DNA of 64,000 nt from Helicobacteraceae bacterium (GTDB lineage: Bacteria; Campylobacterota; Campylobacteria; Campylobacterales; Sulfurimonadaceae): contig JAGGTH010000033.1 of the NCBI GenBank assembly GCA_021163845.1, forward strand, positions 30,505 through 94,504, given 5' to 3'. Under the pieces are notes generated by a model. The model was not told where the DNA came from. It did no database searches and saw only the letters and a list, made by a program, of their open reading frames with translations. Position 1 is the first letter of the stretch. Every line of letters begins with the position of its first letter. Below, one piece after another: positions 1-64,000 of this stretch. The position numbers and the translations under genes are program-made.

Positions 1-1086
1 CTCAGCAAGTGTAGCACGAACATCTGAGACGATATGCATTACGTGCGAAAAGCGCTCGATATGCATCATATCTTCTACTTTGACACTTCCTGTCTTTGCG
101 ACACGTCCGACATCATTGCGCCCTAGATCGATGAGCATGAGATGTTCTGCAAGCTCTTTTGGATCTGCAAGAAGCTCCTCTTCAAGCTCTTTATCACGTT
201 GTAGAGTCTTTCCACGTTTTCTTGTTCCTGCGATGGGTCGCAAAAGAAGTTCTCCATCGCTTAGACGTACCATCACTTCAGGAGAAGAACCCACAAGGTT
301 ACAATCCTCATACTCCATAAGAAACATATAAGGAGATGGGTTTTTTGTACGTAAAATACGGTAAAAACTAAAAGGATCTACTTTGATATGGCGCGTAAAG
401 CGATTGGTCATAAGGATCTGAAATACATCCCCACTTCGTATCATCTCTTTTGATTTTTCGATCATCTCAAAAAATTTCTCTTTTGAATGAGCAAAGCTAC
501 CTTTGTCAGAACCGATATTCTTTTTCATCGGAACATACTCATAAGTACTTTTGAGGGCATTTTCTATAGCTGCAAATTGTGCTTCGTACTCTTTGAGTGT
601 AGAGATAAGAGAGATCTGATGATTCTTATGAGAATAAACAAGCACGAGTTTTGGTAGGATAAGGTCAAGATCAGGAGTGTGCAATTCATCAAGTAAATGA
701 TCCATGCTTGCATTTAGTTTTGGCTCAAATACTTTGACCATATCATAGCCGATATAGCCAATAAATCCGTCTACATAGCCAACATGAAGCTCTTTTGTCG
801 CTTGTTTGTATGGGGTGGTATCTATATTTTTGTAGTACTCTTTAAGAAAAGTAAAAGGGTTGATAGAGAGTTCGTTACTCTGTCCCTCTTCATCAATATG
901 GATCGTTTTATTCTCTTTGTATTGGAGCCTTTGGCGTGCACCGATACAGATAAAACTATAGTTCCCTTCACTTTGTCCAGCACTTTCAAAAAGGTAAGAG
1001 ATCTCTTGTGGAAACATAGATTTGAGTTTGGAATAAACAGCTATTGGAGCGAGTTGATCAAGTATGAATTGTTGTGAGTATATCAA
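1..1086 (-). CDS. trpE: Anthranilate synthase component I (partial; 3' end lies beyond the left edge)
   Basis: Reverse-strand reading frame open to the window edge; translation contains ...FQILMTNRFTRHIKVDPFSFYRILRTKNPSPYMFLMEYEDCNLVGSSPEVMVRLSDGELLLRPIAGTRKRG..., a chorismate-binding enzyme signature. Probable TTG start at 1086. Confidence 0.88.
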   Translation of the reverse strand, partial: MIYSQQFILDQLAPIAVYSKLKSMFPQEISYLFESAGQSEGNYSFICIGARQRLQYKENKTIHIDEEGQSNELSINPFTFLKEYYKNIDTTPYKQATKELHVGYVDGFIGYIGYDMVKVFEPKLNASMDHLLDELHTPDLDLILPKLVLVYSHKNHQISLISTLKEYEAQFAAIENALKSTYEYVPMKKNIGSDKGSFAHSKEKFFEMIEKSKEMIRSGDVFQILMTNRFTRHIKVDPFSFYRILRTKNPSPYMFLMEYEDCNLVGSSPEVMVRLSDGELLLRPIAGTRKRGKTLQRDKELEEELLADPKELAEHLMLIDLGRNDVGRVAKTGSVKVEDMMHIERFSHVMHIVSDVRATLAE

Positions 1087-1105
1087 TGGTAAAACCTTAT
1101 GAAAA

Positions 1106-1134
1106 AAATGATCTCCGCTTTTGGGAGATCATTT
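1106..1134 (-). terminator. Rho-independent terminator of the SPOR-domain gene
   Basis: AAATGATCTCC / GGAGATCATTT stem with 7-nt loop, followed on the minus strand by a T run. Confidence 0.75.
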
Positions 1135-1144
1135 CGAGAATAGA

Positions 1145-1810
1145 TTAGATTTTTGTTAGAAAAGCGCCTGCCTCAATAGAGCTTCGTACAGTTCTAAGAG
1201 CGGCTCTTGCATCTTTTTCTGAATTAAATGGGCCAACTAAAACCTTTGTAAGTGTTTTTGAATTTGTAGTCACTTTATGGTATCTATATTTAAAACCTTT
1301 GTCGGTGATAGACTTTAAAAACTGCTTATTTGGCTCATATTTTGAAAAAGAACCAACCTGAATGTAGTAAGAACCTGTAGCTACAACACTCTTTTGTGTT
1401 GGAGTAGGCTTTGGTGTTACTGTAGGTTTTGGCGCCTCTACTTTTTCTTCTTTAAGCGATTCAGTTACCGGTGTGATCACTTCTGGTTGTGATTCAGCTT
1501 GGCTCTCCTCTTTGAGTCTTTGTGCTATTTGATCGAGATCAGCATTGTTTTGTGACTCATCTTGGATCACTTCCACCTCTTCAAAGAGAGGCTCGTCATT
1601 AAAATCAGCAGAATTTTCAATTTTAGGCTCTGGTGGTAAAACTGCTTGAGGGAGATTGTCTGTTCCACTTGATGTGAGTGAATTCATTAGCATAACAACG
1701 ATGATAAGAATAACACCGAGCGCTGCTACAGCCAAAATAATTTTTTTGTTTGAACTTGAGTTTGTCCCTTTGTTCAGTATGATGTCATTTAACTCGTTTT
1801 TCTCTTCCAT
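1145..1810 (-). CDS. SPOR-domain membrane protein
   Basis: N-terminal TM segment, Pro/Glu-rich linker, C-terminal YYIQVGSFSKYEPNKQFLK...VLVGPFNSEKDARAAL SPOR motif. Confidence 0.85.
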   Translation of the reverse strand: MEEKNELNDIILNKGTNSSSNKKIILAVAALGVILIIVVMLMNSLTSSGTDNLPQAVLPPEPKIENSADFNDEPLFEEVEVIQDESQNNADLDQIAQRLKEESQAESQPEVITPVTESLKEEKVEAPKPTVTPKPTPTQKSVVATGSYYIQVGSFSKYEPNKQFLKSITDKGFKYRYHKVTTNSKTLTKVLVGPFNSEKDARAALRTVRSSIEAGAFLTKI

Positions 1811-1885
1811 AAAATCACCTTTATTAAGTTCTTTGGCTTATGATATCTAAAAATTGTAGAATAAATTCTTATATCTAAAGTAACA

Positions 1886-2431
1886 TTACATATGTTTTGA
1901 CCAAGAAGCCCCACGCTCTTTGGCATACACTTCGTATGGAAGTGTTAAAATATTATAAGAATCAGGTACATCCGCACTTGGAAACATTTTCCATTGTTTG
2001 GGTTGTTTTGCTGCGAGTTTCATACTGATCATCTTCCCAAGCTGGATCGCCTCAGAGAGCGTGGTATGCCCTTTGTGGATGTAGACATGTAAGTGACCCT
2101 CTGTATGTGTCTTGTAGGCTGTAAAGTTGATAAAACCCTCTTCACGCAAGAGAAGCTGCGCTTTATGGTAAAAGCGTTCAGGATCTCTTCCGTTGTAATC
2201 AATGACGATATTTTCCACTTTGTTGTGTTTGTTGACAAGGGAGTGTGCTACAGTGATCTCCCCTTTGAGATGTTGATTGATGACATTTTGGTTGAGCGGA
2301 GCATTCACTTTTTCAAATTTATTGTAAAAGGTACGCCCTTTAAAACTTATCTTTTCCACCACTGTATCTCTTTTGATCCAGTAGTGGTCTGAGACCATTT
2401 TTATGAGTTTCAAATCCATTGCTGTCATCAT
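1886..2431 (-). CDS. DUF1882-like conserved protein
   Basis: Intact 181-aa ORF directly downstream of glyA; resembles the Campylobacterota DUF1882 family from memory. Confidence 0.65.
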
Positions 2432-2437
2432 AAAATC

Positions 2438-3685
2438 CTAATACGTCGATTGGTTATAGATAACAAATTTTTGTGCTAACTCTTTGAGTTCTGCTTTGAC
2501 CGTTTTTTGAAGTTCTGTGTTGTTGATATCATCTAAAACATCTGCAATTTTGTTTGCGATGATCTCAAACTCTTTCTCTTTCATACCGCGGGATGTAAGG
2601 GCTGGGCTTCCTACACGGATACCTGAAGTTACAAATGGGCTTCTTGTTTCACCTGGAACTGTGTTCTTGTTCACTGTGATCCCAGCATTTCCAAGCGCTG
2701 CATCTGCATCTTTTCCTGAAAATTCACGGTTGATGAATGAAACAAGTACAAGGTGATTGTCCGTTCCACCACTCACCACATCATAACCACGTTTGACAAG
2801 AACTTCTGCTAAAACATTTGCATTTGCTTTGACCTGTTTTGCGTACGCTTTCCACTCATCTGAGAGGTTATATTTGAATCCTACCGCTTTTGCAGCGATC
2901 ACGTGCACGAGTGGACCACCTTGAAGACCTGGGAAAATCGCAGAGTTTACTTTTTTAGCGATCTCTTCATCATTTGTCATGATCATACCACCGCGAGGTC
3001 CTGCAAGTGTTTTGTGTGTTGTTGTTGTTACTACATCCGCATAAGGGAATGGGCTAGGGTGTTCACCCGCTGCTACAAGTCCTGCGATATGAGCGATATC
3101 TGCGAATAAAATAGCTCCCACTTCATCTGCGATCTCACGGAATTTTTTGAAGTCGATCTCACGAGCGTATGCCGAAGCACCACAAACGATGATCTTTGGT
3201 TGTGTGATCTTTGCGATATCCATTACACGATCGTAGTTGATACGACCATCAAGCTCTACACCGTAGTAAAATGCCTGGTAGTTCTTTCCAGAAAAACTTG
3301 GTTTGCTTCCGTGTGTAAGGTGTCCACCGTGGCTAAGATCCATACCAAGGATTTTATCACCTGCTTTGAGGAGTGCCGCATACACAGCTCCATTCGCTTG
3401 GCTTCCTGAGTGTGGCTGTACGTTTGCATAGTTACATCCAAAGAGTTTACATGCTCTGTCAATGGCAAGTTGCTCTACACCATCAGCGTATTCACATCCA
3501 CCATAGTAACGTTTTGCAGGATAACCCTCTGCATACTTGTTTGTAAAAACACTTCCCATCGCTTCCATGACTGCTGGAAGAGTAAAGTTCTCAGAAGCGA
3601 TCATCTCTAAATGGTCTGTTTGACGCTCTAGCTCTTTTTCACACAACTCAAAAATTTCGTTGTCAAATTCTTTTAAAAAACTCAT
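2438..3685 (-). CDS. glyA: Serine hydroxymethyltransferase
   Basis: [44 protein letters not shown] motifs. Confidence 0.97.
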
Positions 3686-3688
3686 ATC

Positions 3689-5251
3689 TTATTCTCCTGT
3701 TTTGTTTTCTTCATTTTTATCATTCGCGTGTTCATTGTGTAATGGTTTCATCGCTGGGAAAAGTAATACATCTCGAATGCTATGCTCATTTGTAAGGAGC
3801 ATCACAAGTCTATCAAGCCCTATCCCTTGACCTGCTGTTGGAGCCATTCCATAGCTGAGTGCTTCTACAAAGTCTTCATCCATCTCGTGTGCTTCATCGT
3901 CACCACTCTCTTTGGACTCTACTTGTGCCTTAAATCTTTCATACTGATCCACAGGATCATTAAGCTCACTAAAAGCATTGGCGATCTCGCGTCCTGCTAT
4001 AAAGAGCTCAAATCTCTCAGTGATCTCTGGGTTTACATCACTTCTACGAGCCAGTGGAGAGATATCTACTGGATACTCTGTGATAAAAGTAGGATTGATA
4101 AGCTTCTCTTCTACAAATCCATCAAAGAGCTCCCCTTGGAGTTGTCCTAGCGTCATCTCGCTTTTTGCTTCGAGCTTATTGGCTCTAAGATATGCTAATA
4201 TCTTCTCTTTGTCGTTGACAATATCCTCTGGCACGCCACCTATAACAGAGAGAGATTCAATAAGTGGGATCTCTTTAAACTCTGAGAAATCCACTTCCAG
4301 ATCTCCATATGGAAGTATAGTTGGCAAATCTAAATGATCGAATAAATATTCAAAATATTCTTTTGTAATCTTGATAAGATCTTTATATGTTTTGTACGCC
4401 CAGTAAAACTCTATGGATGTAAACTCAGGGTTGTGGGTTGCGTCCATCCCCTCATTTCTAAAGTTACGGTTGATCTCAAATACGGCTTCAAAACCACCAA
4501 CGATAAGTCTTTTGAGATAAAGCTCAGGCGCGATACGTAAAAATCTATCGATCCCAAGAGCATTATGATGTGTAACAAATGGCTTTGCGTTCGCACCACC
4601 TGCGATCGGGTGCATCATAGGAGTTTCTACCTCTAAAAATCCTTTATCTTCAAAGAAATGGCGTGTAAGCGAGATCACCTTCGAACGGATCTTAAACGTT
4701 TTTCTCACTTCAGCATTCATAATAAGATCAAGGTATCTTTTTCTATAGCGTGTTTCTTTGTCTGTGATTCCGTGAAATTTTTCAGGAAGTGGAGCAATCG
4801 CTTTGGTGAGAAGTTTGACACCCTCAGCGTGTAAGGAGAGCTCTCCTTTTCCAGTGACAAAGGGAAAACCATTGATCTCTACGATATCACCTGTTTCGAT
4901 ATTTTTTTTGAAAGTATCGTTATAAAAACCCTCAGGTAGGTTGTCACGCGCTACATAGACTTGTAGCATTCCACTCTCATCTTCGATTTTGATAAAGCTT
5001 GCTTTCCCCATGATACGAAAGAGTTTGATTCTTCCAGAAACTATATAGTGTCTTTTCTCATCTCTTTGATTTTCTTTTTCTGCGACATCAGAGTTTACAT
5101 TTAAAAATTTTGCAATCGTTGTATTTCTTTGAGAGTTATTCGCATATGGGTTGATCCCCTCAGCTCTGAGTAGCTCTGCTTTTTCAATTCTTTGTTGTAT
5201 AAACTTATTTTCAAAAGCCAATAGTTTTCCTTTTATGATTTGTTTTGACAT
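3689..5251 (-). CDS. lysS: Lysyl-tRNA synthetase, class II
   Basis: [62 protein letters not shown] motifs. Confidence 0.97.
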
Positions 5252-5715
5252 TTTTTACAAATGCCATAGATCTGCATCGAATGATCTGTCATCTTGAATC
5301 CAAGCTCATCTGCGATCTTGTGCTGTCTTTGCTCTATTTGCTCATCGACAAATTCTGTGATATCGCCACACTCTGTACATATCATATGGTCATGATGTTC
5401 TTTTGCACCTAGTTCATATTTCTTGCCTTGTGCTCCAAAAGAGAGTGAGGTGACGATATTTGAATCTTCTAAGAGTGCTAGTGTTCTATACACTGTTGCG
5501 ATCCCCGTATTGAGATCGGGAAACTTTTCTTGAATAAGATGATGCAATGCTTCGGGTGTAAGATGTTCATCGGAGTTGTAGAGAGTCTCTAAAATAACTT
5601 CTCTTTGGATAGTAAACTTTAGGGAGTTTTTCTTTAATAGTGCTTTAAAGTCATTGAGGAGTTGTTCATATTCAACAGTTTTATCATTAAAGTCAGTATT
5701 TACATTCTCTATCAT
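5233..5715 (-). CDS. fur: Ferric uptake regulator family protein
   Basis: [55 protein letters not shown]; overlaps the lysS start. Confidence 0.9.
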
Positions 5716-5727
5716 CGCCTCAATCCT

Positions 5728-6378
5728 TTAGTTTAAAGTTTCGTTGTTATCTTTATTTTGCAGAGATTTTTGGATCTCCTCTTTTGTACTTTGTATCATC
5801 TCTTTTGTAGAGTTGTCCATAGCTTTTACGAGAGATTCTTCTACACTTTTTGTACTTTTATCTATTGTCGCATTGATCTCATCGCTGATCTCGACAGGGT
5901 CAAGTTTCATGATGACGCTCCCTGTTTCTACAAGGATAGGGAAAACGATACTTGTACTCATCATATCATCGACCGTGTTTCTCACCGCTTTGATGTTATA
6001 AACAGCGTGTGCAATAACAGCTGCGATCAAAAAGAATTTACTTGCACCAAAAACAAAACCTAAAAGTTTATCGACTGCACCCAAACCACTTAGGGAACTA
6101 AGCTTTTTAAAAAGCATTCCAGCTACGATCATCAAAAGCCAAAAGATAGCGAGTGTCGCTAAAAAGCCTGTAAAGCTGATCGCGGATGTATTATCGAATT
6201 TGAAGATAAGGTTACTAAGGTATTCTCCAACAGAATCCCCAACACGTGAAGCGATGAAGATACCACCGATGATTCCAATAAGACCAAAGATCTCTTTGAA
6301 AAATCCGTTAATAATCCCCTTTAATCCTAAAAGTAGGATAACAATCGATACGACGAGGTCAAAATAATTAAATTCCAT
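5728..6378 (-). CDS. CvpA family membrane protein
   Basis: FNYFDLVVSIVILLLGLKGIINGFFKEIFGLIGIIGGIFIASR, CvpA-type multi-TM protein. Confidence 0.8.
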   Translation of the reverse strand: MEFNYFDLVVSIVILLLGLKGIINGFFKEIFGLIGIIGGIFIASRVGDSVGEYLSNLIFKFDNTSAISFTGFLATLAIFWLLMIVAGMLFKKLSSLSGLGAVDKLLGFVFGASKFFLIAAVIAHAVYNIKAVRNTVDDMMSTSIVFPILVETGSVIMKLDPVEISDEINATIDKSTKSVEESLVKAMDNSTKEMIQSTKEEIQKSLQNKDNNETLN

Positions 6379-7321
6379 CTGTTACATCCGAATACATTTG
6401 ATTTTTTCCATTTTTCTTTGCTGCATATAAGGCTGCATCAGCTCTTGAAAGGATGGTCTCATAAGTGTCATCTTTTCGTAATCGTGTAGCACCTACACTC
6501 ATTGTGACTTGGAGGTTTTCACCTTTGTAGATCAGCTTGTTTGAGCGTACGAGTTCAAGAAGTCTCATGATGATTTTTCTGCAATGGATGGTATCGATGC
6601 GGTTAAGAATAATGATGAATTCCTCTCCACCATATCGAAATATCTTATCTCCATCTCGGAGTGTTTTTTTGAGGATATTAGCGATAAAGATAAGCACCTT
6701 GTCGCCTGCTAAATGTCCATGTGTATCGTTGATCTCTTTAAAGTCATCGAGATCAAGGATCATAAGATGAAGCTCATAAGGTATACTTTTTTGAGAGCAA
6801 ATATGTCCGAGATAAGAGCTCAAAGCTCTACGGTTAAATACCTTTGTTAAAGGATCAAGATTTGATTTTTCTTCAAGTGTTTTTACTTGCTGTGTCAGCT
6901 CAGAGATAACGAGATTCGCTTTGCTGACTTCATCTTCCATATGACGCTGGATCTCATTGAACTTCTCTGTCAGCTTAGGAAGATCGATATGTGGTTCTTG
7001 ACACTCTTGGATGGTGTCTTGATGTTTTGCGGTCAGTTCTTGGAACTTCGCATTCGTTGTTTCGTAGGATTCTAAACTCTCTTTAGCGATCTTCTTGTAT
7101 GCATCCGAATAGATATGATTTTCTGCCGTAATGGAGTTAATCTGCTCTTCATCTAAAGTGGAGATGACCTCTGTGGCTTCTTTGAGAAGCTCAACTAGAT
7201 TCTCTTTTGATGAATCATCTTGATTATCTATTTTTGATAATAAATTCTCATACATATCCGTAACAAGAGATTTGAGTTTGTTTTTATCCAAGAGTAGAAT
7301 TCCTAATTTAATGTTGCGCAA
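6368..7321 (-). CDS. GGDEF diguanylate cyclase
   Basis: LDPLTKVFNRRAL...DLDDFKEINDTHGHLAGDKVL...FRYGGEEFIIIL, intact GGEEF. Confidence 0.9.
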   Translation of the reverse strand: MRNIKLGILLLDKNKLKSLVTDMYENLLSKIDNQDDSSKENLVELLKEATEVISTLDEEQINSITAENHIYSDAYKKIAKESLESYETTNAKFQELTAKHQDTIQECQEPHIDLPKLTEKFNEIQRHMEDEVSKANLVISELTQQVKTLEEKSNLDPLTKVFNRRALSSYLGHICSQKSIPYELHLMILDLDDFKEINDTHGHLAGDKVLIFIANILKKTLRDGDKIFRYGGEEFIIILNRIDTIHCRKIIMRLLELVRSNKLIYKGENLQVTMSVGATRLRKDDTYETILSRADAALYAAKKNGKNQMYSDVTDGI

Positions 7322-7437
7322 TTATACAAAGATGAAGCATAAAAAAAGCTTTTATAAGAGTAAAGTTGTATTTAATCAGAGCACTTTTAGGTATATTTTT
7401 GTAAAATTCTCAAAATTATATAAATTAAGGTCTGATT

Positions 7438-8796
7438 ATGAGTATTTGGAGTCCAGCAAGTTGGAGAGATAAACCAATATTACAACAACCAACATATCCA
7501 AACGAAGAAGCATTAAATCAAGTATTACATGAGTTGAGAAACTATCCACCTTTAGTATTTGCAGGGGAAGCGCGCTCATTAAAAAGTCAATTGGCAAATG
7601 TTGCGAATGGGGAAGCTTTTTTACTTCAAGGTGGGGACTGTGCTGAGAGCTTTAGTGAGTTTGGCGCAGCCAATATTCGTGATACATTCAAAGCACTTTT
7701 GCAGATGGCTGTCGTGATGACGTACTCAGGGGGGTTGCCTGTAGTTAAAGTGGGTCGTTTAGGTGGTCAGTTTGCGAAGCCACGCTCAAGTGATACGGAG
7801 ACTATCGGTGGTGTGACACTCGATTCGTACCGTGGAGATATTATCAATGGTGTAGACTTTACATCCGAAGCTCGTACTCCAGATCCACAAAGAATGATCC
7901 GTGCGTATAACCAATCTGCTGCTACGCTTAACCTCTTAAGAGCTTTTGCATCAGGTGGATTGGCTGATCTGCATCAAGTTCACAAATGGACGCTTGACTT
8001 TGCACACAAAGGTGACGTGACAAAAAAATATGAAGCGCTTGCAGAAGAGATCGGAAAATCACTCACATTTATGGAAGCGTGTGGGGTTACATCCAAGACG
8101 TATAGAACGCTCAGAGAGACTGATTTTTATACATCTCATGAGGCCTTATTACTTCCATACGAAGAGGCATTTACGCGTAAAGATTCTTTGACGGGTGATT
8201 GGTATGATACATCCGCACATATGCTCTGGATCGGAGATCGTACACGTCAAATTGATGGCGCACACGTTGAGTTTATGAAAGGGATACACAACCCTATCGG
8301 TATCAAAGCGGGACCTACGATGGATCCTGATGATCTTGTAAGACTTGTTGATACGCTTAACCCTAACAATGAAGCAGGACGTCTTAATATCATCGTGAGA
8401 ATGGGTGCAGATAAAGTGGGTGATGAAAAAACTGGTATGCCTCGTCTTATCCAAGCGATCGAACGTGAGGGGATGAAAGTAGTATGGAGTTGTGATCCAA
8501 TGCACGGAAACACTATCAAATCATCGAATAATTTTAAAACACGCCCAGTCGATGCAGTGCTAAGAGAGATGAAACAATTCTTCCAAGTGCACAAATCTGA
8601 GGGTACCTTTGGTGGTGGTGTTCACCTTGAGATGACAGGAAAAGATGTAACTGAGTGTATCGGTGGCTCTTTTGTGGTAACAGAAGAGGATCTTAGCTCA
8701 CGTTACCATACACACTGTGATCCACGTCTTAATGCGGACCAAGCCTTAGAACTTGCATTTCTAATAGCAGATAGTCTCAAAGAAGCAAAACAATAA
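7438..8796 (+). CDS. 3-deoxy-7-phosphoheptulonate synthase, class II
   Basis: [57 protein letters not shown] motifs of class II (plant-type) DAHP synthase. Confidence 0.95.
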
Positions 8797-8805
8797 ACTT
8801 TTTCT

Positions 8806-8827
8806 CTCCTCTCAAATCTGAGAGGAG
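8806..8827 (+). terminator. Terminator after DAHP synthase
   Basis: CTCCTCTCA-aatc-TGAGAGGAG stem followed by a T-rich stretch. Confidence 0.7.
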
Positions 8828-8923
8828 TCTCTTTTCTCTCCCTCTCTTTTTACTTCATATTTTTTAATTTAACAAAACTATGCTACGATAAACCATGAAT
8901 TTATTATTCACAAAGGAGAGACA

Positions 8924-9301
8924 ATGGCGCACGAAGGTTTTCACGAAGATCCAAATCAGTTATCTAATTTTGCAAAAGATTATCACCGTATCATCCAAAG
9001 TACAATGGAGGAGCTTGAGGCGGTAGATTGGTACAACCAAAGAGCAGAATGTGCAACAGATCCTGAAGCAAAAGCGATCATAGAGCATAATCGCGATGAA
9101 GAGATTGAACATGCCTGCATGGGGATAGAGTGGCTGCGTAAAAACTCTCCCGTTTGGGATGCAATGCTTCGCGAGTTTTTATTCAAAGAGGGTAGTATTG
9201 TTGGAAATGAAAATGCGATGGCGGGTGAAGAGTCCGCTGATGCAGAGCCACAAGAATCCCCAAAAAGCGGAACCCTCAATATCGGAAATAACAAAAAATA
9301 A
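8924..9301 (+). CDS. Encapsulated ferritin-like cargo protein (EncFtn)
   Basis: LSNFAKDYHRIIQSTMEELEAVDWYNQRAE...HNRDEEIEHACMGIEWLR ferritin-like core plus C-terminal cargo-loading-like tail SGTLNIGNNKK; adjacent to the encapsulin gene; AAAGGAGAG SD. Confidence 0.9.
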   Translation: MAHEGFHEDPNQLSNFAKDYHRIIQSTMEELEAVDWYNQRAECATDPEAKAIIEHNRDEEIEHACMGIEWLRKNSPVWDAMLREFLFKEGSIVGNENAMAGEESADAEPQESPKSGTLNIGNNKK

Positions 9302-9312
9302 AGGAGAGTCAA

Positions 9313-10116
9313 ATGGAAATATTAAATAGATCGAATGCCCCTTTTAGTACAGGAGTATGGAGTGAGATCGATGCAACATTAGGTGCGTTTTTGTCCAAGC
9401 GTTTGAGTCTAAGAAGTGTTGTTGATTTTAACGAAACACCAACATACAATACAGATGCTATCTCTACAAAGCAACGCAGTGAAATCTCTAATAAAAATGG
9501 TCTGAGCATTGCTTCAAGAGAACCGATCAAAATGCTAGAGATCAAGAAAAATTTCACTCTCTCAAAGTCAGTGATCGAAGATATCAAAAGAGGTGTTGAA
9601 GATTTTGATGACAAAGAGTTTGCACGTGCTGCCAATGAGTTTGCTTCAGTGGAAAACTCCATGATCTTAGAGGGGATAAAAGCTGCAAATATCGGAGGGA
9701 TCCTTGCACATCCCGAAGTAAACTCTTTGGATGTAAAGTCTACAAAAGAGCTTCTGAGCGCTGTTGCAAAATCTCTTGGGATATTTAATAGTGAGTTTGT
9801 TGATGCCCCATTTAAACTTGTGCTCTCAAGTGCAACAATGGCAAAACTTTACACAGAGTTTTTTGATGGGATAAGCCTTAAAAATAAACTCGATGAGATA
9901 TTGGGTGCTGGTAATATCGTCATCAACCAAGATATTGGAGAAAACAAAGCACTTATTCTCTCAGCTCGCGGTGGGGATTTTGAGTTTTTTAGTGGGCTTG
10001 ATATCTCTATAGGGTATGAAAAAGAGAATAAAGAGGGAGTAGAACTCTTCTTGATCCAAACCTGTGCTTTTAGAATCTTAGGTCCTGAAGCTGCGATCGT
10101 TTTAAACCTAAAATAG
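9313..10116 (+). CDS. Family 1 encapsulin shell protein
   Basis: RSNAPFSTGVWSEIDATLGAFLSKRLSLRSVVDF ... C-terminal FFSGLDISIGYEKENKEGVELFLIQTCAFRILGPEAAIVL typical of the CFP29/linocin-M18 fold family. Confidence 0.93.
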   Translation: MEILNRSNAPFSTGVWSEIDATLGAFLSKRLSLRSVVDFNETPTYNTDAISTKQRSEISNKNGLSIASREPIKMLEIKKNFTLSKSVIEDIKRGVEDFDDKEFARAANEFASVENSMILEGIKAANIGGILAHPEVNSLDVKSTKELLSAVAKSLGIFNSEFVDAPFKLVLSSATMAKLYTEFFDGISLKNKLDEILGAGNIVINQDIGENKALILSARGGDFEFFSGLDISIGYEKENKEGVELFLIQTCAFRILGPEAAIVLNLK

Positions 10117-10135
10117 CTTTTTACATAAGAGGTTT

Positions 10136-10154
10136 CAGAAGGATACTCCTTCTG
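10136..10154 (+). terminator. Terminator after encapsulin
   Basis: CAGAAGGA-tac-TCCTTCTG stem followed by a pyrimidine-rich tract. Confidence 0.6.
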
Positions 10155-10216
10155 CTCTTCTCCTCCTTCTTTCATCTTTAGTATAAAATTTGCATTTACA
10201 AATCAAAGGATTTTAT

Positions 10217-10576
10217 ATGCAAAAAAATATATATCACAAAGCCTATGACTGGGCTAAAACTAATACTTTTGAGCCAATAGAGATTGACTATGCTACAAGA
10301 CTTGCACTCAAGATGTTGGATGATTCGTGCAATATGACAGATGAGGATAGAAAAATTTTTTTCTATGTATATGATGCACTGAGCGATAGAGAAGATCTTA
10401 AACTTCAAGATGATGTGAATCAACTTATCCAATTGGCTAGAGATAGACAAACGATAATCTCAAAACCTGAATTTGCATCGAAGATCCATACGTGTAAAAT
10501 GGAAGTGATGCAATCAACCAAAAAAACAGATATGAAAAAATTTAAAAAAATGGTACGAGACAATCTAGGGATCTAA
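10217..10576 (+). CDS. Hypothetical protein
   Basis: ATG at 10217 preceded by AAAGGA SD; intact ORF (MQKNIYHKAYDWAKTNTFEPIEIDYATRLALKMLDDS...). The track start at 10190 is TTG and less likely. Confidence 0.7.
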   Translation: MQKNIYHKAYDWAKTNTFEPIEIDYATRLALKMLDDSCNMTDEDRKIFFYVYDALSDREDLKLQDDVNQLIQLARDRQTIISKPEFASKIHTCKMEVMQSTKKTDMKKFKKMVRDNLGI

Positions 10577-10583
10577 AAGCCGT

Positions 10584-11447
10584 TTAAGCTTTTGAAGTAC
10601 CTCTCTTGACCATCGTTATAAGCTCAAAAATCGCTACCAAGATAAGCCCCACAAAAAGCCCGATAAAGAGTTCTTGTAAAAGAGAAGGGATAGATTCGAT
10701 CATAAGATGATGGATAAACTCTACATTGTGAGCTAAGATACCACCCCCGACCAAAAGCATCGCCACTGTTCCTATATACCCAAGTGTCTTTATGATCTTT
10801 GGCATAAGCGAGACGAGAAAATTACCACACTTGATCCTTTGTTTCTCTATACACCAAAAGCCGATATTATCCAAACGAACGATAAGTGCTACAAGCCCAT
10901 AGACACCAAAAGTAGCCACAAGTGCTACAAAAGTGGTTGCAGCTACTTGTACGGCTAGAGATCTATCAAGAACAGTCCCTAAAGCCAAGATAATGATCTC
11001 AATAGAGAGAATGAAGTCGGTACGAATGGCAGCTTTGATTTTTCCCTCTTCAAGCTCTAGGATATTATCCTCAGTTGATTTTAAAAGCTCTTTTTCATGC
11101 TCGCTTGAGCTATGCTTTGAAAAAGAGTGAACGATCTTCTCCGCACCCTCATAGAGAAGATAAAGTCCACCAAGTATAAGAATATAGGGAATAATCCAAG
11201 GGGCAAAGATGCTCAGTAAAAAAGAAATGGGGAGAATGATTGCTTTATTAAGAAGTGAGCCTTTAGTGATCGCCCAGATCACTTTGAGTTCTCTGTGCTG
11301 CTCAAAACCTGTTGCTTTTTGGGCATTGACAGCCAAGTCATCCCCTAAAATAGCAGCTGTTTTTTGAGTAGCGATCTTTGTAGAAACCGCCACATCATCC
11401 GCAAGCAGTGCGATATCATCTAAAAGAGCAAAAATTCCTGTAGCCAT
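10584..11447 (-). CDS. DUF808/YedI-like inner membrane protein
   Basis: MATGIFALLDDIALLADDVAVSTKIATQKTAAILGDDLAVNAQKATGF is the characteristic N-terminus. Confidence 0.9.
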   Translation of the reverse strand: MATGIFALLDDIALLADDVAVSTKIATQKTAAILGDDLAVNAQKATGFEQHRELKVIWAITKGSLLNKAIILPISFLLSIFAPWIIPYILILGGLYLLYEGAEKIVHSFSKHSSSEHEKELLKSTEDNILELEEGKIKAAIRTDFILSIEIIILALGTVLDRSLAVQVAATTFVALVATFGVYGLVALIVRLDNIGFWCIEKQRIKCGNFLVSLMPKIIKTLGYIGTVAMLLVGGGILAHNVEFIHHLMIESIPSLLQELFIGLFVGLILVAIFELITMVKRGTSKA

Positions 11448-11519
11448 TAAAGTATTCCTTTATTTTATAGTAAACGAGTCTCTTATTGTACTTTTTTCTA
11501 TTGAAGTTTTCAATGGAAA

Positions 11520-13460
11520 TTAGGAGTTGATCTCTTCCTCTTTTTCTTGAATGCTCAAAAGCTCTTCAACTTTTGCTTCATAAAGCTCTTCTAGTTCGGC
11601 TAACTCTTGGGCGAGCTTGGTGATTCCTATCTCTTCATAACATGCAGGATCTGCAAGACACTTATTCTTTTGCTCTATTTTTTCTTCGAGTTCTTCGATC
11701 TCTTGAGGGAGTTTTTCAAGGGCGATCTTCTCTTTAAATGTGAGTTTGAGGTTTTTTGGTTTTTCCTCTTGGATCTCTTTTGGTTTTGTTGGCGCTCCCT
11801 CTTTTTGCATCGCTTCGAGTTCTTGGAGCTCTTTTTCCATCTCAAGGTATTCTGAGTAGAGTTGATATGACTCTTCTATCGTTTTATCCTCTTTGAAAAT
11901 AAAGAGCTTTTTAGCGATCTTATCGACAAAATATCTATCATGGCTGACGATGATAACGGCTCCTGCAAAGTTTGTAAGTTGCTCTTCGAGAATGTTGATC
12001 GTTGGGATGTCAAGATCGTTGGTTGGCTCATCGAGGATGAGAATATCTACATCCTTTGTAAAGAGCAGAGCCAAAGCGATACGATTTTTTTCACCACCAC
12101 TGAGCACGCCTATCTTTTTGTCTAAAAACTCTCGTGGAAACAAAAAGTTTTTCAGATAGCCAAAGACATGCATATCTGTTCCACGTACACTCACGCGATC
12201 TCCACCATTTGGACAAAAGGTCTCTATGAGGTTTTTCTCATCATCGAGCATCTCGCGGTGCTGGTCAAAGTAGCCTATTTTAAACTCACCCCTTTTGATC
12301 TTACCACCCGTTGGCTCGATTCTCCCAAGAAGGGCTTTGAGCAGGGTTGATTTACCACTTCCATTGGGTCCTACGATGGCGATGACATCTTTTTGTAAGA
12401 TACGTGTATTGAAGTTTTTGAAGAGCTCTTTATTCCCTAGCGTCAACGAGAGGTCTTCTACCTCAAAGAGCATCTTTTGCTTGTTAATACTTTTGTCACG
12501 ATTGAAGTGTTTGGCTTCTCGTTGAAGCTCGAGTGACATCTTTCGAATCTTTGCAGGATTTGTCTTTGCATCTTCACGTAGTTGCATCAGACGCTCTTTT
12601 CTTCCTTCATTTCGCTTGAGTCTTGCACGTACACCACGGGCAAACCACTCATTCTCTCGCTTTAAAATACCAAGGAGATTGTCATGTTGTTTCTCTAATG
12701 TTCGGATGTACTCCTCTTTTTGTGTCAAATAATCGCTATAACCACCGCTATACTCACGAAGTTTACAATCTTCCACTTCGACCGATTTTGTAGCAATTCG
12801 GTCAATAAAATAACGATCGTGCGAGATAAAAACAAGGGTGAATTTCTCTTTGAGAATCAGCTCTTCTAAAAACTCCACCATATAGACATCTAGGTGGTTG
12901 GTAGGCTCATCAAGGAGTAAAATATCAGGTTTTTGAAGTAAAAGTGAAGCAAGAGCCACACGGCGCTGCTCCCCTCCGCTTAAAAGTGCGATCGCTTTAT
13001 TTTCGTACTGTTTGAGATCAAAATGCCCAATGATGCGCTCTATCTTGTCATCAAGGTTCCAAGCATTGTGGTGTTCGAGATAAGCAGATACATTTGAATG
13101 CTCATCTAAAAGAATTTTATTTTCAAAATCTTCAGCCAAAAGAGTTGAAAGCTCATGGTAGCGCTCTTTGGCACGATTGAGCTCTTCTAGCCCATCTTCA
13201 ACGGCTTCGCGAACAGTCGCTCCCTCTTTAAATTTTGGAACCTGTGCGAGCATCTTGATCTCAAGATTATTTTTGGTGATCCGCTCTCCAGCATCTTGCA
13301 TCAAGGTACCGTGGATGATCTTCATGAGTGTTGATTTTCCACTTCCGTTTTTTCCAATGATGACGATACGCTCCCCCTCATCTACATGAAAATTGACCTC
13401 GGTAAGAATCTTTTGTGCGCTATAATGTTTGGATATATTGAGTAGATCGATAAGTGCCAT
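11520..13460 (-). CDS. ABC-F family ATPase (Uup-like)
   Basis: Two Walker A motifs (GKNGSGKSTL, GPNGSGKSTL), two LSGGE signatures, no TM domains. Confidence 0.93.
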   Translation of the reverse strand: MALIDLLNISKHYSAQKILTEVNFHVDEGERIVIIGKNGSGKSTLMKIIHGTLMQDAGERITKNNLEIKMLAQVPKFKEGATVREAVEDGLEELNRAKERYHELSTLLAEDFENKILLDEHSNVSAYLEHHNAWNLDDKIERIIGHFDLKQYENKAIALLSGGEQRRVALASLLLQKPDILLLDEPTNHLDVYMVEFLEELILKEKFTLVFISHDRYFIDRIATKSVEVEDCKLREYSGGYSDYLTQKEEYIRTLEKQHDNLLGILKRENEWFARGVRARLKRNEGRKERLMQLREDAKTNPAKIRKMSLELQREAKHFNRDKSINKQKMLFEVEDLSLTLGNKELFKNFNTRILQKDVIAIVGPNGSGKSTLLKALLGRIEPTGGKIKRGEFKIGYFDQHREMLDDEKNLIETFCPNGGDRVSVRGTDMHVFGYLKNFLFPREFLDKKIGVLSGGEKNRIALALLFTKDVDILILDEPTNDLDIPTINILEEQLTNFAGAVIIVSHDRYFVDKIAKKLFIFKEDKTIEESYQLYSEYLEMEKELQELEAMQKEGAPTKPKEIQEEKPKNLKLTFKEKIALEKLPQEIEELEEKIEQKNKCLADPACYEEIGITKLAQELAELEELYEAKVEELLSIQEKEEEINS

Positions 13461-13501
13461 AGTTGTTGTTTTTCCCTCGTCAAGAGTTTTTGCGATTTTA
13501 C

Positions 13502-13822
13502 CTAAGATATACTTTCATCTTCTTCAAAACAAAGCTCTTTGGCTACATACCATGAAGCGATTCCCTCATCATTGTATTGATATTCTCTTTGATTTGGAGG
13601 GATAACACTGTTGCGAAGCTTGGAACGGATGATCCCCATAATGATGTAGCTGAGGATAAGAGCCATGAGCGCTATGAAGTAGTCAAAAAGATACCAACTC
13701 AGCAGAGTAGTGAGCAAAGTAGTATACTTTAAAAAATATTCCAAGCTCTTGGCAAGATATTTGCATTTTTTTGAGTGGAGTGTTGGAGTAGGTTCAAAAA
13801 GATGGATCGTATTTTCTCGCAT
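13502..13822 (-). CDS. Small hypothetical membrane protein
   Basis: Intact 106-aa ORF with a hydrophobic segment; fills the gap between flanking genes. Confidence 0.5.
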   Translation of the reverse strand: MRENTIHLFEPTPTLHSKKCKYLAKSLEYFLKYTTLLTTLLSWYLFDYFIALMALILSYIIMGIIRSKLRNSVIPPNQREYQYNDEGIASWYVAKELCFEEDESIS

Positions 13823-13876
13823 AAAAGATACCTCGATGTTTGAATGGATGCTATAATATCACCTATGGAGTTAGAT

Positions 13877-14305
13877 ATGGATAAAAAGAAAATTGTTGGG
13901 CGTAAAGAACTGATAAGTATTTTAGATTTGGAGTTATACGATCTTGATGCAAAAGTGGATACAGGGGCAGATTCAAATGCTCTTCATTGTGATGATATCT
14001 ATGTGGATGATGACGATGTTGTGCATTTTAAGCTTCATGATGAGGTACATCCCTCTTATCATGGCAAAGAGATGAGTATGCCTTTGTATCGCATGAAGCG
14101 TGTGAAGAGTTCCAATGGTGTGATTCAAGAGCGTCCTTCAATAAAGGTTAAAGTGAAGCTTTTTGAAGAGGAATATAATACTGTGATCTCGCTTACCAAT
14201 AGAGCAGATATGAAATACCCTATGCTCATTGGACGTAAGTTTTTAAGTGGCAAGTTTTTAGTAGATGTCTCACAAGAGTATGTAACAAAGCAAAATAATG
14301 AATAA
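13877..14305 (+). CDS. Retropepsin-like ATP-grasp-associated protease (RimB / DUF785 type)
   Basis: [36 protein letters not shown] with catalytic DTGA; immediately upstream of rimK. ATG at 13877 has GGAG SD; the track start 13844 precedes a TATAAT-like box. Confidence 0.85.
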
Positions 14306-15248
14306 AGAGAGTGTTATGAGAGTTTATATTTTATCAAGAAATCCAGAGTTGTATTCTACAAAAAGACTTGTCGAGGCGGGGGAACAAAGAGGATGGGAGA
14401 TGAGAGTGATCGATTATCTTCGTTGTAGTATCGAGATCATGAAAGGGCAACTACATATTAGCTACAACGGTGAAGATCTTCCAGCTCCTGATGCTATCAT
14501 CCCTCGTATTGGTGCGAGTAGAACGTTTTATGGTACGGCGATGGTGCGCCATTTTGAGATGATGGAAACCTTTAGTGTGGCAGGCAATCTTGCTATTGCA
14601 AGAAGTCGCGATAAGCTTCGAAGTCTTCAGATCCTCTCAAAGCATGGAGTCGATATGCCAAAAACGGTATTTGCTTCAAATAAATCGACTGCTAAAGATG
14701 TGATAGCACTGAGTGGCGGAACACCTCTTGTATTAAAGATCTTAGAGGGCACACAAGGGGTAGGTGTGGTACTTGTAGATACACAAAAGGCTGCGAAATC
14801 GGTCCTTGATGCTTTTTATGGAATGGATGTAAACTTGCTGGTACAAGAGTATATTGAAGAGGCTGGTGGAGCTGATATCCGTGTGCTTGTCGTAGGTGGC
14901 GAGGTAGTTGGTGCGATGAAACGTCAAGGGGCGGAGGGTGATTTTCGCTCGAATCTGCATCAAGGGGGAAGTGCCTCGGCACATAAACTCTCACGTAAAG
15001 AAAAAGCAACGGCACTCGCCGCTGCAAAAGCGATGGGGCTTGGTGTATGTGGGGTCGATATGATTCCATCAGCACGTGGTCCTTTAGTGATGGAGGTGAA
15101 CTCTTCTCCTGGATTAGAGGGGATCGAGAGATCGACCAACATCGATATAGCGGGAAAAATAATGGACTACATCCAAAAGAATGTCACACCCAAATCGGCA
15201 GAACCTACGAAGAAAAGAAAACTCAAAAGAGATAGCATAGGAGCATAA
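14298..15248 (+). CDS. rimK: RimK-type ATP-grasp alpha-L-glutamate ligase
   Basis: [35 protein letters not shown]..., [26 protein letters not shown] motifs. Confidence 0.93.
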
Positions 15249-15249
15249 T

Positions 15250-16299
15250 TTGGAGAATGATCCATTTGTTATTGGTGGTGTTGCGGTAAAAAGGGGGACG
15301 AATGTGATTATAAACATTGAACTTCCTAAGCTTTATAACACCCCTACAAAATTACCACTAAGAGTGATTCGTGGTAAGAAAGATGGACCTGTCGTATTTG
15401 TGAGTGCAGCGATTCATGGGGATGAACTCAATGGCATAGAGATCATTAGACGTTTTCGAAAACTAAATATTTTAAAAAAGCTCAAAGGCACAGTGATTGT
15501 TGTTCCTATCGTCAATGTATACGGGGTGATGAACCTCTCTCGCTATTTGCCTGATAGACGAGATCTCAATAGAAGTTTTCCTGGAAGTTTCAAAGGATCT
15601 CTTGCAGCGAGGATAGCGAAAATATTTTTTGATGAAGTGGTGAGCAAGTGCTCTTTGGGGATAGATTTACATACGGCATCTATCCATAAATCGAACCTTC
15701 CTCAGGTAAGAACCAACATTGACAATGAATATACCTTTGCCCTTGCAAAAGCATTTGAGGCTCCTGTGGTTTTACATTCAGAACTTCGTGATGGTTCTTT
15801 GCGTGCTGTAGCCCAAGAAAAAGGGGTGCCTATTTTACTCTATGAAGCGGGAGAAGCGCTTCGTTTTGATGAGCGAAGTATCCGCATTGGAGTCAAAGGG
15901 ATCGTGAATGTTTTACGAGAAAATGGGATGCTTCCAAAATCTTTGCATAAAAAAACACTCAAAACTCCTATAGTCACGCGTGAAAGCAGATGGATACGTG
16001 CAACTGAGAGTGGGATGTTGCGTACCATTAAGGCACTTGGAGATACAGTCGAAAAAGATGAGGTGATCGCGTATATTGATGAGCCACTCGATGATGTGTT
16101 TTTTGAGATACGTTCTCCATTTTCTGGAGTGATCATCGGAAAGTCTGAGATCCCTTTGATTCAAGAGGGGGATGCTATTTTTCATATAGCCGAATTTAAA
16201 AACTTAGAGATGGCAGATAATAAACTTGAGTATTTTCACGAAGATGCAATTGAGCAGAGTGAGTTTTATGAACTTAATAATGAGGAGATCATAGAATAA
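15250..16299 (+). CDS. Succinylglutamate desuccinylase/aspartoacylase family (M14-like) hydrolase
   Basis: GPVVFVSAAIHGDELNGIEIIRRF, LPDRRDLNRSFPG, GIDLHTA motifs. Confidence 0.9.
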   Translation: MENDPFVIGGVAVKRGTNVIINIELPKLYNTPTKLPLRVIRGKKDGPVVFVSAAIHGDELNGIEIIRRFRKLNILKKLKGTVIVVPIVNVYGVMNLSRYLPDRRDLNRSFPGSFKGSLAARIAKIFFDEVVSKCSLGIDLHTASIHKSNLPQVRTNIDNEYTFALAKAFEAPVVLHSELRDGSLRAVAQEKGVPILLYEAGEALRFDERSIRIGVKGIVNVLRENGMLPKSLHKKTLKTPIVTRESRWIRATESGMLRTIKALGDTVEKDEVIAYIDEPLDDVFFEIRSPFSGVIIGKSEIPLIQEGDAIFHIAEFKNLEMADNKLEYFHEDAIEQSEFYELNNEEIIE

Positions 16300-17222
16300 T
16301 GGACTATCAAGCTATATTAGAGGAGATACAAGAGGAGATACAGCCGTTTTTGAGTCAGGGAAAAGTAGCTGACTACATCCCAGCCTTAGCAAAGATAAAA
16401 AAAGAGCAGTTTGGACTCTCACTGACTCTCTTTGATGGAACGAACTATAGTGTTGGAGCATCAGATACCCTTTTTTCGATACAAAGTATTTCGAAGGTAT
16501 TTACTTTTACATTGGCGCTCAAATTTTTTGGTCCAAACCTTTATAAAAGAATAGGGCACGAGCCATCAGGAAATCCTTTTAACTCTCTTGTACAGCTTGA
16601 ATATGAACATGGAAAACCGCGTAATCCTTTTATCAATGCAGGTGCGATCAATGTCACTGATGCACTGATTAATTATTATGGAAGTGAAGAGCTTGCGTAT
16701 GCTGAGGTCTTAGAGTTTATTCGCTCTATTGCAGATGATAGCTCCATCGTCACGGATGAGCTTGTAGCACAATCAGAGATGGATCACGGACATAGAAATC
16801 TTGCACTTGCAAACTTGATGAAGAGTTTTAAAAACTTAGATAATTGCCCCCAGCGCGTTGTGGAAACTTATTTTAGACATTGTGCTGTAGAGATGAATAC
16901 AAAGATGCTCTCTCGGGCAGTACTTTATTTAGCAAATCATGGAGAAGATCCCATCACCAACAAGATCTATATCTCTGCACAGCAGGCAAAACGTATCAAT
17001 GCTGTGATGCTTACCTGTGGTCATTATGATGCCTCAGGTGATTTTGCTTTTCATGTTGGATTACCTGGAAAAAGTGGAGTAGGGGGAGGGATCATTGTAG
17101 TGGTTCCAAAAAAGATGGGAATTGCCGTATTTGCACCAGGTCTCAACGAGCAAGGAAACTCACTTGTTGGGACGATGGCGCTTGAACTTTTTGCTCAAAA
17201 GACAGGATTATCTATCTTCTAA
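16299..17222 (+). CDS. glsA: Glutaminase
   Basis: GKVADYIPALAKIKKEQFGLSL, FSIQSISKVFTFTLAL (SxxK), EPSGNPFNSLVQLEYEHGKPRNPFINAGAI. Confidence 0.95.
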   Translation: MDYQAILEEIQEEIQPFLSQGKVADYIPALAKIKKEQFGLSLTLFDGTNYSVGASDTLFSIQSISKVFTFTLALKFFGPNLYKRIGHEPSGNPFNSLVQLEYEHGKPRNPFINAGAINVTDALINYYGSEELAYAEVLEFIRSIADDSSIVTDELVAQSEMDHGHRNLALANLMKSFKNLDNCPQRVVETYFRHCAVEMNTKMLSRAVLYLANHGEDPITNKIYISAQQAKRINAVMLTCGHYDASGDFAFHVGLPGKSGVGGGIIVVVPKKMGIAVFAPGLNEQGNSLVGTMALELFAQKTGLSIF

Positions 17223-17614
17223 CTACTTAGCTGCTTATAAAGAGAGTTGAGATCGCCAAGAATATTGATACTTGCGATCTTATTATCTCTGATCTGGATA
17301 AAAGAAGCTCCAGAGTAGCAGATTCTATTTCCTGTTGGTGCATAGTTAAAGATCTTTCCCTCATGTGTCCCTGTGTAGGTTACATAAGCAGCGGCTGTGT
17401 TGTTTTCAACAATAAGCATCTCAACTGCATGATAGAGATTTGGAAATGCAGTTGTAAGCATCTGTGCGTACTCTTTAAATCCTTCTATCCCATTGGCTGT
17501 GATATCTAAAGAACCGCGAAACCTTACATCAGGATCGAGAAGGTTTTCTGCTTTATCAAAATCTTTTTCATTCCACATCTTGTAATATGCGTTGATAAGT
17601 TCTCTGTTATTCAT
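17219..17614 (-). CDS. SnoaL/NTF2-like (ester cyclase family) protein
   Basis: NNRELINAYYKMWNEKDFDKAENLLDPDVRFRGSLD...GIEGFKEYAQMLTTAFPNLYHAVEMLIVENNTAAAYVTYTGTHEG fold signature. Confidence 0.85.
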   Translation of the reverse strand: MNNRELINAYYKMWNEKDFDKAENLLDPDVRFRGSLDITANGIEGFKEYAQMLTTAFPNLYHAVEMLIVENNTAAAYVTYTGTHEGKIFNYAPTGNRICYSGASFIQIRDNKIASINILGDLNSLYKQLSS

Positions 17615-17788
17615 TTAACTTCCAATACCCCATTTTACTTGTCTCGCACCGCAACTTCCAATTGTCCATGTTGACTGTCTAGGATTTTTCCCGACACTCC
17701 ATTTTGATTGTCTCGTACCTCTACATGCACTCAGACGAATCGACTTTTTAGAAGACGCGCTTCCTATTGACCATTTAGATGATTTCAT
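17615..17788 (-). CDS. 57-aa repeat peptide with four KW[S/T/G][I/V]G[S/K] motifs; uncharacterised
   Basis: Reverse strand: GGAGGTGGTTGG-ATG start; translation MKSSKWSIGSASSKKSIRLSACRGTRQSKWSVGKNPRQSTWTIGSCGARQVKWGIGS; stop TAA abuts the ATG of the SnoaL-like gene. The track ORF 17615-17950 extends it upstream into putP. Confidence 0.8.
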   Translation of the reverse strand: MKSSKWSIGSASSKKSIRLSACRGTRQSKWSVGKNPRQSTWTIGSCGARQVKWGIGS

Positions 17789-17870
17789 CCAACCACCTCC
17801 GAGATATCGATTTGGAGCGAAATTATACTCACAAATGATATCTTTTGCGCTAAAAAATTTCTTAAAAATT

Positions 17871-19337
17871 TTAGAGGAGTTTTTGCTGTACTTCTTTGAA
17901 TATCTCTTTATCTTCCTGGCTTGCTTGTTCACCAAATTTACTAAATACAAGAATCGCTATCCACGCAATAATGAAGCCAGGTAAAAGCTCATAAAGATCA
18001 AAAATACCACCCTCTAATTGTTTGTAAATAATCACAGTGAGTGAGCCTGCAACCATTCCTGCAATTGCACCAGATCTTGTGATATTTGCATTATAGAGCG
18101 AGAGGATGATAAGGGGACCAAATGCAGCTCCAAAGCCTGCCCAAGCATAGGATACAAGTTGCAATACGCTTGAGTTTCTATCAGTTGAGAGATACCAAGC
18201 GATGATGGCGATACCGATGACCGTCGCACGACCCACCCATACAAGTTCCTTATTACTTGCATCTTTTCTCAAAAAAGCGTTATAGATATCACGTGTGAGA
18301 ACTGAGGAGGAGACTAAAAGTTGAGAGTCAATCGTGCTCATGATAGCGGCAAGAATTGCTGCGAGTAAAAATCCTGCGATCCATGGGTTAAATAAAAGCT
18401 GTGTGAGTGTGATAAAGATCTTTTCACTGTCTTGAAGATCCACACCATTGGCAACAACATAAGCAAAACCAAAAAATCCAACTGCAAGAGAGCCTATAAT
18501 ACTTAGACCCATCCATGTCATACCGATAGCTTTTGCACGAGACATCTCATCCTCATCACGTATAGACATAAAACGAACGAGGATATGAGGTTGCCCAAAA
18601 TAGCCAAGTCCCCAAGCCATAAGAGAAATTGCGCCAATAATAGTGCTTGAACTTATAAAATCGAGCTTATGTACATCTGTTTGCTCGATAATTTTTAGCG
18701 CTTCGCTCACACCACCAATCTCAAAGATCACAACAAGTGGTGTAATGACTAAAGCGAGCATCATCAGTATCCCTTGGATAAAGTCTGTCCAACTCACCGC
18801 ATTGTATCCACCCAAAAATGTGTAAGAAACAATAATGATGCTTCCAACAACGAGAGCTGTGGAATAATCAAGATTAAAAGTCGCTTCAAAGAGTTTTGCA
18901 CCACCTACAAGACCTGAGGATGTATAAAGGGTATAAAAAACAAGAATGACTATCGCTGTAACTACACGCAGAGTATTTTTTTTGTCTGCAAAACGATTGG
19001 AAAAATAATCGGGAATGGTGATGGCATCATTGAGGTAGTGGGTATAAACACGCAAAGGTTTTGCCACATAATGCCAGTTGAGATACGCTCCGATAAAAAG
19101 CCCGATCGCTATCCATGCACCTACCAACCCATCACTATACATCATCCCAGGAAGCCCAAGTAAAAGCCATCCGCTCATGTCAGATGCGCCTGCACTCAGA
19201 GCAGTTACTCCAGGACCAAGTCCACGTCCACCTAAAACATAGTCGCTCAAATCATCTGTTTTAAAATAAAAGTAAAAACCGATGCCTACCATCAGCGTCA
19301 TATAAAGTAAAAAAGATATTAAAACTTCAATTTCCAT
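17871..19337 (-). CDS. putP: Sodium/proline symporter
   Basis: SSS-family 12-13 TM protein; GGRGLGPGVTALSAGASDMSGWLLLGLPG, ILAAIMSTIDSQLLVSSSVLTRDIY. Confidence 0.95.
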   Translation of the reverse strand: MEIEVLISFLLYMTLMVGIGFYFYFKTDDLSDYVLGGRGLGPGVTALSAGASDMSGWLLLGLPGMMYSDGLVGAWIAIGLFIGAYLNWHYVAKPLRVYTHYLNDAITIPDYFSNRFADKKNTLRVVTAIVILVFYTLYTSSGLVGGAKLFEATFNLDYSTALVVGSIIIVSYTFLGGYNAVSWTDFIQGILMMLALVITPLVVIFEIGGVSEALKIIEQTDVHKLDFISSSTIIGAISLMAWGLGYFGQPHILVRFMSIRDEDEMSRAKAIGMTWMGLSIIGSLAVGFFGFAYVVANGVDLQDSEKIFITLTQLLFNPWIAGFLLAAILAAIMSTIDSQLLVSSSVLTRDIYNAFLRKDASNKELVWVGRATVIGIAIIAWYLSTDRNSSVLQLVSYAWAGFGAAFGPLIILSLYNANITRSGAIAGMVAGSLTVIIYKQLEGGIFDLYELLPGFIIAWIAILVFSKFGEQASQEDKEIFKEVQQKLL

Positions 19338-22300
19338 TTATAACTCCTCCTTTTGTTCAAGCCCTTTGAGACCTAAGTTTCCATAACGGTGATAAGAGTT
19401 AGAGATACTTTGCTCAATAAAATAGTGCATCAGCTCGATCCTCCCATGTGGAATGAACTTCTCTGTCGCAATATGGATAGATTTATTCGTAATGCTTGCA
19501 TAAAGCTTATCATTAAGATCATGTGCATCAATAAATCGTGCACGCTGTACTTTATTGATAGCTTTTATAAGGCTTTGCTCATCATCATTTGCGTAGCTAT
19601 CTTCATCGTCTATAAAATATGTAATGTTTTGCATAAACCAAAGAAGATCTTCGGATGTAAGGTCATGAGGTAGAGATACATGGACTCTACATCCAGACAT
19701 TTTTGCCCCAGCAAGAGAGCAGATCACTTCTAAAAGGGTGTTGTGGTTTTCAAAACGTAAAAGTACATTTTGAAGGTTAAGATAGCGGATCACATTGCTC
19801 TCTCCACGTATATTGGCATAATCATGTTCTTTGTTGAATTCTTTATCGAGCCAGTATGCAAAGTTCTTGATAATAAGTGTCGCTTTTTTAAGGGTGTCAC
19901 ATTTTCTCTCTACATTGTTTCGAAGGAGATTGATCTTACTGATAAAGCTGTGCTCTTTCATTTGATTTGGTATTTCAAGAGTAGAGTCTATCTCCATAAA
20001 TTGTGCAGTGTAGTTGTATCCACCTGCTTTTTTCCCTGTACCAACAGAGGATTTTCCCATACCACCAAAAGGTTGGCGGATCACGATCGCTCCTGTGGTC
20101 ATGCGGTTGATATAGAGATTTCCTGCACGAAGCTTCTCTTTAAAGATCTCTTGTTCTCTCTCATCAAGAGATTCTATTCCCGATGTGAGTCCATAGCCTG
20201 TAGAGTTGACGATATCGATCGCATCATCGAGTGTATCAGCACACATTACACTTAGCACTGGACCAAAGAGCTCATTCATATGACAAAAATCTCCTGGTTT
20301 TGTTCCCCAGCGAATCGATGGGCGTAACATATAAGGATTCTCTTCATCTGCGTAGGATGGTTTGATAAGCCACTCTTCCTCATCATCGAGGTATTCAAGC
20401 GCTTTTGCAAGATTTCCAGATGGCTTGCTTGAGAGCGCTCCTATTCTGTTTTTAAAATCCCATACAGATCCCACATGAAGGGACTTGGTCGCATCCACAA
20501 GCATCTCTTTAAATGCCTTATCTTCATAAAGTTCTCTTTGCAGTACGAGAAGGGATGTTGCTGAACATTTTTGCCCTGAGTTGTTAAAAGCAGAACCGAT
20601 CACATTTTTGATCGCTTGATCTCTATCAGCAAGGGATGTAACGATCGTTGCATCTTTTCCACCTGTCTCAGCACTCAGATGAAGGCTAGGGCGTACATCC
20701 AAAAGATCATAAGCGGTCTTGTCACTTCCTGTAAAGATCACAAAATCAATATCTTTGTTGCTGATGAGGTGTTCACTTACAAGCGCTCCGCTTGTTGGTA
20801 CGAACTGGAGGGTATTTTTACTCACACCTGCATCCCAAAAACATTGACACAGCATGTGAGCACACAAAAGAGCTTCCGAGGATGGTTTGATAATTACTCT
20901 ATTTCCCGTTGCCAAACTCGCTGCTATACCACCTGTAGGGATCGCTATAGGAAAGTTCCAAGGGCTGATTACTAAGCCCACCCCTTTTTCTTTGAGTGTA
21001 ATCCCTTCAAGTTTTTGAAGCTCTTTGACCGTTTGTGGATAAAAGTTTAAGAAATCGATCGCTTCTGAGACCTCTACATCAGTTTCAGAAAAAACTTTTC
21101 CCACTTCCGCTGCAGCGACCCCTATAAGATCAGCGCGTTTTTTTCTAAACTCATCTGCTGCGCGCATTAAGATCTCTGTACGCGCTTTGAGATCGAGCTG
21201 GCTCCAAGCATCTCTATCTTCACGTGCAACTTTGAGTGCTTCTTGGAGATGCGCTGCACTTGCCATTTGGCATGTTCCTACACTTTTTTTCTCATGGTAT
21301 TGAGATTTGTCAAATATCTCTTTGGTATTTTCCCCATCTACCTCTGCCCCTGCAACGACTGGTTTGGCATGGTAGCCTCCTTGAGTGGAGATATTTTGCC
21401 ACTTCTCTTTGATAGCGTATGCCCATTTTTGATTGTTCACTAAGATAAAATCGGTGTCGCTTTCATTCGAAAAAGTATACTCTTCTACACAGATCTCTTG
21501 GGGCTCAAACTCTTTTGTTCTGTCTTGTGTTCGATAAGGAGTGAGCTTAATAGTATCAAGCAGTTCGATCGAGCGATCATAGCTTTGAATCAGTGTATCC
21601 CAAGCTTTTGTTCCCACCTCAAGTCCAAAACTATGGCGTAAGAAGTTTTGCTCTGCGGTATTTTCATCAAAACGGCGTACAAGATAAGCAATAGCATTGG
21701 TAAAAGTAGCACGTGTTGCCGTTGGTGCATAGAGGATCACATCCAAAGGTTCTTTTTTGAGTACATGGTAAGCACTCTCACTCATCCCCTCTAGCATCTC
21801 TGCTGTAATAGCATCTGAGACACCACGCTGTTGCGCTAGAAGCATCGCAAACGCTTGATCAAAGAGATTGTGTGAGGCGATACCTACATGGACTGCTTTA
21901 CTCACTTCAGGATCTATGAGAAAATCCATTAAAACTTTATAGTTTGCATCACTCTGTGCTTTTTCTCGATAAGTCACACATTCCCATCCCCGTAGTGATG
22001 CTTCGGTAAGCTCCATCTCTTGGTTTGCCCCTTTGACCAGACGAACCTTGATAGGTGCGCCCCCATTTGCTACTCTTTCTTTTGCCCAAGTGACAAGCGT
22101 ACGAAGATGCTCAACACACTCAGGAAGATAGGCTTGCAGAACTATTCCTGCATAGAGATTATGAAACTTTTCAAGATCCAGTGTTTTCATAAATACATCG
22201 ATGGTGAGTGTTACATCACGATATTCTTCCATATCAAGGTTAACAAACTTATGCTCTTGCTTTCCATGTGCATTGGTAAAAGTGTTTTGCATCGCTATTT

Positions 22301-22925
22301 CGTAGATACTCTCAAGTCTATGTGAGATCTCCTCTACACTCCACTCATGTGCAAGGGGAACGATTTGAGAAAAGATCGTAGAGATTTTAATAGATATATA
22401 GTTGATATTTGGATTTTGGAGTGCTTGGATGTACTTCTGTGCTCTTTTTTCAGATTCCTCTTCACCAAGAACAGCTTCACCGATGATATTGAGATTGACA
22501 CGGGTATTCTCTGCGGCTCTTTTTTGAATATGGTGATTGAGCTCTTTATCTTCCCCTTTGATGACAATGGTACTGATATCATCACGAAGATATTTGATAA
22601 ATAAAGGAACCGAGATCGCAGGTAGATAGATCCCTAGATGTCTAAAAAGAGAAACAAGAAGTTGTTCAAACTGTGTAAAAAAGGATGTATTGTTGTATTT
22701 GTCGAAGATAAATTGGAGCTGATCTGCAATTCTATTTGCATCATGAGAGCGAAAACTTTGATCGAGGAGTTCAATAAGAAACACTTTGTTGTGAGGGTCT
22801 TGGAGCATCTTGGTCATAATGTCATGGAGCCTTTGCTCATCTTTTTCTCTACTGACACTTATCTCTTTTTGCCACCTAGTAGCGACCTCTTTTGCTTGCT
22901 TGATAATATTTGTATGTTCATGCAT
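19338..22925 (-). CDS. putA: Bifunctional proline dehydrogenase / 1-pyrroline-5-carboxylate dehydrogenase
   Basis: PRODH region (VRLVKGANQEMEL) and ALDH region (GKDATIVTSLADRDQAIKNVIGSAFNNSGQKCSATS). Confidence 0.95.
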   Translation of the reverse strand: MHEHTNIIKQAKEVATRWQKEISVSREKDEQRLHDIMTKMLQDPHNKVFLIELLDQSFRSHDANRIADQLQFIFDKYNNTSFFTQFEQLLVSLFRHLGIYLPAISVPLFIKYLRDDISTIVIKGEDKELNHHIQKRAAENTRVNLNIIGEAVLGEEESEKRAQKYIQALQNPNINYISIKISTIFSQIVPLAHEWSVEEISHRLESIYEIAMQNTFTNAHGKQEHKFVNLDMEEYRDVTLTIDVFMKTLDLEKFHNLYAGIVLQAYLPECVEHLRTLVTWAKERVANGGAPIKVRLVKGANQEMELTEASLRGWECVTYREKAQSDANYKVLMDFLIDPEVSKAVHVGIASHNLFDQAFAMLLAQQRGVSDAITAEMLEGMSESAYHVLKKEPLDVILYAPTATRATFTNAIAYLVRRFDENTAEQNFLRHSFGLEVGTKAWDTLIQSYDRSIELLDTIKLTPYRTQDRTKEFEPQEICVEEYTFSNESDTDFILVNNQKWAYAIKEKWQNISTQGGYHAKPVVAGAEVDGENTKEIFDKSQYHEKKSVGTCQMASAAHLQEALKVAREDRDAWSQLDLKARTEILMRAADEFRKKRADLIGVAAAEVGKVFSETDVEVSEAIDFLNFYPQTVKELQKLEGITLKEKGVGLVISPWNFPIAIPTGGIAASLATGNRVIIKPSSEALLCAHMLCQCFWDAGVSKNTLQFVPTSGALVSEHLISNKDIDFVIFTGSDKTAYDLLDVRPSLHLSAETGGKDATIVTSLADRDQAIKNVIGSAFNNSGQKCSATSLLVLQRELYEDKAFKEMLVDATKSLHVGSVWDFKNRIGALSSKPSGNLAKALEYLDDEEEWLIKPSYADEENPYMLRPSIRWGTKPGDFCHMNELFGPVLSVMCADTLDDAIDIVNSTGYGLTSGIESLDEREQEIFKEKLRAGNLYINRMTTGAIVIRQPFGGMGKSSVGTGKKAGGYNYTAQFMEIDSTLEIPNQMKEHSFISKINLLRNNVERKCDTLKKATLIIKNFAYWLDKEFNKEHDYANIRGESNVIRYLNLQNVLLRFENHNTLLEVICSLAGAKMSGCRVHVSLPHDLTSEDLLWFMQNITYFIDDEDSYANDDEQSLIKAINKVQRARFIDAHDLNDKLYASITNKSIHIATEKFIPHGRIELMHYFIEQSISNSYHRYGNLGLKGLEQKEEL

Positions 22926-22937
22926 ATGTACTCCTTT

Positions 22938-23771
22938 TTACGTTGTGTATTTTTCCATCATCTCTTGAAATTCTGGTGTATCTTTTATCGTTTCAAATGA
23001 GGGCTCAGTCTCCACTTCATCTTTTAGGTTTTGTGATTTAGTAAGTGCTGTCTCAAGATCACTTATAGCTTCATTGAGATTGTTAAGCTTTGCATTTGCA
23101 CAGGCACGTTGCCAGTAAGCATAGCCATAATCTTTATCGATCTGGATTGCTTTGTTACTGAGATTGAGTGCCCACTCATATTCATCCAGATCTAGTACAG
23201 CATCTGCTTTATATGCATATACTTCAGCATCGTTGGAGTTAAGTGCGAGGATCTCATCGAAAATATCTATTTTTGCCTGAGGATTTGTCTCAAGGTTTGC
23301 ACGCATCCAAAGAGAATGCATGAGTTGTGTGCTATATATCTTATTTTGATTGATGATGATCTTCTCAGATTGTTCTCTGAGCTTTTCTTGCAGGGACTCA
23401 AGCTCTTCATTGTATTTTTTTGTTATTTTGTCAATTTTAAGCTCAATTGTTTCTTCTGTCTTTTTACGAATATCACGTAGGGAGTTCCAACCTGAAAAGA
23501 TAAGGATCGAGGTTGCCGCAGCGATAATATAAAAGATATTTCCTACTGTGTCTGTAATGTAGCGTGCCGAACGGTCTGTATTTTCTACCTCTGCACGTGC
23601 GATCCGTTTTTCTGTATCGGCTCGAAGTTTATGGTGATCGATGCGGATCTCTTTGAGTTCATCAAGGATATATCTTTGTATAAGTGGTTCAAAAGGTTCT
23701 TTTACCTCCTCGTGAGTTTGGGCAAAAATATTACAAATCATAATAAAAGTTATTATCAAGAGTGTTTTCAA
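22938..23771 (-). CDS. TPR-containing membrane/periplasmic protein
   Basis: N-terminal signal-like segment, coiled coil, TPR-like NDAEVYAYKADAVLDLDEYEWALNLSNKAIQIDKDYGYAYWQRACANAKLNNLNEAISDLETAL. Confidence 0.75.
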   Translation of the reverse strand: MKTLLIITFIMICNIFAQTHEEVKEPFEPLIQRYILDELKEIRIDHHKLRADTEKRIARAEVENTDRSARYITDTVGNIFYIIAAATSILIFSGWNSLRDIRKKTEETIELKIDKITKKYNEELESLQEKLREQSEKIIINQNKIYSTQLMHSLWMRANLETNPQAKIDIFDEILALNSNDAEVYAYKADAVLDLDEYEWALNLSNKAIQIDKDYGYAYWQRACANAKLNNLNEAISDLETALTKSQNLKDEVETEPSFETIKDTPEFQEMMEKYTT

Positions 23772-23886
23772 TTATATTCCTTACGATAAATTAGTTCTCT
23801 CCTAGACTAGTAAAAAGTATCTTAATAAGAGGTTATAAATTTATTTTTTATCCTCTTCTTTCTAATCTAAAACTCACATAGTAAAG

Positions 23887-23913
23887 AAAGTTTAGCTGTT
23901 ACAGCTAAGCTTT
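23887..23913. other. Strong hairpin in divergent intergenic region
   Basis: AAAGTTTAGCTG-TTA-CAGCTAAGCTTT, 12-bp stem with one G-T position, followed by TTT. Confidence 0.6.
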
Positions 23914-23998
23914 TTAGTCTAAAAATTTAAGATTAAGCACAATGTACTCAATTATTAGATAGCATTTTCTTTTAATTTTTTCACATAAGAAGAACATC

Positions 23999-25957
23999 TT
24001 GAAAAACAAAACGACATATACAAAAATTACTGCAAAAATAATATCTGTTACTCTCTTCGTTACACTTGTAAGTACCTATTTTTATAGTGAGTATATGAAG
24101 CAAAGTGCCATAGAACGTTTATCTAAAATTGATGCTAAAAAAACAAGTAAACTTGCTTTTGAATCACTTTATTCTGCCATGAAACGGGGTTGGACGAAAG
24201 ATGATTTAGGTGAAATTATTCATCGACTCAATAGTATTGATAAAGAGTTGCACATCAGTGTTTACAGAAGTGAGCTCGTGGCTACTCTTTATGGTGAAAT
24301 AGAACAAGACAAAAGAATGAGACAAACAGATAACAATGTGAAAAGTGCTATGAGTGGGCACGAGATATTGCAAGTGAAGGATAATTTTATTGAGTATCAT
24401 TATCCCGTTATTGCAAAAGATGAATGTCTAAAATGCCACACAAATGCGAAAGTAGATGATACTTTAGGTGTTATTCAGATCGCTTATCCGATTGAAGATC
24501 TAAAAGTCTCTTTGAGTGAGATGATCAATTTCTTTGTGCTTTTTATCATTCTTTTTTCCTTAGTGATATTTATTGCAATTTTTATAGAGTTAGAAAAGTT
24601 TCTTATTAAGCCGATAAAGAACTTCTCCTTGGTAATACAAAATATTATCAATTCTCATGATATGACAAAACGTGTAGATGTTGATGATAATATTGAAGAG
24701 ATAGACTCGATAAAAAACATATTCAATACGATGCTAGATTCGATAGAACACCAGTTTTATAATGATACATTGACAGGATTAGAAAATAGAAGAAAACTGA
24801 CTGAAAAACTTGAAAAACAGATAAATTCATTTTTGATGATCATCAATATAGACTCTTTTCAAGAGATCAATGACTTGTATGGTGATGAAACAGGAGATGC
24901 TGTTTTAAAAGAATTTGCAGTATTGCTAAAAGAGATAATGCCTCAAAGTGGGATGTTATATAGGTTACATTCAGATGAATTTGCTTATTTATGTGAATGG
25001 AGCATGAGTCCTAAGGAATATAATATATTTGCTTCTATGATCAGCGAAAAAATTTCGCAAAAAAGTTTTGCAATAAGTGAAAAGGGTGACATTAGTATCA
25101 GTGTTACCATAGGTTCTTCTTATGGTTCGACAATGTTACTTGCAAATGCAGATATAGCTCTAAGATTGGCAAAAAAACGTAAAAAAAATTATTTGTTATA
25201 CGATGAATCGATGGCTATGCTAAAAGAGTATGAAAAAAACTTTGATTGGAGTAAACGTCTCAAACATGCCATAGAAAATGACAAGATAATACCTGTATTT
25301 CAACCTATAGTGGATGCAAAAACGCAAAAGATCATAAAATATGAAGCTTTAATTCGAATGGTGGATAAAGAAAATCTTTTGATTGCACCCGTTTTCTTTT
25401 TGGAGTTGGCGAAGAAAAATAAACTCTACCATCAACTGACCAAGATCATGATAGAAAAAACATTTGAGAAGTTTAAAGATTCCCCTTACTCTGTGTCGAT
25501 TAATATCTCTGTTGAAGATATTTTACATAAAGAGATCTATAATTTTATAATAGAAAAACTTCAAACAAGCAAGATGGGAAGCAGGATTGGTTTTGAAATT
25601 TTAGAATCTGAGGGGATTGAAAATTTTGAACAAGTGATAGATTTTATAGACAACGTTAAAAAATATGGTTGTACCATCTCCATAGATGACTTTGGAACGG
25701 GCTATTCCAATTTTGAATATCTTATGAAGCTAAAAGTAGATTTCATAAAAATTGATGGCTCTATGATTAAAAATATCGATACAGACATAAATTCTCAAAT
25801 GATTACACAGACAATTGTTGAGTTCGCAAATAAAATGAAGATCAAGACAATAGCAGAATTTGTTTACTCTAAAAATATTTTTGAAAAGGTTGTTGAACTA
25901 AACGTTGATCTTGCTCAAGGGTATTATTTTGGAGAGCCATCGCGCGATATTCTATAG
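23999..25957 (+). CDS. Tll0287-like (DUF3365) sensor - HAMP - degenerate GGDEF - EAL protein
   Basis: Periplasmic domain with heme-binding-like CLKCH, two TM segments, LYRLHSDEFAYL (GGDEF degenerate), KYEALIRM and IDDFGTGYSNFEYL EAL motifs. TTG start. Confidence 0.85.
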   Translation: MKNKTTYTKITAKIISVTLFVTLVSTYFYSEYMKQSAIERLSKIDAKKTSKLAFESLYSAMKRGWTKDDLGEIIHRLNSIDKELHISVYRSELVATLYGEIEQDKRMRQTDNNVKSAMSGHEILQVKDNFIEYHYPVIAKDECLKCHTNAKVDDTLGVIQIAYPIEDLKVSLSEMINFFVLFIILFSLVIFIAIFIELEKFLIKPIKNFSLVIQNIINSHDMTKRVDVDDNIEEIDSIKNIFNTMLDSIEHQFYNDTLTGLENRRKLTEKLEKQINSFLMIINIDSFQEINDLYGDETGDAVLKEFAVLLKEIMPQSGMLYRLHSDEFAYLCEWSMSPKEYNIFASMISEKISQKSFAISEKGDISISVTIGSSYGSTMLLANADIALRLAKKRKKNYLLYDESMAMLKEYEKNFDWSKRLKHAIENDKIIPVFQPIVDAKTQKIIKYEALIRMVDKENLLIAPVFFLELAKKNKLYHQLTKIMIEKTFEKFKDSPYSVSINISVEDILHKEIYNFIIEKLQTSKMGSRIGFEILESEGIENFEQVIDFIDNVKKYGCTISIDDFGTGYSNFEYLMKLKVDFIKIDGSMIKNIDTDINSQMITQTIVEFANKMKIKTIAEFVYSKNIFEKVVELNVDLAQGYYFGEPSRDIL

Positions 25958-26002
25958 CTCTATCTCTTCTCTCTGATTCAAGAGATCTTTTTAATGATAC
26001 TA

Positions 26003-26035
26003 AAGAAAGTTTAGTTTAAGTGACTAAACTTTCTT
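26003..26035 (+). terminator. Terminator after the GGDEF/EAL gene
   Basis: AAGAAAGTTTAGT-ttaagtg-ACTAAACTTTCTT perfect 13-bp stem. Confidence 0.65.
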
Positions 26036-26103
26036 GATTTAATTTGCAACTATTAACTTTTTTTTGCTACACTTTTGAAAAATTTTACTACAAGGATATT
26101 GAG

Positions 26104-27993
26104 ATGGCAAAACATCAGTTTCAAACAGAAGCAAATCAAATATTACACTTAATGATACACTCACTCTACTCGAACAAGGAGATTTTTTTACGTGAGTTAG
26201 TATCGAATGCTTCAGATGCACTTGATAAATTAAACATGTTAGTTTTAACAGATGATGCTTATAAGGGTGTAAACTTTGCACCTCGCATTGATATCGTAGC
26301 AAATAAAGAAGCAAAAACACTCACTATTAAAGATAGCGGTATCGGAATGAATGAAGAGGATCTCATGAATAACCTCGGAACGATCGCAAAGTCTGGTACG
26401 AAGGCATTTTTAGAGAATCTTACAGGGGATCAAAAACAAGATTCTAACCTTATCGGTCAGTTTGGTGTTGGTTTTTACGCATGTTTTATGGTGGCAAGCA
26501 AGGTAGAGGTGACTACAAAAAAAGCGGGTGAAGAACAGGCGTACCTTTGGATCAGTAAAGGCGATGGCGAGTTTGAGATCGAGCCTGCAACGATGGAGGG
26601 ACACGGTACTCAGATCGTAATGCATCTCAATGAAGACGAAGATGAGTTTTTAGAAGCCTATAGAATCGAATCGATCATTAAAAAATACTCTAACCACATC
26701 CCATTCCCTATCTTTATGGATAAAGAAAAACATATCCCTGCGATCAAAGATGATGAGGGGAATGAAACAGAGCCTTCTAAAACAGAGATCGAAAATGTAC
26801 AGATCAATCGTGCAAATGCTCTATGGACGATCGCAAAAAGTGAGATCAAAGATGAGGAGTACAAAGATTTTTATAGCTCTATTGCTCACTCATCTGAAGA
26901 GCCTCTTGCTTGGATGCACAACAAAGCTGAGGGCGCGATAGAATACACGACACTCTTCTACATCCCAAGCAAAGCGCCTATGGATATGTACAGAGTTGAT
27001 TATCAAACAGGGATCAAACTCTATATCAATCGTGTATTTATCACAGATGATGAAAAAGAGCTTATGCCAACGTATTTGAGATTTTTACGCGGGGTGATCG
27101 ACTCTAAAGATCTTCCTTTGAATGTTTCTCGTGAGATCTTACAAAGCAATGCGGTGATGAATAAGATCAAAAACGCATCGGTAAAAAAAGTACTCTCAGA
27201 ACTTTCAAAACTCAAGAAAGACAAAGAGAAATATGATACCTTCTATAAAGAGTTTGGAAACGTGTTAAAAGAGGGTCTTTATAATGACTTTGCAAATCGT
27301 GAGAAGATCTTGGATCTTTTACAGTTTCATACACTCAATAGTACTGAGACAGTCTATCTCGAAGATTTTGTCAAAAATGTAGATGAGCAAAAGAAAGAGA
27401 TCTACTATATCACAGGAAAAACATCTTTAGCGATGCTCAAAAACTCTCCTGCACTTGAGAAATTCAAAGCACGTGGCATTGATGTACTCGTACTCAACGA
27501 AGAGGTAGATACGATCATCTTCCCGATGGTGACAGAGTATAAAGAATACAAGCTTGTTCATGTAAGTGATGCAAAGTTTGAAGATAGTGAAGAGGAGAAA
27601 AAAGAGAAAGAGGAAACAGCAAAAACATACGAAGGACTTGTCAAAGAGTTTAAAGATGCATTGGGTGAGGATGTAAAAGATGTAGAAACAACCTCTGATC
27701 TTGTAGACTCTCCTGTGGCACTGAAAATAGATAAAGAAGATCCATCGTATATGATGGCACAGATGATGAAGCAGATGGGTCAAGGTGGGGATGTGCCTGA
27801 ACCAGCTCCAATTTTACAGATCAATCCAAACCATGAACTTCTTGTAAAACTTCGTGATTCTGCAGATCAAAATCTCATTAATGATGCTGCGCATGTGCTC
27901 CTTGATCAAGCAAAACTCTTTGATGGAAGAGAGCTCAAAGATACAGCAGATTTTATCTCTCGTCTTAATAGAATAATCTCAAAAGCATTATAA
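26104..27993 (+). CDS. htpG: Molecular chaperone HtpG (Hsp90)
   Basis: MAKHQFQTEANQILHLMIHSLYSNKEIFLRELVSNASDALDKL; GQFGVGFYACFMVA. ATG at 26104 preferred over the track start 26044. Confidence 0.97.
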   Translation: MAKHQFQTEANQILHLMIHSLYSNKEIFLRELVSNASDALDKLNMLVLTDDAYKGVNFAPRIDIVANKEAKTLTIKDSGIGMNEEDLMNNLGTIAKSGTKAFLENLTGDQKQDSNLIGQFGVGFYACFMVASKVEVTTKKAGEEQAYLWISKGDGEFEIEPATMEGHGTQIVMHLNEDEDEFLEAYRIESIIKKYSNHIPFPIFMDKEKHIPAIKDDEGNETEPSKTEIENVQINRANALWTIAKSEIKDEEYKDFYSSIAHSSEEPLAWMHNKAEGAIEYTTLFYIPSKAPMDMYRVDYQTGIKLYINRVFITDDEKELMPTYLRFLRGVIDSKDLPLNVSREILQSNAVMNKIKNASVKKVLSELSKLKKDKEKYDTFYKEFGNVLKEGLYNDFANREKILDLLQFHTLNSTETVYLEDFVKNVDEQKKEIYYITGKTSLAMLKNSPALEKFKARGIDVLVLNEEVDTIIFPMVTEYKEYKLVHVSDAKFEDSEEEKKEKEETAKTYEGLVKEFKDALGEDVKDVETTSDLVDSPVALKIDKEDPSYMMAQMMKQMGQGGDVPEPAPILQINPNHELLVKLRDSADQNLINDAAHVLLDQAKLFDGRELKDTADFISRLNRIISKAL

Positions 27994-27999
27994 AAGTTT

Positions 28000-28030
28000 C
28001 AAATGAGTGTCAAATAAAAACACTCATTTG
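28000..28030 (+). terminator. htpG terminator
   Basis: CAAATGAGTGT / ACACTCATTTG stem followed by TTTTTC. Confidence 0.8.
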
Positions 28031-28066
28031 TTTTTCATCAAAAATATTTAATCATTTTAATGTTTT

Positions 28067-28603
28067 TTGATGAAAAATATGATACTTTACAAGATGTTTA
28101 AAAATTTAACTCTTAATAACGCTTTATCTAAAGAAGAGAAAGCTCAAATATATTTTGATGAAGCAACGAAACTCTGCGAAGAGCTTACGTGCAGTGAACT
28201 TCAAGATCTTAATATTTGTGCTTATTCATACACCACCACAGAAGCGGTTAATGAGCTTGGATTAGATGATGAACTCGTCAACCAACTCGTTGAAGATTAT
28301 GTGATACAAATACTCAAAACAGCATCATTATTTGCACAACATTTACAAACCCTCCATGAAGCAAAACAAAACAGCCAAGAACTTGACTATACACCTCTGA
28401 GAGAATTAGCACATAAAAATTTGGGTGTTGCAAGAAATTTGCGGATAAAAGATGGAGAAGTACTCTTACACGAGCTTATGATAAAAGATGATCTAGAGTA
28501 TCTTGATATTTGCTTAAAAGCACTCAAAGCGTGTGCAGTACGTTTAAAGCCTCTGTGTGCATTGAATACGCTCAAACTTATGGAAGTCAAGAGTATTATC
28601 TAG
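28067..28603 (+). CDS. Hypothetical protein, largely alpha-helical
   Basis: Intact 178-aa ORF; no recognised motif. Confidence 0.6.
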   Translation: MMKNMILYKMFKNLTLNNALSKEEKAQIYFDEATKLCEELTCSELQDLNICAYSYTTTEAVNELGLDDELVNQLVEDYVIQILKTASLFAQHLQTLHEAKQNSQELDYTPLRELAHKNLGVARNLRIKDGEVLLHELMIKDDLEYLDICLKALKACAVRLKPLCALNTLKLMEVKSII

Positions 28604-28812
28604 TCTTTGCCTTTGTTTCTTAAAGAGTGAGAAACTTCTTCTAAAACCCCTTTTGGTTTTTTGATAAGACCACGCTCTTTATCGAGAGGAATGGCAAAAG
28701 CGAGTAAAATGAAGACAAATGAAAAAGCAAGCCCACCCACGATGACAAGTATCAGTTTTAATTTAAATTCACCCATTTTTATCCATCTTTCGTTTGTGCT
28801 TCTAGCATTCAT
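28600..28812 (-). CDS. Small single-TM hypothetical protein
   Basis: MGEFKLKLILVIVGGLAFSFVFILLAFAIPLDKERGLIKKPKG; probable start at internal Met. Confidence 0.55.
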   Translation of the reverse strand: MNARSTNERWIKMGEFKLKLILVIVGGLAFSFVFILLAFAIPLDKERGLIKKPKGVLEEVSHSLRNKGKD

Positions 28813-28818
28813 GATATC

Positions 28819-29355
28819 ATGCTAAAATACCTAATGTACAAAATTATATCTGTTTTTTTCTTACAACACTTTATACTTCTCTCTTGCATTGCAGCAGAAC
28901 CAGCACTTGGAATGCTTCGAGCTGTACAATCCAACGCTTTTCAAAAATTTTCTTTTGGCAATACACACTTTGGCTGCAACGCATATGGTATTGTAAGTTT
29001 AGAAGAGCTTTATCATGATGCGAATACAAGTGATGTATGCAAATCAAAGATACAAAGATTTTATCTCAAAAATCCCCATTTGCAATATTTTTCTGCTACT
29101 CTTTTAGATCTTAAGCAGCTGTATCATTTAGAGTTTCGGGAAAGAAAATGTATTATGTACGCACAAGGGCAGATGACACTCTCAGAGCTTTTATTAAAGA
29201 ATGGTCTAGCTCTCGTCAAACCTGTATTTCAAGACAAAGAGTTTCGTTACCTTTATAAAAAAGCACAAAAAAATGCACAAGTTAATGAAAAAGGGATATG
29301 GGGAGATGAGACTTTGAGTGAATGTATTCTTATATTTAGAGAGGAAGAGAAATGA
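28819..29355 (+). CDS. Thermonuclease/SNase-like secreted protein (divergent)
   Basis: Signal-like N-terminus; C-terminal MTLSELLLKNGLALVKPVFQDKEFRYLYKKAQKNAQVNEKGIWGD resembles the SNase C-terminal part. Confidence 0.6.
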   Translation: MLKYLMYKIISVFFLQHFILLSCIAAEPALGMLRAVQSNAFQKFSFGNTHFGCNAYGIVSLEELYHDANTSDVCKSKIQRFYLKNPHLQYFSATLLDLKQLYHLEFRERKCIMYAQGQMTLSELLLKNGLALVKPVFQDKEFRYLYKKAQKNAQVNEKGIWGDETLSECILIFREEEK

Positions 29356-30590
29356 AAAAAGCATTTTATAGTGGTATCTTAGTAACTCTTTTGAGTATTG
29401 TGCTCAATTTTTCCTTTAAGGTACTTGCAGCAAATCTCATAGAAAAAGCATCGCTTACCCTCTATTTTACCGCCATAGATATCTTTACACTTACACTTTT
29501 GATCTTAGTTGGATTTCGCTCCTCTATGGTAGTTGCTTTTTCTCAGTTTAAAAACGATCAGATGATCATCAATATCTTTCGGGGTGTGATCGTGGTGGTG
29601 GTTTTGGCCGTTTGGGCTTTTGTGGTTCCATTTTTAAAGCACAAAATAGGTGTTGAGATCCATTATTGGTATCTTGTCGCTACCGTATTAGCTCTGAGTC
29701 TTTCTTTGTATTTTTCCAATATCATAGCGATGTATCGACTCTATCATATCATTAATGCCGTCACACTCTTAGAGCCATTTTTGATCCTCTTATGGTTTAT
29801 GATCGCTTTTTTTGCCTTTTCACTTGATGGTGTACAACCTCTTTTTATTGCCACTATCATGAGCTCTTTTGGGGTGAGTATGTTTGTATATATGATGAGC
29901 AAGCGCTACTATGCAGCGGTTTCTTTAAAGCGACCAGATTTTGATGAAAAAGCGATTAGATTCTTAAAAAACTCTGTCATCTCGACCATTGAATTTGGCT
30001 CTGGGATCGTATTGCTTTATATGGTGGTCTTTTTGATGCTCCACTATTTTAGCATTGATGAACTGGGTGACTTTCAGGTGGTGACCAAGCCGATCTTCTC
30101 TTATATGTTAATGCTTTTTGTTTTCCCTATTTTCCGTTTTGTGCTTCCTGAACTCTCTAAGCTCATTAGTGAAAAAAATATAGAGGAGATCCGATCTTTA
30201 AAGGTGTGGATACTTCGTTATGCATTTATTGTAAGTGGAGTTTTTTTGGTACTTACTCTTCTTTTTATTGAGGATATGATAGGGATACTTTTTCCAAGTG
30301 AATATGCGGGCGCTTCATTGATGTTAAAGCACCTGGCATTTTTCTTTATCTTTTTGATCCTCAATGCCTATCAGATCGCTTTTATTAAAGCAAGTGGGGC
30401 TTTTATGAGTGCTTTGCTTATTAGACTTTTGGGAATAGTTGTTCTTATAAGTACATTTTATATTATCTATTACTTTTATTCACAAAGTGAAATATCTGTG
30501 ATTATCTCCCTCGTATTTAGCTACTTTGTGATGTTTATTGTCTCCTATTTTGTAGAGCGAAAGATCTTCTTATCTTTGAAAGCTTTGTAG
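29352..30590 (+). CDS. Polysaccharide/oligosaccharide flippase-like multi-TM protein
   Basis: 12+ TM segments, MATE/MOP-like arrangement; 4-nt overlap with upstream gene. Confidence 0.65.
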   Translation: MKKAFYSGILVTLLSIVLNFSFKVLAANLIEKASLTLYFTAIDIFTLTLLILVGFRSSMVVAFSQFKNDQMIINIFRGVIVVVVLAVWAFVVPFLKHKIGVEIHYWYLVATVLALSLSLYFSNIIAMYRLYHIINAVTLLEPFLILLWFMIAFFAFSLDGVQPLFIATIMSSFGVSMFVYMMSKRYYAAVSLKRPDFDEKAIRFLKNSVISTIEFGSGIVLLYMVVFLMLHYFSIDELGDFQVVTKPIFSYMLMLFVFPIFRFVLPELSKLISEKNIEEIRSLKVWILRYAFIVSGVFLVLTLLFIEDMIGILFPSEYAGASLMLKHLAFFFIFLILNAYQIAFIKASGAFMSALLIRLLGIVVLISTFYIIYYFYSQSEISVIISLVFSYFVMFIVSYFVERKIFLSLKAL

Positions 30591-31568
30591 AGCTCCTATA
30601 TAAGAGTTTCTCTCATAGACATCAGGATTGCTTGTGTGTGCAAGTGAGATACTTCCTCGCATTTGATCGGTGGAACTATACTCTTTTTCCTCCATCCAAG
30701 TAAGCATCTGTTTTAAAATATGCTCTATCTCTTGTTCCCCTTTTTGGAGTAATACAGAGGTAAATGAACACACATCCGCACCACTCATAAGTGCTTTGAG
30801 TAGATCCAAACCACTATGGATCCCTGTATTTGCACAGATATCTACTTCGAGTTTGTTATATAAAATAGCACACCATCGCAGGGTTTCACTTTTATCTTTT
30901 GAAGAGGTGATATTGGCTTTGTGCAGTGGAATGAGCTTTTCTAGGTCAATATCTACCTCCACAGGATTATCAAAGAGGGTGAGTCCACTCACTCCTGCCT
31001 CTACAAACTTTTTTGCCATATGTGCAGGAGCGCTAAAATAAGGATTCATCTTTAGATTGAGCGGGATGGAGATATGCTCTTTGAGATCTCTAAGTGTTTT
31101 GAGATACAACTCTTCAACCTGCGAAGAATCGAGTGAGAGGGATGTTGGGATGTAAGTGATATTGAGTTCAAGGGCATCGGCGCCAGCTTCTTGGAGTTTA
31201 CGTCCATATTTGATCCAACCCCCACTGCTTACCCCATTGAGGCTTGCAATGATAGGGATATCGACACTCTCTTTGATACGGCGGATCTCTTCAAGATAGT
31301 CATCAGCCTCTATATTTGTAAAGTCAATATCACTTGGCAGATAATCGAGTGCTTCTGCATAGGAGTGGTTAGAGTTGTGTAGAAAATGATCGAGTTGGTG
31401 TTGTTCGTGGTTGATCTGCTCTTCAAACAAGGAGTGCATTACTACAGCTCCAATGCCATAATCTTCGAGTTTTTTGATACTGCCGAGCTCTTTTGTAAGT
31501 GGTGAAGCAGACGCGATAAGTGGATTTTTGAGTGTATGTCCAAGATATTGTGTTGTGAGGTCTATCAT
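30570..31568 (-). CDS. Dihydroorotate dehydrogenase-like protein
   Basis: MIDLTTQYLGHTLKNPLIASASPLTKELGSIKKLEDYGIGAVVMHSLFEEQI; start at 31568 overlaps the nifJ stop; track start 31730 lies inside nifJ. Confidence 0.88.
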   Translation of the reverse strand: MIDLTTQYLGHTLKNPLIASASPLTKELGSIKKLEDYGIGAVVMHSLFEEQINHEQHQLDHFLHNSNHSYAEALDYLPSDIDFTNIEADDYLEEIRRIKESVDIPIIASLNGVSSGGWIKYGRKLQEAGADALELNITYIPTSLSLDSSQVEELYLKTLRDLKEHISIPLNLKMNPYFSAPAHMAKKFVEAGVSGLTLFDNPVEVDIDLEKLIPLHKANITSSKDKSETLRWCAILYNKLEVDICANTGIHSGLDLLKALMSGADVCSFTSVLLQKGEQEIEHILKQMLTWMEEKEYSSTDQMRGSISLAHTSNPDVYERNSYIGALQSFQR

Positions 31569-31569
31569 T

Positions 31570-34500
31570 TTATTCTCCTGCTTCATTGAATTGATTTTGA
31601 AGTGTCGTGTATCTTTTATAGAGATTTTTAGCTGTATAGCGTGCTGTAGTGAGATACTCTTTGGCCGCTTCTTTATCCATTTTCTCCACCATATTAAAGC
31701 GTGTCTCTCCATACATGAACTCTTTGACATCTATACTAGGCTCTTTATAATCTAAGATCATTGGGTTTTTCCCATCGCTAGCGAGTGTTGGATTAAAGCG
31801 AAAAATAGGCCAAAGACCACTTTTAACCGCTTTTTGTTGTTGCTCCATCCCATAACGTAGATCATAGCCGTGTGCCACACAATGAGAGTACGCGATAATC
31901 AGTGAAGGACCATCATACGCTTCGGCTTCTACAAAGGCTTTGAGTGTCGCTTTGTCATTGGCTCCAAGGCTTACTTTTGCGACATAGACATGTTCATAGT
32001 TGATCGCCATGGATGCGAGATCTTTTGGCATAGCAGCTTTTCCACCTGCTGCAAATTTTGCTACGGCACCTGTCATGGTTGCTTTAGATTGTTGTCCGCC
32101 CGTGTTGGAATAGACCTGTGTGTCTAGAACCAAGATATTAACATTCTTTCCACTGGCAAGTACATGATCGAGTCCACCATAACCGATATCATACGCCCAA
32201 CCATCTCCACCGATGATCCAGATAGATTTTTTGACAAGATATTCTACACATCCAAGGAGCTCTTGAGCCTCTCTTTGTTTCATATCTTGCAGGAGAGTTT
32301 GGAGTTTTTCTACACGCGCTCTTTGTGCGCTGATCTCTTTTTCCTCTGTTTGTTTGGCTGAGAGTATTTTCCCTACCAAAGTGCTATCAAGATGGGGCGA
32401 GAGTCTCTCAAGCAGATCGCGTGCTTTGTTGGTGTGATTATCCACAGCGAGGCGAAAACCTAGACCAAACTCGGCATTATCCTCAAAAAGAGAATTTGAC
32501 CACGCTGGACCTCTGCCTTGTGCATTTTTCTTCCAAGGGGTGGTTGGAAGATTCCCCCCATAAATAGAGCTACATCCCGTAGCATTTGCCACAAGCATTC
32601 GATCACCAAAGAGTTGTGAAGCGAGCTTAATATAAGGGGTTTCTCCACATCCAGGGCAGGCTCCACTAAACTCAAAGAGTGGTTCTAAAAACTGCGCCTC
32701 TTGAACTTTTGTGTGATCGAGTCTTTCCCTATCTACATAAGGAAGGGATGTGAAAAAATTCCAAAGCTCGATCCCCTCTTCGCGTAGAGGAAGTTGTGGC
32801 TGCATATTGATTGCTTTGAGATTGGTTTGTGATTTGTTTTTTGCGGGACACACCTCTACACATAGCGCACATCCCGTACAATCCTCAACAGCTACAGAGA
32901 TATTGAAAAACTCATCTTCACCAAAAAGGGAACCTTTGGCTTTTCTATATTGAAAATTTTCAGGCGCACCCTCCAAAAAAGAGCTATCAAAAACCTTAGA
33001 GCGGATAACAGAATGGGGGCAAACACTTACACATTTATTGCACGCGATACATACTTCACTATCCCACACAGGTACTTCATGAGCGATATTTCGTTTTTCA
33101 TATTGGCTTGTTCCTGTTGGCCATGTTCCATCATTTGGTAAGGCTGAGACAGGGATACTATCGCCTTTATACTCTGTGATCCGTGCAATCACCTCTTTGG
33201 CAAAACTATCGAGATCCCCTTTAAGTGCGGTGCGGAGTTCTTGAGTGCTAGAGATTGTGCGAGGAACTTCTACCTCGTAGAGGTTTTCTAAGGTATTATC
33301 CACCGCAGCAAAGTTCATCGCTACGATCTGATCCCCTTTGGCACCATAGGTCTTTTGGATCGAGTCTTTGATCTTTTTGATCGCTTCATCTTGAGGGAGT
33401 ATCCCACTAATAGCAAAAAAACATGTTTGCATGATGGTGTTGATGCGTGAGCCCATTTTACTTTTTTTGGCAACACTATAGGCATCAATCGCGTAAAATT
33501 TGAGTTTTTTATTGATGATATGCTCTTGGCTTACACGCGGAAGTCTCTCCCAGACCTCCTCTTTAGTATAAGGAGTATTGAGTAAAAAGACAGCTCCCTC
33601 TTTTGCGATCTCTAAAATATCAAGCTTTTCTAAAAAGACAGCTTGGTGCACAGCGACAAAGTTTGCCTTTTGGATGAGATAGCTCGATTGGATCGGCTTT
33701 GGACCAAAACGCAGATGAGAGATTGTCATAGAACCTGATTTTTTAGAATCATACACAAAATAGCCTTGGGCGTAGTTGTCTGTTTGGGTTCCAATTATTT
33801 TGATACTATTTTTGTTCGCTCCTACAGTTCCATCTGATCCAAGTCCATAAAAAACCGCTTCAAACTGCTCTTTGTTGTCTAAAATAAACTCTTGGTCATA
33901 TTCCAAACTTGAATAGGTGAGATCATCGTTGATACCAATAGTGAAGTGATTTTTCGGGGATTCTTTATCTAGTTCATCGAAAATAGCATGGATCATCGCA
34001 GGAGTGAATTCTTTGGAAGAAAGCCCATAACGTCCCCCTATGATCTTAGGCATAGCAAAATCAAGTTTCTCTTTATTTTCAAACAAAGAGGTGATGAGAT
34101 CATGATAGAGTGGCTCTCCTGAGCTTCCAGGCTCTTTGGTTCTATCTAGTACTGCAATAGCTTTGGTAGTTTTTGGTAAAGCAGCTAAAAAAGCATCGTG
34201 GGCAAAAGGGAGAGCAAGACGCACTTTGATAAGTCCCACTTTTTTTCCTTGTGCATTGAGATAGTGCACACTCTCCTCTACAGCTTCAGCACCCGAACCC
34301 ATGAGTACGATAATACTGTTCGCATCTTTTGCACCTACATAATCAAAAAGGGAGTATTGTCGTCCTGTGAGTGATGCAAATTTATCCATCTTCTCTTGAA
34401 GGATAGCAGGGAGCTCTTGGTAGTATCTATTAACCGATTCTCTGGCTTGAAAATAGACATCTGGATTTTGACTTGTACCTCGCAGTACTGGCTTATCAGG

Positions 34501-35124
34501 TGTCAAAGCTCTTTGTTTGTGAAAAGCTACAAGCTGTGGATCGATCATACTTTTGAGTACTTCATCATCAAGAAGCTCGATCTTACTTACCTCATGCGAT
34601 GTTCGAAAGCCATCAAAAAAATGTAAAAAGGGGATACGTGATTGCAAACTTGCGGCTTGAGCGATAAGGGCAAAGTCGTGTGCTTCTTGTACAGAGTTTG
34701 AGGGCATAAGAGCAAAGCCAGTTTGTCTCACACCCATCACATCTTGATGGTCACCAAAGATAGATAAACCTTGTGCCGCAAGACTACGCGAGGCGACATG
34801 AAAGACAGTTGGTGTGAGTTCCCCTGCGATCTTATACATATTTGGGATCATCAAAAGCAGACCTTGTGAGGCTGTAAAAGTGGTGGTGAGTGCTCCAGCT
34901 TGCAGGGCTCCATGAACAGCACCGCTCGCACCTCCCTCACTTTGCATCTCATAAACATCAGGGATGGTGCCAAAGATATTCTTTTGTTTTTTCGCACTAT
35001 ACATATCGCTAAGTTCACCCATAGCAGAAGAGGGCGTAATAGGATAGATGGCGATAACTTCGTTGATTTTGTGGGCGACTCTGGCAACAGCTTCATTGCC
35101 ATCAAGAGTTTGGTAGTTTTTCAT
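31570..35124 (-). CDS. nifJ: Pyruvate:ferredoxin (flavodoxin) oxidoreductase
   Basis: YPITPSSAMGELSD..., two 4Fe-4S CxxCxxCxxxCP motifs, GDGWAYDIGYGGLDHVLASGKNVNILVLDTQVYSNTGGQ TPP region. Confidence 0.96.
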   Translation of the reverse strand: MKNYQTLDGNEAVARVAHKINEVIAIYPITPSSAMGELSDMYSAKKQKNIFGTIPDVYEMQSEGGASGAVHGALQAGALTTTFTASQGLLLMIPNMYKIAGELTPTVFHVASRSLAAQGLSIFGDHQDVMGVRQTGFALMPSNSVQEAHDFALIAQAASLQSRIPFLHFFDGFRTSHEVSKIELLDDEVLKSMIDPQLVAFHKQRALTPDKPVLRGTSQNPDVYFQARESVNRYYQELPAILQEKMDKFASLTGRQYSLFDYVGAKDANSIIVLMGSGAEAVEESVHYLNAQGKKVGLIKVRLALPFAHDAFLAALPKTTKAIAVLDRTKEPGSSGEPLYHDLITSLFENKEKLDFAMPKIIGGRYGLSSKEFTPAMIHAIFDELDKESPKNHFTIGINDDLTYSSLEYDQEFILDNKEQFEAVFYGLGSDGTVGANKNSIKIIGTQTDNYAQGYFVYDSKKSGSMTISHLRFGPKPIQSSYLIQKANFVAVHQAVFLEKLDILEIAKEGAVFLLNTPYTKEEVWERLPRVSQEHIINKKLKFYAIDAYSVAKKSKMGSRINTIMQTCFFAISGILPQDEAIKKIKDSIQKTYGAKGDQIVAMNFAAVDNTLENLYEVEVPRTISSTQELRTALKGDLDSFAKEVIARITEYKGDSIPVSALPNDGTWPTGTSQYEKRNIAHEVPVWDSEVCIACNKCVSVCPHSVIRSKVFDSSFLEGAPENFQYRKAKGSLFGEDEFFNISVAVEDCTGCALCVEVCPAKNKSQTNLKAINMQPQLPLREEGIELWNFFTSLPYVDRERLDHTKVQEAQFLEPLFEFSGACPGCGETPYIKLASQLFGDRMLVANATGCSSIYGGNLPTTPWKKNAQGRGPAWSNSLFEDNAEFGLGFRLAVDNHTNKARDLLERLSPHLDSTLVGKILSAKQTEEKEISAQRARVEKLQTLLQDMKQREAQELLGCVEYLVKKSIWIIGGDGWAYDIGYGGLDHVLASGKNVNILVLDTQVYSNTGGQQSKATMTGAVAKFAAGGKAAMPKDLASMAINYEHVYVAKVSLGANDKATLKAFVEAEAYDGPSLIIAYSHCVAHGYDLRYGMEQQQKAVKSGLWPIFRFNPTLASDGKNPMILDYKEPSIDVKEFMYGETRFNMVEKMDKEAAKEYLTTARYTAKNLYKRYTTLQNQFNEAGE

Positions 35125-35191
35125 AAACAGACTCCTCTATTAAGGAGTACCATAATTACACAGAAATAATTAAGAGGAGCTTACGGTGTCT

Positions 35192-35494
35192 TTACTCTTT
35201 CCCTTGTTCATGTGTCATGTATATCCAAAACTCTTTGTGAGAGTAGCCTTTGTTTAAAAAGTAGATCTGTAAGATAGCAACACGGTAAAGTGTGATGAGC
35301 ATTTTCGCATAAGGGATAAACAGACTAAAACTTACGATAAAAGACTGTTCTTTATCTCCCTTAGACTGAATCATCTCTTCCATCCCTATATTTTTTGTTA
35401 GATAGATCCCAAAGAGAATGGAAAATAAAAAGTTTAGACTAAGCCCAAAGATTATGTAGGCCATAAGGTCTTGTTCATGCATACCAAATATCAT
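35192..35494 (-). CDS. Small membrane protein, unknown
   Basis: Intact 100-aa ORF with hydrophobic segments. Confidence 0.55.
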   Translation of the reverse strand: MIFGMHEQDLMAYIIFGLSLNFLFSILFGIYLTKNIGMEEMIQSKGDKEQSFIVSFSLFIPYAKMLITLYRVAILQIYFLNKGYSHKEFWIYMTHEQGKE

Positions 35495-35559
35495 ATCTAT
35501 TTATATCCTTTTATTTTGAATCAAAAATATATTTTATCTCAAAAAAACTTGAGACTTTT

Positions 35560-35901
35560 TTATTCATAGATTTTTACTTTCTTATCTGTGTAAAATGTAC
35601 CAAAAGGGATGAGGGAAGCAACAAAGAAAAGAGTACTTTCTCTCAAAGACCAACGTGCTTTTTGCCAAGCAAGTGCCAACAAGATACAAAAAATGATAAA
35701 AAGTATTCCATGTGCCATCCCAACAACTTTAACTGCGATTGGATAATCCATAAAATATTTGAGTGGCATTGCTACAAAAAGTAAAAGAAGGTAAGAATAT
35801 CCTTCGATAATTCCTATTTTTCGAAATTGATTTACACTATTTTTCACACTATTCTTCTTTCTGTAAAAATTTGAATGGATTATACTATCAAAAGGTAACA
35901 A
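35560..35901 (-). CDS. DUF3817 family membrane protein
   Basis: FRKIGIIEGYSYLLLLFVAMPLKYFMDYPIAVKVVGMAHGILFIIFCILLALAW. Confidence 0.85.
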   Translation of the reverse strand: MLPFDSIIHSNFYRKKNSVKNSVNQFRKIGIIEGYSYLLLLFVAMPLKYFMDYPIAVKVVGMAHGILFIIFCILLALAWQKARWSLRESTLFFVASLIPFGTFYTDKKVKIYE

Positions 35902-35995
35902 GCAACTTACATTTCTTTACATCTCGAATGGTTAAAAAATCTTTTAAACATCTTTACACTATACTAATCGCGCAAATATAATTAAAGGTAGATTT

Positions 35996-36226
35996 ATGGA
36001 CACTAACCTCGTTATAGAAGGTTTTAAGTTTATGGTATTGGGGATGGGAACTGTTTTTGCATTTCTGATCATCCTTATTGGACTGATGAATGTTATGTCA
36101 ATGGTAATTCATAAACTTTTTCCTGAACCACAAGCTAGTGGGGAGTCTCATACACAACAAGGCTCAAAAAATAATAAGGTTATTGCCGCTATCACGGCTG
36201 CAATTTCTCATCATAGACAAGGGTAA
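35996..36226 (+). CDS. oadG: Oxaloacetate decarboxylase gamma subunit (OadG)
   Basis: Small single-TM protein directly upstream of the alpha subunit: VIEGFKFMVLGMGTVFAFLIILIGLMNVMSMVIHKLF. Confidence 0.85.
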   Translation: MDTNLVIEGFKFMVLGMGTVFAFLIILIGLMNVMSMVIHKLFPEPQASGESHTQQGSKNNKVIAAITAAISHHRQG

Positions 36227-36234
36227 GGATAAGT

Positions 36235-38022
36235 ATGGCTAAAAAGTTTATAGATATAATGGACACCACTTTTAGAGATGGTTTCCAGTCAGTATTTGGT
36301 GGTCGTGTTTTAATGGATGACTTCTTCCCAGCGGTTGAAGCTGCAAAACATGCAGGGATCACGCACTTTGAATTTGGTGGGGGAGCGAGATTTCAATCTC
36401 TTTATTTTTATCTCAATGAAGATGCATTCGTGATGATGGATAGATTTCGTGAGATCGTTGGACCGGATGCAAACTTGCAAACACTCGCACGTGGTGTAAA
36501 TACAGTTATGCTCGATACTGGAAGTAAAGATCTTATCGACTTACACGCAAAGATGTTTAAAAAACACGGGACAACAACGATCCGTAACTTTGACGCACTC
36601 AATGATGTAGAAAATCTCAAATATTCTGGAGAGAGAATCACCCACCACGGACTCAAACACGAAGTGGTTGTGACGATGATGGATCTTCCTCCTGGATGTG
36701 TTGGTGCACATGATGTCACTTTTTATGAGAAAACACTTCGTGAGATCTTAGATAGCGGGATCCCATACGACAGCATCTGTTTTAAAGATGCAAGTGGAAC
36801 ATCAAGCCCGAAAAAAGTATATGAGACGATTCAAATGGCTCGTAAGCTTGTTCCTGAAGGAACACACCTTAGACTTCATACACATGAGACAGCAGGGGTG
36901 AGTGTTGCTGCATACTTGGCAGCTCTTGAGGCTGGAATAGATGGGATAGATATGGCGGCATCGCCTGTTTCTGGTGGTACAAGTCAGCCTGATATCCTAA
37001 CAATGCTTCATGCAACAAAAGGGATGGATTTTGATCTTGGTGGTTTAGAGATCGAGAAGATCCTTACCTATGAAAAAGAGGTGGCAGCGTGTTTAGAAGA
37101 CTATTTTATGCCGCCTGAGGCTACGATGGTCTCTCCTCTTATCCCATTTTCACCAATGCCAGGTGGAGCACTTACTGCAAATACACAAATGATGCGCGAT
37201 AACAATATCTTAGAAAAATTCCCTGAGGTTATTGACGCGATGCGTGAAGTGGTTGAAAAAGGTGGGTATGGTACATCTGTGACTCCTGTTTCACAGTTTT
37301 ATTTCCAACAAGCACTTAACAATGTAATGCAAGGTCCATGGAAAGCGATCGCTCCTGGATATGGAAAAATGGTACTTGGATACTTTGGAAGAACTCCTGT
37401 AGCTCCAGATCCGGAAATTGTGAGAATCGCTTCTGAAAAACTAGGTTTAGAACCTACGACAGAGAAGGTTTTGGATCTTACAGAAGCAGATGAGACAAAA
37501 TCTTTAGCGTACTGGAAGAGTAAGCTAGAAGAAGAGGGGATTGAGACGAGCGATGAAAATATTTTTATCGCAGCAGCGTGTCAAGAAAAGGGGATCACTT
37601 TCTTAAAAGGTGAAGCTGAAGTGAATGTTCGTAAAAATTCAGAGATGAAAAAAGAAGGAAATGCAAATATGGGTAGCGGAAATTATACAGTTGTTGTAGA
37701 TGGTCAAAAATTTAGTGTTCAAGTAGCAGAAGGTGATGCTGATATTCAAGTAACTGCAGTAAATGGTGAGAGTGCATCTACATCCACGCCTGCAACATCT
37801 GAAAGTGGTGCTACATCGATCAAAGCACTTCTTCCTGGAAGTGTATGGAAAATCGTTGCAAATCCAGGTCAGAGTGTAGCTGAGGGGGATGTGATCATGA
37901 TACTCGAATCTATGAAGATGGAAATCGATGTAGTAGCACCAAAAGGTGGAGTGATAAAAACGATTAACGTAGCAACAAATGACAAAGTAGTAGAAGGTCA
38001 AGTTGTTGCGACAATGGGATAG
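36235..38022 (+). CDS. oadA: Oxaloacetate decarboxylase alpha / pyruvate carboxylase subunit B
   Basis: [11 protein letters not shown]..., carboxyltransferase domain and C-terminal biotinyl motif [10 protein letters not shown]. Confidence 0.93.
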
Positions 38023-39350
38023 TGTATATGAAGTCTGTTGTTTTTAAATTTTTAACACTCTTGGTGTTCTTGACCTCGGCTACGCTTTTTGCGAGTGCGG
38101 ATGTAGAACATGCAAGTGTAGCGAATGCTGAAAAAGCGTATGAAGTAAAGCCATTTTCAGAGATGTTTGGTGGTTTTTTGGAATCTACAGGTATTAATGC
38201 TCTGATCAATCCAGATCCAAACGAGCTGAATTCTCATGATGAGCCTATGAGTGATTTTCACAAGTCATGGGGTCGTATCATTATGATCCTCATTACATTT
38301 TTACTCTTTTGGTTAGCGATCAGAAAAGGGTTTGAGCCACTTTTGCTTTTACCGATAGCATTTGGTGGTCTTTTGGCAAACATCCCAATCGCAGGGATCG
38401 CAGGACATGATGGATTTTTAGGGATCATCTATGAGATGGGGCTTGCAAATCAGCTCTTTCCTATTTTGATCTTTATGGGTGTTGGGGCGATGACAGACTT
38501 TGGTCCACTTCTCTCCAATCCTAAGACAGCACTTCTTGGTGGAGCTGCACAGTTTGGGATCTTCGGAACACTTGTAGGGGCTGTAGCACTCTCCGAGTAT
38601 ACAACGATCTTTGATTTTTCACTCCAACAAGCATCAGCGATCTCTATCATTGGTGGGGCAGATGGTCCAACATCGATCTTTATCGCAACAGCTTTGGCAC
38701 CTGAGCTTCTTGGAGCAATTGCAGTCGCATCGTATTCTTATATGGCGATGGTTCCGATTATTCAACCTCCGATCATGAAAGCACTTACAAATGATGCTGA
38801 GAGAAAGATTAAAATGACCACTTTACGTCACGTATCACGCTTGGAAAAACTTGTTTTCCCAATCATGGTTCTTGTTTTAGCTATTTTGGTTTTACCTGAA
38901 TCAACACCACTTATTGGTGCGTTTATGTTTGGTAACTTCTTAAAAGAGAGTGGTGTAGTGGATCGTCTCTCAGATACGATGCAAAATGCGCTTATCAATA
39001 TTGTGACGATCTTTTTAGGTCTTGCAGTTGGTTCAAAACTCGCAGCAGATCAGTTCTTGGTAGCAGATACTTTAGCGATCTTAGCACTTGGTATCGTGGC
39101 GTTTTCTGTTGGAACGGCTTCGGGTGTTATCATGGCAAAGATTATGAATCTTTTCCCAGGAAACAAGATCAATCCACTTATCGGTTCAGCTGGAGTTTCA
39201 GCGGTACCTATGGCAGCACGTGTGTCAAACAAAGTGGGTATGCAGTACGACAAATCGAATATGCTTCTTATGCATGCGATGGGTCCAAATGTGGCAGGTG
39301 TAATCGGTTCAGCGGTTGCAGCTGGTGTATTGATTTCACTCTTTCAGTAG
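38022..39350 (+). CDS. oadB: Sodium-translocating decarboxylase beta subunit
   Basis: [48 protein letters not shown] motifs. Confidence 0.95.
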
Positions 39351-39365
39351 TCTTTATGACTACTG
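39345..39365. terminator. Bidirectional terminator between convergent oadB and cheV-like genes
   Basis: CAGTAGTC-tttat-GACTACTG stem overlapping both stop regions. Confidence 0.55.
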
Positions 39366-40304
39366 AAGTTGTTCCATTCTTTCTATAATGAGTGGAATGA
39401 TATTATGACTTTTTGTCTTATCTACAAAGCCATTCGCGCCTAAAACTTCCGCTTCTCTTTTATTATTTTCACCCGTCATAGAACTATTGACGATGATAGG
39501 TATTTTTCTAGTCGAAGGGTTTGCTCGAAGTGTTTGGATCACTGTAAACCCAGACATCTCAGGCATCTCAATATCTGTGATAATAGCTGGAATAGTTGAA
39601 GGATCCTCAAGTGTTTCTATATAATCAATAAGCTTTTTGCCATTGTCAAACATTAACATTTTAAGATGCGCATTTTCAAAGATCTGTTTAAGTGCTCTTT
39701 GTGCTGTTTTGGAATCTTCAGCGATAAGGGTCGTCCCTTTTTTGAGTTTCGCCGGAATCTCGATAGATTTGAGTGCTTCGGTATCTTTAGAGACATTTAC
39801 CATTGCTTGAGGAATAACATCTGAGAGGAGCTTTTCATAGTCTAAGATAAGACATAAGCTACCATCTTCTAGACGCGTATCATTCATCACTAAACCATCA
39901 TTTTTGAGCCTATAGCTCTCAGGCGCATGCATCTCATTCCAGTTTTTCTTGATCACGCGGTACGCTGACATGATACGAAGGCCGATGATAACACCGTTAA
40001 AATCACAAATGAGGATATTGGAGCGTTTTGTTTCCTCTTTGTTGAGTGGTACACCCAGCCAACTTGGAAGATTAAGAATAGGGATCTGCATCCCACGTAA
40101 AGTGATCGTACCCTCTAGCATTGGATGTGCTGAGGGGATTTGAGTGAGGTAATGATTTTTTGATTCGACCACCTCTCTGGTTTTAAACACATTGATCGCG
40201 TAAAACGCAGAATCATCACTTTCACTTATTCTAAATACCAAGAGTTGAAGCTCATTGTTTTTTGCTAGGTTGGTAGCAGCATCTACTTTATCTAAAACAG
40301 ACAT
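39360..40304 (-). CDS. cheV: CheV-type chemotaxis protein (CheW domain plus receiver)
   Basis: N-terminal CheW-like domain (MLEGTITLRGMQIPILNLPSWLG) and receiver domain (AIITDIEMPEMSGF). Confidence 0.9.
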   Translation of the reverse strand: MSVLDKVDAATNLAKNNELQLLVFRISESDDSAFYAINVFKTREVVESKNHYLTQIPSAHPMLEGTITLRGMQIPILNLPSWLGVPLNKEETKRSNILICDFNGVIIGLRIMSAYRVIKKNWNEMHAPESYRLKNDGLVMNDTRLEDGSLCLILDYEKLLSDVIPQAMVNVSKDTEALKSIEIPAKLKKGTTLIAEDSKTAQRALKQIFENAHLKMLMFDNGKKLIDYIETLEDPSTIPAIITDIEMPEMSGFTVIQTLRANPSTRKIPIIVNSSMTGENNKREAEVLGANGFVDKTKSHNIIPLIIERMEQLQ

Positions 40305-40424
40305 TTACACCCTTTTGATAGTAATTCTAAATTAACACGATAATAGCAAAGTTTCTATGAATTATGCTTGAATGTTAATAATGAAATGGTAAAATATCCT
40401 TATTTTCAAAAAGGGATGTGAAGA

Positions 40425-41222
40425 GTGAAAATTATTATTAGCTTGTTTTTTTTATGTACACTTGTATTTTCAAAAGTTTATTATTCAAAGGTAGAACCTT
40501 ATGAATTGCGTGAGATATCCTCTAATGTCAGTGGGACAGTACTCTTTATTGATGAAGACAATATTGGAAAAAAACTGACAAATCATCCTTACCTCATAAT
40601 CGATGCCGAGCTTGATCAAAAAGAACTTGTGCTGATCCAAGAGAAGCTTCTCTATCTTGAAGAGATGATCAAGGTCAATGAAGATATTCTAGAAAATCTC
40701 GAAGAGTCTTTGGGTAAAAAAAGAGAGAACTATAAGCGCATAGAATCTCTTAAGATAAAATCTATCGTTGAAAAAGATAGAGAGTTTCATGAACTCATTA
40801 CAAGTGAGAATCTCTTTTTAAACACACAAAAAGAGATCGATAATCTTAAAGTGCAAGTCACAGATCTCAAACTCAGACGAGCACAGCTTGAAAAATCGAT
40901 CAAAGATAAACATTTGATAGCTAAAGATTTTGTTCTTTACAGTTTGGATGTAAAGGTGGGGCAAGTTGTCAATATGGCGACCCTACTTGCAAAGATTGCG
41001 GATACTTCAAGCGCAAAACTCACACTTTTTTTGGATGAAGAGGATGTAGCAGATGCAAAAACTAAAGCCGTTTACATAGATGGACTCAAGACAGAATATA
41101 AAATCTCAAGACTTCTCAAAATAGCAGACAGTAAAAATATTTCTAAATACATGGCGCAGATCATTATTGATGCACCAAAAATCTTTTCAAAACTTGTAAA
41201 AGTTGAGTTGCGTGATGAATAA
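40425..41222 (+). CDS. HlyD/membrane-fusion-like periplasmic protein
   Basis: GTG start, signal peptide, long coiled coil between half barrel-sandwich segments. Confidence 0.7.
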   Translation: MKIIISLFFLCTLVFSKVYYSKVEPYELREISSNVSGTVLFIDEDNIGKKLTNHPYLIIDAELDQKELVLIQEKLLYLEEMIKVNEDILENLEESLGKKRENYKRIESLKIKSIVEKDREFHELITSENLFLNTQKEIDNLKVQVTDLKLRRAQLEKSIKDKHLIAKDFVLYSLDVKVGQVVNMATLLAKIADTSSAKLTLFLDEEDVADAKTKAVYIDGLKTEYKISRLLKIADSKNISKYMAQIIIDAPKIFSKLVKVELRDE

Positions 41223-42951
41223 AAAGACGACAGCTTGTCCTCTTGATTGTTATGATGCGTGTGAGATAGTGCATGATGGGAAGATTCTAGGGGCAAAAAA
41301 TGGACATACCAAAGGTTTTTTATGTCCCCATTTAAACCATTATGAAAAACATGAAGAGATCAAAGAACCGCGTTACAAAGGTAAAACGATCTCAATGGAG
41401 CAAGCCTTAGCGAGACTTGTAGAGACACTGCGTGAATCTGGGGCAGAAAAAACACTGTTTTATCGTGGAAGTGGCAACTTTGGCTTGATGCAAGAGGTTA
41501 GTGATCATTTTTTTGCCTCCTTTGGTGCAACACTGACCAATGGAAGCCTTTGTGATGGAGCAGGAGCTGCTGGAATTATACAGGGGCGTGGAAGTAACAA
41601 GAATATGCCACTCTCTGAGATCGAGAAGTCTGAAGTTGTGATTCTTTGGGGGCGCAATCCTCATGTAACAAACTCTCACCTTTTACCTTTACTCAAAGAT
41701 AAAACACTCATCGTCATTGATCCTAGAAAGATAGAGAGTGCACGCAATGCTGCTCTACATATTCAGCTCAAACCACATGGAGATCTCTACCTTGCACTTC
41801 TTTTATGCCGTTTTTTACATATAGAAAATGAGTACGATGAGGAATATCTTCAAGAGTATGCATCAGAATATGAAGAGCTTTATGAACTTACGCAAACGGT
41901 GCGTATCAAAGCAACACTCGAAGATATTGATGTAACACTCGGACAGATTGGGATGCTTCTTGAACTTGTAAAGGGCAAAAAAACTGCCATTGTTTGTGGT
42001 GTAGGGATCCAAAAATATAGCGATGGTGCAGATATTATGCGTGCTATTGATGCTTTTGCGGTGATGCTGGGTCTCTTTGGCAAAGAGGGATGTGGTGTTG
42101 CGTATTTGGGAGAGTCTAAAGAGGGGATCGAGTCCCCTTTTAAGAGACAAGCCAAACGAGTATCAAAGGTCAATACTGACTTTTCAGCTTTTTCGAGTGT
42201 TTTTATTCAAGGGGCAAATCCTCTTTCCCAGATGCCTGATACACAAAGGGTCATAAAGTCGATGGAGTCTGTGGCAAATGTGATCTATTTTGGTTTATAT
42301 GAAAATGAAACAAGCCAGAGGGCTGATTTAGTGATCCCTGCGAAAAACTTTTTGGCAAAAGAGGATATTCGTACATCCTATGCACACAATGCGATGCTCT
42401 TTATGCCACAAATATTAGAGAGTGAATATGGAATTAGCGAGTATGAACTGAGTCGCTATTTATGTAAGGCATTTGAGATAGAGATACAGAGTGAAGAGTA
42501 TTATCTGAGCCACTTTAAAAATTTTGCAGTCCAGAGAATAGATGGCTCTTGGCAGGTTGAATCACGTGAGGAGATCCCCTATCAAAATGGATTTGACACT
42601 GATGATGGGGAGTTTTGCTTTTTAGAGGAATACGATAACGACTTTGATATGAACAAGAAGATGTTTTTGCTGACTCCTAAAAGCCCAAAGAGTCTCAATT
42701 CACAGTTTTATCGTGAAAAATATGTCTATTTGCATAAAGAGGCTGGATTTTTAGAAAACCAAGAGGTGCAAATCAGTTCAGAGCAAGGAAAAATTGTTTT
42801 AAAAGTGAAAATTGATGCTACAATTCGAAAAGATTGTGTCCTTCTTTATAGTGGGACACCAGGGGTGAATATGCTTACTTCATCCAGACACTCCCTTGAT
42901 GGGAAAAATGCAATATATCAAGAAAATAAAGTAGAGGTAAAAGCGATATGA
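41215..42951 (+). CDS. Molybdopterin oxidoreductase, compact
   Basis: N-terminal TACPLDCYDACEI...FLCPH (4Fe-4S CX3CX3C...C), LTNGSLCDGAGAAGIIQGRGSNK, VVILWGRNPHVTNSH. Start at 41215 preferred. Confidence 0.85.
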   Translation: MNKKTTACPLDCYDACEIVHDGKILGAKNGHTKGFLCPHLNHYEKHEEIKEPRYKGKTISMEQALARLVETLRESGAEKTLFYRGSGNFGLMQEVSDHFFASFGATLTNGSLCDGAGAAGIIQGRGSNKNMPLSEIEKSEVVILWGRNPHVTNSHLLPLLKDKTLIVIDPRKIESARNAALHIQLKPHGDLYLALLLCRFLHIENEYDEEYLQEYASEYEELYELTQTVRIKATLEDIDVTLGQIGMLLELVKGKKTAIVCGVGIQKYSDGADIMRAIDAFAVMLGLFGKEGCGVAYLGESKEGIESPFKRQAKRVSKVNTDFSAFSSVFIQGANPLSQMPDTQRVIKSMESVANVIYFGLYENETSQRADLVIPAKNFLAKEDIRTSYAHNAMLFMPQILESEYGISEYELSRYLCKAFEIEIQSEEYYLSHFKNFAVQRIDGSWQVESREEIPYQNGFDTDDGEFCFLEEYDNDFDMNKKMFLLTPKSPKSLNSQFYREKYVYLHKEAGFLENQEVQISSEQGKIVLKVKIDATIRKDCVLLYSGTPGVNMLTSSRHSLDGKNAIYQENKVEVKAI

Positions 42952-44132
42952 GTAGTATAAAAGAGTTAGACACGTCTTATGTTCTTCCAACATATGCAAG
43001 AGCGGATGTAGAGTTTGTGAGTGGTGACAATGCACGTTTAGAGGATGCTAATGGAAAAAAATATATAGATTTTACATCTGGAATTGCGGTGTGTAGTGTA
43101 GGACATGCCAATAAGAGACTTAGTGATGCACTTTGTGAGCAACTCCATAAGATCACGCATATCTCCAATCTTTACTATATGGCACCACAAGCAAGAGCCG
43201 CGGAAAAAATAGTCAAAGCAAGTGGTTATGATATGAAGTGTTTCTTTGGAAATAGTGGAGCAGAAGCAAACGAGGGTGCAATCAAAATTGCACGTAAATA
43301 TGGAGAAAAAGATGGTGAAGTCAAACGTTATAAGATCATCACTTTAGAGCACTCTTTTCATGGACGTACTATCACAACGGTTAAAGCAACAGGACAAGAG
43401 GCGATGCATAACTATTTTGGACCTTTTCCAGATGGTTTTGTGTATGCACAAAATATTGAGCAGATCCCCTCACTCATAGATGATCACACCTGTGCTGTGA
43501 TGATCGAGCTTGTGCAAGGGGAGGGTGGGGTACAACCACTTGATAAAAAAGCGGTGCAAGATCTCGCTCTTTACCTTAAATCTAAAAATGTACTTCTGAT
43601 CATTGATGAGGTGCAAACGGGAGTGTATCGAACAGGTGAATTTCTTGCTTCGAACCTCTTTGAGATCGAACCTGATGTGATCACTTTAGCCAAAGGTCTT
43701 GGCGGGGGTGTACCTATCGGTGTGGTGATGACGAGCAAAAAAGATGTTTTCTCTGCAGGAGATCATGGATCTACGTTTGGGGGAAATTACCTTAGTGCTA
43801 CTGCTGCGTGTGAAGTGGTAGATATCTTAGAAGAGATGTATAACGCAGGCACATTAAAAGAAAATATCAACTACTTTGATGCCCAGTTACAAAAGCTGTA
43901 TGAAGCACATCAGGGGATATTTACATCCAAAGTGGGGATCGGGATGATGTGTGGACTACGCGTTAAAGATGCAGCGACTCTTGCATCTATCATCACCAAA
44001 GCAAGAGAAGAGGGTGTGATGGTACTCAAAGCTGGACGTGATACTCTCAGACTCTTACCGGCACTCACTATTACAAAAGAGGAAATTGATGAAGGTTTTA
44101 CATCCCTTAATCGCGCTTTGTCTTCTTTGTAG
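42948..44132 (+). CDS. argD: Acetylornithine aminotransferase
   Basis: GIAVCSVGHAN, FFGNSGAEANEGAIKIARKYG, LIIDEVQTGVYRTG, LAKGLGGGVPIG. Confidence 0.93.
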   Translation: MSSIKELDTSYVLPTYARADVEFVSGDNARLEDANGKKYIDFTSGIAVCSVGHANKRLSDALCEQLHKITHISNLYYMAPQARAAEKIVKASGYDMKCFFGNSGAEANEGAIKIARKYGEKDGEVKRYKIITLEHSFHGRTITTVKATGQEAMHNYFGPFPDGFVYAQNIEQIPSLIDDHTCAVMIELVQGEGGVQPLDKKAVQDLALYLKSKNVLLIIDEVQTGVYRTGEFLASNLFEIEPDVITLAKGLGGGVPIGVVMTSKKDVFSAGDHGSTFGGNYLSATAACEVVDILEEMYNAGTLKENINYFDAQLQKLYEAHQGIFTSKVGIGMMCGLRVKDAATLASIITKAREEGVMVLKAGRDTLRLLPALTITKEEIDEGFTSLNRALSSL

Positions 44133-45321
44133 TCTTACACAGGCGCAAGAGAGGAACTCCTTAGAAGAGTATATCTCTGAGAATAAACGCTATTTTTATG
44201 AGCTCGAGGAGGAGCGCATCGAACAAAGTAGCGATATGCTACGAGACTCTTGGATCTCTCCTCTTATGCTTAACTACTCCTATGGAGTGAGTGAAGCGTA
44301 CAATACAGAATCAACGACCCAAAAAGCCTCCATCAGCATAGACCAACCGATCTTTCAAAGTGGAGGGATCTATTTTGGGATCAAATTTGCAGAGGCTTCG
44401 CGTCTTTACTCACAATACTCTGCGGATGTAGCAAAGAGAAAGCTGATCAAAGATGCACTCTCTCTTTTGTTTCAGATCAAACAGAGTGAACTCAAAATTC
44501 AAAAACAACAACGCCTTATCGATAACGCTCGTATCAATCTTGAGCTCAAAACAGAGCAGTTTATGAGTGGTCAACTTGATTCTAGTTTTTTAGACGATGC
44601 CATTATTAGCAAAAACACTGCAACACAGGCTCTTTATGATCTACAAACTGCCAAAGAGCGTCTTGTCTCAGGGCTTCGTGTGATCAGTGATGTTGATTAT
44701 GAAAAAGTCTCTCTTCCCACTTTAGCGTGGATAGAACAAGAGGAGTTTATGAGTAATAATCTCTCCTATAAACTCGCACAAAGTCAAAGTGAGCGTGATC
44801 GTTATAACAAAAACATAACCTTGGCAAAGTACCTCCCACAACTGAGTGTCTATGGTGGATATAACTATGACAAGGTGGAAAACCTCAATTTTGGTGGGCA
44901 AACATTAGGTGGTGCTTCAAGTGTACGAGAAACAGATTATTATACATACGGATTCAAGGCTTCTATGCCGATCAGTATTAATAGCTATGATGAGATCCAA
45001 ACTACGCGCCTAGAGTACCTCAAATCAAAAACACTAGAGATTGATAAGAAGCGTGAAATCGAAGCGATCTATGAGCAAGTGTTGCAAAATATTGAGAACT
45101 TTGAGAAAAAAATAGCACTCAGCCAAGAGAATCAAAAGCTGTATGCAAGGATACTCTCTGATACACAAGAGTTGTTTGAGGCTGGATATAAAACACATTA
45201 TGATGTAGATCTACTTGAGAACTCTTATAAGATCCAAGGGATCGATCTGGATATTTTTAAACTTGATAGACAATTAGAACTTTTAACACTCTATGAGATC
45301 TATACAAATGAAAGTGAGTAG
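44089..45321 (+). CDS. TolC-family outer membrane protein
   Basis: Signal peptide MKVLHPLIALCLLCSLTQAQ and long alternating helical/beta pattern; start overlaps argD 3' end. Confidence 0.8.
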   Translation: MKVLHPLIALCLLCSLTQAQERNSLEEYISENKRYFYELEEERIEQSSDMLRDSWISPLMLNYSYGVSEAYNTESTTQKASISIDQPIFQSGGIYFGIKFAEASRLYSQYSADVAKRKLIKDALSLLFQIKQSELKIQKQQRLIDNARINLELKTEQFMSGQLDSSFLDDAIISKNTATQALYDLQTAKERLVSGLRVISDVDYEKVSLPTLAWIEQEEFMSNNLSYKLAQSQSERDRYNKNITLAKYLPQLSVYGGYNYDKVENLNFGGQTLGGASSVRETDYYTYGFKASMPISINSYDEIQTTRLEYLKSKTLEIDKKREIEAIYEQVLQNIENFEKKIALSQENQKLYARILSDTQELFEAGYKTHYDVDLLENSYKIQGIDLDIFKLDRQLELLTLYEIYTNESE

Positions 45322-46314
45322 ATGCAGTTTAGTGAATATATGGGCGAGTGGCTCTATGGAGATGAGGGTTACTATGCAAAGTATAAAAACATTGGAAAAG
45401 AGGGTGATTTTTACACCGCTGTAAGTACGAGTAAGTTCTTTGGTGGCAGTGTTGCAAATCATATTATCAAGCTCATAGATGAGGGCTTTTTACATAACAA
45501 CAGTGTGATATGTGAGATCGGGGCACATCATGGCTATTTTTTGGCAGATGTGATCGAGTTTATCTATACGCTTAGACCAAAATTATTAGAGAGTTTAAAA
45601 TTTGTTATTATTGAACGTTTTGATGCGATGCAGGAGTTTCAAAAAAAATACTTCGAGGAGAGTTTTGGGGATGCTATAGAGTTGACACACTATAAGTCTC
45701 TAAGTGAATTAGAGTGTGAAAACGCTTTTTTTGTTGCCAATGAGATCTTTGATGCCTTTCCTTGTGAGCTTTATTACAAAGGCAAAAGCGCTCGTGTTCA
45801 AGGTCATAGTGTGGAGTTTGATCAAGAGGATGTATGGGTCGAGACAAAAGCAAAAAAGTATCATAAAGATAGAGGAGAGATCGCTAGAGGTTATGAAGAG
45901 TTTGCCCAAGAGATGGCGAGTGCTGCGAAAAAGTTTGAGTTTATCAGCTTTGATTATGGGGAGATGCAAGCGCGTCCCGATTTTTCTCTTCGTATCTATA
46001 CCAAGCACAAAGTCCTCCCGTTCTTTGATGAAGAGGTGCAAAGAGAAGAACTCTATCAAAAATCAGACATCACCTATGATGTTACTTTTGCCCATGTCAA
46101 AGATGCGTACGAAGAGGCGGGTGTAGAGTTTATAGAACTCAAAGCACAGATGGTGGCACTTGTGGATATGGGGATATTAGAGCTCTTAGAGATACTCAAA
46201 GAAAATGTAGAAGAGAAGATATACAAACAAGAGCTTGAAAAAGCAAAAATGCTTTTGATGCCAAACTTTTTAGGGGAGCGATTTAAGATGATTCGCTTTA
46301 AAAAAGAGTCCTAA
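45322..46314 (+). CDS. SAM-dependent methyltransferase, MidA/NDUFAF7 family
   Basis: GDEGYYAKYKNIGKEGDFYTAVSTSKFFGGSVANHI, EIGAHHGYFLADVIEF, FVANEIFDAFPCELY. Confidence 0.9.
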   Translation: MQFSEYMGEWLYGDEGYYAKYKNIGKEGDFYTAVSTSKFFGGSVANHIIKLIDEGFLHNNSVICEIGAHHGYFLADVIEFIYTLRPKLLESLKFVIIERFDAMQEFQKKYFEESFGDAIELTHYKSLSELECENAFFVANEIFDAFPCELYYKGKSARVQGHSVEFDQEDVWVETKAKKYHKDRGEIARGYEEFAQEMASAAKKFEFISFDYGEMQARPDFSLRIYTKHKVLPFFDEEVQREELYQKSDITYDVTFAHVKDAYEEAGVEFIELKAQMVALVDMGILELLEILKENVEEKIYKQELEKAKMLLMPNFLGERFKMIRFKKES

Positions 46315-46323
46315 GATATTCTC

Positions 46324-46863
46324 TTAGATCCCTTGAACATAGCCTGTTTCAGGGTGGATTGTGATGTTAAAGTCCACTCCACCATCTGCAACTGTGATAA
46401 CACAATTGTTTTGGAGAAGCTTGCCTGCCACGTAAGGTACGTTGTCAAGACTAAGATCCCCTGCCATAGGACGCCCAAGGTGGTCAAAACTGATGATTTG
46501 ATTAGCAGCACAGCTACCAGTAAACGTTAACGTTACACCGTAGTCATTATTAAGATTGATATTTTGTAAAAATGCTGAACTATTTTGAGGATTTGTCGCA
46601 AATGCAACACTATTATCGCTAACTACAGAATAACCATTGGTATTTAAACGGATCTGCCATCTATTTCGGAACCAAGTAGGATTGGTAGCATCATACTTAT
46701 CATCTACCATCGCTAAATGCTGTGTATAACGGATATGAGATTGCAACTGTATCGTCGCTTCTGCGACATTATCTCTATCCATTCTTGGAATGATTGCAGC
46801 AGCTAAAACTCCAATGACGACGATAACAAACACGAGTTCTAGCATGGTAAATGCTTTTTTCAT
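46324..46863 (-). CDS. Type II/IV pseudopilin
   Basis: MKKAFTMLELVFVIVVIGVLAAAIIPRMD class III prepilin leader. Confidence 0.9.
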   Translation of the reverse strand: MKKAFTMLELVFVIVVIGVLAAAIIPRMDRDNVAEATIQLQSHIRYTQHLAMVDDKYDATNPTWFRNRWQIRLNTNGYSVVSDNSVAFATNPQNSSAFLQNINLNNDYGVTLTFTGSCAANQIISFDHLGRPMAGDLSLDNVPYVAGKLLQNNCVITVADGGVDFNITIHPETGYVQGI

Positions 46864-46888
46864 TTTTACCTCTTAAAAACTTTGAGTG

Positions 46889-47623
46889 TTATATTATATC
46901 ATAGACCAGTTTTATTTTGAACTCTTTAGGGAATGTGAAAAGTTTATTGTCTACATCCATAGGGAAACTTTTTTGTATAGCCTCTATCGCTGAGTTTTCA
47001 AAAAGTGTTTTTCCTGAAATATAGCGTATATCTTTGACATGACCATTTTCTAGGAGGTAAAACTGCATCTCGATAGAGCCTTCTATTCCTCTTCTTCTTG
47101 CAGTCATTGGGTAGGATTTGTTTTTGTTGATGCGATCACGTAACTCTTGAACAAAGAGATTTTGTTTTGCTTCACGCTCTTGTTTTGCTACAAGTAATAA
47201 CTCTGCTTCTTTTTGTTTACGTCTCTCAAGAGCTTGGATCTCTTCTTGTAGTTTTTCTTGTGTTTGCATCTCCTCTTTTATTACCTCTTTTTCAAGCACT
47301 GGTTCTTGTTCGAGAACTTTCTCTACGGTCTGTGGAGGGAGTGGAAGTGCTTGTTTTTTCTTTACTAGTGGCTTTTGAAGTACTGGTTTTTGTTCTGTAG
47401 GCTTTTTTTGCACTTTTTGTTTTGGTAAAGGTTTTGGTTCTTGAAAGGTCAGAGTTGAAAGAGAGATCCTTGAGAGCTCCTCTTTTTGGGTTTTAAATGG
47501 CTCCTCTTTAGTAAGAAGAAAAAAATAGAGCAGACCAAGCAAAAGAAAATACAATAAAGAGCTCAATAAAAAAGAGCTAATATATCTCTGTTTTGTATTT
47601 TCAAAGTTTGCGAGTTGTATCAT
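46889..47623 (-). CDS. tonB: TonB-like energy transducer
   Basis: N-terminal TM, Pro/Lys/Glu linker, C-terminal YPMTARRRGIEGSIEMQFYLLENGHVKDIRYISGKTLFENSAIEAIQKSFP. Confidence 0.92.
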   Translation of the reverse strand: MIQLANFENTKQRYISSFLLSSLLYFLLLGLLYFFLLTKEEPFKTQKEELSRISLSTLTFQEPKPLPKQKVQKKPTEQKPVLQKPLVKKKQALPLPPQTVEKVLEQEPVLEKEVIKEEMQTQEKLQEEIQALERRKQKEAELLLVAKQEREAKQNLFVQELRDRINKNKSYPMTARRRGIEGSIEMQFYLLENGHVKDIRYISGKTLFENSAIEAIQKSFPMDVDNKLFTFPKEFKIKLVYDII

Positions 47624-47626
47624 CTT

Positions 47627-49066
47627 TTAGCCTCTTGCTTGACTTTGATGTGTATGGCTTGAGTGTTTGTGCATACCAGAGCCATTGTGTTGCGTTTTAG
47701 CAATATAAAATCTTGAGAGATTCAGAGCAAGGTAAAAAATGATCAGTAAAGAAGCAAAGAAAAACGCAATTGTTTTTGCGCTCTTACTTGCATCAAAAAG
47801 ATTGACACGCTTATACATGATCAAAAATGCCCAGAAAGCTGCAAGGTATTTGAAGATATCAAAGATCGCTAGCCATCCATCTTTTCTAGATGCGAGGTTT
47901 TGTACTTGTGCTACATCCAAAGAGAAGCCATAGATAAAACCATTGGCAATATCGGCATAGGTATGTGTAAAGAAGCTATGCATAAGATGTGTGAGCCCAC
48001 CAATGATAAAGAGCGGAGCAAAAGCGTAGCCTAGGGTATAAAATGTTTTGCTAAACTCCACTTTGAGTGTTTTTGAAGCGACATACATCCCAAGATATAC
48101 GAGAAAAAGGGTAATAACCACTGCATATAAAAAAGCAAAGAGTCCAATACTATCCACTGCTCCAAAGTTGAAAATGTTTTCAAAGTATGCTGCTGTTTGC
48201 ACCCAAGGCATCGTTTCAGCCACTGGACTTCGTCCAAGACCATGATGAAAATTCATAGTGATAGTGATAGCAGCTGTGATGAGGATATAGGTCCAAACTT
48301 CTATCTTGTCGATCTTAAACTTTTTATAAAGGGATGTAGAGGGTTTGACAAGTTTAAAACTGATCGCATCACAAGCACTTGCACAGTCCATACAAAGGCT
48401 ACAGTCTTGCATAGAATTTTTATTATTGAATGTAAAAGGTTTGAGATTATACGAACACGCCGAAGCACATTCAAATGTCTTACACTCGCTACAATCCTCT
48501 TTATAGCTTCCAAGCCATGTAGAAGAGACTCTGTGATACGCTTTAGTAACACTTCCGATCGGGCAGATATATTTACAATAGCTCATATCTTTGTAGAGAT
48601 AAAAAAGGAGAAATGCCACAGCTGTGATAGCTGTAAATAAAATGGCTGTGACAAGTGGAGCACGATAGAAACCAGGGAGTGAGTAGCTTACAGCCCACCA
48701 ACCAATGATGAGAAGCATAAGCCCCCACCAAGGGTTTTTCAGCCATGACGGCATCTCTTTGTTCAAACCAAATTTTGTGATATGTTTTCCTACAAAACCA
48801 TGGGGGCAGATACCACAAAAGATACGTCCAAATGTTGCGAGTGTGACCACCATAAAAAGAGACCAAAAAAGCCCCCAAAAGAGTTCTTTTGTAAAGGTGT
48901 TCTCCTTGCTTGGTTCTACGAATCCAAAATAGATACCATAGGCAAAGAGCCCTAAAACAAGGAAACGAATAAGCATAATGAAGTATTTATTGCTAAAGAT
49001 AAAACCTAAAATCGGCATCCCAAATATATCGTTGCGATCTCTTTTTTCTTTTGTCTCTATCATCAT
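47627..49066 (-). CDS. NapH/CcoG/YccM-like membrane polyferredoxin
   Basis: TM segments with GRIFCGICPHG, CKYICPIGS, DCSECKTFECASAC, CSLCMDCASACDAI iron-sulfur motifs. Confidence 0.85.
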   Translation of the reverse strand: MMIETKEKRDRNDIFGMPILGFIFSNKYFIMLIRFLVLGLFAYGIYFGFVEPSKENTFTKELFWGLFWSLFMVVTLATFGRIFCGICPHGFVGKHITKFGLNKEMPSWLKNPWWGLMLLIIGWWAVSYSLPGFYRAPLVTAILFTAITAVAFLLFYLYKDMSYCKYICPIGSVTKAYHRVSSTWLGSYKEDCSECKTFECASACSYNLKPFTFNNKNSMQDCSLCMDCASACDAISFKLVKPSTSLYKKFKIDKIEVWTYILITAAITITMNFHHGLGRSPVAETMPWVQTAAYFENIFNFGAVDSIGLFAFLYAVVITLFLVYLGMYVASKTLKVEFSKTFYTLGYAFAPLFIIGGLTHLMHSFFTHTYADIANGFIYGFSLDVAQVQNLASRKDGWLAIFDIFKYLAAFWAFLIMYKRVNLFDASKSAKTIAFFFASLLIIFYLALNLSRFYIAKTQHNGSGMHKHSSHTHQSQARG

Positions 49067-49073
49067 TTGTCCT

Positions 49074-51257
49074 TTAAAATTTTACACTCATACCAGCACG
49101 GTAGACTCTTCCTTGATTGACTGTTATAGAGAGATCCTCTGCATCGAATACTCCATCTTCATTTCTATCTCCACTGGATCGTGCTGTTTGATAATAGTCC
49201 TTATCAAATAGATTATCAATCCTTGCAAAAACTTCAAAGGTCGTATCTGCAAATTTCTTCTTATAGCTTGATGTAAGGTTATAAACTGCATGAGAAGGGA
49301 TTCTAATACGATTTAAATCATCTGCAAAATAGTTCGATTTAAAACTCATCTCAGCACCTACTTTGAGCCATGTACTTGGGATGTATTCAAAGATTGTATT
49401 GAGTTGATGCTTGGAGGTTCTTGGAATGGTGTTGTCTGTAACATTGAAAAAAGTCACAACACTTGTTCTCGGATTACCATCGAGATCGATGCCAAATGAA
49501 TCGTATTTTGTATAATAGGCATCAAGGTAGGTATAAGCAAGATTAAAGAAAATCTCTTGTGTCGCTTTTCCGTTGACAGAGAGCTCTAAACCTCTATGTT
49601 TTGCTCCGCCAATGTTTGCCCACATATCTGTTGTATCTGTATCTCCATAGTTTCCAGAACTCTTCATAATAAAATCTTTTCTATCGATTTGAAAGAGAGC
49701 GACATCGTAGTTGATCTTGCTTTGGATGGTGCGAAAACCTATCTCGTAGTTATGTGATTTTTCTGGTTTTAGATCAGGATTGTTTGCAGTAGAACCCCAG
49801 CTACTGAGATCTCCAGCATAAAGTTGTGTAACTGTTGGTGCACGAAAACCTGTCGAATAGTTTGCATAAAAAGTTGATTTTTCACCTACTTGGTAATTTG
49901 CTCCGATTCTATAAGAATAGACGTTAAACTGATTTTGAAAGCTTTGTCGTTCATAGTCTTTGTAATCAAGCTTGATCTTGTCATAGCGTAAATTCGCCGT
50001 TGCTGTGAGTTTATCTGAAAGCACTTGTTTGTATTCGCCATAGATTGCATAGACGTTTTCATCCGTTGTATCACTACTTTTAAATTCACCCGCTTGATAG
50101 TAGTCTGGTGTGACTGAATAAGATGGATAGTATCTAATGAGTGCTTGATTGACTCTATACTTCACCTCATTTTCATAAGTATTTGCACGTAAGTCTACTC
50201 CTAAAAGTGTTGCAAAACTCTCAAAAGAGGAGCGATATTCACTTTTAATCCCTCTTTGTATTTGAGCATAGTCATTATCATAGACATAATCCTCATCACC
50301 AAGTGTCGCATCTTTAGAACCTGAGGCATCTCGTGTTTGTGGGGATGAGATGAATTGAGTGTCATCTGTATAGAGGTATCCATTGACAAGAAGATTGGAG
50401 TTATTTTCAAAATCTTTTGAGTAAGTGAGAAAAAGTTTGAGAAGCTCTACATCAAACTTTCGTGTATAGTCTCTACTTTGTTGATCCCCTGTATAGATGG
50501 ACTCTGGATTGATTTGGGCTTGTGTTTCTCCACCTACTGTGCCGTGAGAATCTTTTTCTCTTTGAGAATATTCCATTCCAAAAGTGATATCGGATGTATC
50601 ATCAAGATAGTACTGTAATTTTCCATTTAAATACTTTGCATCATAATCAGAGTTTTCCCAGTAGCCATCAGCACCTCTTTGGCTCGCTTGAATATGAAAA
50701 CTTAAATCCCCATTTGCATACCCTGTGCGTGCGAGAAGTTTTTTGTATCCATAGCTCCCAGCTTCAGCAGTGGCAAAGTTATGGTTATACTTTGCCCCTT
50801 TTTTTGTTGTGATGATGATAGCTCCAGAGAGTGCATCATCTCCAAAGAGATAGGATGCTCCCCCTTTGATCACTTTGACATTTTCTATATTATCAAGGTC
50901 TATATTGACAGAACCTGTACGTTCAAATACAGGTACCCCATCGATAACGATAGCGACTCCTGGTTTTTCACCCATATACATCTGGTTTTCAACCCCACGT
51001 AAGTGTATCTTGAGGGAGTCTCCTGTACTTGTTGTCGTTGTTATACCTGGGATAGATTGAAGTACTTGTTGCAGGTTTTCGACATGGCTATCATCTACTC
51101 TTTCTCCAGAAATTGTAGAAGTATTTGAAACTTCACTCATCTTTGTTTCAAATTTGTCATCGATCGTAGAAGATTCAACGTGGATAAGTCCGAGGTCTGT
51201 TGCTCCCAACTGAAGAGCAGAAGCACAAAGTGCTGATAAAAAAATCTTATGTTTCAT
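49074..51257 (-). CDS. TonB-dependent outer membrane receptor
   Basis: Plug domain (GERVDDSHVENLQQVLQSIPGITTTT...IDGVPVFERTGSVNIDLDNIENVKVIKGGASYLFGDDALSGAIIITTKKG) and C-terminal beta barrel ending ...YRAGMSVKF. Confidence 0.94.
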   Translation of the reverse strand: MKHKIFLSALCASALQLGATDLGLIHVESSTIDDKFETKMSEVSNTSTISGERVDDSHVENLQQVLQSIPGITTTTSTGDSLKIHLRGVENQMYMGEKPGVAIVIDGVPVFERTGSVNIDLDNIENVKVIKGGASYLFGDDALSGAIIITTKKGAKYNHNFATAEAGSYGYKKLLARTGYANGDLSFHIQASQRGADGYWENSDYDAKYLNGKLQYYLDDTSDITFGMEYSQREKDSHGTVGGETQAQINPESIYTGDQQSRDYTRKFDVELLKLFLTYSKDFENNSNLLVNGYLYTDDTQFISSPQTRDASGSKDATLGDEDYVYDNDYAQIQRGIKSEYRSSFESFATLLGVDLRANTYENEVKYRVNQALIRYYPSYSVTPDYYQAGEFKSSDTTDENVYAIYGEYKQVLSDKLTATANLRYDKIKLDYKDYERQSFQNQFNVYSYRIGANYQVGEKSTFYANYSTGFRAPTVTQLYAGDLSSWGSTANNPDLKPEKSHNYEIGFRTIQSKINYDVALFQIDRKDFIMKSSGNYGDTDTTDMWANIGGAKHRGLELSVNGKATQEIFFNLAYTYLDAYYTKYDSFGIDLDGNPRTSVVTFFNVTDNTIPRTSKHQLNTIFEYIPSTWLKVGAEMSFKSNYFADDLNRIRIPSHAVYNLTSSYKKKFADTTFEVFARIDNLFDKDYYQTARSSGDRNEDGVFDAEDLSITVNQGRVYRAGMSVKF

Positions 51258-51348
51258 ATAACTTCCCTATAAGAATATTAGGAGAAGTATAATTTGAAAG
51301 TGTTACATTTGTGTTAATTTTTTACTTTTATAATTTTTTTATTTTGAA

Positions 51349-52026
51349 CTAGTTTCTTTTTGTAATGAGTTTATAGCCTACGCTGTGAATAGTTTGGATG
51401 AAGTCTTGGTTCACTTTTTTTCGTAATCTAAAAATGAGGTTTTTGATAGCTGAATCACTCATGATCGTTTGTTCCCACACATCATTTTGTATCATATCGT
51501 TTGAGACGATCTGCTGTGGATATTTCAGTAAGAGTTCTATAAAAAGCATCTCTTTTTTTGTAAGTGCAATTGTTTGTGTTTCTAATAAAAGCTTTTTGTT
51601 CTTGTGATCGTACAGAAGATTAGGAGATATTTGAACAGAGGAGAGCTCTTTGAAATGTTGGCTTATCTTTTTTAAAAGTGAAAGAAAGTTTTCATAGTTG
51701 ATAGGTTTTACTTCATAAGAGAGGATCCCAAGAGGGATCGCTTTGAATAAAAACTCCTCTTCTTTATGTGCACTCATAACGATGATAGGTATCTCTTTGT
51801 TGCGACGTCGCACTTGTTGGATAAATTCTAAGCCATTTCCATCTTCTACTTTGATATCTGAGAGGATAAGATCAGGATCTTCTGTCTCAAAAAGATTCAG
51901 GGCATCTTTGAGTGTTTTTGTATGAAGCACTCTACCAAAGTAGAGCTGTAAAAAATCGATAGTATTTTTTGCAAAAGCTTCGTTATCTTCGATAAATAAA
52001 ATACTGAGTGTTTTGAGTCTATGCAT
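51349..52026 (-). CDS. OmpR-family response regulator
   Basis: Receiver (LSILFIEDNEAFAKN, LILSDIKVEDGNG) plus winged helix (LRKKVNQDFIQTIHSVGYKLI). Confidence 0.92.
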   Translation of the reverse strand: MHRLKTLSILFIEDNEAFAKNTIDFLQLYFGRVLHTKTLKDALNLFETEDPDLILSDIKVEDGNGLEFIQQVRRRNKEIPIIVMSAHKEEEFLFKAIPLGILSYEVKPINYENFLSLLKKISQHFKELSSVQISPNLLYDHKNKKLLLETQTIALTKKEMLFIELLLKYPQQIVSNDMIQNDVWEQTIMSDSAIKNLIFRLRKKVNQDFIQTIHSVGYKLITKRN

Positions 52027-53128
52027 CTGTAAAGCCTAATGTGAATTGAGCACCATACATACTATTACTTGCGCGTAAATAAGCATGGTTCTTTTTAGCT
52101 ATATTTTTGGAGAGATAAAGGCCTATGCCACTACTTGAATGGGTACTCATATATTTTTCAAAGATGGCTTCAAAATTATCATTTTCAATTCCCCCTGCAT
52201 TGTCTTCTAAAAGAATTGAATTACCGTTAATATGGCAGGTGATCTTTGGATGTAAGGTTTGTCTCAAACGAAAAATATCACGCATATTGGTCAAAATGGA
52301 GAAAAGAATATGAGCAATTTCATTTTTGTTGGCATGGATAGACTTTTGTGCTGTTGTATGTACCTCTAGTTTTATTGACTCAAACTCAAAGCTAGCATGT
52401 AAAAGAGCAAGTACATCCTCTAAACATTCTGAGAGGTAAAACTCTTGCTCTCTTATTGTGGGCTGATAAAAATCACGAAAAGTTTCTATTGTATTTGACA
52501 TAAATTCTATTTGCGTTTGTGCTTCATGTGTGTAGTGCAGGTACTGCTCTTTGGGGATATCTATGGAGGCTTCAAGTTTTGCGCGTATGATCGTGTTGAT
52601 AGAACCGAGTGAGGCAAGGGGCTGTTTCCATTGGTGGGCGATATGTACCAAAAGTTCTCCAAGAGCGGCTTGTTTGGATTGTTGAAATAAAAGTTGCTCT
52701 TTGAGACGGTTTTTTTCAAGTTCGATGAGAACCTGTTCTTGCAAATCTTTTTGGTACGCTCGAAGCTGTAGATGTGTCGTGACTCTTGCTTTGAGCTCAT
52801 CTGGATTGAACGGTTTGCTGACATAATCAACACCGCCAAGAGCAAATCCTCTTTGAACATCTGTATAGTGGTTTTTTGCACTTAAAAAGATGATGGGTAT
52901 ATCTGCAGTTCTTGGATCTTGCTTGAGTCTTTTGCATACTTCAAAACCATCCATAAGGGGCATCATAATATCAAGCAAGATCAAGTCGATATCTTCGGAT
53001 GTAGCTATATCCAAAGCACTTTGTCCATCAAGTGCTGGGATAAGATCATATTCACAAAGCAGCTCAAGGAGAATATCTATGTTTTGAGCAAGATCATCTA
53101 CGAGTAAAAGAGTACTATTTTTTTTCAT
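52019..53128 (-). CDS. Receiver - histidine kinase protein
   Basis: Receiver at N-terminus (LLLVDDLAQNIDILLELL, DLILLDIMMPLMDGFEV), H-box IAHQWKQPLASLGSIN, G box SSGIGLYLSKNIAKK. Confidence 0.92.
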   Translation of the reverse strand: MKKNSTLLLVDDLAQNIDILLELLCEYDLIPALDGQSALDIATSEDIDLILLDIMMPLMDGFEVCKRLKQDPRTADIPIIFLSAKNHYTDVQRGFALGGVDYVSKPFNPDELKARVTTHLQLRAYQKDLQEQVLIELEKNRLKEQLLFQQSKQAALGELLVHIAHQWKQPLASLGSINTIIRAKLEASIDIPKEQYLHYTHEAQTQIEFMSNTIETFRDFYQPTIREQEFYLSECLEDVLALLHASFEFESIKLEVHTTAQKSIHANKNEIAHILFSILTNMRDIFRLRQTLHPKITCHINGNSILLEDNAGGIENDNFEAIFEKYMSTHSSSGIGLYLSKNIAKKNHAYLRASNSMYGAQFTLGFTDA

Positions 53129-56100
53129 CTAAGAGCTCTTTTGCTTTTTGAAATTGGTAACTCATGATGAGGCTTTCGAGTTCTTTAAAGAGGCGTGTAT
53201 CCTCTGGTGTTAGTTGTGTTTGTCTGAGCTGATCCAAAAGAGGATGGCAGAGTTGAGGTCTTCTTTTTTCTATGGCGCTAGAGAGCTGTGCAAAAAGTTT
53301 TTCTACATCCGAAGCGCTGAGCAAAAGTAGATCATTTTGCGCAGAAAATTCCTCTTTTATTTGTTTACTTGCTGCTGTTTGCTCAGGATTTTGTTGTGCA
53401 TCTTGAAGAGGTACTTCAAGAGTAAAAACACTTCCCTTATCTACCTCACTGATCAAAGAGATACTTCCTTGCATCAAAGTGGCTAGCTCTTTAGAGATAG
53501 AAAGCCCTAGTCCTGTTCCCCCATATTTTCGAGTAGTACTTTCATCTGCTTGACTAAAGGGTTCAAAAAGCTTCTCTTGTTGGTCTTTGGAGATGCCGAT
53601 CCCCGTATCCTCGACACTAAAACGAAACATATCATCTGAGATCTTATCAGCACGAAGTATGATCTTTCCTTGGTGTGTAAATTTGAGAGCATTGGATGTA
53701 AGATTTGTAAGTATCTGCATCAGTCTGAGACTATCACCATGCAGATGCAAAGGAAGTGTCTCATCATATATGATCTCAAAGAGGATCCCTTTTTCATCCG
53801 CTTTCATCTTAAACATTGAGTCTAAGTTATAAAAGATATCGAGCAGGTTAAAGTCAATTTCGTTGATCTTGAGTTTTTTTGCTTCTATTTTTGAAAAATC
53901 TAAGACATCGTCGATAAGCGTGAGAAGATTGTAGGATGCTTTTTCTATTTTTTTGAGATAGTTTTTTTGTGCATCATCGAGCTGTGTCCCTTTCATAAAA
54001 TGGATCATCCCAAGGACAGCATTCATCGGAGTACGGATCTCATGGGACATATTTGCTAAGAAGTTTGATTTGGCGCGTGTCGCTTCATCTGCAACCTTTC
54101 TTGCACGTGTGAGTTCTTTGTTAAGATGAGAAAGTCGGCGATTCCAAAAAAATACTGCTAATAGAATAAGAAAGGAGGTAAATACTACTTTCCAAACCAA
54201 AGTATAATCGATTCCTTGATCGTATTTGATAGCGATCCATTTATTAAAGATACTCTTTTTTTCCTCTTGGCTTATGTGATCGATCGCTTTATTGAAGATA
54301 TCTTTGAGTAAAGGTTCATCATCACGTACACCCACAGAGAGTTTCCACTCTTCCTCAAATTTTCCTGTCACTTTGAGATCTGCATAAAACTCTTGTTGAA
54401 AGAGCATAGCAATGTTGTAAAGTGTTCCGGCATAGCCATAAAGTTCTTTATTTTGTACTTTGCGAAGGCCATCTTGCATATCTTTGACGTCTACAATAGT
54501 GAAGTTTTTGTACTTTTTGCGAAAGAGTTCATTAAAAGCATGGTCTTTTGTGATCCCTATTTTTTTCCCCTCAAGTTTTGAGATATCTTCAATAAATGTT
54601 ACATCCGCTTTGGTGACGATCACCAAGGGAGCCGAGATGTAAGGTGTGCTAAAGTCAAGATATTTATCTCTTTTGGGTGTTTTCATAGCCAGTGGAAGAA
54701 TGTCACACTTTTTTTCTTTGATAAAGGCGAGTGATTCAGACCAGTTTTTCGTAGGAACGAGACGCATTGTGATCCCAAGGTTTTTTTCAAAAAGCTTAAA
54801 ATAGTCCGCACTTAGACCTACATGCTTAGCATCTTGAAAACCTTCGAATGGAAGCCAATTTGGATCAACACAATACTTGATCTCTTTTTTTTCGAGTAAA
54901 TAATCTAGCTCTTTTGGTAAAAGATTAATCCCATTTTTATGAAAAGAGAACCACTTTTCTTTGAGTTTGATCCTCTCTTTTGCATCGATCTCATTAATGA
55001 TGGTATTGAAGATATCTCTAAGCTCTTGGGAATCTGTCTCAAAAGCGATATCAAAATATTTTCCAAGGCTAAATTGCACCTGTATCATTTCATCCAGGGC
55101 GATTCTCTTTGCAAGATAAAGACTACTCTCATCGATAAGGGCTGCATCGGCACGATTGGATGTAAGCATCTCCAAAAGCTCTTGTGTGGTATCGGCGTAA
55201 AGAATTTCCAGACCGATGATATCATTTTGTAAAAGCATCTTTTCAAAACAGAGATTCCCCCTTCGAATAAGCACTTTTTTCGAGGCAAGATCTTGTATGT
55301 TTTGGATATTTTTAGGATTATCATTTTTTGTAATAAGTAGAGGCATAAACTTTAAAAGAGCATCTGATTGATGCATAATTTCTGGCTTAGAAGGGTGAAA
55401 GCTTTTTTTGACTTTTGCATCGCTGGGTGATCGTGAAGCATCAATGACAAACTCAATACCTGTCATCTGTTCCATTTTTTTGAGAAGTTCAGGGATATAT
55501 CCGCTATAGCTTTCATCTTTGTTCTTGATAAAAAATGGTTCACTATCCTCTTCATAGGCAATAGAGATCTTTTTATATTTGCTAAGAAACTCTTTTTGCT
55601 CTCTTGTAAAAGAAACCGATGGGATATTTCTCTCATCGATCATATAGCCAGATATCAGCTCTTCGAGCTTGATATCTTTTTTGATGAGCCCTAGTTTTTC
55701 ATACATCCCAACATTGAGTTTGATAAGTTCAGGTGCGATCGCACCGATCTGGAAAATAGATCGTTTGAAGATATCATCTGTCTTTTGTGCCTCATAAAGA
55801 AGTGCACCTTTTGATTTCTTTTGTGTGTATTTCTCATAGATGAGATCGACGATCTCCTCTTTGTTCTCGAGTGCATACTTCCAGCCTTTGTTTGTAGCTT
55901 CGACAAACTCTTTGACCATTTTGCTATCATTATTCAATACCTCTTCAGAAGTGAAAAGTTCTAGATCATAAGAGAAGATACCGAAATTTGCTGGGTTGAG
56001 GATATTGTATTTTATCCCAATTTTGTCAAGGTAGTAGGGTTGGTTTGTTATGAAAATACTCATCGCATCGATCTCACCGTTGACAAACTTGTCGATCTTA

Positions 56101-56567
56101 TAGTCATGTGCTACGAGTTGATAATCCTCTTTACTCACTCCAAACTCTGAGAGCATTACCCCAAGACCACTATGATCAAGTTCCCAAGGAACCGCCATAA
56201 TCTTTTTATTTTTAAGATCTCTGGGAGATTTGATCTCAGGTTTGCTGAGTATTGCAAGTGCGTTTTGCTTGAAATAGGATGCAAGTAATACAACAGGTTT
56301 CCCTTGAAGTCTCTCTAATACTAAAGAGGAGGAAGATATTCCAAACGTGGCTTTATTACTTAACACCTCTTGGCTTATATCTATACCATCTTCGTACTCT
56401 TTAAAACTTACATCCAAGCCCACATCTTGATAGTAGCCTTTGGCTTTAGCTGTATAGAAACCTGCAAACTCAAACTGGTGTTTCCATTCAAACTGAACAG
56501 ATATATGTTTCATCTCGGCAGACAAAGAGAGTGCCAGAAGAGAAAAAAATAAAAGTAATTTCATCAT
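53115..56567 (-). CDS. Sensor histidine kinase with NMT1/THI5-like and two SBP_bac_3 periplasmic domains
   Basis: KHISVQFEWKHQFEFAGFYTAKAKGYYQDVGLDVSFKE (NMT1-like), two bacterial SBP3-like repeats, TM, SNFLANMSHEIRTPMNAVLGMIHF, GGTGLGLSISKELATLM. Confidence 0.92.
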   Translation of the reverse strand: MMKLLLFFSLLALSLSAEMKHISVQFEWKHQFEFAGFYTAKAKGYYQDVGLDVSFKEYEDGIDISQEVLSNKATFGISSSSLVLERLQGKPVVLLASYFKQNALAILSKPEIKSPRDLKNKKIMAVPWELDHSGLGVMLSEFGVSKEDYQLVAHDYKIDKFVNGEIDAMSIFITNQPYYLDKIGIKYNILNPANFGIFSYDLELFTSEEVLNNDSKMVKEFVEATNKGWKYALENKEEIVDLIYEKYTQKKSKGALLYEAQKTDDIFKRSIFQIGAIAPELIKLNVGMYEKLGLIKKDIKLEELISGYMIDERNIPSVSFTREQKEFLSKYKKISIAYEEDSEPFFIKNKDESYSGYIPELLKKMEQMTGIEFVIDASRSPSDAKVKKSFHPSKPEIMHQSDALLKFMPLLITKNDNPKNIQNIQDLASKKVLIRRGNLCFEKMLLQNDIIGLEILYADTTQELLEMLTSNRADAALIDESSLYLAKRIALDEMIQVQFSLGKYFDIAFETDSQELRDIFNTIINEIDAKERIKLKEKWFSFHKNGINLLPKELDYLLEKKEIKYCVDPNWLPFEGFQDAKHVGLSADYFKLFEKNLGITMRLVPTKNWSESLAFIKEKKCDILPLAMKTPKRDKYLDFSTPYISAPLVIVTKADVTFIEDISKLEGKKIGITKDHAFNELFRKKYKNFTIVDVKDMQDGLRKVQNKELYGYAGTLYNIAMLFQQEFYADLKVTGKFEEEWKLSVGVRDDEPLLKDIFNKAIDHISQEEKKSIFNKWIAIKYDQGIDYTLVWKVVFTSFLILLAVFFWNRRLSHLNKELTRARKVADEATRAKSNFLANMSHEIRTPMNAVLGMIHFMKGTQLDDAQKNYLKKIEKASYNLLTLIDDVLDFSKIEAKKLKINEIDFNLLDIFYNLDSMFKMKADEKGILFEIIYDETLPLHLHGDSLRLMQILTNLTSNALKFTHQGKIILRADKISDDMFRFSVEDTGIGISKDQQEKLFEPFSQADESTTRKYGGTGLGLSISKELATLMQGSISLISEVDKGSVFTLEVPLQDAQQNPEQTAASKQIKEEFSAQNDLLLLSASDVEKLFAQLSSAIEKRRPQLCHPLLDQLRQTQLTPEDTRLFKELESLIMSYQFQKAKELLDEKK

Positions 56568-56638
56568 AATTCATTAAACCTTTAAAACTGTAATATTTTA
56601 GCATAAGATGTCTCTTATAAGTGTGTTATACTTTTCAC

Positions 56639-57508
56639 ATGGATACAATTTTAATAGTCGATGATACAAAAACAAATATAGATCTTCTGCTTGAACTCTT
56701 GAGTGATTATGATCTTGTGGTGGCAACAGATGGTAGGTCCGCACTCCAAATTGCTGCGCAAGAGAAGATCGGTATGATACTTTTAGACATTATGATGCCT
56801 GAGATGGATGGCTTTGAAGTGTGTGAGTATCTCAAAAGTTCGCTCAAAACAAAAGATATTCCAGTGATATTTATCACTGCACGTGTCGATGAAGAGAGTA
56901 TAGAAAAAGGGTATGAACTTGGTGGTGTAGATTATGTCACAAAGCCATTCAAGCCAAAAGAGTTGTTAGCAAAAGTAAAGACCCATTTTAAAATGAGCAA
57001 GCTGATCGAAGAGTTAAACCATATGGCAAGCCATGATCAGATGACGGGTATCTACAATCGTGGAAAGTTCTTTGAAAAAGCAACAAAGCTCTTTGATGAG
57101 GGAGATTCTCTCATGGCTGTGATGATAGATATTGATGATTTTAAAAAGATCAATGATACCTATGGACATCCCTTTGGCGATAAGGTGATCAAAGCCGTGG
57201 TACAAGAGATACGAAGTTTGCTTGATGAGGATGCTGTATTTGGACGTTTGGGTGGGGAAGAATTCGCTATTGTTGCTCACTTTTCTAAGAGAGAGAAGGG
57301 ATATGCAAAAATAGAACAGATTCGAAGTGCGATAGAACATCTTGTGATCTCAAATGAAGATGCTAGTCAAAGTGTTACAGTGAGTATAGGTGTTGCAGAA
57401 CAAACAGCTCAGACACAAGATATCGATATGCTACTCAAAGAAGCAGATGAAGCTTTATATGAAGTAAAAGCAAGTGGAAAAAATAGTGTAGCTCTTCGTA
57501 CAAGATAG
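56639..57508 (+). CDS. Receiver - GGDEF response regulator diguanylate cyclase
   Basis: DTILIVDDTKTNIDLLLELL...LLDIMMPEMDGFEV and FGRLGGEEFAIVA. ATG at 56639 preferred. Confidence 0.92.
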   Translation: MDTILIVDDTKTNIDLLLELLSDYDLVVATDGRSALQIAAQEKIGMILLDIMMPEMDGFEVCEYLKSSLKTKDIPVIFITARVDEESIEKGYELGGVDYVTKPFKPKELLAKVKTHFKMSKLIEELNHMASHDQMTGIYNRGKFFEKATKLFDEGDSLMAVMIDIDDFKKINDTYGHPFGDKVIKAVVQEIRSLLDEDAVFGRLGGEEFAIVAHFSKREKGYAKIEQIRSAIEHLVISNEDASQSVTVSIGVAEQTAQTQDIDMLLKEADEALYEVKASGKNSVALRTR

Positions 57509-57513
57509 GTGGC

Positions 57514-58614
57514 TTATAAGCCACGTATCATTTTTTGAAGTTCTTCTGGACGGTTGGAGTTTTTGATTGCATTCTCTTTGGAGATGATCTTTTTTTGTAA
57601 GAGATTGAGCAGTTCTTGTGTTTGTGTACTCATATGTGTTTCTGTTTGATTGAGCTGCATTTGTGAGTAGATCTGGTGTACTTTATCTTCACGAATAAGG
57701 TTGGCAATCGCAGGATTAGTAATAAGTACCTCTTGAGTTGCAACTTTACCTCCACCTACACGAGGGATCAGTGACTGGGAGATAACGGCAACAAGAGAAG
57801 ATGCGAGTTGTGCCCGTACCTGTGGTTGTTCATCCCCATCAAAAACATCGATGATACGGTTGATCGTACCTGGAGCAGAGTTTGTATGGAGTGTTCCAAA
57901 AACCAAGTGACCTGTTTCAGCGGCGGTGAGTGCTGCACCAATTGTTTCAGCATCACGCATCTCCCCAATGAGAATAACATCTGGATCTTGACGTAGAGAG
58001 TATTTGAGTGCTGCAGCAAAAGATGCCGTATTTTCTCCTACATCCCTTTGTGAAAAAAGAGACTTGATGTTTTTGTGTACAAACTCCACAGGGTCTTCGA
58101 TGGTGATGATATGGCGTCGCTCTGTCATATTGATCTCATGGAGCATTGATGCAAGCGTAGTTGATTTACCACTTCCTGTAGGACCTGTTACAAGGATAAG
58201 CCCTTTCTCTTTTTTGACAAGTTCTTTAAAAATCGGATTGTTGTTAAACTGATCGAGGGTTGGAATATCAATAGGGATCATACGAAAAGCACACGCTATA
58301 CCATAGATAGTACGGTAATAGTTTGCTCTAAAACGACCAATATTTTCAAGTTCGAATGAGAAGTCTAACTCATTTTTGTCTTCAAAGACCTTTTTTTGTT
58401 TATCTTCGATAAGAGAGTATGCCATCTCCTCTACATCCTTTGCGCTGAGTACGGCAAGGTTGAGTGGACGTAACTCTTTGTCGATACGGATCTGTGGTTC
58501 ACTCCCTACAACAAGATGCAGGTCTGAAGAACCGTAAGCCAAAACACTCTTGAGTAGCTTTTTGATATCGAGTACTTTTTTAGGTTCTGCTGTATTTGCT
58601 ATCTCTTCACTCAT
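57514..58614 (-). CDS. pilT: PilT/PilU-type twitching ATPase
   Basis: GSSDLHLVVGSEPQIRIDKELRPL, GLILVTGPTGSGKSTTLASMLHEIN, HIITIEDPVEFVHKN, LRQDPDVILIGEMRDAETI. Confidence 0.95.
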   Translation of the reverse strand: MSEEIANTAEPKKVLDIKKLLKSVLAYGSSDLHLVVGSEPQIRIDKELRPLNLAVLSAKDVEEMAYSLIEDKQKKVFEDKNELDFSFELENIGRFRANYYRTIYGIACAFRMIPIDIPTLDQFNNNPIFKELVKKEKGLILVTGPTGSGKSTTLASMLHEINMTERRHIITIEDPVEFVHKNIKSLFSQRDVGENTASFAAALKYSLRQDPDVILIGEMRDAETIGAALTAAETGHLVFGTLHTNSAPGTINRIIDVFDGDEQPQVRAQLASSLVAVISQSLIPRVGGGKVATQEVLITNPAIANLIREDKVHQIYSQMQLNQTETHMSTQTQELLNLLQKKIISKENAIKNSNRPEELQKMIRGL

Positions 58615-58952
58615 AAGAAAACTCCTTTGTAATTATCTTCATTAAATCCAACAATAATTGTATCTTTGTATTGTACTACAGGTCTCTTGATAAGTCTATT
58701 TTCTTTGCAAAGCCATTCCCTCTTTGCAACATTGTCTAGAGCAAGTTCTTTGAGTTTGAGTTCCCTATACGTTGTGCTACGCGCATTAAAAAGAGCGTCA
58801 ATATCCAGTTTTTGAAGCCAGGTATCGATCGTTTCACACGAAGGCGATTCTTTGTTAAAGTCATAAAACTCATACTCCATGGCATGTTTTTTAAAAAAGG
58901 AGAGTGCTTTTTTAACACTATCGCAATTTTTGATCCCATACACTTTTATCAT
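58611..58952 (-). CDS. ArsC/Spx-family (YffB-like) protein
   Basis: MIKVYGIKNCDSVKKALSFFKKHAMEYEFYDFNKESPS; start at 58952 preferred to the track start 59012 overlapping gatC. Confidence 0.88.
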   Translation of the reverse strand: MIKVYGIKNCDSVKKALSFFKKHAMEYEFYDFNKESPSCETIDTWLQKLDIDALFNARSTTYRELKLKELALDNVAKREWLCKENRLIKRPVVQYKDTIIVGFNEDNYKGVFL

Positions 58953-58959
58953 AAGGGGT

Positions 58960-59250
58960 CTACTCGATGATCTTTGGAACGACAAAGAAATGATCAGCAC
59001 TTTTTGGAGCATTATTTAAAATAGCATCATTGACTTTTGTATCACAAGAGGCTACGTCCTCACGCAGTGGAGTTGCCGCATCACTCATGGCAAAAGTACT
59101 CTCGACACCTTCTGTATTAAGTTCGCTCAAGTTGTCTACAAAGCTGACTATTTGGGAAAGTTGTTCAATTATCTCTTCTCTTTTGTCATCTGAAACTTTT
59201 AAATAAGAGAGTTTTTCGAGTCTAGTTAAGAGTGCATCATCTACTTGCAT
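58960..59250 (-). CDS. gatC: Asp-tRNA(Asn)/Glu-tRNA(Gln) amidotransferase subunit C
   Basis: LLTRLEKLSYLKVSDDKREEIIEQLSQIVSFVDNLSELNTEGVESTF...LREDVASCDTKVNDAILNNAPKSADHFFVVPKIIE. Confidence 0.92.
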   Translation of the reverse strand: MQVDDALLTRLEKLSYLKVSDDKREEIIEQLSQIVSFVDNLSELNTEGVESTFAMSDAATPLREDVASCDTKVNDAILNNAPKSADHFFVVPKIIE

Positions 59251-59396
59251 ATCTACATCCTATGAAAATTTTATTTGTAAGATTGTAACAAAAAAAACTT
59301 AGAATAACTCTTTGGAGATTGTTTGATGAAACTTTAACAAAGTATGCGTTATCATCTTGCCTTATAAATTAAAACATAAAAATAAAAGGATTTTTT

Positions 59397-59984
59397 TTGA
59401 GCCTAAAAGAGAATATTGAACAAGTGAAAAGTGAATTGAGTTCTGAGGAAAAGTTTTTCGAAAAAGCTGTGATGACAGAGAGATTTGTCAAGAAATACAA
59501 AAAATGGATGATCGGTTCTGTTGTTGCTTTGGTGGTACTTGTGGGTGCAAATATTGTTTATACGCATAATAATGAAGCGCGTATTGCAAGTGCAAATGAA
59601 GCGCTTTTGCTTCTCAAAGAGGATGCAACCAATGCACAAGCTCTAGAAGAGCTCAAATCAAACTCGAAAAATCTTTATAATCTTTGGATGTATGCGCAGG
59701 CAGTAGCGAACAAAGATATGGCAACACTTGTAGAGCTAAGCAAATCAAAAACGCCTATTGTTTCGGATCTTGCAAAATATGAAACAGCTTCGGATGTAGG
59801 TGCACTTGATACGTACGCTTCTACGCAAGATGCGATCTATAGAGATCTCGCTCTTGTTCGCAGTGCTATCTTACTTATCAAAGAGGATAAAGTAGACAAG
59901 GCACACCAAAAACTACAGATGGTTTCTGAAAACTCATCGTTTCAAAATATTGCAAAAGCATTACTTCATTACGGGGTGAAATAG
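59397..59984 (+). CDS. YfgM-like membrane-anchored TPR protein
   Basis: TTG start; cytoplasmic N-term, single TM (WMIGSVVALVVLVGANIVYTH), repeat-like periplasmic helices. Confidence 0.65.
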   Translation: MSLKENIEQVKSELSSEEKFFEKAVMTERFVKKYKKWMIGSVVALVVLVGANIVYTHNNEARIASANEALLLLKEDATNAQALEELKSNSKNLYNLWMYAQAVANKDMATLVELSKSKTPIVSDLAKYETASDVGALDTYASTQDAIYRDLALVRSAILLIKEDKVDKAHQKLQMVSENSSFQNIAKALLHYGVK

Positions 59985-59987
59985 ATT

Positions 59988-60980
59988 TTGAAGTCACTAT
60001 TATTAGGAACACTTATCACCTTACTTTGTTTGAGTGGATGTAGTTCAAAAAAAGTTTTTGAGCCTCAAGATGTTGAGAAAAGTTGGGAAAACTACGGTGA
60101 CTTGGATTCAAGTATCGTTGATATCACTTCTGATCTCGCACTCCTTAAAAATAGAAAAGTACTTTCGAAAAAAGAGCTTTTGGATGTAGAGATAGCACCT
60201 TCATTTAGACTTATAGGTTCGAGTGATGGTTGGATCATTAGTGCTGATATGGATGGCAATGTTACACTTGATTTTATAGCAGATAGTTCTCTGCAAGAGA
60301 AGTTTCAACTCAAAAAGACAATCGCGGGTGCCAGCGTACAAAACGATATTCTCGCTGTACTTTTTGCAGATAATGAGATGGCACTTTATTCTATCTCTAC
60401 AAAAGAGCTTCTTTTTAAAGAACAAGGACATCCACCTTTGATCGTCGATTCAAGAATTGTAAGTCCTTATTTTATGAATGACTTAGTGCTTTTTTTGACA
60501 CTTGATGGGAAGATCGTGATCGTGAATTCTTCACTCAAGAAAAAATTGAGAACTATCATTGTGAGTTCAGAGGAACATTTTAATAATATTATCTATTTTA
60601 ATGTAGTAGAGGAGAAGCTCATAGCAGCAACGGGTCATACACTTTTATCTATGGCGCAAAAAGAGATCCGTGTCAATCATGAGATTCGAAGTATCGTCTA
60701 CGATGGGAGCAATATCTTTATCGCTACAAAACAAGGAGAGATCATCTCTTTGACACCAGATCTTCAAGTAAATGCAAAAGTAAAGTTTCCATTTGCCCAT
60801 TTTCTTGGACTTATCCACCATAAAGAAAAAATATATGCGCTTGAAAAAGAGGGCTATCTCTTAGAGTTGAGCAAAGATCTACTCTCATATGAGGTATATG
60901 AAGCGGATGTAGAGAAGGGTTATGTCCTTAGTGGTGATACTGTTTTTTATATGGATGATGAGTATCTTTCCTTAGAATAG
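59988..60980 (+). CDS. Lipoprotein, BamB-like beta-propeller candidate
   Basis: MKSLLLGTLITLLCLSGCSSKK lipobox; repeated blade-like segments (SDGWIISADMDGNVTLDFIADSSLQEKFQL...). Confidence 0.65.
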   Translation: MKSLLLGTLITLLCLSGCSSKKVFEPQDVEKSWENYGDLDSSIVDITSDLALLKNRKVLSKKELLDVEIAPSFRLIGSSDGWIISADMDGNVTLDFIADSSLQEKFQLKKTIAGASVQNDILAVLFADNEMALYSISTKELLFKEQGHPPLIVDSRIVSPYFMNDLVLFLTLDGKIVIVNSSLKKKLRTIIVSSEEHFNNIIYFNVVEEKLIAATGHTLLSMAQKEIRVNHEIRSIVYDGSNIFIATKQGEIISLTPDLQVNAKVKFPFAHFLGLIHHKEKIYALEKEGYLLELSKDLLSYEVYEADVEKGYVLSGDTVFYMDDEYLSLE

Positions 60981-60987
60981 AGCTTTT

Positions 60988-61806
60988 ATGTCCAATGAAC
61001 TCGAGGCTTTTTTAGAGTATATTTCTGTTACCAAAGCACTCAATAAAAAAAGTGTCGAGGCGTATAAAAGTGATCTTGTACAGATCGAAGAGGCTCTGCA
61101 CAAGCCTCTAGTCACTCTTGATTCCCAAAAAGTTTTGCAGCTTTTAAGCCAGTACCCAAACAAACGCACACTCAACCGCAAACTCTCTTCTGTTAATGCT
61201 TTTTTTGATTTTTGCTATAAACACCATTTTGTCCAAGAAACGACCAAGATACGCTCTGCCAAGATCCCAAAACTTCTTCCAAAGTTTTTATCCTATCCCC
61301 AGATTCAAAGAGCACTTGAGCTTATTGATATCAGTTCTTGGATCGGTCTGCGTGATTATGCTTTGATCCTTTTCTTGTATGCAAGCGGGGCTCGTATTAG
61401 CGAAGCTTTAGCACTAAGGCGAGAGGATATTGAAGGGGAGTGGCTTCATATCCGTCATGCCAAGGGAGATAAAGAGCGTATCGTTCCACTAGCCAAACTC
61501 GCTAGAAAGGCGATGGATAGATATTTGAAAGAGATAGCGTTTGAGAAAGACTTTGTGTGGTGCAACTATAAAGGGGAGAGGCTTAGTCGCATCTCTGCGT
61601 ATAAGATCACTCAAAAATACTTGGGAGTTTCCCCTCATGTTTTAAGACACTCTTATGCAACCTCTTTGATCACAGGAGGGGCAGACCTGCGTGTTGTTCA
61701 AGAGTTACTAGGACACGCATCACTTTTGACGACACAAATATACACCCATATCCAAAAGCAAGATCTCAAAGAGACCGTAGAAGTTTTTCACCCTATGGCA
61801 CACTAG
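60988..61806 (+). CDS. Tyrosine recombinase, Xer family
   Basis: ASGARISEALALRREDI (catalytic R), HVLRHSYATSLITGGADLRVVQELLGHASLLTTQIYTHI (HxxR, H, Y). Confidence 0.93.
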   Translation: MSNELEAFLEYISVTKALNKKSVEAYKSDLVQIEEALHKPLVTLDSQKVLQLLSQYPNKRTLNRKLSSVNAFFDFCYKHHFVQETTKIRSAKIPKLLPKFLSYPQIQRALELIDISSWIGLRDYALILFLYASGARISEALALRREDIEGEWLHIRHAKGDKERIVPLAKLARKAMDRYLKEIAFEKDFVWCNYKGERLSRISAYKITQKYLGVSPHVLRHSYATSLITGGADLRVVQELLGHASLLTTQIYTHIQKQDLKETVEVFHPMAH

Positions 61807-63986
61807 ATGTGAAGACCATACTCTTGTGGAGGTTTTGGTTCGCCGTAATAATAGCCTTGCAAGAGATCAATTCCAAGCTGTTTGACCTTATACATAATCT
61901 CTTCAGAGCTGACAAACTCTGCAATGGTACCGATACCTGTTGCTTTTGCAAAAGAGATGAGTGATTTTGCCATGATCTCGACGCTCTTATCACTATGAAG
62001 TTTTTCTATGATCGTACCATCGATCTTGATATAGTCGATATCAAGTTTAACAAGGTTTGTAAAGTTGGAATATCCACTTCCAAAGTCATCTATAGCGATC
62101 TTACATCCATACTTTTTGATAAATGCTATAAATTCTCCTACAGCCTTATAATCTAGGATCTCCTCAGATTCAATGATCTCAAATGTGATCCTCTCCCCGC
62201 CATATTTGATAAGTCTATTTTCAAGATAGCTTATAAATTCACTAGAGACTATGTTCTCATAGGTCACATTGAGAGAGAACTTGATATCATTTTTGGAATA
62301 GATGTTAAATATTTTTTGGAAGAGTTGCCTTGTGAAATACTCAAAGGTCTTATCCTCTTTTGCTACATCCAAAAAGAGATTGGGGGTTATAATAGAACCA
62401 TCCCGTGTCTTGATCCTCGCCAGCGCTTCATATTTGACCACTTTGCCTGTTTTTGCATCGACGAGAGGTTGAAAGTAGGGGATAATATTGTCATTTTCAA
62501 GTGCTTCTTGATAGATACAGAGGTTTTTAAGGCGGTTGCGATGGTGGATGGTAATGTTTGCATCCTCTTCATAAATTGCATAACTTGACATACTTTTAAA
62601 CGCTTCATGGAGGGCTATATTTGCTTTTCTGAGGATCTGATGGACACCATAAGAGATCCCTGCTGAGTAGGAGACCACTATATTATCTTCTTTGTAGCCT
62701 TGAATATCACAAACACTATTTTGTAAGATTGAATATTTTAAGAGTGAGAGGTAGCGGTTAAAATGATTTTTATCGGTCACTAAAATCGCAAACTCATTGA
62801 TATTGAGTCTATAGAGAGTAGAACTGTTGTCAAGCAGAGAACGTCGGAGTTCTTTTGCTTTTTTTATCAACATTTTTTGGACAAAATCTGAACCGTAATG
62901 CTCAGCAAAGGAGCTAAAATCATTGATATAGAGTAAGATCATCATACCATCTGTTTGGAGTTTTTCGAGGTCTTGAGTGAGCTTGACCCTTGTTGGAAGA
63001 TGGGTGACTTCATCGATCTCATTTTCTAAAGAGATCTTGTCAATACTTGAAGTGATCTGTATGATATTTCTCCCTTTTTTCTTCGCAAGATAAAGGTTTT
63101 GATCCGCCGCATTATAGATATCGTTGATGGAGTAGCTAATTGTAGACTCAAGATTGACTGCTCCAATAGAAACAGTGACCCAGTCTGAGACCTTACTCTC
63201 CTCATGAATGATATGAAGAGCCTCTATCTTTTCTTTGATGTTTTTGCAAAGTTCTTCGAGTTCTAAGGTGGTATGATCGAGACTTAAAAGAGCAAATTCT
63301 TCGCCTGCAAGTCTAAAAATATCAAAAGAGTCATTCTCCGTAACTTCGCGTAAAATATTAGCGATCTGAACAAGGACAAGATCTCCTGCTTGGTGGGAAT
63401 GACTTTCGTTGTAGAGTTTAAAAAAATCAACATCAATAATAACAAGTCCTAAGCTACTTTGCTTTTGTTTGGACTTTAAAAACAGTTTGCGAAAGAGTTC
63501 ATTGAAGTGTCTTCGGTTGTAGAGTCCTGTGAGAGAATCGACGGTAGATATCTCTTCGAGAGATTTTTTACTACTGATATCTTCACGGATCGCAAGGTAT
63601 CCTATTTTTGTACCTGCATCATCAAAGATCGGTTCAATAGTGATCTTTATCCAAAAATATTGTCCTGCTTTATTGATATTTTTGAGTTCGCCTTTAAATA
63701 TTTTATCTGCATTTAGAACATCCCACATTTTTTTGACATAGTTGCTTGGAACGTCAGAGTGTTTAAATATGCTGTGATTTTTCCCAATGATCTCTTCACG
63801 TGTGTAGCCTGTAAAGTCTAAGAATGCTTGTGTCGCATCTGTGATGTTGCCCTCTAGATCAGAAAAAGTGATAAGTAAATATTTATCTATAATATGAAGT
63901 TTATGAAGTGAATAGCTATCTTTTTTGAGAAGCTCGTTCGAGTGCTGATCAAGATTAAAAGTATCATTTTTTTTTATCATTCTCAA
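61803..63986 (-). CDS. PAS - GGDEF - degenerate GGDEF - EAL protein
   Basis: PAS (FLDFTGYTREEIIGKNHSIFKHSDVP), FRLAGEEFALLS, second FRLNINEF-like (YRLNINEFAILV), KYEALARI, IDDFGSGYSNFTNL. Confidence 0.9.
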   Translation of the reverse strand: MRMIKKNDTFNLDQHSNELLKKDSYSLHKLHIIDKYLLITFSDLEGNITDATQAFLDFTGYTREEIIGKNHSIFKHSDVPSNYVKKMWDVLNADKIFKGELKNINKAGQYFWIKITIEPIFDDAGTKIGYLAIREDISSKKSLEEISTVDSLTGLYNRRHFNELFRKLFLKSKQKQSSLGLVIIDVDFFKLYNESHSHQAGDLVLVQIANILREVTENDSFDIFRLAGEEFALLSLDHTTLELEELCKNIKEKIEALHIIHEESKVSDWVTVSIGAVNLESTISYSINDIYNAADQNLYLAKKKGRNIIQITSSIDKISLENEIDEVTHLPTRVKLTQDLEKLQTDGMMILLYINDFSSFAEHYGSDFVQKMLIKKAKELRRSLLDNSSTLYRLNINEFAILVTDKNHFNRYLSLLKYSILQNSVCDIQGYKEDNIVVSYSAGISYGVHQILRKANIALHEAFKSMSSYAIYEEDANITIHHRNRLKNLCIYQEALENDNIIPYFQPLVDAKTGKVVKYEALARIKTRDGSIITPNLFLDVAKEDKTFEYFTRQLFQKIFNIYSKNDIKFSLNVTYENIVSSEFISYLENRLIKYGGERITFEIIESEEILDYKAVGEFIAFIKKYGCKIAIDDFGSGYSNFTNLVKLDIDYIKIDGTIIEKLHSDKSVEIMAKSLISFAKATGIGTIAEFVSSEEIMYKVKQLGIDLLQGYYYGEPKPPQEYGLHI

Positions 63987-64000
63987 TTGTAGCTTAGAAT

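Follow-up and report, generated by a model that had tools for sequence, protein, structure and literature searches.

The targeting peptides (TPs) of encapsulated ferritin-like proteins follow the consensus L(F)-X1-V(I)-X2X3-L(I), in which X1 is G, T or S and X2X3 is GS or GT, and a minimum motif has been given as LXI(L)X (PMC11202242). These peptides occupy a hydrophobic cleft between the N-terminal helix and the beta-sheet of the shell protein (PMC11202242; PMC8791618). Secondary cargos of family-1 encapsulins are usually encoded away from the core operon (PMC8229669), and a ferredoxin with an N-terminal TVGSL tag indicates that tags are not confined to the C-terminus (PMC8346489). In the encapsulin literature that we searched, we found no description of trans-acting or tandem targeting adaptors and no known case of a Trp at the TP anchor position.

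Here, we describe a 57-aa basic Trp/Gly repeat peptide (W57) encoded in a window of 64,000 nucleotides (the whole stretch of DNA analyzed) that also carries an encapsulin operon. From comparison at the sequence level, we propose, with slightly less than even confidence, that W57 is an encapsulin-targeting peptide that stands alone and is multivalent, forming a secondary cargo that lacks any enzyme domain.

Gene Structure and Coding Evidence

The W57 open reading frame (ORF) lies on the reverse strand (17615..17788), and its sequence was read directly from the DNA. The peptide has a pI of 11.9 and a charge of about +12 (+11.5), and contains neither Asp nor Glu. A Shine-Dalgarno sequence, GGAGGT (17795..17800, reverse strand, also read directly), is separated by six nucleotides from the ATG at 17788, and the TAA stop codon (17615-17617) touches the ATG (17614) of a SnoaL-like gene, with 0 nt between the two ORFs. 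All of these features (ORF, peptide sequence, Shine-Dalgarno, start codon and TAA-ATG abutment) had been reported in a preliminary description of this DNA and were exact on re-reading. Upstream, a promoter-like element, TTTAAGAAATTTTTTAGCGC...GAGTATAAT (17822..17866, reverse strand), with TATAAT as its downstream part, ends ~33 nt 5' of the W57 ATG; its full form has no second copy within the window. The element resembles the Campylobacter sigma-70 consensus. A match to DUF1882 is consistent with the Campylobacterota origin presumed in the preliminary description.

The synonymous codon choice of W57 is genome-like: its synonymous-only score (0.125, compared to a mean of 0.10 for real gene segments) was reached by none of 228 spurious ORFs, and the synonymous codons differ from intergenic base composition (p = 0.016). 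The full coding score is below that of every real gene segment and the amino-acid composition is unusual, which is no surprise in a basic peptide of low complexity. Based on the promoter, the Shine-Dalgarno and the genome-like synonymous codons, we take W57 to be translated, short of proof. A predicted 8-bp hairpin (17767-17798) overlaps part of the Shine-Dalgarno and carries the start codon in its hexaloop, GGAUGA; this is the layout of a CsrA-repressed start. We rejected a reading of W57 as a CsrA sponge, given that the count of GGA is not above that in synonymous resampling and is what the codons of the peptide give.

Four In-Frame Tryptophan Repeats

W57 contains four copies of a Trp repeat, all on the reverse strand: KSSKWSIGS (core WSIGS, 17759..17785), RQSKWSVGK (core WSVGK, 17687..17713), RQSTWTIGS (core WTIGS, 17654..17680) and, at the extreme C-terminus, RQVKWGIGS (core WGIGS, 17618..17644). 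The shared core can be written W-[SSTG]-[IVII]-G-[SKSS], and successive units, which share one reading frame, are offset by 24, 11 and 12 codons. The internal-repeat score of 193 far exceeds that of shuffled sequences (39 +/- 13, maximum 108, n = 2000), corresponding to a z of about 11-12. Among the 138 ORFs of the window that start with ATG and span 40-90 aa, W57 ranks first (z = 11.2), and the runner-up reaches 4.2. Similarly, W[STG][IV]G occurs four times in W57 and at most twice in 100,000 shuffles. The four repeats previously claimed for this peptide are thus borne out, whereas a fifth, degenerate copy suggested between the first two (KKSIRLS) is without separate support. Selection at the protein level had also been read from the use of different synonymous codons between copies. 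The pooled pS between units (0.57) does exceed pN (0.29), which points to protein-level constraint, but this small sample comprises only 9 codons.

An Orphan Peptide

Protein searches returned no relatives of W57 beyond chance matches in 201 family and 398 phylum genomes (overlapping samples), and none were found in GTDB contigs, viral contigs, plasmids or phages. There was no match in Pfam, NCBIfam, PHROGs, PDB or Rfam, in line with the earlier statement that no family was recognizable. Weak tblastn matches in the genus and family (E 0.005-1) came from antisense or off-frame readings that often contained stops, and the same is true of matches in two individual genomes (G552 and G206). GTDB was also searched for sequences with three W[STG][IV]G motifs, and there was no relative among the matches listed. 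These matches were GGGAATG-type simple repeats and one Bacillus sp. B1-b2 tandem array (locus L198, 69-545) read as ESPKWRVGKKKVVHKRN, which is a DNA repeat and not a relative. One GGGAATG-type repeat (locus L021) has a superficial likeness to KWGIGS. W57 is known from one genome. The preliminary description had named a lack of repeat-bearing homologues in related genomes as grounds for refutation; none were found in the family and phylum genomes searched, and thus conservation gives no support.

The SnoaL-Like Gene and Its Upstream Slot

The downstream gene (17219..17614, reverse strand) encodes a SnoaL-like protein with an NTF2 fold (PF07366, E = 1.3e-28), and its closest orthologues within the genus are 70-77% identical over the full length. 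In 19 of the 28 relatives with upstream sequence, the slot before SnoaL is occupied by an acidic protein of ~80 aa (hereafter X) that ends 0-16 nt upstream. X has a D/E content of 23-33% and a pI of about 4, and is unrelated to W57; W57 DNA also gave no match to X genes. The promoter-like element found before W57 is of the same kind as those 5' of the X genes in five other genomes and of the source genome's own X gene. This own copy, for which no Pfam family was found, lies elsewhere in the genome (contig C10; locus L082, 1501-1734), upstream of a tryptophan-synthase-like gene. Given that W57 fills the slot here while X lies elsewhere, an X-SnoaL pair was probably converted to a W57-SnoaL pair in the source lineage.

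X proteins (77-90 aa) have a poly-Asp/Glu tail, e.g., ...DDDEDEEFGYIQKFPHKSKFYED, and usually precede SnoaL (loci L032-L056), although they also occur alone beside other genes. In one subgroup (six loci), X is preceded by a palindrome, TGTTTGATA...TATCAAACA, some copies of which are degenerate; it is likely the operator of a regulator, and is absent from the window locus. Genes for an ATP-dependent Zn-protease, a RimK glutamate ligase and an AstE/AspA-like protein form a cluster, and protease or RimK genes adjoin X genes in several relatives (window 13844-16299; loci L052, L064 and L079), such that the acidic tail of X could be a RimK-type substrate.

In the predicted leader, most of the SnoaL Shine-Dalgarno and start is base-paired (mean unpaired 0.33), partly with the end of W57, inside which the 5' arm lies. 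The leader is also more stably folded than shuffled sequences (z = -2.3). This fits translational coupling; however, it is not distinctive, given that equally paired SnoaL starts are predicted in several relatives. Co-translation of the two genes, as originally suggested, is nevertheless probable, with the TAA of one abutting the ATG of the other.

An Encapsulin Operon in the Window

The preliminary description missed an encapsulin operon that lies 7.5 kb away, on the opposite strand, and whose targeting-peptide core is matched by the W57 repeats. The operon encodes an encapsulated ferritin (EncFtn; 8924..9301, forward strand; PF22277, E = 1.4e-37), with the tail SGTLNIGNNKK as its targeting peptide, and a family-1 encapsulin shell protein (9313..10116, forward strand; PF04454, E = 4.4e-48) with PDB relatives 7bcv (E = 9.6e-35) and 3dkt. 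A Fur-family regulator gene (5233-5715) is located about 3.2 kb from the operon, which is compatible with iron or peroxide control.

Encapsulin shells are rare in this group, being present in 2 of 136 genus genomes, and EncFtn was detected in 13 of 398 phylum genomes. Taken alone, the coincidence that W57 occurs in one of the two shell-bearing genus genomes is about 1.5%. The shell is more similar to that of G572, from another family (67%), than to that of its genus-mate G206 (57%), and the EncFtn-encapsulin operon is likewise closer to that of another family, which suggests that it was acquired horizontally. The other encapsulin genomes yielded no W57-like peptide; these include G206, which is 62% complete, and twelve further genomes with EncFtn.

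Resemblance of the Repeats to Targeting Peptides

The EncFtn tails of the phylum (13 genes) include LNIGNNKK, LNIGSNKK, LKIGNNK, LNIGKNKR, LSIGNNK and LGVGSLK. Several of them end without the final hydrophobic residue (Leu is often missing), as does W57, and the residue after Gly is N, S or K, compared to S or K in W57. For example, SKWSVGKNPR, which includes the second repeat core, resembles the EncFtn tail SGLNIGKNKR, and the core of repeat 4 (WGIGS) can be compared to the LGIGS of known TPs.

We built a TP matrix from the phylum EncFtn tails and five literature peptides, deliberately opening the anchor position to large hydrophobic residues, including Trp, and scanned 2336 ORFs from the window and 13 encapsulin neighborhoods. 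With this Trp-tolerant matrix, W57 ranked first, its four sites summing to 54.8 bits against 33.1 for the next ORF, and none of 3000 shuffled versions reached it (maximum 28.4 bits). Individual W57 sites scored 10-16 bits each, compared to 13.3 for the tail of the resident EncFtn. No other ORF of <250 aa in the window or the 13 neighborhoods had at least two TP-like motifs.

On the other hand, W57 departs from the strict TP consensus in its Trp anchor and in the absence of the final hydrophobic residue; the positions that it does fit are X1, V/I and GS, the last in three of four copies (GK in one). Repeat 4 (VKWGIGS) provides a terminal copy and the other copies are internal. A family-1 shell is encoded in the same genome and W57 lies outside the core operon, but no functional cargo domain was detected in Pfam, NCBIfam, PHROGs or PDB. 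We suggest that W57 probably functions in the manner of a targeting peptide, and do not claim membership in a cargo family because it fails the strict tag consensus and has no cargo domain. The TP hypothesis is post hoc, both loci having already been seen, and neither the co-occurrence nor the motif match is wholly independent of that choice. The position of W57 beside SnoaL, outside the encapsulin operon, and the lack of a W57-like peptide in the other encapsulin genomes searched also count against this role.

Alternative Explanations

A serious alternative, which we consider possible although clearly less probable, is that W57 is a lineage-specific translated leader, whose strong ribosome site brings in ribosomes to open the hairpin at the SnoaL start such that SnoaL is made only by coupling, and whose repeats have another role or none. 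The abutting stop and start codons, the pairing of the SnoaL start with a 5' arm within W57, the low fold energy relative to shuffles and the retention of a translated small ORF just before SnoaL in most relatives all agree with this; however, it does not account for the fourfold occurrence of a constrained W-x-[IV]-G core, and equally paired SnoaL starts in several relatives mean that the hairpin does not stand out. As for a transcription-attenuating leader, no intrinsic terminator was found, and there is no gap between W57 and SnoaL. The same fold energy, together with a start codon in a hexaloop, the lack of homologues and the odd amino-acid composition, could also mean that W57 is no protein at all: the ORF may have arisen by chance on an RNA leader that is structured or binds a protein, or the sequence may go untranslated. 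This is very unlikely considering the in-frame spacing of the repeats, the genome-like synonymous codons, the strong Shine-Dalgarno, the absence of an Rfam match and a GGA count no higher than resampling gives.

If W57 is a protein, its basicity and lack of acidic residues could instead reflect a cationic peptide of unrelated function (e.g., nucleic-acid binding, regulation or partnership with SnoaL) that replaced X, the match to TPs being coincidental. W57 does occupy the X slot of relatives and the genome's own X survives elsewhere, but we regard this as unlikely, as the repeat core corresponds to the TP core position by position in a genome with a rare shell. Slimmer still is the chance that W57 is the precursor of a ribosomally made, modified peptide (RiPP) with repeated cores. 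Short repeated cores, aromatic residues and the lack of homologues are features that such precursors would share, and a modified or processed peptide had been one initial interpretation, beside that of a repeat peptide acting on the SnoaL-like partner. It found no backing among the ORFs scanned, which cover roughly 1.1-41 kb of the window: no radical-SAM, YcaO, lanthionine or graspetide-type maturase, RRE or dedicated exporter was detected there, and the sole ATP-grasp protein is the RimK of its own conserved cluster. In addition, W57 has no leader distinct from its cores.

Proposed Role and Comparison With Known Systems

If W57 is a targeting peptide, it would bind the resident shell, with each Trp repeat docking in the hydrophobic groove that a shell subunit presents on its inner face, as EncFtn tails do, and Trp standing in for the usual Leu/Phe anchor. 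Four linked cores could provide avidity or bridge several shell subunits, and the +12 charge may place a cationic strand in the lumen that tunes ferritin loading or the iron-phosphate core; alternatively, W57 might carry the co-translated SnoaL protein into the shell. A more specific version, which we consider rather doubtful, is that the tag-only peptide acts in trans, either bringing the tagless SnoaL-like enzyme into the ferritin-loaded shell or filling docking sites and thereby setting the cargo ratio or lumen charge. If true, a separate tag-only peptide could set encapsulin contents, in addition to tags fused to each enzyme, and cargo recognition would be wider, extending to Trp anchors and tandem tags. 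Scans that look for Leu-based tags at C-termini would then be expected to miss partners, and W57 would offer engineers a natural multivalent loading tag for comparison with single tags.

With the acidic X protein, W57 has in common the operon slot, a similar promoter and close spacing to SnoaL; however, it is basic and built of repeats, whereas X (pI about 4) has no repeats and no sequence similarity to it. Like known family-1 TPs, such as SLGIGSLK (EncFtn of Rhodospirillum and Haliangium) and LTVGSLRR (the minimal signal of Myxococcus), W57 has a hydrophobic-[GST]-[IV]-G-S core, a flexible context and a last copy at the extreme C-terminus. Unlike them, it has a Trp anchor, is missing the final Leu/Ile, and carries four copies in one short peptide with no enzyme domain. 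In its distance from the core operon and its TP-like motif, W57 resembles family-1 secondary cargos, including EncC and EncD of Myxococcus and the ferredoxins of IMEF systems with their N-terminal TVGSL; however, each of those cargos joins a terminal tag to an enzyme or redox protein, whereas W57 consists of tags only.
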